NCBI RefSeq assembly: GCF_002286735.1
Contig: NZ_NRTA01000037.1
Location: 1-38,796, forward strand
DNA: 38,796 nucleotides
Reading direction: 5' to 3'
Origin: Leptolyngbya sp. BC1307
GTDB taxonomy: Bacteria; Cyanobacteriota; Cyanobacteriia; Phormidesmidales; Phormidesmidaceae
Shown here: positions 1 through 38,796 of the stretch, piece by piece
How positions within the stretch are numbered: the first letter of the stretch is position 1
Layout of the letters: each line of letters begins with the position of its first letter
Program-made: the position numbers and the translations under genes
The notes under the pieces: model-generated
What the model was told of the DNA's origin: nothing
Seen by the model: the letters and a program-made list of their open reading frames with translations, nothing else
The model's database searches: none

Positions 1-66
1 CTTTTCATTCTTCTGTTACAACAGATTTCTCGCCCTTTGACCACTCATCGTTACTTTCCTCAATAA

Positions 67-381
67 TGCTACTTACCAGCGGTTATTGAGCTATTGCCAT
101 TCGATGACGACTATCAAGGCTTTTTTGACTTGGTGGCCAGTCAGGTGGCAGCGGCGATCGCCGCCCTCAAAAAAGCCAAACCAGATATCATCTTGAGCGA
201 TATGGGCATGCCCGATGTTGATGGCTACGCGCTGATGCGACGGGTGCGATCGCTCTCTCCTGAGCAAGGCGGAGAGATTCCAGCGATCGCCCTAACTGCC
301 TACGCCAGCAACATTAACTACCAGCAGTCAGCCGCAGCCGGATTTCAAACGCATATGGCCAAGCCCGTACCGCCTTCCTAA
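67..381 (+). pseudogene. Remnant of a GAF/receiver hybrid sensor kinase
   Basis: The reading frame runs from just after a TAA at 64-66 to the stop at 379-381. Its first part (around FFDLVASQVAAAIA) looks like the end of the GAF-type domain found before the kinase core in cyanobacterial hybrid histidine kinases. Within a few residues it passes into the middle of a receiver domain (KPDIILSDMGMPDVDGYAL, phospho-acceptor Asp in LSDMGMPD; later AIALTAYA and the KP lysine). The HisKA and HATPase domains that should lie between, the first third of the receiver and its last helix are missing. I infer an internal deletion plus truncation at both ends. There is no ATG; the only start-like codon is TTG at 94. 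It converges on, and overlaps by 4 bp, the TPR gene. An expressed product is unlikely to signal. Confidence 0.7.
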
Positions 382-1520
382 GAAGGTGCAGTCGTCGCTG
401 AAGCCGCTTCTGCCAAAAGCGCCTTGGCCTGCACAGACTGCAGCACAGGGTCAGTCAGCGCCCGCTGCTGGTAAATCTCTGGATGCAGCGCCATCGCCCG
501 CCGCCAGTACTCCATCGCCGAGCCCATATTCTCTAGTAGGGCATAGCAGCGAGCCTGCCGGTAAAAGGCAAAAGACTGATCTGGCTCAATTGAAAGCGAT
601 TTATTATAAGCCTCAATCGCCTGTGTGTAGTCGCCCATTTTCTCCAGTGCCCAGCCCAGACAAAGCCAGCTCTTATGGTCATAAGCCTGACATTGCAAAG
701 CCGCCTTAAAGCTGTCGTAAGCTTCCTGGTAGCGCTGCAAGTTCATCAGCGTCAGCCCCCGGTGGTGCCAGGCACTTGCCACGCTGGGCTCGATCTGGGT
801 GGCCTGGTCAAAGCAGTCTAGCGCTTCGGTGTGGTAGCTTAGCCGCTTTAGCAAAAATCCTTTGTAAGTCCAGCAAAGGGCGTAGTCAGGTGAGAGCGTC
901 AGCGCCTGGTCAAATTTAGCGATCGCCGCTTCATTCTTTTGCTGGTACATCAGCGCCTGACCGAGGCTCGCCCAAACCTTAGCCGAGCGTGGATTGATCT
1001 GGAGCGCTTGTTCAAAACTCTCGACCGCTTCATCCAGCCGATTCAGCTTGGTCAGCACCTTAGCGCGTCCGTACCATAGATCGTAAGACTGGCTAATTGC
1101 TAGCGTTCGGTCGTAGCTAGCCAGCGCTTCTTTGTAGCGGTCAAGCCGGTAGAGATTTTTGCTTTTACCATACATAGCTTTGAAGTAGCCAGGGGAAACT
1201 ACTAGCGCACGTTTGTAAATTTCAACAGCTTCACTATAGTATCCCAGCTGCTCTAAAACTGTGCCGTAGTTACACCAAATGCCCGGTGCATCAGACTTGT
1301 GCCGAAGAAGTCGGCTGTAGATAGCCAGCGCTTCTTGATGTCGGCCCGAGCGAGAGAGGCAATAGCCGAGGCCGTCTAAAGCCGTAATATCACCGGGCTC
1401 TGCTGCGAGTTGGCGCTCGTAGGCACTAATTTTCCGGTCAAAATTAACTTGAGTAGATGCTGTAAAAGCACCGTCGCGTGTCTGCACAGACGAAAGCTCG
1501 ATGACAATACTGTCGTCCAT
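378..1520 (-). CDS. Tetratricopeptide repeat protein
   Basis: A 380-residue protein made almost wholly of tandem 34-residue TPR units from about residue 40 to 355. Repeats are recognisable by A/Y/F spacing such as WCNYGTVLEQLGYYSEAVEIY, WASLGQALMYQQKNEAAI and WLCLGWALEKMGDYTQAIEAY. There is no signal peptide or membrane segment, so it is probably a cytoplasmic scaffold for protein-protein contacts; the partner cannot be read from sequence. It starts at ATG 1520 without an obvious Shine-Dalgarno. The 235 bp upstream separate it from the recJ stop and should hold its promoter. Sure of the fold, not of the role. Confidence 0.85.
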   Translation of the reverse strand: MDDSIVIELSSVQTRDGAFTASTQVNFDRKISAYERQLAAEPGDITALDGLGYCLSRSGRHQEALAIYSRLLRHKSDAPGIWCNYGTVLEQLGYYSEAVEIYKRALVVSPGYFKAMYGKSKNLYRLDRYKEALASYDRTLAISQSYDLWYGRAKVLTKLNRLDEAVESFEQALQINPRSAKVWASLGQALMYQQKNEAAIAKFDQALTLSPDYALCWTYKGFLLKRLSYHTEALDCFDQATQIEPSVASAWHHRGLTLMNLQRYQEAYDSFKAALQCQAYDHKSWLCLGWALEKMGDYTQAIEAYNKSLSIEPDQSFAFYRQARCYALLENMGSAMEYWRRAMALHPEIYQQRALTDPVLQSVQAKALLAEAASATTAPS

Positions 1521-1755
1521 CGTTATGTATGAGGTAGAGGTAGTTGCACAGTGTCTCGTGCTGCCACTGTCAAGCTTGATATTGACTTCAAGAAGTGACT
1601 GCTGCGGTTACATCAGTACGGCCAGCGCTATCAGCGACATACAGATACCAATGACTATTTAATCGCAGAATTTTTCCCAAATCCGGAGGCTTTCTGAGAG
1701 AGCTGGGGCAGAGTTCCCAGGCTGAAGAGCGATCGCCCTTTCCCTACGCAACGCC

Positions 1756-4700
1756 TCACTCAAGCGCAAAAATCCGGCGCAGCAGCCCGCCTTTCCCCGC
1801 CTTCCCCGCAATCAGCTGATGCAGCAATTCGTACTGCCACTGGTATAAGAAGCGCTCACGGTGAGCGGCAACGTCGCGCAGCTTGCTGATTTGATCCAGA
1901 CTAGAGGCCGCCTGCCGTCCTTTCTGGCTAAAGCAGCCTGCCATGGGATGATCCCACTGGCTAAAAAACTGGCAGAGCAGTGCGCGATCGCCGCTCGACA
2001 CCTGCCCCTGATCGGTCACTTTGACCATTTTTACACCGCCATCAGGCTGCGATCGCTGCGTTAGCTGACCCGGGGGAAACGAGCGCCACTGCTCAGCTAA
2101 AAGCTGCGGCACCCTGTCTAAAGTATGCTTATTCGCTGCTTCGAGCGGCATACCCCCTATTTCGGTGATGCCCTGAGCCTGCAAAAAATCAGCCAGATCG
2201 GCAAACAGGGGCGTCAGCACCTCGCGCTCTACCGCCAAGCTCAGCCGAATGCCCGCCTCTGAATAGTCATCAATATGGGCATCTGGCCCCCCTGTTTGTA
2301 CCAGCTGATAATTCTTATAGGCGGCCTGCAGGTCTTTTTGACTCGTCGCCTGCAAACAAAACCAAACGCTGTCGCCGACAGCGTCGCGTACCTGCTGCTT
2401 TACACCTGCTGAAGACAGTGACGGACGGCTTGTCTGCACCTGTAGCTGCTCAATCAGGGCCTCTTGTCCCTGAATGGTGCTTTCCTGCACCTGCCGCTCA
2501 GTTTCGAGCGCGGCAAACTGGCGCTGCTGCTCTGCTGAGAGGTGGGTGATTTTCTCTTCAAGCAGTTCAATCTGGGCTTGCATCGTTGCAATTTGGCCGT
2601 CTTTTTCGGACAGCAGCTCGTCTTTTTTAATCAGCAGCTGAGTTTTTTGCTTTACTTCCAAAGCACTGAGCCCAGCCCGAATCAGATTGAAATACTTCAG
2701 GTCGGCAATATCTACCGCAAGCGGTGCAGCCTCTGGCAAATACAAAAAGCCCTGCCGCTCACTCATCTGCACCACCAGCAGATGTCCTTCGCTGTTTTGA
2801 ATCGTCAGCTGACGACCGATTCCTGTCTGCTCTGGAGACTCCAGGGTGCCCTTATATCGCCGCTTGCTGTAGTAAAACTCAACGTGTAGTGAGGAACCGG
2901 GCGCAGGCAGATCGACGGCGAGGTTGCCGAGTTCCTCGGCGGGCGGCATCCCCTCGGTGGCCCAGCTTACCGGCTCGGCGGCTTCGGCGACTGCCGGATA
3001 GGGCTGAGTTGCGTCTGGCCTGGCCTGACCAATAACCGATCGCTTAACGGTATGGTCAACCTTGAAGGAAATTGAGCTGTTTGGCGCAGCAGCGGGCTTC
3101 TCGGTAAGCGATCGCTGCAGGTCCAGCGCAATCTCTTTAGCGGCCTGAGCAGCTGGAGAAACCGGTATTACTGGCTCTGCTGTCTCATCAGGTGCCGCCG
3201 TCAAGGGTGTAGAGGGCGCAGGTGACTGAGCTGACCAGGGCCGAATGCCAGATCCATCAGCGTTGACTGGCAGTGCAGACCGGACGCCCACTAGCTCTAG
3301 CTCTACGTTGCGACGCCCCTGCCACTCATTCAGGCGAATCTTATAGGCAATGTCCAGGGCGCGAGGCAGCGGGTAGTAAGTTCCCCAGCGCCAGGCGATC
3401 GCTTTCATCACCGTTTGTTCACCAGCAGGTGACGGATGGGCCACCGTCAGCTTCAAGTGGGTGCCGGTTTTACCAATCGCTTTTTGCTCAACCACCGCGA
3501 CATTTGCCGTCCAAAACACCGGGTCTGGGTTCTCAATGCCGCAGGGATGAATCCGGTCAATCTGTGTATACAGCTCCAGGTCAATACTGGCAAGCGGAGC
3601 CTGCACATCGACAGTCACCAAGGGCTTAAGATGCTCGGGCTGTAGATGCTTGCGGGCAAAATTGCTCAGCCGTGACTTCACCTGCCGCAGCTTATTGGCC
3701 GGAAAAGAAAAGCCACCCGCCGCCCGGTGACCGCCGTACCTATCGAAGAGATCATCGCAAAACTGCAGCGCCTCAAATACGTTGAACTCCGGAATACTGC
3801 GAGCTGAGCCGCGAATTTCCTTTTGAGCTTTGTCCTCATAAGTGCCAATAAAAACCGGAACGCCATAGCGCTCTACCAGACGCGAGGCGACAATGCCAAT
3901 CACCCCGTGATGCCATTCGGGCTGCACAATCACCAGCACCCGCTCGGTTTGCAGATCGAGCAAGCCCTCTGCCTGCTGCTCTTCGCACCATTCCACCGCC
4001 TGCGCCTCAATGATTTCGCACATCTGGCGGCGCAGCTTATTGGCCTCTTCGCACTGCATAGCCCGCTGCAAGGCAACGCCCACGTCTTCTGTCGTGAGTA
4101 GATCAATCACAATTTGCGGGTCGGCAATGCGGCCTACAGCGTTGATCCGGGGCCCTAGCCTGAAGCCAATCGCCTCTGGTTTGAGGGCTGTCTCCTCACT
4201 CAGACCAGCCACTTCGATCAGCGCCTGCACCCCTGGGATAGGCGACTTAGGCAGCAGCTTTAAGCCGCGCTTCACCCAGCGACGGTTTACGCCTGTCAGC
4301 GGCGCTAAGTCAGCAATGGTACCTAGCGTAAACAGCGCCAGCAGCGTGGCCGTCAGATCCTGCATCTGATCCATGCGCTGAGCTAGACAGACCGCCAAAA
4401 TATAGGCCACGCCGACGCCCGCGACGCCCTGATAGGGAGAGTCTGCGCGGATGAGTTTGGGGTTGAGAATGGCGTTAGCTGGGGGCAACCGTTCGGGAAT
4501 GTCATGATGATCAGTCAAGATCACCGTTAGGCCCAGTTCTCGGGCGCGGGCAACTGGCTCATAGGCAGCAATGCCGTTATCAACCGTGAGAATAATCGCG
4601 CCGCCAGCAGCATGAAACTCCTCAACAATGCGCTGGTTGATGCCATAGCCTTCGTCCATGCGGCTGGGAATAGCGTAGTTAACCTGAGCGCCTAAGTAGC

Positions 4701-5100
4701 GCAGCGATCGCATCAACAGCGCCGTACTGGTCATGCCATCGGCGTCATAGTCCCCGCAGATCATAATTTTCTGCTGAGCATCAATCGCTTCGACCAGCAG
4801 ATCCAGGCTATCGGCCAGATCGGGAAAATCATCCAGCGGCGAAGGCAGCAGCAGCGTCTCGGGGTCTAAAAACTCCCAAGCCTGCTCAGGGGTGTAAATG
4901 CCGCGATTGATCAGCACCTGAGCCAGCAGCGGCGAGAGCGCCGTCGCCTGAGCAATCTGCCTGGCCTGAGCCGGTTGCGCTGGGAAAATCTGCCACCGCT
5001 GGGGCGGCACCTGTCGTTGAGAAGGCAAGTCTACCTGACCTGTCAGCGCTGGGGCGATCGCATTCTCTAGATCTGGTTTCTCAATCGACTCTTCGGGCAC
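1756..5100 (-). CDS. recJ: Single-stranded-DNA-specific exonuclease RecJ, extended cyanobacterial form
   Basis: RecJ degrades single-stranded DNA 5' to 3' in recombination and mismatch repair. The DHH phosphoesterase core is clear: GDYDADG at about residues 116-122, VDNGIA near 173, TDHHD at 196-200 and the DHHA1-type YGGHRAAGGFSF motif near 470. At 1114 residues it is almost twice E. coli RecJ. The extra C-terminal half has a Pro/Ala-rich linker (about 640-740), a coiled coil rich in Glu/Gln (about 820-900) and a terminal alpha/beta region, as in other cyanobacterial RecJ proteins; the extension's function is unknown to me. It starts at GTG 5100, just after the small secreted-protein gene on the same strand. 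Catalytic motifs look intact. Confidence 0.95.
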   Translation of the reverse strand: MPEESIEKPDLENAIAPALTGQVDLPSQRQVPPQRWQIFPAQPAQARQIAQATALSPLLAQVLINRGIYTPEQAWEFLDPETLLLPSPLDDFPDLADSLDLLVEAIDAQQKIMICGDYDADGMTSTALLMRSLRYLGAQVNYAIPSRMDEGYGINQRIVEEFHAAGGAIILTVDNGIAAYEPVARARELGLTVILTDHHDIPERLPPANAILNPKLIRADSPYQGVAGVGVAYILAVCLAQRMDQMQDLTATLLALFTLGTIADLAPLTGVNRRWVKRGLKLLPKSPIPGVQALIEVAGLSEETALKPEAIGFRLGPRINAVGRIADPQIVIDLLTTEDVGVALQRAMQCEEANKLRRQMCEIIEAQAVEWCEEQQAEGLLDLQTERVLVIVQPEWHHGVIGIVASRLVERYGVPVFIGTYEDKAQKEIRGSARSIPEFNVFEALQFCDDLFDRYGGHRAAGGFSFPANKLRQVKSRLSNFARKHLQPEHLKPLVTVDVQAPLASIDLELYTQIDRIHPCGIENPDPVFWTANVAVVEQKAIGKTGTHLKLTVAHPSPAGEQTVMKAIAWRWGTYYPLPRALDIAYKIRLNEWQGRRNVELELVGVRSALPVNADGSGIRPWSAQSPAPSTPLTAAPDETAEPVIPVSPAAQAAKEIALDLQRSLTEKPAAAPNSSISFKVDHTVKRSVIGQARPDATQPYPAVAEAAEPVSWATEGMPPAEELGNLAVDLPAPGSSLHVEFYYSKRRYKGTLESPEQTGIGRQLTIQNSEGHLLVVQMSERQGFLYLPEAAPLAVDIADLKYFNLIRAGLSALEVKQKTQLLIKKDELLSEKDGQIATMQAQIELLEEKITHLSAEQQRQFAALETERQVQESTIQGQEALIEQLQVQTSRPSLSSAGVKQQVRDAVGDSVWFCLQATSQKDLQAAYKNYQLVQTGGPDAHIDDYSEAGIRLSLAVEREVLTPLFADLADFLQAQGITEIGGMPLEAANKHTLDRVPQLLAEQWRSFPPGQLTQRSQPDGGVKMVKVTDQGQVSSGDRALLCQFFSQWDHPMAGCFSQKGRQAASSLDQISKLRDVAAHRERFLYQWQYELLHQLIAGKAGKGGLLRRIFALE

Positions 5101-5149
5101 AGGACAAAATTGCTAGATCATACGATCTAATCATAGAAGATAGAAATCC

Positions 5150-5581
5150 TCAATACACTAGCACCCGCCCATCGTTGGCGACATGCACAGCGCGATCGCT
5201 ATCAAAGCCGCTAGGCAAAAACTCTATCCGCAGCGTTTGCGCATCAGGGCGATGCAGCACGGCATTCACCGCCCGGTTATCTTGACCCCAAAACACCAGA
5301 GACATATCCGGGTCTACACCCACTTGAGTCTGAATCTGAAATTCGCGCTGCGATCGCAGCCAATATAAGTCAATATCCAGCACCCGCTCCAGGTTGATCA
5401 GCCCGCTCGTGTGATTGACAAATTCAATCGTCAGCGGCTGACCTGGCATAAACCGGATTTGACCAGACTTGCACTGATAGGTACAAGCTTCTGACGCTTT
5501 GGCCCCACTTGCCAGCGGCCATATTGCCAAAGTCAGCGCGGCTACGCCAGCCCACCGCCACTTAGAAAACTGAATCGTCAT
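5150..5581 (-). CDS. Small secreted protein of unknown function
   Basis: A 143-residue protein starting at ATG 5581. It opens with a Sec signal peptide: basic MTIQFSKWRW, hydrophobic AGVAALTLAIWPLASG and an AKA-type cleavage site near residue 29, so it should be periplasmic or exported. The mature part holds two cysteines close together (CTYQC), which could form a disulfide, then a beta-rich sequence of about 110 residues with no motif I recognise. It lies 49 bp upstream of recJ on the same strand and could share its transcript. Its leader carries an 8-bp inverted repeat ending right before the start codon. Confidence 0.7.
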   Translation of the reverse strand: MTIQFSKWRWAGVAALTLAIWPLASGAKASEACTYQCKSGQIRFMPGQPLTIEFVNHTSGLINLERVLDIDLYWLRSQREFQIQTQVGVDPDMSLVFWGQDNRAVNAVLHRPDAQTLRIEFLPSGFDSDRAVHVANDGRVLVY

Positions 5582-5582
5582 C

Positions 5583-5620
5583 TGAAGGCACCTCAGCTAT
5601 CCAAGCTATTGTTGCCTTCA
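5583..5620 (-). promoter_or_regulatory. Inverted repeat in the leader of the secreted-protein gene
   Basis: TGAAGGCA (5583-5590) and its perfect complement TGCCTTCA (5613-5620) are separated by 22 bases. In the minus-strand transcript the hairpin ends one base before the ATG, and its loop side carries GAGG, the best ribosome-binding candidate. It could limit translation initiation or be a protein-binding site. The role is inferred. Confidence 0.35.
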
Positions 5621-5800
5621 TGTTGCCCACTAAGGGGATATTGGCCCCACTCCCTAACAGCCGCCATCTAACAGTCAGACTGATCGAACAGATATTGAAG
5701 CTGTACATATTGATTTAGACAAGTAGCGTGGGAACTATAGCAATGCGTTGTATTGACAGCTATATTAGCGCTGTAATTGCTGAATGGGAGTCACCAGTTT

Positions 5801-6841
5801 ATGGCCAACGGCGTATATATTTTAGCCAACGATGTTGTCCTCGATCAGTTGATTGCTTTGATCAACAGCATTGAGCAAAACATCGGCAAGCACTTGCCCA
5901 TTTGCGTCGTGCCTTACGATGACAATACCGAGCGGGCCAGAACCGCAACTCAGCGCTACCCGCAAGTGCAGTGGTTTGATGACGCAGCTATCCTGACTAA
6001 ATGGGAGACCTTTGCCACCCAAATCTGGCAGGCGCATCCGACTGCTTTGGAAGCTTGGGCTCAGCGCGGCGTTAACGGCGTTAACCGTATGGGCATGCAC
6101 CGCCGGTTTTGCTGCTTTGATGGGCCTTTTGATCGGTTCATCTACCTAGATGCCGACATCCTAGCGATGAATTCGTTTGACCAGTTGTTTGACAGTTTAG
6201 ACGACCACGACTTTGTCACTTACGATTTTCAGTATAAAGATCTCAGCCATGTTTATGATGTTACAGCGGCTAATCTGACCCAGGTGTTTGAGGGCGATCG
6301 CCTGGAGACAGAGATCTTCTGTGCGGGCCTCTATGCCTCCAAAAAAGGCGTTTTCACCGATAAAATCCTGGCAGATTTGCTAGCTCACCTGCAGGCAGGC
6401 GAGGCCAGCATCCTTTACTACCACGGGCCTGATCAGGCCATTTTGAACTACATGGTAATGAAGTCCGGCATTAAAGCGGCTAACCTAGCACGGGTGCTAC
6501 CCACTGAAAAACGTACTGGCTGCTGCGTTACCTCACCTCACTTCGAAGAGAGAAACCATATCCTGTTTGACCATCAAAAACAGCTGACCTATTTGCACTA
6601 CATCGGGGTTGGCTCTCACTTCTTCCAACGGCTGTGTGCCGGAGAAAATATTCTCTTGCCCTACCGAGACTTATTTTTGCACTATCGCTATCTCTACGAA
6701 GCTGAACAACCTCAGTTCGTAGGGCAACCAGTAGACTACATGCAGCTTAAGTTAAGCAACCGGCAGCGACTCTCTCAATCCGTAGGGCAATTGGTCACAG
6801 CCTTCAAAAAGGCTATTTTCCTCCGCCCAGTCAGCCCGTAG
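5801..6841 (+). CDS. Glycosyltransferase-like protein, Npun_R2821/Npun_R2822 type
   Basis: A 346-residue soluble protein related to GT-A fold sugar transferases. It begins with a Rossmann-like strand (GVYILANDVVLDQLIALINS) and carries the metal/nucleotide-sugar binding motif LDADI at about residues 116-120 (Asp-x-Asp). A conserved YYHGPDQAILNYM segment follows around 205-220. The family is common in cyanobacteria, but donor and acceptor are unknown. I chose ATG 5801, which has GGGAG 10 bases upstream, over an in-frame TTG at 5777. It is transcribed divergently from the secreted-protein gene and stands alone, so the neighbourhood does not suggest a pathway. Confidence 0.8.
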   Translation: MANGVYILANDVVLDQLIALINSIEQNIGKHLPICVVPYDDNTERARTATQRYPQVQWFDDAAILTKWETFATQIWQAHPTALEAWAQRGVNGVNRMGMHRRFCCFDGPFDRFIYLDADILAMNSFDQLFDSLDDHDFVTYDFQYKDLSHVYDVTAANLTQVFEGDRLETEIFCAGLYASKKGVFTDKILADLLAHLQAGEASILYYHGPDQAILNYMVMKSGIKAANLARVLPTEKRTGCCVTSPHFEERNHILFDHQKQLTYLHYIGVGSHFFQRLCAGENILLPYRDLFLHYRYLYEAEQPQFVGQPVDYMQLKLSNRQRLSQSVGQLVTAFKKAIFLRPVSP

Positions 6842-6950
6842 CCTTTGGGACTAGCTTCTCTAAGCCCTCTACCTGCATGTCCTCAGTTAGTGTCTCAGCT
6901 CAGCCCGCAGCCGTCTAGCCCAACCGAAAACGATTAAGCTTCGGCAGGTC

Positions 6951-7721
6951 TTACCAGGGCAAACGACTGCCATCCCACGAAAAAAAAGCGCCGTTATCTT
7001 GCGGCGTAACGCCCGAGAGCACCGTGATTAGCTGAGAAACCGTCCGCTCTGTAGAAAAGAGTTTTTCCGGTGGGACGCCGCGCTGAAAGGGTTGGGAGAG
7101 CTGGGTGTCGGTCGTCCCCGGGTGCAGCATCACAATCGTTGTCCGAGGGCTACGACGGCTGTATTCTATAGCAGCCGTCTTTAAAAACATATTAAGGGCA
7201 GCTTTAGAGGCCCGATAGCCATACCAACCGCCTAGACGATTGTCGCCAATGCTGCCAATTTTGGCGGAGATAGTGGCAAAGAGACTGGGTTCTGCATGTT
7301 TGAGTGCAGGCATCAGATGCTTTGCCAGCAGTACCGGGCCAATGCTATTGACCTGGAAATAGCGCAGCAGATTGTCAGCATTTAGCTGGCGCAGGGCTTT
7401 TTCGGGCTGCTGCTGATCGCTGTGCAGCAGCCCCACGCAATTAACCACCAGATGGAGCTGAGGCACCCACGCTTGAATTTTGCCGATGCCAGTGGCAATC
7501 TGCGCCTCATCAGTGAGATCCATCGCTACGCAGTGCAGTCGCTGAGAATGCTGGTCGGCGAGGGTAAATAGCTCAGCAGCGGTCTGTTCACGGCGATAGG
7601 TCGCAAACAGGTGAGTAACGCGGCTCTCTTGCAATAGCTGCTTGACAAATTCTAATCCGATGCCCTGAGTCGCTCCGACCACCAGGGCGTTAACAGCGGG
7701 CACAGCGGGCAATAGAGTCAT
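6951..7721 (-). CDS. Short-chain dehydrogenase/reductase (SDR)
   Basis: A 256-residue NAD(P)-dependent oxidoreductase of the classical SDR type. The cofactor-binding motif is VVGATQGIGLEF near the N-terminus, followed by VNCVGLLHS (the NNAG-like element). The catalytic triad region is SAKIGSIGDNRLGGWYGYRASKAAL, with Ser and the YxxxK Tyr and Lys. A GATQGIG motif and a short C-terminal part resemble the C-factor/CsgA-like SDRs. ATG 7721 is preferred over a TTG at 7799, because the upstream extension is low-complexity and would overlap the preceding response regulator. The gap to that regulator is 58 bp on the same strand, so co-transcription is possible. Substrate unknown. Confidence 0.88.
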   Translation of the reverse strand: MTLLPAVPAVNALVVGATQGIGLEFVKQLLQESRVTHLFATYRREQTAAELFTLADQHSQRLHCVAMDLTDEAQIATGIGKIQAWVPQLHLVVNCVGLLHSDQQQPEKALRQLNADNLLRYFQVNSIGPVLLAKHLMPALKHAEPSLFATISAKIGSIGDNRLGGWYGYRASKAALNMFLKTAAIEYSRRSPRTTIVMLHPGTTDTQLSQPFQRGVPPEKLFSTERTVSQLITVLSGVTPQDNGAFFSWDGSRLPW

Positions 7722-7779
7722 AGTACCAAAGAGCAAAAGCGTCCTGAGCCTAACACGTTTACTCTGCTGGCGAGCGGGG

Positions 7780-8301
7780 CTAGGCGGTGGCCACAGCAAT
7801 CATCTGGCGGCATTTTTCTTCGGCAATCTGGCGGGCTTGCGTGGCTTCTTCTAACTGCTGCTGCTGAGTTTGGATCAGCGCCTGCTGGGCCTGTAGCTGT
7901 AAGCTTTGCTGACGCATTTTTAGCTGGTTTTTAACCCGAGCTAAGACCTCTGCCGGGTGAAATGGTTTGTTGATATAGTCGGCGGCACCGACTTCAAACG
8001 CCTTGACCTTATCAAAGGTGAGGTCTAGCGCGCTGAGAAAAATGATCGGAATGTCTTGAGTTTGGGGGTTAGCTTTGAGCCGCTGGCAGACTTCGTAGCC
8101 GTCCATATCAGGCATCATAATATCGAGCAAAATCAGGTCGGGCTGAAAGCGCGGTACATTGCTAAGGGCCATGCTCCCGTCAGGGGCTCTCTTTACTTCG
8201 TAGCCTTCTGCCATTAGCAGGCTAGCGAGCAGCCGAAGGTTTTCTAGCAAATCATCGACGACCAATATTTTGAAGCTTTCGCGCTGTGCTTCGCTCTCCA
8301 T
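7780..8301 (-). CDS. Response regulator: receiver domain plus C-terminal coiled coil
   Basis: A 173-residue protein with one CheY-like receiver domain: acidic pair in ILVVDD, phospho-acceptor Asp in LILLDIMMPDMDGYE, Ser/Thr in IIFLSAL and the Lys in YINKPFHP. After it comes a Gln/Glu/Ala-rich helix of about 50 residues likely to form a coiled coil. In larger cyanobacterial proteins this linker leads to a kinase or cyclase domain, but here the protein simply ends. It may act as a phosphorylatable dimer or be the remaining front of a longer regulator. ATG 8301, with AAGG just upstream, is favoured over a TTG at 8322. The partner kinase may be the hybrid kinase nearby, which is inference. Confidence 0.88.
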   Translation of the reverse strand: MESEAQRESFKILVVDDLLENLRLLASLLMAEGYEVKRAPDGSMALSNVPRFQPDLILLDIMMPDMDGYEVCQRLKANPQTQDIPIIFLSALDLTFDKVKAFEVGAADYINKPFHPAEVLARVKNQLKMRQQSLQLQAQQALIQTQQQQLEEATQARQIAEEKCRQMIAVATA

Positions 8302-8642
8302 AGCCTTCGCTACCCATGACAAGAATGTTTTGTGGTACTAGTATTCCCAGTTTGGGGGCTGGGTTCATCAGCAGTCATCAATGTTCGTTGATACGTATAA
8401 GGTGGGCAACCTGCTATAAAAGATTTACTGGCAGGGCGACAAGAAAGGTATTAAAAGGGCGGTGTCTTCATAACTTGAAAGGATAGGGATCGGCTGATTG
8501 CCGTCTCAATAGAGCGTTTACGCTAGCGATCGCTGGTTGAAGTGGCGGCGAGCAAAGCTAGATTATGGATTAATTTGTATTTTTTTCGGTCTATTTATAT
8601 TTTATTTTCAGATCTTTTGGTCGTTGTTGAGGAGTCTCGCTT
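8302..8642. other. Intergenic region between two divergent response regulators
   Basis: About 340 bp without a credible gene. It must hold both promoters. Visible items: a short inverted repeat CCCAG/CTGGG at 8346-8350 and 8359-8363, one HIP1 GCGATCGC near 8526, a very AT-rich tract at about 8563-8612, and the Shine-Dalgarno GAGGAG at 8629-8634 for the downstream gene. I see no defined operator. Confidence 0.5.
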
Positions 8643-9062
8643 GTGAATATTTTGATGGTTGAAGATGACTATCTGCTGGGCCGAAGTACTGCCCGGCTGC
8701 TAGAAAAACTAGGCAACCACAAAGTTAGGCTGACTCACAAAGCGGAGGATGTCTTCAAGCACTGCCGATCAGGGCTGATAGATCTGGTGATTATGGATGT
8801 GAACCTGCCGGGGACGTTTTGGCAGGGGAAAGAAGTGACTGGGGTGGAGCTATCTTTTTTGCTGAAGTCGCAGACGGAGACGGCTCAGCTACCGATTGTA
8901 TTGCTGACGGCCTATGCGACCTATAACAATCAATCTCGCCTGCTGAGCGATGCGCTAGCGGACCATCTCTGTACTAAGCCAATTACTGACTACGATGCTT
9001 TTCTCGCCCTTTTAGACCGGGTGAGCGGTGGCGATCAAGAGGCTGCTTTTTCTGCTTCTTGA
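8643..9062 (+). CDS. Single-domain response regulator
   Basis: A 139-residue CheY-like protein with nothing but a receiver domain: EDD acidic pocket at residues 7-9, phospho-acceptor Asp in LVIMDVNLPG, Thr in VLLTAYA and Lys in CTKPI. An insert around GTFWQGKEVTG lengthens the loop after the acceptor Asp. It starts at GTG 8643, with GAGGAG eight bases upstream. Its last 28 bp overlap the end of the hybrid histidine kinase coming from the other strand, so mRNA tails would be complementary. It could receive phosphate from that kinase, but orphan response regulators of this type are common and the pairing is inference. Confidence 0.88.
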   Translation: MNILMVEDDYLLGRSTARLLEKLGNHKVRLTHKAEDVFKHCRSGLIDLVIMDVNLPGTFWQGKEVTGVELSFLLKSQTETAQLPIVLLTAYATYNNQSRLLSDALADHLCTKPITDYDAFLALLDRVSGGDQEAAFSAS

Positions 9063-11875
9063 AGGGCATGCAGTAGCTCTTTGTAAGCTAAGTTTTTGAT
9101 GCATTTTTTGATGGCTCGGGCCAGACCGATCTGGGCTGAAGGGAGCTGTGCTGCCAGGTCTGAAATGGCTTCGTCGTCTAGATCGAGGGTGGCTTGGGTA
9201 ATGGCGTATTGCCAGGCACTCGGGGTTTGGGCTAAGCCCTCTGGGGTGAGCGACTCATCGACGGTATCGCTAGCCGAGTCGCCGACGGTTTCTGCATACT
9301 GATAGCGGATGCCGAGATGCTGAGCCATTTTTTCGAAGATTTCGGCTGCGCGAACTGGTTTGCTGACAAAATCGTCGCAGCCACTGGCGATCGCTGCTGT
9401 TTTATTTTCGCTAAAGGCACTGGCAGTGATTGCAATCAGCCGGGTTTTGCCAGCAACATCGAGCGCTTTAATCCGCCTTGTCGCCGATTCGCCGCTCATC
9501 ACGGGCATACGCATGTCGATCCAGATGAGATGGGGTCGCCAGGTTTGCCAGAGGGCAATGGCTTCTCTCCCGTTGATGGCTTCTCGCACTTCAAAGCCAA
9601 CATCGCTCAGCAGGCGAATCAGCAGCTTACGGTTAAGATCGACATCGTCTACTACCAAAATTTTATAGGTTGGTTGACCAGGTTCAAGCCCAATCACGCG
9701 GCCCTGAGGAGAGCCTAGCACTGTCGATGCGTCTGAGTTTTCTAGAGAAACCGTCGGAATTTCGAAGGCAAAGGTCGAGCCTTTGCCCAACGTTGATGCC
9801 ACCGTGATTTGGCCACCGAGCAGTTGGACGTATTCGCGCGAGATGGTCAGGCCCAGCCCAGTGCCTTCATAGGCGGTCAGTCCAGATTGGGTTTGGACAA
9901 AGGCTTCAAACAGGCGATCTTGGTCAGCCGGGGCGATGCCAAAGCCGGTATCAGTGATGGCAAAGGAGAGGGTTTGGGAGCGGCTGTCTGGAGAGGCGCT
10001 AGGTACTGTTTGGCGGGCGGTCAGGGTGATGGTGCCTACCTTGGTAAACTTGATGGCGTTGCTGAGCAGGTTGATTAAAATCTGTCTGAGTTTGAGGCGA
10101 TCGCTGCGAATTACGCGCGGTAGATTGTGCGATTTCTCAACTATTAGCCGCAGCCCTTTATCACTGACAGTGCTCAAAAACATCTGTTGCAGCTCGTCGA
10201 GCAGACGATACAGATCAAACTCGCTCTCACTGAGTACGGCGCGTCCGGCCTCGATTTTTGAAATGTCGAGAATGTCGCTAATCACAGCCAGCAAGTGCTC
10301 ACCGCTGCTGTAGATAATGTCTAGATGTTCCTTTTGTTCGGCGCTGGGGTTGGCCCCCTGGAGAATATGGGTAAAGCCTAAAATGGCGTTTAGCGGCGAT
10401 CGCAGCTCATGGCTCATATTGGCTAAAAATTCGCTTTTAGCGCGGTTAGCTGCCTCTGCCGCTGCCGTTGCCCGCGCCAGCTTCTCGACGACCTGTTTCC
10501 GCTCAGTGATGTCTTCAAAGACGTAGAGATAGGCAAAAGTCTCATTGTTCTCTTGGATGGGGCCATAAATGCGTCGCAGGGTGCGCCCATCTAGCAGCGG
10601 CACCTCATCTTCTATCACTTTGTTGCCGTCGCTAAAGTCTTGAGCTGTCGAGGTGGCAACAAAAGCTCCCAGATTGATATTGCCCAAGCATTCGCTCAGT
10701 AACTGTTCGCCCGTGACTCTCCCGCAGTCAACAGCGGCTTGTAAGTGCTCTAGCTGCCAGATTCGGTAAAACTCTGGATTGACAAATAGGGCTTCGTTAG
10801 TAATGCAATCCATAACAAAAATGCCAGTGGGCGGCAGATTGTTGATAGCACGTAGTAAGGCTTCGCTGCGGCGCAAGTTTTCTTCGGCCTGTTTGCGCTT
10901 GGTCACATCTACTAAAACACCCAAAGCATTGCCCGAATATTGAATGTCATCGCATTCGGCAATGGTTGAAAGCAACACATCCATGCGATCACCGTCTTTT
11001 TTTATAAACTGGCAGGGCATCTCTCGGCAAGCAGCGTGAGCCTCTGGCAGCGGCAGTAGTTTGCCGATTTGCTGCTGCGACTCGGTTGCGACAAATGCGC
11101 TCAGCAGTTCGCCAATCACCTCTTGGCGCTGATAGCCCAACTTTTCTAGCCAGTAGTGACTTACGCTAACAACGCGCCCCTGGCGGTCTATCGAATGGAA
11201 CATAGCTGGCGTTTCTTCATAGAGATGGCGATAGCGCAATTCGCTCTCTTGCAGCGCCTTAAAGGTTTCTAAGTAATGAGAAATATCAATCTGGGTGACA
11301 ATGTAGTGGGTAACGATGCCTTGATTATTGGTCAGTGGCGAGAGGGTGACCTCATTCCAGAAAGGTCTACCACCCTTACGATAGCTGCGCAGCAGTACTT
11401 TACAGCCGGAGCCTGTTGCCACCGCCTGTCCCATGTCCGCGATGCCTGCTTGCGCTGTGTCTTCTCCCTGTAAAAACCGACAGCGCTGACCCAGCACTTC
11501 AGCAGCGGCATAGCCCGTCAGCTCTTCAAAGCTACGACTGACGTACACAATCGGTAAGTCTGGCGGCTGCGCATCACAGATGATTAGCCCGTTGGCAGAG
11601 TGCTGTATGGCCTGCTGAAAAATTTCAGGGGGTAGGTTCGGTGAGCAGCCATTGAGCTGAGCCGCCTCGGAAGACGCTGACGAAGAGCGCTGAGAGCAAT
11701 CGGCGGTCATCCCCTCAAGAGTTATTGCTACTGAGCCGTGGCTTTTTCTTCGGAAAATCACTAGCCGGTATGCTGCAAAGACGGCAGCCACAATCAAGAC
11801 CTCGGCAGAGCCTTGACCCATCCAGGTACCCAGACGAAGATCGGCTATGTGCAAAACCCCGGATAAAACACCCAT
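9035..11875 (-). CDS. Hybrid histidine kinase with LOV-like PAS, two further PAS domains and a receiver
   Basis: A 946-residue sensor kinase. Order: one membrane segment (about 22-41); PAS 1 (about 85-200) resembling a LOV flavin photosensor with GQRCRFLQG, Cys132, and FWNE, Asn174; PAS 2 (about 210-330); PAS 3 (about 337-460); HisKA with phospho-His489 in MSHELRSPLNA; HATPase with N, G1 (DTGFGIAP) and G2 (GTGLGLTI) boxes; receiver (about 735-860) with Asp in IWIDMRMPVMSG. The last 80 residues are helical. It autophosphorylates His and passes phosphate to its own receiver. LOV adduct Cys132, Gln136, Asn174 and Gln195 are present, but the usual Asn before the Cys is Arg131, so flavin binding is uncertain. 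It starts at ATG 11875. Confidence 0.92.
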   Translation of the reverse strand: MGVLSGVLHIADLRLGTWMGQGSAEVLIVAAVFAAYRLVIFRRKSHGSVAITLEGMTADCSQRSSSASSEAAQLNGCSPNLPPEIFQQAIQHSANGLIICDAQPPDLPIVYVSRSFEELTGYAAAEVLGQRCRFLQGEDTAQAGIADMGQAVATGSGCKVLLRSYRKGGRPFWNEVTLSPLTNNQGIVTHYIVTQIDISHYLETFKALQESELRYRHLYEETPAMFHSIDRQGRVVSVSHYWLEKLGYQRQEVIGELLSAFVATESQQQIGKLLPLPEAHAACREMPCQFIKKDGDRMDVLLSTIAECDDIQYSGNALGVLVDVTKRKQAEENLRRSEALLRAINNLPPTGIFVMDCITNEALFVNPEFYRIWQLEHLQAAVDCGRVTGEQLLSECLGNINLGAFVATSTAQDFSDGNKVIEDEVPLLDGRTLRRIYGPIQENNETFAYLYVFEDITERKQVVEKLARATAAAEAANRAKSEFLANMSHELRSPLNAILGFTHILQGANPSAEQKEHLDIIYSSGEHLLAVISDILDISKIEAGRAVLSESEFDLYRLLDELQQMFLSTVSDKGLRLIVEKSHNLPRVIRSDRLKLRQILINLLSNAIKFTKVGTITLTARQTVPSASPDSRSQTLSFAITDTGFGIAPADQDRLFEAFVQTQSGLTAYEGTGLGLTISREYVQLLGGQITVASTLGKGSTFAFEIPTVSLENSDASTVLGSPQGRVIGLEPGQPTYKILVVDDVDLNRKLLIRLLSDVGFEVREAINGREAIALWQTWRPHLIWIDMRMPVMSGESATRRIKALDVAGKTRLIAITASAFSENKTAAIASGCDDFVSKPVRAAEIFEKMAQHLGIRYQYAETVGDSASDTVDESLTPEGLAQTPSAWQYAITQATLDLDDEAISDLAAQLPSAQIGLARAIKKCIKNLAYKELLHALQEAEKAAS

Positions 11876-12012
11876 ATTGTGATTCCCTTTCCAGCAGCCT
11901 CAGGCAGACCTTACCCATAGATCTATTCCCAAAATGGCTGCTGGCTGGATCAGCATGCTGCGGCTAAGCGAAACGATCTAGCGTTCACGATTTGGCCTGA
12001 GGCTGATAGGCG

Positions 12013-12588
12013 TCACGGGTGTGTGTTGGTCGCAATAGAATCAACTAGGCTGGTGAGAATATGATCCTGCCACTGACCCGCGATGTAGAGATAGTCAGGC
12101 GCGTAGCCATTGACGGCAAAGCCAAGCCGCTTGAGTAAGCGTCCGCTGCGCTGATTGTGAGGCAGGTAGTTAGCTTCAATGCGATGAAATCGCAGCCGGG
12201 AAAAAACGTAGTCTATGCTGACCTGGAGGGCTTCTCTCATGTAGCCTTGGCCCTCATAGCTTTTGGCCAAGCTGTAGCCGACTGAGCAGTTTTGGAAGAC
12301 CCCTCGACTAAAGTTGCTAAAGTTAACGCTGCCAATCAGCGGGTGAGGAGATGACTTTAGAAATAGAAATAGCTTGAGCGAGCGATCTTCTTGAGTCTCT
12401 GTCAGTCGCTGCGACAGCGCTTGCCGCCAGTGGTCTGAGGTGTAGAATTCAGGCAGCTTCAGTGGCTCAAAGGGGGCCAGGTGTGCTTGATTTTCGCGGT
12501 AGTAGGCAAGGATGGCTGGAATATCGTCTGGCTGACCGTGGCGCAGCTGTAGATGGCGAGACTCTAATAAGAACGGGCACTCTAGCAT
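12013..12588 (-). CDS. GNAT-family N-acetyltransferase, RimJ/RimL type
   Basis: A 191-residue acetyl-CoA-dependent N-acetyltransferase. The acetyl-CoA loop region is VGYSLAKSYEGQGYMREAL (motif A, Q/RxxGxG-like), followed by the HNQRSGRLLKRLGFAVNGY segment typical of RimJ/RimL enzymes that acetylate protein N-termini, such as ribosomal proteins, or small amines. No signal peptide. It overlaps the stop of the TetR regulator by 7 bp (12582-12588), so translation is probably coupled and the regulator may control its own partner. The physiological substrate is not known. The assignment to family is firm. Confidence 0.9.
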   Translation of the reverse strand: MLECPFLLESRHLQLRHGQPDDIPAILAYYRENQAHLAPFEPLKLPEFYTSDHWRQALSQRLTETQEDRSLKLFLFLKSSPHPLIGSVNFSNFSRGVFQNCSVGYSLAKSYEGQGYMREALQVSIDYVFSRLRFHRIEANYLPHNQRSGRLLKRLGFAVNGYAPDYLYIAGQWQDHILTSLVDSIATNTHP

Positions 12589-13232
12589 GGAGGAGCAATC
12601 AGATCGACGAGGGTCGTGACGATGCGATCGCTCTCTAAAGGCATTAGATCTTGTCCCCCTAGCACGCGCTGCAAAATCACAAAGTAAATTAGGGTGCCAG
12701 CAAACGTGCGAGCGGTCGCCTCAGGGTCGCTCAGCTGTAGCTCACTGCAGGATGCTAAATAGCGGGTAAGGCCATCAAGCAACGGTTTGGCGACATTTTG
12801 AATATAGGGCTTGGCCAGCTCTGGAAATCGCCCCGACTCGCCTACAATCAGGCGCATAAATTCACAAAATTGCGAATCGCGGGCAGCGTCATTTAGCACC
12901 TTAGTGGCCAGCTCACTCAGCACGACCCTGGGCTCTCCCTGCAGCGCATTTTCGTCACGCGGGTCATACACAGTCCGAAATTTGTCTTCGGCCAGCTCTT
13001 GCACCAGGGCTGCGAATAGTCCGGCTTTGTCTTGAAAGTGGCTGTAAACCGTCGCTTTAGAAACGCCAGCAGTCGCGGCTACCCGGTCCATGCTAGTAGC
13101 GGCGTAGCCATTCGCTAAAAATTCTTGCATCGCCCCCTCCAGAATTGCCGCTGTTTTAACAGCCGATTTTTTACGTTCAGAGCGGGTAATAAGATTCACA
13201 AGGATAGCGTTGGACAGAAGGGGAGAAGGCAT
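12582..13232 (-). CDS. TetR/AcrR-family transcriptional regulator
   Basis: A 216-residue repressor-type protein. The N-terminal helix-turn-helix is typical: ILEGAMQEFLANGYAATSMDRVAATAGVSKATVYSHFQDKAGLFAALV. The C-terminal helical ligand/dimerisation domain resembles the TetR_C AefR-like type. The start is uncertain: ATG 13232 gives a family-typical N-terminus but has no good Shine-Dalgarno, while an in-frame GTG at 13310 would add 26 unlike residues. It heads a two-gene unit with the acetyltransferase and is divergent from mntC, 294 bp away. Its ligand and operator are unknown. Confidence 0.88.
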   Translation of the reverse strand: MPSPLLSNAILVNLITRSERKKSAVKTAAILEGAMQEFLANGYAATSMDRVAATAGVSKATVYSHFQDKAGLFAALVQELAEDKFRTVYDPRDENALQGEPRVVLSELATKVLNDAARDSQFCEFMRLIVGESGRFPELAKPYIQNVAKPLLDGLTRYLASCSELQLSDPEATARTFAGTLIYFVILQRVLGGQDLMPLESDRIVTTLVDLIAPPC

Positions 13233-13399
13233 GCAAGACGGTTGACGACGTGCTAAAGACAGCTTAGTACATTGCTCTGCGTGATATGACCTCTTGTCAA
13301 CTTTATCCACATATTGAGAGGGGCGTAAAGTCTAGGGCGGTAGATAAGCGGGTTTGTAGAGCCTCCTCATTGGAAGGAACAATCCTCACAAGAAGTTAG

Positions 13400-13461
13400 A
13401 GCGCCGGGGGAGCGCTGACTCTTTGGACTTGCTGGGTGACGGGTGGATAACCCAGGTGTCC
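13400..13461 (+). promoter_or_regulatory. Two consecutive hairpins upstream of mntC
   Basis: Hairpin 1 is AGCGC (13400-13404) with GCGCT (13412-13416) around a G-rich loop. Hairpin 2 pairs GGAC (13425-13428) and CTGGGT (13432-13437) with ACCCAG (13450-13455) and GTCC (13458-13461), giving a 10-bp interrupted stem with a 12-base loop. They lie 65-125 bp before the mntC ATG and just upstream of the TGAAAC-type repeat. They could be a structured 5' leader, a terminator-like element or protein sites. I do not recognise a known riboswitch class here. Confidence 0.35.
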
Positions 13462-13485
13462 GCCATTGTCGTTTGAATTGAATTA

Positions 13486-13502
13486 TGAAACAATTATGAA
13501 AA
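13486..13502 (+). promoter_or_regulatory. Putative manganese-import operator, copy 1 (before mntC)
   Basis: TGAAACAATTATGAAAA lies 25 bases upstream of the mntC ATG. The same 17 bases recur before mntA, where a second variant copy follows directly. Within the motif TGAAA is repeated at an 11-bp period, about one helical turn, the arrangement expected for an OmpR-family response regulator. In Synechocystis the mnt genes are controlled by the OmpR-type regulator ManR. That this is a ManR site is inference. Confidence 0.55.
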
Positions 13503-13526
13503 GCTCCATCTCCCCTCTAAGCTTCC

Positions 13527-14480
13527 ATGGATCGCGCCCTATCAGTTTTCAAAAACATGCGAAAAGCGCGTCCTCTTGGGCTCGCCGCTGCTCTCATGAT
13601 TGCCTCAGCAGGATGCAGCCCCGAGCCTCAATCTGACCGTGCCCAAACCGACCAAAAGAAAGTGCTGACCACCTTCACCATCTTGGCCGATATGGCCCAA
13701 AACGTAGCCGGTGATGCCCTCACGGTAGAATCTATTACCCGTATCGGGGCAGAAATTCACGGCTACGAGCCCGTCCCTAGCGACATTGCCAAAGCCCAAA
13801 ATGCCGACTTGATTTTGTACAACGGTCTGGACTTAGAGCGCTGGTTTGACCAGTTCTTAGGCAATTTAGACGGTGTCCCCTCAGTCGTTCTGACCGAAGG
13901 GCTTACCCCCATCCCCATCGCCGAAGGCCCGTATGAAAATAAGCCTAACCCCCACGCCTGGATGTCGCCGCAAAACGCGCTGATCTACGTAGAAAACATT
14001 CGCCGAGCCTTTGTCGAACTCGACCCGGCTAACGCTGATACTTACAATGCCAACGCCGCCGCCTACAGCCAGCAGCTTGAAGCGATTGACGCCGCGCTGC
14101 AAACCGAGCTAGAAGCCGTACCCGAGGCCCAACGCTATCTAGTGAGCTGTGAAGGCGCATTTTCCTACCTGGCGCGTGACTATGGCCTAAAGGAAATTTA
14201 CATTTGGCCGATCAATGCCGAGCAGCAGTCCACTCCTAAGCAGCTTAAAGCGGTGATTGATCAGGTACAGGCGAATGACGTGCCCGCCGTGTTTTGTGAA
14301 AGCACCGTCAGTGATGAGTCTCAAAAGGAGATTGCAAAGGCGACCGGCGCGACCTTTGCTGGCAACCTCTATGTTGATTCGCTCTCGACGGCATCGGGGC
14401 CAGTGCCGACCTTTTTAGACCTGTTGGAATATGATGCGGATGCGATCACCAACGGACTGACGAAAAACACGCCACAGTAG
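13527..14480 (+). CDS. mntC: Manganese-binding protein of the MntCAB ABC importer
   Basis: A 317-residue cluster-9 substrate-binding protein that captures Mn2+ in the periplasm and hands it to MntB. The N-terminus has a hydrophobic stretch ending ASAGC (Cys30), a somewhat atypical lipobox, so a lipoprotein is likely. The four metal ligands of Synechocystis MntC are all present at matching spacing: His78, His143, Glu209 and Asp284. The Glu/Asp pair marks the Mn-type rather than Zn-type site. Cys208 and Cys257 match the pair that forms the disulfide of that protein. It starts at ATG 13527; ATG 13557 is an alternative. mntA follows 447 bp later with its own motif copies, so the two are probably separate transcripts under common control. 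Confidence 0.95.
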   Translation: MDRALSVFKNMRKARPLGLAAALMIASAGCSPEPQSDRAQTDQKKVLTTFTILADMAQNVAGDALTVESITRIGAEIHGYEPVPSDIAKAQNADLILYNGLDLERWFDQFLGNLDGVPSVVLTEGLTPIPIAEGPYENKPNPHAWMSPQNALIYVENIRRAFVELDPANADTYNANAAAYSQQLEAIDAALQTELEAVPEAQRYLVSCEGAFSYLARDYGLKEIYIWPINAEQQSTPKQLKAVIDQVQANDVPAVFCESTVSDESQKEIAKATGATFAGNLYVDSLSTASGPVPTFLDLLEYDADAITNGLTKNTPQ

Positions 14481-14495
14481 GGGATATTTCAGCTA

Positions 14496-14741
14496 TCAGA
14501 CAAAAGTTCGGCTTCTATCGAACAAAGCCTCATCTTCATTGTCCAAAATCGGCATCAAGAATGTTTTCGACAGAGATGAAGGCTGAGCAAGCTTGCTATG
14601 ACTATCTGCTGGTAAGACACCAGCCGTCTGCGTCTTCGGATCTGCAACGATCTGAGGAACATCCTCACCAGCGCTTTGCACAATCTGGCTGAAGTTATCT
14701 CCTGATGACTGTAGTGGCCATTCACTGGGCGCAGTACCCAT
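14496..14741 (-). CDS. Hypothetical small protein between mntC and mntA
   Basis: An 81-residue open frame on the opposite strand of the mnt genes. It starts at ATG 14741 with a near-perfect Shine-Dalgarno, AAGGAGG, about four bases upstream, which is the main reason to believe it. The protein is acidic and Ser/Pro rich, without cysteine, signal peptide or membrane segment, and ends in a more ordered-looking tail (FLMPILDNEDEALFDR). I do not recognise a family. It ends 15 bp after the mntC stop in a tail-to-tail arrangement. If transcribed, its promoter faces that of mntA across about 185 bp. A competing 71-residue frame from 14770 lacks such a ribosome site. Confidence 0.5.
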   Translation of the reverse strand: MGTAPSEWPLQSSGDNFSQIVQSAGEDVPQIVADPKTQTAGVLPADSHSKLAQPSSLSKTFLMPILDNEDEALFDRSRTFV

Positions 14742-14891
14742 GGTGCCTCCTTATTTATCAGGTGTTTCAATTAGTTTATCGCTTATTTTTTGCGCATACA
14801 ACCATAGGTTTTTCGACTACGACTATAGGCTGATGTAATGGCTTTTAAAGGAAGATATTGCCCCTATTTGGTTGTCGTTTTCGTTTGATTA

Positions 14892-14926
14892 TGAAACAAT
14901 TATGAAAAGTGAAACGATTATGAAAT
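14892..14926 (+). promoter_or_regulatory. Putative manganese-import operator, tandem copies 2 and 3 (before mntA)
   Basis: Two direct repeats 18 bp apart: TGAAACAATTATGAAAA (14892-14908), identical to the copy before mntC, and TGAAACGATTATGAAAT (14910-14926). The TGAAA cores are spaced 11, 7 and 11 bp. Flanking bases are shared too (CGTTTGA upstream of both promoters). The second copy ends one base before the annotated mntA start codon, leaving no room for a Shine-Dalgarno. A bound regulator would block or direct initiation right at the gene start. Confidence 0.6.
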
Positions 14927-14927
14927 A

Positions 14928-15773
14928 ATGATGGATAGCTCTTTGGCCAGCGGCGATCGCTACGGCATTGCGGTAGACAATATCAGCGTCACCTACAGCA
15001 ACGCCCGCTTAGCGCTGTACAACGCGAGCTGCTACGTCCAGCCTGGAACTATCACCGGACTGGTTGGGCCAAACGGTGGCGGAAAGTCGACCCTGTTTAA
15101 GTCCATCATGGGCTTTCTATCGCCCAGTCAGGGCCGCGTTCATATTGACGATATTTCCGTCGAAAAGGCCCAAAAGCAGCAGCTCATGGCCTACGTGCCC
15201 CAGGCTGATGAAGTCGATTGGAACTTCCCGATCAGCGTGTTCGACGTGGTGATGATGGGCCGCTATGGCTATATGAATATCTTTCGTATTCCCAGCCGCA
15301 AGGATCGCCGGATTGTGCGCGAAAGCCTGGAGCGGGTAGGGATGAGCGAGTTTAAGGATAGCCAAATTGGAGAGCTTTCCGGTGGTCAAAAAAAGCGGGC
15401 TTTCTTAGCGCGGGCGCTGGCCCAGGAAGGCAAGGTGATTTTGCTCGATGAACCTTTCACTGGCGTCGATGTGAAGACCGAAAAGAGCATTATTAATCTG
15501 CTCTTGCAACTGCGAGATGAAGGGCATACGGTGCTGGTCTCAACGCATGATCTGGCTTCGATTTCTACTTTTTGCGATCGCGTCATCCTCCTCAACCAAA
15601 CCATCCTCGCCGCAGGCACTACCGCCGAAACTTTTACGCCTGAAAATCTCTCTATGACCTTTGGCGGCCTGCCGCTCAGCAGCTTTTCCTCCTATCAGCC
15701 AACGACTCAACTCGCTCATCAGCCCGGTCACCCATACATTCATGCCGAGTCCGACCGGGGAGCAGACCTGTGA
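14928..15773 (+). CDS. mntA: ATP-binding protein of the MntCAB manganese importer
   Basis: A 281-residue ABC ATPase that powers uptake through MntB. Walker A GPNGGGKST is at about residues 47-55, the Q-loop is in YVPQADEVDW, the signature is LSGGQKKRAFLARAL, Walker B is VILLDEPF and the switch His is in VSTHDL. Sequence and neighbours place it in the metal cluster-9 group (MntA/ZnuC). The start is ATG 14928 or 14931. Neither has a ribosome-binding site and the repeat motif ends at 14926, so translation may be leaderless. Its end overlaps the mntB start by 4 bp. (Naming follows the Synechocystis mntCAB scheme; other species swap A and B.). Confidence 0.93.
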   Translation: MMDSSLASGDRYGIAVDNISVTYSNARLALYNASCYVQPGTITGLVGPNGGGKSTLFKSIMGFLSPSQGRVHIDDISVEKAQKQQLMAYVPQADEVDWNFPISVFDVVMMGRYGYMNIFRIPSRKDRRIVRESLERVGMSEFKDSQIGELSGGQKKRAFLARALAQEGKVILLDEPFTGVDVKTEKSIINLLLQLRDEGHTVLVSTHDLASISTFCDRVILLNQTILAAGTTAETFTPENLSMTFGGLPLSSFSSYQPTTQLAHQPGHPYIHAESDRGADL

Positions 15774-16672
15774 GCGATGCCTTGCTAGCTCTTTCTCCTG
15801 CCGTCGCCTGGAGTTGGCTAATCGAGCCCTTTCAGCTCGGCTTTATGATCCGGGCATTATGGGTTAGCGCCTTTGTGGGCACAGTTTGCGCAGTACTCTC
15901 CTGCTACATTACGCTCAAAGGCTGGTCGCTGATGGGCGATGCGGTCTCTCATGCGGTCGTACCCGGTGTAGTGGTGGCTTACGCGCTAGGACTGCCTTTC
16001 TCCGTTGGCGCATTTGTCTTCGGCTTTGGTGCAACGGTGGCTATCGGCTATGTGAAAGCGAAAACGCGGCTGAAAGAAGATGCCGTTATCGGCGTTATCT
16101 TTACCGGCTTCTTCGCCTTTGGGCTGGTGCTCGCTACCAAAATTCCTAGCAATATTGATCTCTTTCACATTCTCTTTGGCAATGTGTTGGGCATCTCTCA
16201 GCAAGACATTATTCAAACGCTGATTGCAGGCATCACCACCCTCGCTATCATTCTGCTGCGCCGAAAAGATTTGCTGTTATTTTGCTTCGATCCTAATCAT
16301 GCTAAAGCGATTGGGCTAAATACTCAGGCGATGTATTATACGCTGTTGTCGGTGCTGGCTTTGACCATTGTCACCGCCCTGCAAACGGCGGGTATTGTGC
16401 TGGTCGTGGCCATGCTGGTGACGCCGGGAGCGACCGCTTATTTGCTCAGCGACAGATTCGACCATATGCTGATCATTTCTGTTGCCACCAGCGTGCTTTC
16501 TTGTCTATTCGGCACCTATTTTAGCTATCACCTCGACGCTTCTACTGGCGGCTGCATTGTCGTCCTGATGACGCTGTTTTTCTGCATGGCAATGATATTT
16601 GGCCCTAAGTACGGCATGTTTGCTCAACAGTTTCAGCAGCGAGCAAATAAGCGGTTAAATGAGGTGACCTGA
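15770..16672 (+). CDS. mntB: Membrane permease of the MntCAB manganese importer
   Basis: A 300-residue integral membrane protein of the ABC-3 (ZnuB/MntB) family with about eight to nine hydrophobic helices, forming the Mn2+ channel in the plasma membrane. Family features include GDAVSHAVVPGVVVAYALG near residues 56-75, the cytoplasmic coupling region, and the late VVAMLVTPGATAYLLSDRFDHML segment. It starts at GTG 15770 within the GTGA overlap with the mntA stop, so translation is coupled. bioA follows 12 bp later. Metal preference is taken from the Mn-type ligands of MntC. Confidence 0.93.
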   Translation: MSDALLALSPAVAWSWLIEPFQLGFMIRALWVSAFVGTVCAVLSCYITLKGWSLMGDAVSHAVVPGVVVAYALGLPFSVGAFVFGFGATVAIGYVKAKTRLKEDAVIGVIFTGFFAFGLVLATKIPSNIDLFHILFGNVLGISQQDIIQTLIAGITTLAIILLRRKDLLLFCFDPNHAKAIGLNTQAMYYTLLSVLALTIVTALQTAGIVLVVAMLVTPGATAYLLSDRFDHMLIISVATSVLSCLFGTYFSYHLDASTGGCIVVLMTLFFCMAMIFGPKYGMFAQQFQQRANKRLNEVT

Positions 16673-16684
16673 CTTTTCACCCCA

Positions 16685-17974
16685 ATGGTTTCACTCGAAC
16701 AGCTTATCGCTCTTGACCGACAGCATGTCTGGCATCCTTACTCGGCCATGCCTAACCCGCTGCCGGTGTTTCCCGTGCGCTCAGCGAAGGGGGTGCGGAT
16801 TGAGTTGGAGGATGGGCGATCGCTAATTGACGGCATCTCTTCCTGGTGGACCTGCATTCACGGCTACAACCACCCCCGGCTAAACCAGGCAGCGCAACGG
16901 CAGATGAAGAAAATGTCGCACGTGATGTTTGGCGGGCTGACGCATCGGCCAGCAGTGGAACTCGCTCAAAAGCTCATAGAGATTACGCCAGAGCCGCTAC
17001 AGCACGTCTTCTTTTCAGACTCCGGCTCGGTGGCGGTAGAAGTCGCGATGAAAATGGCAGTGCAGTACTGGCACAATCGCGGCAAACCCGACAAAAATCG
17101 CTTTCTCACCATTCGCAGCGGCTACCACGGTGACACCTTCGCCGCCATGTCTGCCTGCGACCCGGTGAATGGCATGCACCATCTGTTTAGCGGCTTACTA
17201 ACCCAGCAGTATTTTGCCGATGCGCCTCAGATACGCTTTGAAGAGGATTGGCAGGAAGCGGATATCAGCAGCTTTGAGACTTTGTTGGAGGAGAAAGGCG
17301 ATCGCATTGCCGCCGCTATCTTCGAGCCGGTTGTGCAAAATGCAGGCGGCGTTCGCTTTTACCACCCTGAGTATGTGCGCCGGGCGAGCGACCTATGCCA
17401 ACAGCACGACGTGTTGCTGATACTCGACGAAATTGCCACCGGTTTTGGCCGCTCGGGTAAGCTGTTCGCCTGCGAATACGCCAATATTTGTCCGGATATT
17501 ATGTGCGTTGGCAAAGCGCTCTCAGGCGGATTTATGTCGCTTGCGGCAACGCTGACGACAACTCATCTGAGCGAAGCTTTTGCAGCTGGTGAAGCCGGTG
17601 TCTTCATGCACGGCCCGACCTTTATGGGCAATCCGCTAGCCTGCGCCGTCGCACTCGAAAATCTGAACTTGTTGGAGAGCTATGATTGGCAGGCTAAGGT
17701 CGCCGAGATTGAATCGCAGCTAAAAAAAGAGTTGGAGCCTTGTCGTTCTCTGGAAGCAGTGAAGGATGTAAGAGTGTTGGGGGCGATCGCTGCCGTAGAA
17801 CTCCATCAACCAGTAGACATGGCCGTCGTACAGCCCCAGTTCGTAGAACAAGGCGTCTGGCTACGCCCCTTCGGCAGACTGCTCTACAGCATGCCGCCCT
17901 ATATCATTCAGCCAGCCGAACTGCGAGCCATTACGTCTGCAATTTACCAGGTGGCGGCAAGCGTTCAGGGTTAG
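16685..17974 (+). CDS. bioA: Adenosylmethionine--8-amino-7-oxononanoate aminotransferase
   Basis: A 429-residue class III PLP aminotransferase that converts KAPA to DAPA in biotin synthesis with S-adenosylmethionine as amino donor. Recognisable parts: WHPYSAM near residues 17-23, GISSWWTCIHGYNHP (active-site WW of BioA), FFSDSGSVAVEVA, SGYHGDT, LILDEIATGFGRSG (PLP-contacting Asp), the Schiff-base Lys in CVGKALSGG and HGPTFMGNPLACA. Full length. It follows mntB by only 12 bp on the same strand and may be transcribed with the manganese permease genes, an arrangement without an obvious metabolic reason. The next gene converges 33 bp downstream. Confidence 0.95.
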   Translation: MVSLEQLIALDRQHVWHPYSAMPNPLPVFPVRSAKGVRIELEDGRSLIDGISSWWTCIHGYNHPRLNQAAQRQMKKMSHVMFGGLTHRPAVELAQKLIEITPEPLQHVFFSDSGSVAVEVAMKMAVQYWHNRGKPDKNRFLTIRSGYHGDTFAAMSACDPVNGMHHLFSGLLTQQYFADAPQIRFEEDWQEADISSFETLLEEKGDRIAAAIFEPVVQNAGGVRFYHPEYVRRASDLCQQHDVLLILDEIATGFGRSGKLFACEYANICPDIMCVGKALSGGFMSLAATLTTTHLSEAFAAGEAGVFMHGPTFMGNPLACAVALENLNLLESYDWQAKVAEIESQLKKELEPCRSLEAVKDVRVLGAIAAVELHQPVDMAVVQPQFVEQGVWLRPFGRLLYSMPPYIIQPAELRAITSAIYQVAASVQG

Positions 17975-18007
17975 CACAGCGCCGAGATGGGCTCTGATAC
18001 TTTTGGA

Positions 18008-19060
18008 TTAGGTTTGGCTGTCAGCGAGGCCAATTTGATAGTTGTCTGCTTTAGCGCCTGCCTTAGCGAATGATGGCAAGTCTAAACGCTCACTCATAGT
18101 CAAGCAGTCAGCTACAGAATATTTGACTATGGTAGAAGGTTGCTCCGCCTGGCAAGAGGGCTTTAAATAGTACGACTGGTGAGGATCTGGCGCTAGCCTG
18201 GCGTAGTAGTGCTTTACCGTATTATCAGCGAATTGAACGGACAGCTCAGCGTAAATCTGGTCACTGTCTGAGGTTGAAGTAAAAGACTGATAGGCAATCG
18301 AATAATCTAGCCAGGCCCAGCCCTCACTGAGCCATAACTGTCGTTCCAATAGTTGAATGGGGGGTGGCAACAGTCCCCAGCCTCGGTAGACTGACCGCAC
18401 CTGATCAACCGAACCACTGCGAGTCACGATGGCCCGTAAGGTTTCGGCGGTGAGGCGACCGTAGTAACGGCCAGTGGGCAGGGCGATCGCCGTCGGTGCA
18501 AACCGGTGCCCTCCAATGTGGCTAGCTTGCCATATCCTCACATTTGAAAGCTGGCTCTCAGTAAACATCCGCCTAGCCGCTGTGAACAGAGGCTTCCCAA
18601 ACCGGGCGCAGCATCTGTCTCGCATTCCATGTGTGCAAACCAAAATATCTTGCATGTCAGCAATTGGGCGGCCCAGATGAGTGCCTTGCCAGTGGCTCTC
18701 CACACAGTTCACTACTTGGTCTAGGCTCTCTAGCTGAAATTCATAGCCACGGTAGCTACTGGCGAATCCGCCGGTCGAGGCGGTAGACGATTCGTAAATT
18801 AATACCGTTGTTTGGGTTGGCGCGATCGCAGCGCCTCGATTAATGCACAAAAACTGAACCGACCGCTCAGCCTTGGCCGCGTGCGCAAAATGCCTCAGCG
18901 CTGGCGGAATCACAGCCGAATCGAAGGCTTTCGCCGCCCAAGGTAGCGGACACTCAATCAGGACATAGGTTTGATAGTGTCCGGCAGTGCCAATGAGATC
19001 TTCGCCCGCCTGTTGAGAAGCAGCGGCACAAAAGAAGGCTGTTTGCGGAGTGGATTTCAT
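18008..19060 (-). CDS. Sucrase/ferredoxin-like family protein
   Basis: A 350-residue soluble protein of the Suc_Fer-like family with a thioredoxin-like ferredoxin fold. Key features are the cluster-binding type segment CTHGMRDRCCARFG at about residue 160-175 and the following conserved VRIWQASHIGGHRFAPTAIALPTGRYYGRL. An N-terminal CAAASQQAGEDLIGTA motif resembles the conserved CSxxS...DPLxGTA start of the family. It may bind a 2Fe-2S cluster; its redox partner and role are not established. It lies 99 bp downstream of the alpha/beta-hydrolase gene on the same strand and may share its transcript. Confidence 0.88.
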   Translation of the reverse strand: MKSTPQTAFFCAAASQQAGEDLIGTAGHYQTYVLIECPLPWAAKAFDSAVIPPALRHFAHAAKAERSVQFLCINRGAAIAPTQTTVLIYESSTASTGGFASSYRGYEFQLESLDQVVNCVESHWQGTHLGRPIADMQDILVCTHGMRDRCCARFGKPLFTAARRMFTESQLSNVRIWQASHIGGHRFAPTAIALPTGRYYGRLTAETLRAIVTRSGSVDQVRSVYRGWGLLPPPIQLLERQLWLSEGWAWLDYSIAYQSFTSTSDSDQIYAELSVQFADNTVKHYYARLAPDPHQSYYLKPSCQAEQPSTIVKYSVADCLTMSERLDLPSFAKAGAKADNYQIGLADSQT

Positions 19061-19159
19061 AGAAGGATGACGAAGAGGGACGTTCTCAGACGTAATACTG
19101 GAGGGCTGCAGTCTTTGGCGGCAGTGCTTTCACTGTATCCTTTTGGCTGTGTCTGTGGA

Positions 19160-19972
19160 CTATAGCTGAGTAGAGACCTGATTGTGTTCGCTGCTGTTCA
19201 GGCGATCGCCGACCAATCTCTGCTGATTTTGGACCGAGACTTGCTGCCAATAGTCAGCGATTCTATTGGCAACGATGGCAGCCTGCTGAAAGTGAAAGAA
19301 ATGATGGCCACCCGGACAATGCCAAAGGCGAAATGATGAATTGCCATCAGAGCACTGTTTTTCTGATGCATCACCTGCGATCCAATCTTTCCACAACGGC
19401 TGCTGTTGGGCACGGGCGATCGCATCCATCTCACCATTGCAGATCAGCAGCGGTACCGCCGTCGCACCGGGCGGAATTTTGGCATGGTCAGCCAGAGAAT
19501 GCAGCGTCAGGTTGCTATCGAGATCTTGGGCCAGCAGGTGAGTACAGGCTCTGGTAAACCTGGCAGACTGCTCGCCAAACAATAGCCGGGTCATGTGAGC
19601 CAACACCATCTCGCGGCTACAGGGCAAAAGCTGCCTGAGCGCATAATAGTGAGACTGCCAGTTGACCGCTGGGAGGGCAGCGACTGAAAGCAGCGTGAGA
19701 GAAGCCACCTGCTGCGGATAGCGGCGGGCATACAGCAGCGCCACCATACCGCTCACCCCGTGACCCAGCAGATGCGTTTTATAGGGGCGATCTTTTAAAT
19801 AGTCGTGTAGGGAGGCGACGGCGATGTCGATGCAGCAGGGCTCGTCTGCCGTTTGGCTATATTCCCAAAGCTGAACGGATGTCACTTGGGCCAGCTGAGA
19901 TAGCAGGCGCTGGTCGAAGCATTTGAGATGGGGGCTAACTGATAGCCACAGCACATTGGGCGAATGGGTCAT
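19160..19972 (-). CDS. Alpha/beta-hydrolase-fold protein with altered nucleophile elbow
   Basis: A 270-residue alpha/beta-hydrolase-fold protein. The expected elbow LxGHSxGG reads LLGHGVSG at about residues 68-75, so the position of the catalytic Ser is Gly72, with a Ser two residues later. The acid (CNGEMDAIA) and His (PGGHHFFHF) positions are kept. Fold and length match lipase/esterase-like family members. Either it is a non-hydrolytic member or it uses a shifted nucleophile. ATG 19972 is the start. It probably forms a unit with the downstream sucrase/ferredoxin-like gene. Substrate unknown. Confidence 0.8.
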   Translation of the reverse strand: MTHSPNVLWLSVSPHLKCFDQRLLSQLAQVTSVQLWEYSQTADEPCCIDIAVASLHDYLKDRPYKTHLLGHGVSGMVALLYARRYPQQVASLTLLSVAALPAVNWQSHYYALRQLLPCSREMVLAHMTRLLFGEQSARFTRACTHLLAQDLDSNLTLHSLADHAKIPPGATAVPLLICNGEMDAIARAQQQPLWKDWIAGDASEKQCSDGNSSFRLWHCPGGHHFFHFQQAAIVANRIADYWQQVSVQNQQRLVGDRLNSSEHNQVSTQL

Positions 19973-20330
19973 AGGATGAGCCTGTAGAATCTAAGTTATT
20001 GAATATCACTCTCAACAAATGATGACAGTGAGTATACCCCAAATTTTAGCTAATGGGAAGTATTTTCAATAACAGGCTAAGAGGCGATCGCCCCTGCAAA
20101 TCAGATGTCTAACTCTGTTCGGACTGTGAGGCTTACGCAGCTTTTTCCTTAAGGCTAGTCGTCCGATCCCCCACTCTATGAGGCCGAGAGCAAAATCGCT
20201 CTCCGAGATCTCCCTTTTAAGAATAGGTTTCGATAGCTGGCAATCAGTAGGGTGCTGTAGCGAAAGTAACTTGCTCCAATGACGAGCAGGTATGCCTCTA
20301 CCGCTGGATTTTAGCTGGGACTAAATGGGC
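19973..20330. other. Intergenic region with inverted repeats
   Basis: 358 bp without a credible gene. It holds a 9-bp inverted repeat GTTATTGAA/TTCAATAAC (19995-20003 and 20065-20073), a HIP1 octamer near 20083 and a perfect 6-bp hairpin GAGAGC-AAAATC-GCTCTC at 20186-20203. The hairpin is followed 11 bases later by TTTT, weak for a terminator. The upstream half should carry the promoter of the hydrolase gene; the downstream half is the 3' region of the Fur-family gene. Confidence 0.5.
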
Positions 20331-20786
20331 CTAAATCGGTAAGATGGAGCGCTGACAGGCCGGGCAGACGGCGTGGATAGAGAGCTGACAGTCTAGTAAT
20401 TGGTAGCCAGACTTCTCTGCCGTTTTCGCGCCGACTTTTAAGACAGAGTCGTTTTTGAACTCTATAGTTTTGCTACAGCGGACGCAAATCAAATGGTGGT
20501 GATGATGAGGCGAGGGCTGGTTGATCTCATATTGCTTTTGATCTTCGACTAGCTCTAGTTCGCGTAAAATGCCCATGCGAGACATGAGCTTAAGATTGCG
20601 ATAGATAGTAGAAAGGCCAATCGGTTCGCCTTCTTCTTTTAGCAGCTCGCAGAGGTCTTCTGCACTCAGATGGGTGCCCTCTGGCAAGTTCTGAAAGGTT
20701 TTTAAGATGGTTTCTCGCTGAGGAGTCATGCGCCAACCGCGCTCGTGCAGCTCCGCTTTTAAAGCAGCTGGTGTGTAGGCAACCAT
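20331..20786 (-). CDS. Fur-family metal-responsive repressor (Fur/PerR-like)
   Basis: A 151-residue Fur-family regulator. The winged helix covers about residues 1-85 (LHERGWRMTPQRETIL and LSTIYRNLKLMSRMGIL). The dimerisation and metal domain has the His cluster SPHHHHHLICVRC and two CxxC pairs (CVRC and CPAC) that should bind a structural Zn. It senses Fe2+ or peroxide depending on subtype; the sequence is closest in style to cyanobacterial FurA, and Zur is less likely. ATG 20786, with GAGGAAAG a few bases upstream, is preferred to a start at 20807. It is divergent from the iron permease gene futB, which supports iron control, and a Fur-box-like sequence lies about 40 bp upstream. Confidence 0.92.
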   Translation of the reverse strand: MVAYTPAALKAELHERGWRMTPQRETILKTFQNLPEGTHLSAEDLCELLKEEGEPIGLSTIYRNLKLMSRMGILRELELVEDQKQYEINQPSPHHHHHLICVRCSKTIEFKNDSVLKVGAKTAEKSGYQLLDCQLSIHAVCPACQRSILPI

Positions 20787-20822
20787 GAACTTTCCTCTGC
20801 TTTGCAATCAATAAGATTCAAC

Positions 20823-20843
20823 TAATGAGAATGATAGCGAATC
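20823..20843. promoter_or_regulatory. Candidate Fur box between the Fur-family gene and futB
   Basis: TAATGAGAATGATAGCGAAT resembles the E. coli hexamer array GATAAT-GATAAT-CATTATC in its left part (TGAGAATGAT), but the right half is weak. It lies 37 bp before the regulator's start codon, a good place for autoregulation, and about 265 bp from futB. Binding is inferred from similarity and position only. Confidence 0.4.
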
Positions 20844-21106
20844 GGCAGGCTATTTGCAACAGGTGCTGCTTATTGAGAAATATATCTAAGAAGTGTCTAT
20901 CTGTCAGTGCGCCGTTGATGCCTGTAAGGACTGATGTGATTGGGGCGTTGAGAGATCGCGCCGATCACATACAAATTTTTACTCAGAGGGTTACCGCTAT
21001 AGGTTAGTTAGCGCTTAGTCTCAGCGGTTGCTTATGCAGGTGTCATAGACTGGTTAACAGCGGGCTGTATCCTCATCTTAGTAATTCTTTCTTCTCGCTA
21101 AAAAAT

Positions 21107-22825
21107 ATGTCCCTACGTCCCTCTGTATCTACCCATGATGTCAAGTCTTCTGAGCTGGGGTTGAGGTCTCAGCTAGTGGCGCGGCTGACAAAGCGGCCCA
21201 ATGGGTGGGCGATCGCCACATGGATCATTGCAGCGCTGGTCTTTTTGCCGGTGCTAGTCGTGGCGGGCAGCGTTTTTGCAGATGTGGGCGAGGTTTGGGC
21301 TCATCTGGCAGAGACGGTGCTGATGACTTACATCTCTAATTCGCTGATTTTGATGGCGGGGGTTGCCATCGGCGTGCTGGTGATTGGCGTGGGAACGGCC
21401 TGGCTGGTGACGATGTGTCAGTTTATAGGTGCGCGTATTTTTGAGTGGGCGCTGCTGCTGCCATTGGCCGCACCTGCCTACTTGCTGGCCTACACCTATA
21501 CCAACTGGCTGGAGTACTTCGGGCCGGTACAAACTGGGCTGCGCACTTTGTTTGGCTGGGAGAGTGCAACCGACTACTGGTTTCCGAATGTTCGCTCTAT
21601 TTGGGGCGCGATCGCCCTCTTTACCCTCACGCTTTACCCCTATGTATACATGCTGGCCCGGGTCGCTTTTTTAGAACAGTCCGTCTGTACGCTAGAAGTG
21701 AGCCGTTCTCTGGGCTGTGGTCCCTGGCGCAGCTTTATCAAAGTGGCAGTGCCCCTAGCCCGGCCCGCCATTATCGCAGGGCTGTCTCTGGCGCTGATGG
21801 AAACGCTCAATGACTTTGGTACGGTGCAGTATTTCAGCGTAGCGACTTTTACAACGGGCATCTACCGCACCTGGTTTGGCATGGGAGAGCGGGTCGCTGC
21901 CGCGCAGCTATCGGCCATGCTGATGCTGTTTATTTTGGCGCTGATTTTGCTAGAGCGCTGGTCACGGCAGCAGGCCCAATACTACCAGGCCAATAACAGC
22001 CTGCAGGCACCCACTGCTTACCCACTGGGCAGGTGGCGCGGTGGTTTGGCAGCGCTGGCCTGTTTGCTGCCAATTAGCCTGGGGCTACTGGTGCCGGGCG
22101 GGCTGCTGGTGCTGATGGTCAAAGACAACTGGGCCGACGTGCTCGGCAATCGGTTTACAGAATTGGTGACGAATAGTCTGACGCTGGCGGGACTGACGGC
22201 GGCGATCGCCCTGCTCCTATCTTTAGTACTGGCCTACGGACAGCGACTGGATGGCAGTCGTCCGATTCGCTTCGGTGTGAGGCTGTCCGCTATGGGCTAT
22301 GGCATTCCGGGCGCGGTGATTGCCGTTGGCATTTTGATTCCGGTAGCGCGGCTGGATAATGCGATCGCTGCCTGGTCAGCAGCGACTTTTGGCATTTCGC
22401 CGGGGCTGCTGCTGAGCGGCACGATCACCGCCCTAGTTTTTGCCTACCTGGTCAGATTTTTAGCAGTCTCTCTCGGCTCAGTCGAATCAGGTCTGGCCAA
22501 AATTCGCCCCAATTTAGACGACGCGGCCCGCAGCCTGGGCTATTCGCCCAGTAAAACGCTTGCCAAAATTCACGCCCCGCTGATGACTAGCAGTCTACTG
22601 ACGGCAGTCATGCTGGTGTTTGTCGATGTGATGAAAGAGCTGCCTGCTACGCTAGTCATGCGGCCTTTTAACTTTGATACGTTAGCGGTGCGGGTCTATC
22701 AATATGCTTCGGACGAGCGGCTGGTAGAGGCGGCGGCTCCGGCGCTGACTATTTTGCTGGTGGGGCTGCTGCCGGTAGTGGCGCTGAGCTGGCAAATTAC
22801 TCGCGCTCGTCAAATCAGGCAGTAG
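21107..22825 (+). CDS. futB: Ferric iron ABC transporter permease
   Basis: A 572-residue double-length permease of the FutB/SfuB/FbpB family, which moves Fe3+ across the plasma membrane with a FutA-type binding protein and FutC ATPase (not in this window). About twelve hydrophobic helices form two BPD_transp_1 halves. Each half has the EAA-type coupling loop: EVSRSLGCGPWRSFIKVAVPLARP (about 195-218) and DAARSLGYSPSKTLAKIHAPLM (about 473-494). Length is near that of Synechocystis FutB. It is divergent from the Fur-family gene, fitting iron control. hpt follows after 53 bp on the same strand. Confidence 0.92.
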   Translation: MSLRPSVSTHDVKSSELGLRSQLVARLTKRPNGWAIATWIIAALVFLPVLVVAGSVFADVGEVWAHLAETVLMTYISNSLILMAGVAIGVLVIGVGTAWLVTMCQFIGARIFEWALLLPLAAPAYLLAYTYTNWLEYFGPVQTGLRTLFGWESATDYWFPNVRSIWGAIALFTLTLYPYVYMLARVAFLEQSVCTLEVSRSLGCGPWRSFIKVAVPLARPAIIAGLSLALMETLNDFGTVQYFSVATFTTGIYRTWFGMGERVAAAQLSAMLMLFILALILLERWSRQQAQYYQANNSLQAPTAYPLGRWRGGLAALACLLPISLGLLVPGGLLVLMVKDNWADVLGNRFTELVTNSLTLAGLTAAIALLLSLVLAYGQRLDGSRPIRFGVRLSAMGYGIPGAVIAVGILIPVARLDNAIAAWSAATFGISPGLLLSGTITALVFAYLVRFLAVSLGSVESGLAKIRPNLDDAARSLGYSPSKTLAKIHAPLMTSSLLTAVMLVFVDVMKELPATLVMRPFNFDTLAVRVYQYASDERLVEAAAPALTILLVGLLPVVALSWQITRARQIRQ

Positions 22826-22878
22826 TAAGCCAGCGGCTAGTGAGACAACAGATTCGGATTCGGTGTACATTTTAGGGC

Positions 22879-23877
22879 ATGACTAAACCTTCTATGTCTG
22901 CGCAGCCCCCTGCGCTTCGGGACCCGCTCTATCCGCTCAAAAATCCGCTGGCGTGGCTGCGGGCATTTTGGAAATTCTCTAGGCCCCATACCGTGATTGG
23001 CACTAGCTTGAGCGTGCTGGCACTGCTGGCGATCGCTCTAGCTGCCGATCCCCTGTCAATTAGCCAGGGCGACGTTATTGGCTCTTGGCTGCTCGCCTGG
23101 ATCGCTTGTCTGTGCGGCAATGTCTATATCGTCGGCCTTAACCAGGTAGAAGACATTGCCATTGATCGAATTAATAAGCCAGATTTGCCAATTGCCTCGG
23201 GCGAATTTACTAAAGGGCATGCTCAGCGACTGGTCTGGCTGATGGGCGGGCTAGCGATCGCCCTTGCCCTCATCTCTCAAAATATCTACCTCATGCTGAC
23301 TGTCGGTCTGAGCTTAGTGATTGGCACGGCCTATTCGCTGCCGCCCGTCAGGCTAAAGCGCCATCCCTTTTGGGCATCGGTGTGCATTTTGGTAGTGCGC
23401 GGTGCGATTGTGAATTTGGGGCTGTATCTATACTTTGCGACCCAGCTTGGGCTCAGGGCGGCTGTCCCTGCTCGGGTATGGGCGCTGACACTGTTTGTGC
23501 TGGTGTTTAGCTTTGCGATCGCTATTTTTAAAGACATTCCAGATTTAGAGGGCGATCGCCAGTTCAATATCTCCACTTATACGCTGAGGCTGGGCCGAAA
23601 AAAGGTGTTCAGCCTGGCCCGCTGGGTACTCACCGCCTGCTACGGCGGACTGATTATTGCTGCTCCTTTTCTGCCGGGCGTTCAGGCACCCTTCTTGATG
23701 GTGGCGCAGGGCATCGGCATTTTCTCTTTTTGGTGGCTGAGTCGCCGGGTGGATCTCGATCCCTCCCCCACCAAAAAGAACATCTCCTATCCAGATTTTT
23801 ACCAGTTCATCTGGAAGCTGTTTTTCGTAGAATACCTGATCTTTCCGCTGGCCTGCTGGTTAGCCATCAGCCCGTGA
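22879..23877 (+). CDS. hpt: Homogentisate phytyltransferase
   Basis: A 332-residue UbiA-family membrane prenyltransferase that attaches phytyl diphosphate to homogentisate, the committed step of tocopherol (vitamin E) synthesis. The first Asp-rich motif is NQVEDIAIDRINKPDLPIASG (about residues 88-108) and the second is KDIPDLEGDRQFNI (about 216-229). The N-terminal WLRAFWKFSRPHTVIGTSLSV is diagnostic for the cyanobacterial/plant VTE2 group. About eight to nine membrane helices. It sits 53 bp after futB and 30 bp before the antiporter gene on the same strand, so the three may form one transcript, although they share no pathway. Confidence 0.95.
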   Translation: MTKPSMSAQPPALRDPLYPLKNPLAWLRAFWKFSRPHTVIGTSLSVLALLAIALAADPLSISQGDVIGSWLLAWIACLCGNVYIVGLNQVEDIAIDRINKPDLPIASGEFTKGHAQRLVWLMGGLAIALALISQNIYLMLTVGLSLVIGTAYSLPPVRLKRHPFWASVCILVVRGAIVNLGLYLYFATQLGLRAAVPARVWALTLFVLVFSFAIAIFKDIPDLEGDRQFNISTYTLRLGRKKVFSLARWVLTACYGGLIIAAPFLPGVQAPFLMVAQGIGIFSFWWLSRRVDLDPSPTKKNISYPDFYQFIWKLFFVEYLIFPLACWLAISP

Positions 23878-23907
23878 CAGCCTGAAAATTTCGCTGAGCA
23901 GGGCGCG

Positions 23908-25530
23908 ATGCTAGAAAGTATTATCTGGATTTTACTGGGAGGATTTTTTGCCGGACAGCTCGCCCGGCGGCTGAGAGCGCCAGCCCTGGTGGGGATGGTG
24001 CTGGTCGGTATTTTACTCGGCCCACAAGTCGGCAATGTCATCAGCCCGGAGGTCTTGGGGGCGGCAGATGCGCTGCGCACCATTGCCGTCATGGTGATTT
24101 TGATGAAGGCGGGGCTAGGGCTAGATCGTGAGAAGCTAGCCCAACAGGGCACGGTGGCGCTGCGGTTGGGATTTTTACCGGCGGCTTTTGAGGCGATCGC
24201 CATTGCCATTGCCGCTGTCTGGCTCTTGCAGTTCGACTTTTTGACGGGCCTGCTGCTGGGCTGCATTATTGGCGCAGAATCTCCGGCTGTCATCGTGCCC
24301 GGTATGCTGCGGCTGAAGAGCTTAGGCTGGGGCGTCAAAAAAGGTATCTCCGACGCCATCTTAACCGGCAGCGCGCTCTCAGATGTATTGCTCCTGCTAG
24401 TGTTTAGCCTGCTGCTATCGTTTCTTTCTCAGGGTGCGGCAGCCGGTCTGAGCCTGCCGGCTGGCCTGACGCTGAGCCCGTTACAGCTGCTGCCATTTCA
24501 GGTAGTGCTTCAGATTACCTTAGGGGTGATGCTGGGTTGGCTGACTGCCCGGCTGCTAGTAGCGCTCTTAGTTAAGCAAAACTGGACGCAAAATGTGGTT
24601 CAAGACGCCCTGGTAGCCGCCGGGCTAGCGCTCCTGCTGGTGGTGCTGGCTGCGAATGTACCCGTCTTTTCAGGCTACCTGGCGGTGATGGCGACCGGGT
24701 TTTTCTTAATTGAGCAAGATGCCCCGCTGGCCAGACGGCTGAGAGGCGGGTTTAACACCCTGTGGATTGTCGCTGAGATTATTTTGTTTGTGCTGCTAGG
24801 GGCTAGCATTCAGTTGCAGGTGTTGGAAAGCACTTTGCTGGTAGGGCTGGTGATGCTGGCCATCGGTACGCTGGTGGGGCGATCGCTCGGCTGGTATCTC
24901 TCAACTCTGGGCAGCAATTGGACGTGGAAAGAGCGACTGTTTTTACTGCCGGGCAACTCTGCCAAGGCGACAGTACAGGCGGCGATTGGGGCAGTCCCAT
25001 TAGCGCAGGGTATCGACGGTGGCGAAACTATTTTAGCGATTTCGGCCCTGTCTATTTTAGTCACCGCACCGCTCGGTGCTTGGGCGATTCCTACCTTTGC
25101 ACCGAGACTATTGCAGCGCGGTGACGTTGACCCGACTAAAGTAGCGATCGCTCGCCAGATCACGCTATTAGCTGCTGTAGATACCTCTGCGCTATCAGCT
25201 CAGGTTTTAACGAAGGCTGCAGACTTAGCTCGCCGTAGTGATGGCGAAGTAGTTGTCGTCTATGTTGCTCAAGGAGACTCCTCGGAAGCAATAGAACAGC
25301 TGCGCAGCCAGGCAAGCCAGCTATTGGCTGATATTCGCTATCGATTTGTCATCACAGACGGGCCAGTACCTGAAGAGATTATCCGCAGCGCTCAAGCCGT
25401 CGGTGCTGCTGAGATTGTAATCGGCAGGCGCGGGCATCGTCTCCTGCGTGAAAGGCTAGTTGGATCAGTTTCGCAAGCTGTACTAGAAACCAGCCCGTTG
25501 CCTGTTGTTGTTGTTGACCTTGCCGCATGA
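23908..25530 (+). CDS. Cation:proton antiporter fused to a universal stress protein domain
   Basis: A 540-residue fusion. Residues about 1-390 form a CPA-type Na+(K+)/H+ exchanger with about 12-13 helices. Typical signals are RLRAPALVGMVLVGILLGP at 20-38 and GCIIGAESPAVIVPGML near 120, in place of the more usual Asp-Pro. From about residue 410 a cytoplasmic UspA-like domain follows, with an ATP-binding-type end GRRGHRLLRERLVGSVSQAVLETSPLPVVVV that matches the Usp G-x2-G-x9-G(S/T) pattern. The Usp domain probably senses nucleotides or stress and controls transport, which is inferred. It ends 12 bp before the convergent P450 pseudogene. Confidence 0.9.
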   Translation: MLESIIWILLGGFFAGQLARRLRAPALVGMVLVGILLGPQVGNVISPEVLGAADALRTIAVMVILMKAGLGLDREKLAQQGTVALRLGFLPAAFEAIAIAIAAVWLLQFDFLTGLLLGCIIGAESPAVIVPGMLRLKSLGWGVKKGISDAILTGSALSDVLLLLVFSLLLSFLSQGAAAGLSLPAGLTLSPLQLLPFQVVLQITLGVMLGWLTARLLVALLVKQNWTQNVVQDALVAAGLALLLVVLAANVPVFSGYLAVMATGFFLIEQDAPLARRLRGGFNTLWIVAEIILFVLLGASIQLQVLESTLLVGLVMLAIGTLVGRSLGWYLSTLGSNWTWKERLFLLPGNSAKATVQAAIGAVPLAQGIDGGETILAISALSILVTAPLGAWAIPTFAPRLLQRGDVDPTKVAIARQITLLAAVDTSALSAQVLTKAADLARRSDGEVVVVYVAQGDSSEAIEQLRSQASQLLADIRYRFVITDGPVPEEIIRSAQAVGAAEIVIGRRGHRLLRERLVGSVSQAVLETSPLPVVVVDLAA

Positions 25531-25542
25531 CTACTGACAAAA

Positions 25543-26803
25543 TCACACTGGCGATACTGCTTTGACAACATCGCTAATGATGAAGCGGCTCTCAGGTACT
25601 GTAGGCATCTGTGACAAGCTCACGCTCAGGTCTTGTGGCGGCACTTCATAGGTAATAGAGCGGGTCAAAAACACTAATGTCTTCATCATCAGCACAATGG
25701 TGATCCACTCGCCGGGGCAGCGATGGTTGAGATAAAAGTCACCGCCTCCCTGTGGAATTAGGCTGAAGGGACTGTCTTCCCAGTGACGAAATCGCTCCGG
25801 CTGAAACGTATCAGGATCTTCCCACGCCCGTGCATCGTGGTTGGTGCCATAGAGATCTAATAAAACTCTCCTACCGGCAGGAAAGTGAAAATCCTGCCAG
25901 TCGAAAGCCTGTTTTACCCGAGCTGCGGCAAATGGAAAAAACGGATAAAATCGCCGGACTTCTTGGGTAAATAGCTCCCGGTCATCGTTGTTGCCATCGC
26001 GCAGCTGCTGCCGATATTCTGGGTGCTCGTGCAGGGCTAGGGCAGCGAAGGTCGCGTATCGGGCGATCGCCACTGTCGGCCTGAGCACGTTGATAATTTC
26101 GACAGCCGCAATTTTCTTGTCCATCAGGTTGCCGTCCAAATCACGGTGCTGAGAAATCGCCTGTAGCGCCGTGACTGGATCGCTCTCAGGGGGATGCGAT
26201 CGCACCTTTTCTACCAGAGTTTGAATCCAGCTTTCTGTGCGCTGACGAGCCCGTCTGCCCTGCCAGTGCTTAGGGCCGATTAGACCCCGAGCTGTCGATC
26301 ATCGCGGCCAAATCCTGCGCTCTTTGCGCCACCTCTGCTGCCTCAAGCGGCACCCCTGCCCAGGCGCACACCGCGCGACAAAAAACCGTTCGAGCCTCCG
26401 GGAAAAAGGTCACCCGCTCCATCGTTTCCCACTGTTTTGCGGCGGCTTGACACTGTTCGTCTAGCAGTTTTGCCAGGTCTTCAATCCGCTCGGGGCTCAT
26501 TAAAGCCATAAGCATCTGCTTGCGATGCCGATGAGCCCGGCCGTCTAACCCCTGCACACCGCCCTCGCCGAACAGCGTTTTTTGAGCCCTTTTCGGCGCT
26601 GCCCCCTGACGGGTAAATTTTTCAACGTCGTAAAAAATGCGAGCGGCATCGGCTCCTCTCAGGCAGATAGTTTTTTCAAACAGTAGCCGGGTTTGAAAGA
26701 CATCAGACTGATGGCACTGACAACCTTGAGAGATAAACTGATAGCCGTTGAATGCTAGGGCCAGCGTGCTATCTGGCGCAAAATCGGTGGGAATTTGTGA
26801 CAT
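25543..26803 (-). pseudogene. CYP152-family cytochrome P450 (fatty acid peroxygenase) split by a +1 frameshift
   Basis: Two frames together give a complete CYP152-like enzyme of 419 residues, against 417 for B. subtilis P450-BSbeta. The first frame ends MIDSSGSNRP-stop at 26270. Dropping one base near 26278 makes it continue as GPKHWQGRRAR and on to the end. CYP152 enzymes hydroxylate or decarboxylate fatty acids with H2O2. Present are the INVLRP segment with the carboxylate-binding Arg-Pro, the heme ligand Cys in HRCPGEW, and Gln in GEGGVQGLDG where the alkene-forming OleT has His, pointing to hydroxylation. The start is ATG 26803, or TTG 26818. As sequenced the product would be truncated before the heme Cys. 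A sequencing error is possible because the rest is well preserved. Confidence 0.88.
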
Positions 26804-26942
26804 GAAAACATCTGTCAAGGGGACTCATTAAAGCAATGGGTTAAAGCAATGGGCTGACGCGCCTGCTCAATAGGCACGCCCCCCCAGCTACAACCATAGA
26901 AGCTGAGGGAGCGTTCATAAAGGGAGGGGTCAGGTCGCTCGT

Positions 26943-27458
26943 TTACTGGGTCGTCTGCGTATCGTTGTCGCTTAGACCCAGATTGAAGGCAACTTCGTGA
27001 ACGCCTGCTATTTCCTTGACGGACTCGACGATGTTTTCAGCGGTCGCCCGATCTTCTACCTTGCCAGATAGCCGCACTGAACCATTAGAAACCGCAGCTA
27101 CTATCGTGTCTTCTAGCTGAGGTTCAATTTCATCCAAAATCTCTTGATCGCTAGGCTGATTGCGTACTGTTTTATCAGAGTATTCAATGCCCGAGTAGTG
27201 ACCACCAGTGGGGTCAAGCTTTAACTTTTCCTCAAAGGCTTGCTGCTCCTGATTAATAGCGCTGTCTGAGGTGCCAAGGGCGGCGAGCGGGCCAACTGCA
27301 GACGCCGACTGACTACTCGCAAAGAAGAGAACGATGCCGAGGGCGATCGCACCTGTGAGTCTCTTAGCGCTAAAGTTTCTCAGTACCGTCATCCGTTGAC
27401 TGCAGGCAGTCATCGCTAAAACCCCTGCCAACAGCGTTAGTCCAAACACAACATTCAT
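26943..27458 (-). CDS. BON-domain protein with N-terminal membrane segments
   Basis: A 171-residue protein starting at ATG 27458 with AAGGAG about ten bases upstream. It opens with two hydrophobic stretches (VVFGLTLLAGVLAMTA and GAIALGIVLFFASSQSASA), the second ending in an AxA cleavage-like site, so the rest is likely periplasmic or membrane-anchored. A charged linker leads to a BON domain at about 100-160 (ILDEIEPQLEDTIVAAVSNGSVRLSGKVEDRATAENIVESVKEIAGV), a fold linked to lipid binding and osmotic stress (OsmY). It is 25 bp downstream of the carbinolamine dehydratase gene and likely co-transcribed. Confidence 0.85.
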   Translation of the reverse strand: MNVVFGLTLLAGVLAMTACSQRMTVLRNFSAKRLTGAIALGIVLFFASSQSASAVGPLAALGTSDSAINQEQQAFEEKLKLDPTGGHYSGIEYSDKTVRNQPSDQEILDEIEPQLEDTIVAAVSNGSVRLSGKVEDRATAENIVESVKEIAGVHEVAFNLGLSDNDTQTTQ

Positions 27459-27483
27459 AAAATCGGTCTCCTTAGTTGAAAAT

Positions 27484-27861
27484 TTAAAGCTCAACAGGCT
27501 CAATAGCCCGGATCAAACTTGCCAGCTGATAGGCTCGGTCTGTTTTTGCGGCCATCACAAAGTCATTTCTATGCAGCCATTGGACGGCCTGAGTCCACCA
27601 GGTGACCGTCACTTTACCCCACTCAACAGTCACTGCTGGGTAGTGGTGCTCCTGCTCTGCTATTTTGCTAATATGTTCGGCAAAAGCCAGTGCTCTCTGA
27701 AAATCTGGAAAGTCGTAGGAGCGCTCCAGATGAGGCACACTGGCCTGGTACACAATGCGCCAGTTAGGCACCTCTGCCCTCAGTGTTCTGAGTTCTTCAA
27801 AGGTAGCCTGACTCTTTTCGTCAATGTAGGGCACACACGTTTGCTCAACTAATGCCGTCAT
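27484..27861 (-). CDS. 4a-hydroxytetrahydrobiopterin dehydratase (pterin carbinolamine dehydratase)
   Basis: A 125-residue protein of the PCD/DCoH family, which dehydrates 4a-hydroxytetrahydropterin to recycle the pterin cofactor. The core motif is EHHYP followed by VTVEWGKVTVTWWTQAV and a late Asp (KTDRAYQ). The His pair and Asp are the usual active-site residues, although a Tyr sits between HH and P. Length fits the family with a short N-terminal extension. Cyanobacterial PCD-like proteins have also been linked to photosystem or carboxysome functions, so the true role is open. It starts at ATG 27861 and forms a pair with the BON gene. Confidence 0.85.
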   Translation of the reverse strand: MTALVEQTCVPYIDEKSQATFEELRTLRAEVPNWRIVYQASVPHLERSYDFPDFQRALAFAEHISKIAEQEHHYPAVTVEWGKVTVTWWTQAVQWLHRNDFVMAAKTDRAYQLASLIRAIEPVEL

Positions 27862-28071
27862 CGTTTTTACCTGATTGTTGCTTACCTGAGGGGTGGCAAA
27901 GCCTCAATCTAAAATTAGATTCTGGCACCTGTTCCGCCATCTCTCTAAGGTTGCAGGTCAACCTCAGAGAAAACAAAACTTATTAATATATCTTTCTTCG
28001 CGTGGATAGGGCTGCTCACTGTAAACTTTTTTAACTTTTATCTTTGAGCGCAAACTCTCTCAGCGGCCTGT

Positions 28072-28790
28072 TTACTGCAAAGTCATCGCGCTGCCACCGC
28101 CTCTGCGTACTGGTTCGGCAACCGCTGTTAGCCTGCCGTCGGGGGTGACTGAGATGCCAGTAGCCGCGCCAATCTCTGCCACTGGCTCTAAGAGGTGTTC
28201 TGTAGATAGCTTTTGGCCCAGCGGTGTCTGCTTAAACCCCTGGTCTACCTGAGTGATACCGCTGTTGCGCTGGGAGAGGCGCGGCGCGGCGCTCGCCTCT
28301 GCCAAATCCATCTTAAAATCCACCACATTTACCGCAATACCCAGCACAGTCGTGATAATTGTCGAGCCACCCGGCGACCCAAACGCTAAAGCAGTGCCAT
28401 CTGGGGCAAAGGCTCTCCCGTGGTGCTATCCGGATCGCGAAAGAGATCGGGCATGACGGCTGCGGGGGCTTCTTCCCGGCCATCCAGGGTGACAACGGTA
28501 TCGGTATCGGGCTGATAGATCACCATGAATCCGCCGCCGCCGATGCCCGCAGAAAAAGGCTCTACGACGCCTAGCGCTGCTGCAGTAGCGATCGCTGCAT
28601 CTACCGCGTTACCGCCAGTTTTTAATATATCTATGCCGATCTGCGTGGCCCGAGCATCGACGCTGGCCACTGCGCCCCCAGTGCCAGTAGCAACGTAGCC
28701 GGTTTGTGACTGAGCAGGCAGATGCCAGGGGAAAGCAATCGCCGCGACCAAGCAAAATCCCAAACAGGCAATCAGCAGTCGGCGGTTCAT
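28072..28790 (-). pseudogene. ggt: Gamma-glutamyltransferase with a large internal deletion
   Basis: The N-terminal 125 residues (signal peptide, then VASVDARATQIGIDILKTGGNAVDAAIA and AGIGGGGFMVIY) are those of periplasmic gamma-glutamyltransferase, which cleaves glutathione. After FRDPDSTTGEPL the sequence jumps to the end of the small subunit in another frame (FAPDGTALAFGSPGGSTIITT through RRGGGSAMTL). The family is about 550-580 residues, so roughly 340 are missing, including the Thr nucleophile of the self-cleavage site. The junction at about 28400-28410 reads CCTTTGCCCC, which may be a microhomology between the two ends. The remaining frame is shifted and stops at 28386. It cannot be active. 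Confidence 0.88.
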
Positions 28791-28856
28791 AGGGGCCCTC
28801 AGCTTTGACTGGGATTTGACTGAAATCTGGGAATTTGGAATTTGGGAGATAAAAGG

Positions 28857-30011
28857 CTAAGGGCAGACCGGCATCTGCGCGGCTGTTTTCACTTCGCCGT
28901 ATAGCGTGTCTCTTTGTTTTGCAGGCCGGTTGAGCGTGGCGATCGCCCCCATCAGATCCGCCTCAGACTGACAGGTGCCGCCGGTTGCCCCCGCCATTGA
29001 AGTGATATGCTCTTCCATGAGGGTGCCGCCAATGTCATTACAGCCCCATCGCAGCGCCTCGGTCGCCCCGGCTAGCCCTAGCTTCACCCAGCTTGGCTGA
29101 TGGTTGACAATCCAATTGCCCAAAAAGATTCTCGCCACCGCCGTCAGCAGCAGCGCATCGGCCAGCACCGGCTGATCGCGCCCTACCCGGCGACGCAGAG
29201 ACTTGGGCGCTTCTTGGCCGACGAACGGTAGCAAGATGAATTCGGAAATGCCCGAATAGCCTGCGGCAAGAGATTTTTGTTGGAGCGATCGCAACAGCTC
29301 TAAATGCTTCACCTGCTGTTCGACCGTCTCAATATGACCCGAGAGCATCGTACTGGTCGTCGGCAACCCAATCTTATGAGCTAGTCCTACAATCTCCAGC
29401 CATTCTGCCGCTGTTGTTTTTTCTGGGCAAAGTATCCGCCGCACGCTGTCATCGAGCACTTCTGCCGCTGTTCCTGGCAGTGACCCGACGCCGACCTCTC
29501 GCAGTGCCACCAGTACCGCCTCCAGGCTCAGCCCATCTTCTCTGGCAATAAACTGCACCTCCTGCGGAGAGAAAGCGTGAACATGCAGCCGGGGGGATGC
29601 CGTCTTAATGGTCTCTACGAGCTTGCAGTAATAGGCCAGGGAAGTGCCGTTAATCTTCGCCTCAGGGTTTAGCCCGCCCTGCATACAGACTTCTGTTGCC
29701 CCTAGTGTCGCCGCCTCTGTTGCCTTTTCTAAAATGCCGCTCCAGTCTACCCAGTAAGCTCCGGGCTGATTTGCATCCCGACGGAATGCGCAAAAGCTAC
29801 AGTGTTGCTCGCAGATATTGGTGTAGTTAATATTGCGGTTGAGCACATAGGTCACCGTCTCGCCTACCTGCCGCCTTCTGAGTGCGTCTGCTGTCGCTCG
29901 GATGGCCTCCCTCTCCGCTGGCTCTCTGACCTGTAGCAGCGCTATGCCCTCTGCTACAGAAATATCTTTTCCTAAAAGCGATCGCTCTAAAATCTGTTCA
30001 ATCACTGACAT
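28857..30011 (-). CDS. cofH: FO synthase subunit 2 (5-amino-6-(D-ribitylamino)uracil--L-tyrosine 4-hydroxyphenyl transferase)
   Basis: A 384-residue radical SAM enzyme. CofH joins tyrosine-derived 4-hydroxybenzyl to 5-amino-6-ribitylaminouracil; with CofG this gives FO, the deazaflavin chromophore of F420 and of cyanobacterial photolyases. The cluster motif Cx3Cx2C is CEQHCSFC, with NINYTNIC before it; [10 protein letters not shown] and HAFSPQEV are CofH signatures. ATG 30011 gives a family-like start; a GTG at 30020 with AGG upstream is the alternative. No cofG is in this window, so it must lie elsewhere. It follows the gamma-glutamylcyclotransferase on the same strand by about 50 bp. Confidence 0.93.
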
Positions 30012-30061
30012 TTGCCACACAATACCTATTCACCATCCTACTAGATGGCAACTCAGCCTGT

Positions 30062-30562
30062 TTAGCTAGCTTCGGTGTCGGCCCCAGTGTCGGTAAATTT
30101 GGCAGAGAGGCGCGATCGCCAGTCACCGCCCGGCAGATAAACGCCGCCCTGTTTGCACACCTGCTCAGCGCTCATCTGATAGACCCAGGCCATTTGCAAT
30201 GTTTCGTACTCAGGGGTAAATATTTGTGCCTGGCGGCGCTGATAGTCGCCATCGGGGGTAACGGCATCGCTCACATAGCCTTCCAACGCATCCAAACGTC
30301 GCAAAATATCTTCACAAGTAGCCGCGCTTTGGCAAAACTCCAGCAGATAGCCTTTTACCCAGTCATGCCCAGCAGTCATTGCCGGATAGCCCATCTGGGG
30401 AAAGTCATAGAGCTGGCCTCGCACCGCAGCGGGGATGGCGTTAGTCAGATAGTTGCCACAATACTCGCGATGGTAGCGACCGCCCGGCATCAGCGTGCCG
30501 TAAACAAAAACCCGCAGCTCATCTGGTTCAAAGCTGTCCATACCCCTCTCAAATTTCATCAT
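30062..30562 (-). CDS. Gamma-glutamylcyclotransferase-family protein
   Basis: A 166-residue protein with the GGCT fold: substrate loop [11 protein letters not shown] at about residues 18-28, and the catalytic Glu in RRLDALEGY near residue 95. Such enzymes release 5-oxoproline from gamma-glutamyl peptides, although many YtfP/GGCT-like members have other or unknown substrates. It starts at ATG 30562 (30559 and 30541 are also possible). It is divergent from leuS with about 80 bp between starts. Its neighbour ggt, which would feed the same gamma-glutamyl cycle, is destroyed. Confidence 0.85.
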
Positions 30563-30643
30563 CTAAATATCTATGGCGCATATCTAAACTTCAATTCGCC
30601 CACTAAAATATATAGTTTGAACCAGCAAGGGAATACGAAAGGC

Positions 30644-33244
30644 GTGGAATTGCGATATAGCCCAGCAGAAATTGAAGCAAAATGGCAGGCATATTGGGCC
30701 AAAAACGGCGTAGATAAAACCCCCGACGCAGACGATGGCGCTAAAAAATTCTACGCCCTGTCGATGTTCCCCTACCCTTCCGGCGACCTGCACATGGGGC
30801 ATGTGCGCAACTACACCATCACCGATGTGATCGCCCGAGTCCGCCGGATGCAGGGCTACCGCGTGCTTCACCCGATGGGCTGGGATGCCTTTGGCCTGCC
30901 TGCTGAAAATGCCGCCATTAAGCGCGGCGTCCCCCCCGCCGAATGGACGCTCAAAAATATTGCCCAAATGCGTGAGCAGCTCAAAAGCCTGGGGCTCTCT
31001 TACGACTGGGACCGGGAAGTCGCCACCTGCTTGCCTAACTACTACCACTGGACTCAGTGGATCTTCTTGCAGTTTTTTGATGCGGGCCTCGCCTACCAAA
31101 AAGAAGCGGCAGTCAACTGGGACCCGATTGATCAGACCGTACTCGCCAATGAACAGGTAGATAGTGAGGGCCGCTCCTGGCGCTCAGGCGCGAAAGTGGA
31201 GCGCAAGCTGCTGCGCCAGTGGTTCTTCAAAATCACCGCCTACGCCGAACAGCTCCTGACTGACTTAGATAAGCTGCCCGGCTGGCCAGAGCGGGTAAAA
31301 ACCATGCAGGCCAACTGGATTGGCAAATCCACAGGCGCTCAGGTCACTTTTAAAACTGAATCAGATGATGAGCTGGTGATCTACACCACTCGCCCCGACA
31401 CCCTCTGGGGCGCGACCTTTATGGTGCTTTCTCCCGAGCATCCGCTGATGGAAAAGCTCACGACAAAACCACAGTCTAAAGCCGTAGAAGCCTATCAGGA
31501 GGCTGCTGCCAACCTCAGCACGATTGATAGGACGGCGGAAGGCCGAGAAAAAACCGGCGTCTGGACGGGCAGCTACGCCATTAATCCGGTCAATGGCGAA
31601 AAAATCCCGATCTGGACAGCCGACTACGTGATGATGGATTACGGCACGGGCGCAATTATGGCGGTGCCTGCTCACGACCAGCGAGATTTTGCATTTGCCC
31701 GTAAGTTTGAGTTGCCGATCAAAGCGGTGATTCAGCCAGAAGGCGAGTCGCTGGGCGCAGAGGCCATGGATGTAGCCTACGCGGGGGCTGGGGTGATGGT
31801 TCACTCTGGGCCTTTGGACGGTGTGATGGCTGGGAAAGGAGAAGGGGAGAGTGTGGAAGGGGCGATCGCCTACCTGGAAAAAAACAATCTTGGTCAAGGC
31901 ACTACTAACTACCGGCTGCGCGACTGGCTCGTCTCTCGTCAGCGCTACTGGGGAGCCCCGATCCCGATTATCCACTGCTCCCACTGCGGCACCGTCCCCG
32001 TGCCTACCGCAGATCTGCCGGTTAAGCTGCCCGACGATGTCGAGTTCACCGGCAAAGGCGCGTCGCCCCTGTCAAAAATGGCCGACTGGGTAAACGTACC
32101 CTGCCCCAACTGCCAGGCCGACGCCAAACGCGAAACCGATACCATGGACACCTTTCTTGACTCGTCCTGGTACTTTTTGCGCTACGCCGATGCCAATAAT
32201 CCAGAAGCTGCCTTTACCCCCGATCGAGTGAATGACTGGCTGCCGGTTGACCAGTACGTCGGCGGTATTGAGCACGCTATTTTGCATTTGCTCTACTCGC
32301 GCTTTTTTACCAAAGTCCTTAGAGATCGCGGATTTTTGAACTTCGATGAGCCTTTTCAGCGGCTGCTCACTCAGGGCATGGTGCAGGCCATCACCTACAA
32401 AAATACTGAAGGCCAATTCTTTGTTCCAGCAGATATCGCTGATTTAGATAGTCCTACCGATCCTGAAACCGGCGACGCGCTACAGGTGTCTTACGAAAAG
32501 ATGTCTAAGTCTAAGTTCAACGGCGTTCCTCCCGCCGAAGTGCTGGCAAAATACGGGGCTGACACCGCTCGCATGTTCATCCTCTTCAAATCGCCACCCG
32601 AAAAAGATCTGGAGTGGGACGACGCGGATGTGGAAGGGCAGTATCGCTTTCTCAACCGGGTTTGGCGTGCCGTGATGGAGTTTGCGCAGTCTGACGGTGT
32701 CAGCGCTCTTAAAGCAATTGACGGTATTCAACAAAGCGATCTCAGCAAGGCCGACAAAGCCCTGCGCCGCGCCACCCACACCGCCATCAAAGAAATCACT
32801 GAAGACATTGAAGGCGACTATCAGTTCAATACAGCCGTTTCTGAGCTGATGAAGCTTAGCAATGCCATTAACGAAGCTGCCGATAAAACGTCGCCTGCTT
32901 TTGCCGAGAGCATTTGCACATTGGTTCGCTTGATTGCGCCATTTGCGCCTCACATTGCCGAAGAGCTGTGGTCCTATTTGGGATCTGACCCAGGCGAAGG
33001 CTCCGTTCACCAGCAGCCCTGGCCTCAGCTAGACCCGGCTGCGCTAGTCGCCGATGAAATCACGCTAGTCATTCAGATCATGGGCAAAACCCGGGGTACC
33101 TTGCAAGTCCCGGCTGGGGCTGACAAAGCCGCGTTAGAGACATACGCCCGCGAGTCAGAAATCGCCCAGCGCTATCTAGCGGGTAAAGAGATTAAAAAAG
33201 TAATCGTCGTCCCCGGCAAACTGGTCAACTTCGTAGCTGTGTAA
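30644..33244 (+). CDS. leuS: Leucyl-tRNA synthetase
   Basis: An 866-residue class I aminoacyl-tRNA synthetase that charges tRNA-Leu. The start is GTG 30644 ([15 protein letters not shown]), which has AAGGGAA about ten bases upstream; the open frame runs further up but only as an antisense shadow of the cyclotransferase. HIGH-type motif [14 protein letters not shown] is near residue 45-58 and KMSKSKFNG near 620. The CP1 editing domain (about 220-420) carries [11 protein letters not shown] and the [16 protein letters not shown] editing site, and the zinc-type CSHCG...CPNC hairpin is present at about 445-490. Complete and apparently functional; essential gene. Confidence 0.97.
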
Positions 33245-33454
33245 CCTATTCAAAATAATCCTTCAGAGCAGCCAGGCATCTTTTTATACCTGCTGGAGTC
33301 ATAAGCACTGTGATAAACCGGGTATGGAGTAACTTTAGATACTAATTTTCGCCAATAGAGGTATGAAAGCTTACAGAAATGTTTAGCAGGATGCGTATCG
33401 AAACCTGAGATATTCCTGGTAGAATTTCGGTGAAGACATATAGGATTCCTCCGC

Positions 33455-34213
33455 ATGGGTTCCCTAACCACAGCGCCCGCCCCTACAGACGTTCGGATCG
33501 GGCTCGGTAAGGTTTTACTGGTAGAAGACGAAGCCCTGATTCGCGAAACCGTTGCGCTGTCCCTGGCCGACGAAGGATTTGAAGTATTAGTTGCCGATAA
33601 CGGTCAGCGGGCTTTAGAGATGCTGCTTGGCGCTCCTGATCGGGGTAAGAGTGCGATCGCTGACATTAGCCTGGTCATTTTAGACCTGATGCTGCCCGGC
33701 ATGAACGGCCTGGATCTGTGCCGTCTTGTCCGCCACCAGGGTATGGACATGCCAATCTTAATTCTGAGCGCTAAGGGCACTGAAACTGACCGGGTGGTTG
33801 GCCTCGAAGTCGGCGCGGATGACTATTTGACCAAGCCTTTTGGCATGAGAGAGCTGATTGCCCGCTGCCGGGCTTTGCTCAGACGCTATCAGTCGAAGGC
33901 CAAGCAAGACGATAAATCGGTGATGAAGTTTGAAGACATCGCTCTGCACACCGACGAGTGCCGCGTCTTTTTGGCAGGTGGGGAAATCAATCTTTCACCC
34001 AAAGAATTCAAGATCTTAGAGCTGCTGATCAGTCAGCCCAAGCGAGTATGGTCTCGCGATCAGATCATCGATCAGGTTTGGGGCTACGACTTTATGGGCG
34101 ACAACAAGACGGTAGATGTTCACATCCGCTGGCTGCGCGAAAAGCTAGAAGAAAACCCTAGCCACCCAGAGTATCTCAAAACCGTTCGCGGCTTTGGCTA
34201 TCGTTTGGGTTAA
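33455..34213 (+). CDS. OmpR/PhoB-family response regulator
   Basis: A 252-residue transcription factor. The receiver (about 18-140) has EDE in LLVEDEALI, phospho-acceptor Asp in LVILDLMLPGMNG, Ser in LILSAKG and the Lys in DDYLTKPFGM. The C-terminal winged helix (about 155-252) contains LSPKEFKILELLISQPKRVWSR and DVHIRWLREKLEENP. The long loop RGKSAIADISL before the acceptor resembles cyanobacterial SphR-like (phosphate) regulators, but I do not commit to a name. ATG 33455 has AGGA about nine bases upstream. No kinase gene is adjacent. It belongs to the class that could bind the TGAAAC repeats at the mnt genes, but nothing links them directly. Confidence 0.88.
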   Translation: MGSLTTAPAPTDVRIGLGKVLLVEDEALIRETVALSLADEGFEVLVADNGQRALEMLLGAPDRGKSAIADISLVILDLMLPGMNGLDLCRLVRHQGMDMPILILSAKGTETDRVVGLEVGADDYLTKPFGMRELIARCRALLRRYQSKAKQDDKSVMKFEDIALHTDECRVFLAGGEINLSPKEFKILELLISQPKRVWSRDQIIDQVWGYDFMGDNKTVDVHIRWLREKLEENPSHPEYLKTVRGFGYRLG

Positions 34214-34262
34214 GGGCATCAGCTAGACTTCGATAGAATAGACAGCAAGAGTCGTAACGACG

Positions 34263-34606
34263 ATGAACTATCCTCACATCCAGAAGGGCGCAGAGCCGGA
34301 CAATGCTACTACATTCAAAATCAGCCTTTGGTCAAAGGCCGTAACGTAGACTTTGCTATCGATCCGCCGCCTGATCTGGTCGTGGAAGTGGATATTACTC
34401 ATACAGATATTCGCAAAAATCAGTTTTATGCCAGCTTAGGTGTGCCTGAGTTTTGGCGATTTAACGGAAAAGTGTGGCGAATCTATCAGTTGCAGGCTGG
34501 CGTTTATGTAGAAGTCGGGAGTAGCCCAACGTTTCCTACTGTAGAGAAAGCTCAGCTTTACAGCTTTCTAGAGGCTGCTAAAGAGGACGAAATCGAGGCT
34601 GTCGCA
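34263..34606 (+). pseudogene. Uma2-type endonuclease remnant 1
   Basis: A C-terminal part of a Uma2-family (DUF820, PD-(D/E)xK fold) protein. HIQKGAEPDN is in one frame; after a missing base near 34304 it continues as CYYIQNQPLVKGRNVDF in the next. PPPDLVVEVDI holds the nuclease-type Asp/Glu pair, and VPEFWRFNGKVWRIYQL follows. The N-terminal half is gone and the 3' end runs directly into transposase sequence at about 34605. So it is frameshifted and cut at both ends. Confidence 0.78.
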
Positions 34607-35127
34607 CGGAATTATGTACGTCGTGGTTCAAGGCTGTAAATGGCGCGACCTGCCTGGCGACTTGCCGCCTTGGTCAACGGTATACGCTTACTTTCGCAAC
34701 TGGCGCAATGATGGCACCTGGCTAGCTATTCATGACCGCTTGCGCAGTTGGGAGAGAGTCAGTCGCGGTCGCCAGGAAAGCCCATCTGAGGCGATTGTTG
34801 ACTCTCAAAGCGTGCCAACCGCGACGATGGTGCATGAGGCGGTGGGCTACGACGTAGCCAAACAGACCAAACGCTGGGATTAGTGCTGCGAGTTGTCGTC
34901 ACGGCTGCGAGTATGCCTGAACGGGCAGGCGGCAAACAAGTGCTCACTCGTGTCCATCAGATGGGTAAAGCGGTGTCTCGGCTGTCGCTGATTTGGGCTG
35001 ATGGGGGCTATAGCGGCCAGCCTTTCTTAAGATGGGTGATGGATAGCTTCCGATGGATTGTTCAAGTTGTGCTCAGACCCAAACAGGCGAAAGGATTCAC
35101 GCTACTCAAAAAGCGCTGGGTGGTGGA
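34607..35127 (+). mobile_element. IS5-type transposase remnant
   Basis: Two frames give pieces of an IS5-family (DDE) transposase: GIMYVVVQGCKWRDLPGDLP through YDVAKQTK (34607 to about 34872), then GLVLRVVVTAASMPERAGGK through TLLKKRWVV (about 34879-35127). The DDE parts IVDSQSVPTA and LIWADGGYSG are visible. The start, about nine to ten residues in the middle (where GRKRHVTVDT is usual) and the end with the final Glu region are deleted. I find no terminal inverted repeats. Immobile relic. Confidence 0.85.
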
Positions 35128-35188
35128 TGTGATTCATTAGAGATCAGGTATGCTCTTGACGGCTAAGCTATGTTAATATCTTAAACAA

Positions 35189-35342
35189 CGAAGGGGAGTA
35201 GCTTTAAGACTCTCTAGTATCTCCTAAGGTGATATTTTCTATAGCGTCCTTTGTCTGAGTCAACATACTGGCGATGAGCCTGGTTCAGACGGTAAATTAG
35301 AAGCACTTTAAATCAGTCTTCTAGTTTGCAAGCAAGACCTTC
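35189..35342 (+). promoter_or_regulatory. yybP-ykoY manganese riboswitch
   Basis: The hallmark segments of the yybP-ykoY class are present in order: GAAGGGGAGTAGC (from 35190), GAGTCAACATACTGGC (35258-35273) and AGCAAGACCTTC (35331-35342). P1 pairs GAAGG (35190-35194) with CCTTC (35338-35342). GACTC (35208-35212) with GAGTC (35258-35262) forms an inner stem, and TAGAAG (35298-35303) with CTTCTA (35318-35323) another. The class binds Mn2+ and turns on manganese-export genes. It lies 86 bp before the mnx start codon in the right orientation. Confidence 0.93.
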
Positions 35343-35374
35343 ACTAAGTCCACGGTTAAGTGGGCCTGGTGAAG
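35339..35374 (+). promoter_or_regulatory. Expression-platform hairpin competing with riboswitch P1
   Basis: CTTCACTAAGTCCAC (35339-35353), loop GGTTAA, and GTGGGCCTGGTGAAG (35360-35374) form a 15-bp stem with one A-C mismatch and two G-T pairs. Its 5' arm uses CTTC, which is also the 3' arm of P1, so the two are mutually exclusive. There is no T-run after it, so it is not a classical intrinsic terminator. Translational or Rho-type control is more likely. Confidence 0.65.
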
Positions 35375-35427
35375 TGTGCTCAAACCTCCATCATGCCTGC
35401 CCATCCGACACGTTGCTAGAGCAGAGC

Positions 35428-36042
35428 ATGAGTTTATTCAATGGATTTACAGCTGGGTTGTTACTGATTACGCTATCAGAACTCGGCGACAAAACTTTTT
35501 TTATTGCTGCTATCCTCGCGATGCGTCATCCCAGACGTTGGGTCTTTGTCGGGGCAACTGCCGCACTGTTTACGATGACCGTGTTATCTGTACTGATTGG
35601 GCAGGTCGCAGCAATATTTCCGCAGCAGTATGTCAATGGCATCGCCGCTGCGTTGTTTATTGGCTTCGGGCTAAAGCTGCTTTACGATGCGCTGAAAATG
35701 TCTGGCAATAAAGGCCTTGCTCATGAGCAAGCAGATGCCTATAAAGCCGTTGAGCAAAGAGAACAGGGCGTTATTGCATGGTCGATTAGAGCAGTAGTGA
35801 TAGAAGCCTTTACGCTAACTTTTATCGGGGAATGGGGCGATCGCACCCAGATTGCCACCATTACACTAGCTGCGGCTAACAATCCTTTAGGCGTCATCAT
35901 CGGCGCTACGCTAGGCCATGCTATTTGTGCGGCTATTGCGGTTGTCTGTGGCAAGCTGCTGGTCGGACGCATTTCAGAGCGTCTATTGATTAGCGTAGGT
36001 GGAGTCTTGTTTATTATCTTTGGGGTCGTGACTATATCATGA
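35428..36042 (+). CDS. mnx: Mnx/TMEM165 (Gdt1, UPF0016) family manganese exporter
   Basis: A 204-residue membrane protein with about six helices in two inverted halves. Each half has the signature of the Gdt1 family: ELGDKT near residue 17-22 and EWGDRT near 142-147; their acidic residues bind the transported cation. In Synechocystis the homologue exports Mn2+ from the cytoplasm toward the thylakoid lumen, and plant PAM71 and human TMEM165 are relatives. The Mn2+ riboswitch upstream supports manganese as substrate here. ATG 35428 is chosen as it starts at the conserved N-terminal helix; an in-frame GTG at 35374 is possible. It shares an ATGA overlap with the downstream cytochrome gene. Confidence 0.92.
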   Translation: MSLFNGFTAGLLLITLSELGDKTFFIAAILAMRHPRRWVFVGATAALFTMTVLSVLIGQVAAIFPQQYVNGIAAALFIGFGLKLLYDALKMSGNKGLAHEQADAYKAVEQREQGVIAWSIRAVVIEAFTLTFIGEWGDRTQIATITLAAANNPLGVIIGATLGHAICAAIAVVCGKLLVGRISERLLISVGGVLFIIFGVVTIS

Positions 36043-36764
36043 TGAAACCGAGTCAACCTTATCAACCCCTGCTGCTCCGTATTCTGCATGGTTTCACAGG
36101 CATCTGTTTAATCCTAGCAATTCTGACGGCCTTCTGGACGTACAACACCTATGATGGCCGCTGGGGGCAAGTGCCTTTACCCGAGTACAAAGAGATTGAA
36201 GGTATTCATGGAACGTTTGGGCTGTACACTCTGTTGATTTTTCCAGCGTTTGTGCATTACGCTTTTCAGCGGGGCCAGCGGCGTCTTGTACAGCCGGATT
36301 CTTTTACAAAGTTGGTACAGGTGGGGCAACCAATTTGGTGGTATACGTTAAATCGTTTCACCAATACATTAGCGCTTTTGGCTTTAACCTTTGCGCTTTT
36401 CAGCGGCAAGATGATGGATGAAACTTGGTTGCCTAAAGGGGATCTGGATCATATTTGGTACTATGGTCATCTTATTTCTTGGGTCGTAATGGTGGCGGTA
36501 ATCGCCCTTCATCTGCTGATGAACGCGCGGATCGGCGGCACACCCTTGCTACTGTCTATGTGGAACCCAAAGTTTCGGGCCAAAGATACCCCCCAACTTT
36601 GGCCGAAGAACGTTCTAATTGGGTGGCAAAAAACCAGGCGACGTTCTTGGCTTAAAAAGTTTTATGCACTAGCCGAGCTGCCTCAGTTAGAATTGGCAAT
36701 TTTGGGCACTCTTTTCCTCGCTTGGGCTATTTCGCTGCTGAAGGAATTTGCTCTAGCAGGCTAA
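36039..36764 (+). CDS. Four-helix b-type cytochrome, cytochrome b/b6-domain protein
   Basis: A 241-residue membrane protein with at least four core helices and one near the C-terminus. The core helices carry histidines spaced for two b hemes: His17 (RILHGF), His57 (GIHGTFG), His73 (FVHYAF), His134 (YYGHLISW) and His148 (IALHLLMN). It resembles the cytochrome b561/hydrogenase-cytochrome b group of membrane electron carriers; electron donor and acceptor are unknown. Start ATG 36039 overlaps the mnx stop (ATGA), so translation is coupled and it falls under the same Mn2+ riboswitch. A link between manganese export and membrane redox is suggested by this arrangement but not proven. Confidence 0.82.
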   Translation: MMKPSQPYQPLLLRILHGFTGICLILAILTAFWTYNTYDGRWGQVPLPEYKEIEGIHGTFGLYTLLIFPAFVHYAFQRGQRRLVQPDSFTKLVQVGQPIWWYTLNRFTNTLALLALTFALFSGKMMDETWLPKGDLDHIWYYGHLISWVVMVAVIALHLLMNARIGGTPLLLSMWNPKFRAKDTPQLWPKNVLIGWQKTRRRSWLKKFYALAELPQLELAILGTLFLAWAISLLKEFALAG

Positions 36765-36961
36765 AAATCTCGTTGAACGTATTCCGAAATGCTCCCACCA
36801 AGAGCGATCGCACCGCCTGATTTCGACAGTTACGCTTCAATGACTTCAGCGGCTCAAGAGGCTGTACTACTCAAGTTCTAAGATCTACACCCCTAGCATA
36901 TCAATGCTTCTAGACCGATGTGGGGAGAATTACAGGTATCTCGGTCAGGGGTCACAATCGT

Positions 36962-37207
36962 TTACCCGATCCTGTACTGCTGTTGCTGATAGTCGTCTCC
37001 TTGCAATTGGCAGACCGTGAAAGTAGGCTGCTTTGGCTTACCAATGAAAGCCGTTCCGCCCAGCCCGCGAAAGTCGGCAATCCAATATTCCAGAATGCCG
37101 AGCAGGGCGTATTCTTCCAGCTTTCGGGCGTAGTCGGTTTCCCAGTTCGTGCTGACGACTTCGGCGACTAGCTTGACGGAGCGTCCTAGCATAATCACAG
37201 GTTCGCG
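36962..37207 (-). pseudogene. Uma2-type endonuclease remnant 2
   Basis: About 80 residues of another Uma2-family protein: REPVIMLGRSVKLVAEVVST with the Glu of the nuclease core, YARKLEEYALLGILEYWI, and DFRGLGGTAFIGKPKQPTF. The N-terminal half is missing, the remnant begins 7 bp after the stop of the upstream hypothetical gene, and a TAA interrupts after QYRIG; the typical C-terminal tail does not follow. It belongs to a different Uma2 subgroup from remnant 1 and lies on the opposite strand. Confidence 0.78.
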
Positions 37208-37214
37208 CGCCTTC

Positions 37215-37598
37215 CTAATCTGCCTTTTTCTCCTGATATTCAGAGATACTTTCATAGACAGTATCTGGAAATGTGAGATCTTGATAGACGTTGCAGGCGT
37301 CCGGATCTGCTGAATTGGGGCAAATGGTAAAGTCTTGCTGGCTTTGATACTCCAAAATAGTATCGCGGTTAGGCGGGCTATAGCCCTTGCTGGTGACCTG
37401 TTGATAGAGCGATCGCGCTTCTTCTTCGCTAAAGTCTTTGTCTTTTTTCAGCTCGCCAACAATCTCATCTTCATCGGCAAAGTACTGAGCAATCATCGTA
37501 AAAACAAGTCTGCCATAGTGCCCAATGTCTGTGCCGTCTTCCAGAGCATCTAAAAGATGCGCCATCATATTACTGGTGCGTAGGTCTGCTACTGCCAT
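37215..37598 (-). CDS. Hypothetical cyanobacterial protein
   Basis: A 127-residue soluble, acidic protein from ATG 37598. The first 70 residues are helical (MMAHLLDALEDGTDIGHYGRLVFTMIAQYFADEDEIVGELKKDKDFSEEEARSLYQQV). A second part contains two Cys (CPNSADPDAC) that could form a disulfide or bind metal, then a Tyr/Asp-rich tail. I believe similar proteins occur in other cyanobacteria, but I know no function. Base composition is ordinary for the window. It stands alone between a Uma2 remnant and mgtC. Confidence 0.7.
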   Translation of the reverse strand: MAVADLRTSNMMAHLLDALEDGTDIGHYGRLVFTMIAQYFADEDEIVGELKKDKDFSEEEARSLYQQVTSKGYSPPNRDTILEYQSQQDFTICPNSADPDACNVYQDLTFPDTVYESISEYQEKKAD

Positions 37599-37717
37599 AG
37601 TGGATTAAGTCATATTGAGTTTCTATCTGTTTATAGGATGCCTGTACTATTTTATGCTCTATCAAAAGGCAGTTTGCGGACAGGCCGCGTCCACATCATG
37701 AGGTTGAAAAGAGGGCA

Positions 37718-38166
37718 ATGACTGAGTTGACAGGACTGGTGCCGATGGGGCTAGGTGACCTGACGCTGCGCTTGGGCTGTGCGCTGTTAGCGAGCTTCGT
37801 GATTGGCTGGGAGCGTGAGACTAAAGAAAAAGCGGCAGGGCTGAGAACCAATCTGCTCGTTGGGCTGGGATCGGCGCTGGTGATTTTGGTGCCGATACAG
37901 GTAGGTGCAGTAGCGCAGTCGGTGGATACGTTGGGGCGATCGCTCCAGGGCGTGATGACTGGCGTAGGTTTTGTTGGCGGCGGCGCGGTAATGCAAAAAG
38001 ATCGGGTAAAAGGGTTAACTTCGGCGGCGGCGCTATGGGATCGGCGGCGCTTGGTATTGCAGCGGCCTGCGGACAGTGGCAGCTCAGCGTCATGGGAGCC
38101 CTGGTAGCCTGGTTTGTCCTCAGAGTCGTTAACCAGGTAGAGAAGACGGTTTCCCGGCGACCCTGA
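37718..38166 (+). pseudogene. MgtC/SapB-family membrane protein with a -1 frameshift
   Basis: The first 106 codons encode the N-terminal helices of an MgtC-like protein: LRLGCALLASFVIGWERETKEKAAGLRTNLLVGLGSALV, then TGVGFVGGGAVMQKDRVKGLTSAAALW. At 38036-38039 the frame is lost and a stop comes at 38107. Adding one G to the GGG run restores GSAALGIAAACGQWQLSVMGALVAWFVLRVV and a natural end at 38166, about 149 residues in all. MgtC proteins act in growth at low Mg2+ and in ATPase regulation. A homopolymer sequencing error would explain this as well as mutation. Confidence 0.82.
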
Positions 38167-38223
38167 GAGTCAAAAATCTTTTCAGCGCTGGCTAAACTCG
38201 CGAGTAGAATCTGCCTAAAAGCA

Positions 38224-38424
38224 TCAGTTGAGTTGGGCGCGAAATCGGCTGATGCTAATGCCTAATAGCAACACGGCGAAGACGGTGAGGGCAGCGATTT
38301 CTGGGAGCAGGATGCCGATGCCAACCCCTTTGAAGATGAGGCTGCGGGCGATGGTGACGTAGTGCCGTAAGGGGTCGAAGAAGGAGAGAACACGGAAGAA
38401 TTTTGGCATGCTTTCGATGGGGGA
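38224..38424 (-). pseudogene. C-terminal remnant of an ABC-2 type permease
   Basis: About 66 residues match the end of ABC-2 (YhhJ-like) multidrug/lipid exporter permeases: PIESMPKFFRVLSFFDPLRHYVTI followed by one hydrophobic helix (ILLPEIAALTVFAVLLLGISI) and a basic end RFRAQLN. A TAG stands just upstream, at about 38428-38430, and no earlier part is present, so roughly 300 residues are lost. Confidence 0.7.
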
Positions 38425-38461
38425 CTAGGCATCAGCCTGAGAAGGCTATAGACTAGCGTTT

Positions 38462-38520
38462 GGGCGTGCTGAAGCATGGTTTTAGTGACCGTCTTCTGTT
38501 TTTTATTACGCCCTTTTTTT
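38462..38520 (+). terminator. Nested hairpin followed by a T7 run
   Basis: GGGCGT (38462-38467) pairs with ACGCCC (38508-38513). Inside it, GAAG (38471-38474) pairs with CTTC (38493-38496) and GGT (38478-38480) with ACC (38488-38490). TTTTTTT follows at 38514-38520. The outer stem plus T-run fits an intrinsic terminator on the plus strand. No gene ends nearby on that strand, so it could end a small RNA. Confidence 0.4.
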
Positions 38521-38796
38521 AGATTTTGGCCCGCAGCGCAACCCCTAATGAGAATGGTGCAAGATCTGAGCCCCTCACGAACAGCACTGCTGGCTATTCG
38601 ATAAACCTGAAAGAAACACAATTGTCGCCATGGGGACGACAATCGAGGCTTTTCAAGGTTGATTAGTTTGTGTTTCTAAGCTCGACTTTATCCATTTGGC
38701 CAAATAGGAAAGCAGCAAGCACAATAGATTTGTCATAACCGGCTGGCTGCGAAATGGAAATACTAGAAGCGTTGGGACGATTTGCGCCACTATTCT
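38521..38796. other. Window end without a recognised gene
   Basis: No gene can be supported. An ATG at 38754 opens a frame (MEILEALGRFAPLF) that runs off the window, but it has no Shine-Dalgarno and is too short to judge. A 126-residue minus-strand frame across 38262-38642 overlaps the permease remnant and has no protein-like features. Confidence 0.4.

Follow-up and report, generated by a model that had tools for sequence, protein, structure and literature searches.

A predicted manganese riboswitch precedes an mnx exporter gene and an overlapping b-type cytochrome gene in Leptolyngbya sp. BC1307

The sensing of excess manganese by cyanobacteria, whose photosynthesis depends on this metal, is largely open. 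A contig of Leptolyngbya sp. BC1307 (NZ_NRTA01000037.1), analyzed here over its whole length of 38,796 nucleotides (the window), brings this question to a single locus, in which a structured leader precedes a gene for an Mnx/GDT1 exporter whose end is overlapped by a cytochrome gene. The initial annotation had read the locus as a yybP-ykoY riboswitch leading an mnx-cytochrome operon. Is the leader a member of this Mn2+ class, does the cytochrome belong with the exporter, and at which step would a switch act? The features discussed below are collected in Table 1.

Table 1 Features of the riboswitch-mnx-cytochrome locus, in positions of the window.
Feature	Position	Strand	Support or remark
Aptamer (yybP-ykoY, Mn2+ class)	35190-35342	+	RF00080 and model R1
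Aptamer core	35173..35295	+	R1 match, 76 bits, E 2.6e-12
P1.1 5' strand GAAGG	35190..35194	+	Pairs with CCUUC 35338-35342; pair table
L1 5' strand GGGGAGUAG	35193..35201	+	Loop motif
Helix P3, loop L3 UCAACAUACU (35260-35269) and inner GGC/GCC hairpin	35253..35290	+	Covariation
L1 3' strand AGAC	35335..35338	+	Invariant in 44/44 aligned leaders
Segment A: P1.1 3' strand and 5' strand of A:B hairpin	35338..35353	+	
Segment B: partner of A (OFF) or C (ON)	35360..35374	+	
Segment C: partner of B (ON) or D (OFF)	35389..35400	+	
Segment D GCAGAGCAUGAG: ribosome-binding region and AUG start codon of mnx	35421..35432	+	
mnx, Mnx/GDT1 (UPF0016) exporter, 204 aa	35428..36042	+	PF01169, 157.1 bits
b561-type cytochrome gene, 241 aa, ATGA overlap with mnx	36039..36764	+	PF01292, 44.1 bits

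Both coding assignments of the initial annotation held. The mnx product matches PF01169 in two stretches, and its translation includes both E-x-G-D-(K/R)-(S/T) motifs, as ELGDKT and EWGDRT. The cytochrome matches PF01292 well above the profile cut-off of 30.1 bits, and its start codon spans the mnx stop in the letters ATGATGA. Downstream of the two genes, partial profile matches mark frames of the Uma2 family (36962-37255, - strand) and the MgtC family (37718-38107, + strand).

The status of the leader was less straightforward. According to the initial annotation, the lack of an RF00080 match above threshold would refute its reading and, taken literally, this is what was found: a search of the window at the gathering threshold returned nothing. 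With lax filters, the best match (35192-35398, + strand) scored 34.9 bits against a gathering score of 45 bits, which is a database cut-off and not a biological feature, and a search of the whole 4.9 Mb genome gave this match (E 2.6e-7) and no other. The missed cut-off is not decisive against a riboswitch, because none of the 386 genomes of the phylum passes it and just two of five named control genomes with RF00080 matches do. The conserved blocks of the class occur in the window in the proposed order: the L1 5' strand is followed by a sequence fitting the L3 consensus UCNNCAUACU, and the closing helix P1.1 is present. Tested for GAGAC, the L1 3' strand of the window reads AAGAC, which retains the invariant AGAC. 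P1.1 shows a compensatory change from G-C to A-U in 4/44 aligned leaders, counted in hand-placed columns without a shuffle control. In P3, all eight pairs change on both sides and 97.2% of the cells are paired. All five pairs of the distal helix of the L1 leg also vary on both sides, the window's own row being poorly aligned there. We consider it almost certain that the window leader is a yybP-ykoY riboswitch, and from its class it probably binds Mn2+.

An IS4/5-type transposase has left remnants (DUF4096 followed by a DDE domain; 34614-35140, + strand) whose end is about 30 nt upstream of the riboswitch leader, and the promoter may therefore lie in or next to this element. No sigma-70-type site was found in a promoter scan of the + strand from 34500 to 37300.

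We searched for the same leader across the phylum. At E ≤ 0.01, RF00080 matched in 51 of the 386 genomes, and 48 of the 53 matches have mnx no more than 400 nt downstream. Relatives of mnx were found in 90/386 genomes at E ≤ 1e-20. Leaders of 88 of the 91 panel mnx rows were examined (rows from G324, G291 and G257 were left out) and 60 include both loop motifs when slightly relaxed patterns are used; over all fetched loci there are 68 distinct leaders with both motifs. Forty-four diverse leaders, including that of the window, were aligned and used to build a covariance model, R1. In this alignment, 15 of 16 aptamer pairs vary on both sides and 93.8% of the cells are paired, as compared to just 23-47% when the partners are slid by one to three columns. 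The covariation score of 0.464 exceeds the 0.218 of shuffled columns, and none of 500 shuffles reaches any of the five measures; the column shuffles, like the partner permutations used below, ignore the relatedness of the leaders. R1 was run with strict filters on the 10 best first-look candidates per genome and gave 61 matches spread over 60 of the 386 genomes, with two in G170; its sensitivity is partly built in, as many of the training leaders come from the searched genomes. All 61 matches are within 400 nt upstream of mnx. A riboswitch thus heads mnx in two thirds of the mnx-bearing genomes (60/90) and, judged by motifs and covariation, this Mn2+-class riboswitch is widespread in cyanobacteria.

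Some single leaders deviate. The second mnx of G170 (L143, G170:C2) has a leader reading GGGTAGTAG and CCAACATACT, and no cytochrome row was found near it. In the mnx leader of L104, a second L3-like motif, TCAGCACACT, is located 14 nt before the true one. G021, a distant member of the phylum without an mnx row, has two RF00080 matches on the - strand (L201:1626-1782, E 7e-7; L202:1557-1703, E 9e-6), and the frames behind them resemble, by eye, small and Tim44-like membrane proteins.

We then considered whether the cytochrome has a functional tie to mnx, or is a passenger placed beside it by chance or shared inheritance. A survey of mnx neighbors, suggested by the initial annotation, showed that the pairing recurs in other loci and is not a one-off. 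It is, however, infrequent, in favor of a passenger: of the 61 panel genomes in which both were counted, only 6 have mnx and cytochrome genes within 500 bp of each other (five tandem, one divergent). This count took 98 cytochrome rows, excluding short or split matches, and 75 of 91 mnx rows, excluding the 16 weakest; a smaller count with 40 cytochrome rows gave five pairs. Most copies of the cytochrome have unrelated neighbors, and 60 of 80 rows are without an mnx or CoaT-like gene within 1.5 kb. Against a passenger stands the gene order behind mnx. When the first gene found behind mnx was compared over 86 panel loci, the cytochrome formed the largest same-strand cluster, with five members, the other two same-strand clusters being pairs; in 31 of these loci the following gene is on the opposite strand.

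The history of the pairing also argues against a passenger. In a tree of mnx, a cytochrome gene lies within 1.5 kb in 12 of the 14 rows of one clade, and elsewhere in L041, L068, L075 and L125. The cytochrome label requires seven changes on this tree, as compared to about 15 when shuffled, and the best-supported branches force at least four; the tree was made by a quick method, long branches including L068 and L075 are flagged, and gains and losses are not distinguished by such a count. For mnx on the tree of the cytochrome, nine changes are needed, as against a shuffled mean of 14.7. Three arrangements occur, namely mnx followed by the cytochrome, the cytochrome followed by mnx (L075) and a divergent one (L041, L125). 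By these trees and gene orders, the two genes appear to have become neighbors several times.

Other cytochrome copies adjoin exporters of a different type. In three near-copies of one locus (L058, L061, L063), the cytochrome follows a P-type ATPase gene within about 140 bp, and a gene for a regulator with MerR and CbiC domains is divergent to the ATPase gene. We take these to be CoaR-like and CoaT-like, the metal, presumably cobalt, being assigned from the regulator. In L055, a more distant P-type ATPase (34% identical) precedes the cytochrome, also within about 140 bp. A possible metal island was seen in L041 (2901-7844), where a riboswitch-led mnx, a divergent cytochrome gene and CoaR-like and CoaT-like genes lie in a row. 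The cytochrome looks like a recurrent, non-obligatory partner of metal exporters. A functional link to mnx is likely, and a mere passenger is rather unlikely.

The overlap itself is less common than the pairing. Of 13 tandem loci, two overlap, the window by ATGA and L032 by TAATG, while eight have gaps of 58-119 nt and two (L009, L080) have candidate cytochrome starts 46-61 nt after the mnx stop. The cytochrome matches in L076 and L077 are in two pieces in different frames, the gene being broken or misassembled, so the 328 nt gap computed for L076 is not a true gap. At the non-overlapping tandem loci, the cytochrome may be made independently of the switch.

What could this cytochrome do? All 63 aligned cytochromes match PF01292 (E ≤ 0.001), and histidines 17, 57, 144 and 158 are invariant among them; two haems are expected. 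The structural model (pLDDT 90.2) consists of helices at residues 11-38, 53-78, 98-125 and 139-173 and further C-terminal ones. If the N-terminus is inside, His 17 and 158 would be nearer the inner face and His 57 and 144 nearer the outer face. Residues D39 and R41 are also invariant in the 63 proteins, and E54, E128, residue 135 (E, in the window D) and H138 nearly so; according to the predicted helix boundaries, all six would be in or beside the outer loops. The top structural matches were FdnI, HyaC and cytochrome b6, with Z scores of 9-11.5, the best being FdnI (1kqf_C; Z 11.5, rmsd 3.8, 164 residues aligned) and HyaC (6g94_A; Z 10.4, rmsd 3.9, 138 aligned). On its own, this fold match of the model to cytochromes is weak, because designed helical bundles reach 9.7-9.8. 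Foldseek with the model gave no match under E 0.001, and neither the cytochrome sequence nor its alignment found a match in sequence searches of the PDB.

One specific role would be that of a superoxide oxidase of the CybB kind, guarding the membrane under manganese stress. CybB likewise has two b haems in a small membrane protein of four helices (PMC11869295), its histidines 13, 45, 137 and 151 are spaced similarly to those of the window protein, and a Synechocystis mnx mutant shows signs of oxidative stress in excess manganese (PMC11649195). However, hhalign matched the two profiles over 17 columns at E 0.2, which is not convincing, and CybB was absent among the structural matches listed. 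The window cytochrome, with six histidines in all and one arginine in the first outer loop, has no evident counterparts, when compared by spacing only, of the CybB cationic cluster (R30, R35, R38, R108, K134) or of its quinone-site residues H87 and H158 (PMC11869295). We regard such an oxidase as unlikely. Our best guess for the cytochrome is quinol-linked electron transfer to the outer side, and any single reaction is at best tentative.

The remaining question is how the leader would act on the genes behind it. Behind the aptamer come four segments, A to D, whose pairings A:B, B:C and C:D are mutually exclusive and each covary in the 44 leaders. P1.1 is common to the aptamer and this expression platform, as its 3' strand is the start of segment A. 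The ribosome-binding region falls in segment D, which in the window's clade takes in the start codon as well. All 60 panel leaders of mnx that carry both loop motifs also have segment A, and 27 of the 28 without them lack it; in 43/44 aligned leaders the segment begins 84-106 nt ahead of the start codon as placed by homology. Native duplexes have mean energies of -21.1 (A:B), -19.0 (B:C) and -18.3 kcal/mol (C:D) over the 44 leaders, and all three are more stable than duplexes with swapped partners (z -7.8, -8.7 and -9.9, respectively; 0 of 2000 permutations each). The control pairings A:D, A:C and B:D show no native preference in these leaders (z -0.1, -0.4 and +1.7). On two of five measures, the column counts are borderline for A:B (21 and 26 of 500 shuffles as high) and weak for B:C (161 and 206 of 500).

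The minimum-energy fold of the window leader combines A:B and C:D and thus is the OFF form. In the energy model, C:D stays when only the P1.1 part of A is blocked; when the whole of A is blocked B:C forms, and D then pairs with coding RNA or, in an RNA cut at 35436, with nearby leader RNA. As modeled, energies alone show neither a switch nor a free ribosome-binding site, and since D re-pairs in the ON fold, the ON decision would have to be kinetic or aided by docking. A short upstream reading frame from an AUG inside segment C was also set aside, as this AUG is AAG in most relatives.

These pairings bear on the step that is controlled. The L. lactis riboswitch works by transcription termination (PMC11087558), and A:B, a strong hairpin, or C:D could be a terminator here too. 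However, a scan of 34500-37300 for a stem followed by a T run revealed no terminator-like site in the leader, and the three-way exchange of partners runs, through a C:D pairing that covaries, to the start codon of mnx and its ribosome-binding site. Termination is therefore quite unlikely for this leader, although a Rho-dependent form is conceivable. The switch probably acts at translation, because C:D pairing occludes both the start codon of mnx and its ribosome-binding site. That the leader is a degenerate, non-sensing relic, as might be thought from its score below the Rfam cut-off and its place directly behind transposase remnants, is very improbable against its intact loop motifs, P1.1, P3 and A-D platform, which match those of covarying relatives.

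Manganese most likely turns the switch on, by analogy to the P1.1 logic of L. lactis and X. oryzae, where P1.1 is described as a switch helix stabilized by Mn2+, whose 3' strand is thereby kept from a competing hairpin (PMC11087558, PMC6754395); in the X. oryzae construct, GAGACC lies within the 3' half of L1 and P1.1 (PMC6754395). In the translational mechanism that we propose, P1.1, a weak helix, would be open without Mn2+ and A would pair with B. This would leave C free to pair with D, masking the ribosome-binding site and start codon of mnx. With Mn2+, docking of the L1 and L3 legs would keep the first part of A in P1.1 as its 3' strand, so that B could capture C, D would be released and Mnx would be made. 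The ATGA overlap would couple translation of the cytochrome to that of mnx, and excess Mn2+ would therefore yield an exporter together with a two-haem membrane cytochrome. The cytochrome, in turn, may take electrons from quinol and carry them through the membrane to its outer side, where they could keep exported metal reduced or remove oxidants.

The operon proposed by the initial annotation thus stands as regards riboswitch, exporter and overlap, while control of the cytochrome is to be expected only where the genes overlap, because the switch is most likely translational. To the overall explanation, a translational Mn2+ riboswitch driving an exporter and a coupled cytochrome, we give a probability of about 0.78. 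A broader proposal is possible but doubtful: a quinol-linked two-haem cytochrome beside Mnx and CoaT-like exporters would serve as a redox partner for metal export, delivering electrons to the outer face, where exported manganese or cobalt would be kept divalent and soluble or their oxidants disarmed, and in some lineages it would be switched by Mn2+ through a translational riboswitch.

Neither the class of riboswitch nor the families of the exporter and the cytochrome are new. According to a review, a yybP-ykoY riboswitch precedes UPF0016 genes in 328 of 333 bacteria screened (PMC7380456), and cyanobacterial copies may therefore already figure in the sources of that review. A 2024 study of Synechocystis presents ManSR as the sole manganese regulation identified in cyanobacteria and, in the parts of its text covered here, names yybP-ykoY for heterotrophs (PMC11649195). 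The same review places the UPF0016 gene of Anabaena under ManS/ManR (PMC7380456), so other regulators may act on mnx. Among the matches listed in the open-licence literature, titles and abstract openings named neither a cyanobacterial manganese riboswitch nor an mnx-cytochrome pair, and in the portions of that literature searched, no description of the four-segment platform was found among the matches listed. A riboswitch that precedes mnx in 60 of 90 mnx-bearing genomes and is missed by the Rfam cut-off would make manganese sensing in cyanobacteria directly testable, and would give the yybP-ykoY class a four-segment platform that hides a start codon. The recurrent pairing of the cytochrome with exporters of manganese and cobalt type suggests a redox step in metal export that has not been described.

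Compared with known systems, the window leader resembles yybP-ykoY riboswitches (RF00080) of L. lactis, X. oryzae and E. coli in its L1 and L3 motifs, AGAC strand, P1.1 and P3, and in its location before a gene for a Mn2+ exporter. Translational control is known from E. coli members of the class. The leader differs from known RF00080 members in that neither it nor any other match in the 386 genomes searched exceeds the gathering score, and from the L. lactis terminator in its four-segment exchange ending on the start codon. The exporter is like Mnx/SynPAM71 (sll0615) of Synechocystis, which likewise combines two E-x-G-D motifs and two GDT1 stretches in a single protein. Unlike sll0615 as described, the mnx gene of the window is headed by a riboswitch and overlapped by a cytochrome gene; the Synechocystis accounts, in the parts covered, mention neither a riboswitch leader nor a following cytochrome (PMC11649195, PMC7380456, PMC7020235). 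The cytochrome shares a four-helix core and four conserved histidines with prokaryotic cytochromes b561 of PF01292 (FdnI, HyaC, CybB). It differs from them in that no dehydrogenase or hydrogenase gene follows it in the window, and it is further set apart by its extra C-terminal helices, by conserved acidic and histidine residues predicted in or near the outer loops and by the recurrent location of its family beside metal exporters. Finally, in L058, L061 and L063 a regulator and a P-type ATPase like those of the CoaR-CoaT cobalt efflux system of cyanobacteria precede a copy of the cytochrome; CoaR-CoaT has a protein regulator and is thought to export another metal, whereas the pair in the window is led by a riboswitch.
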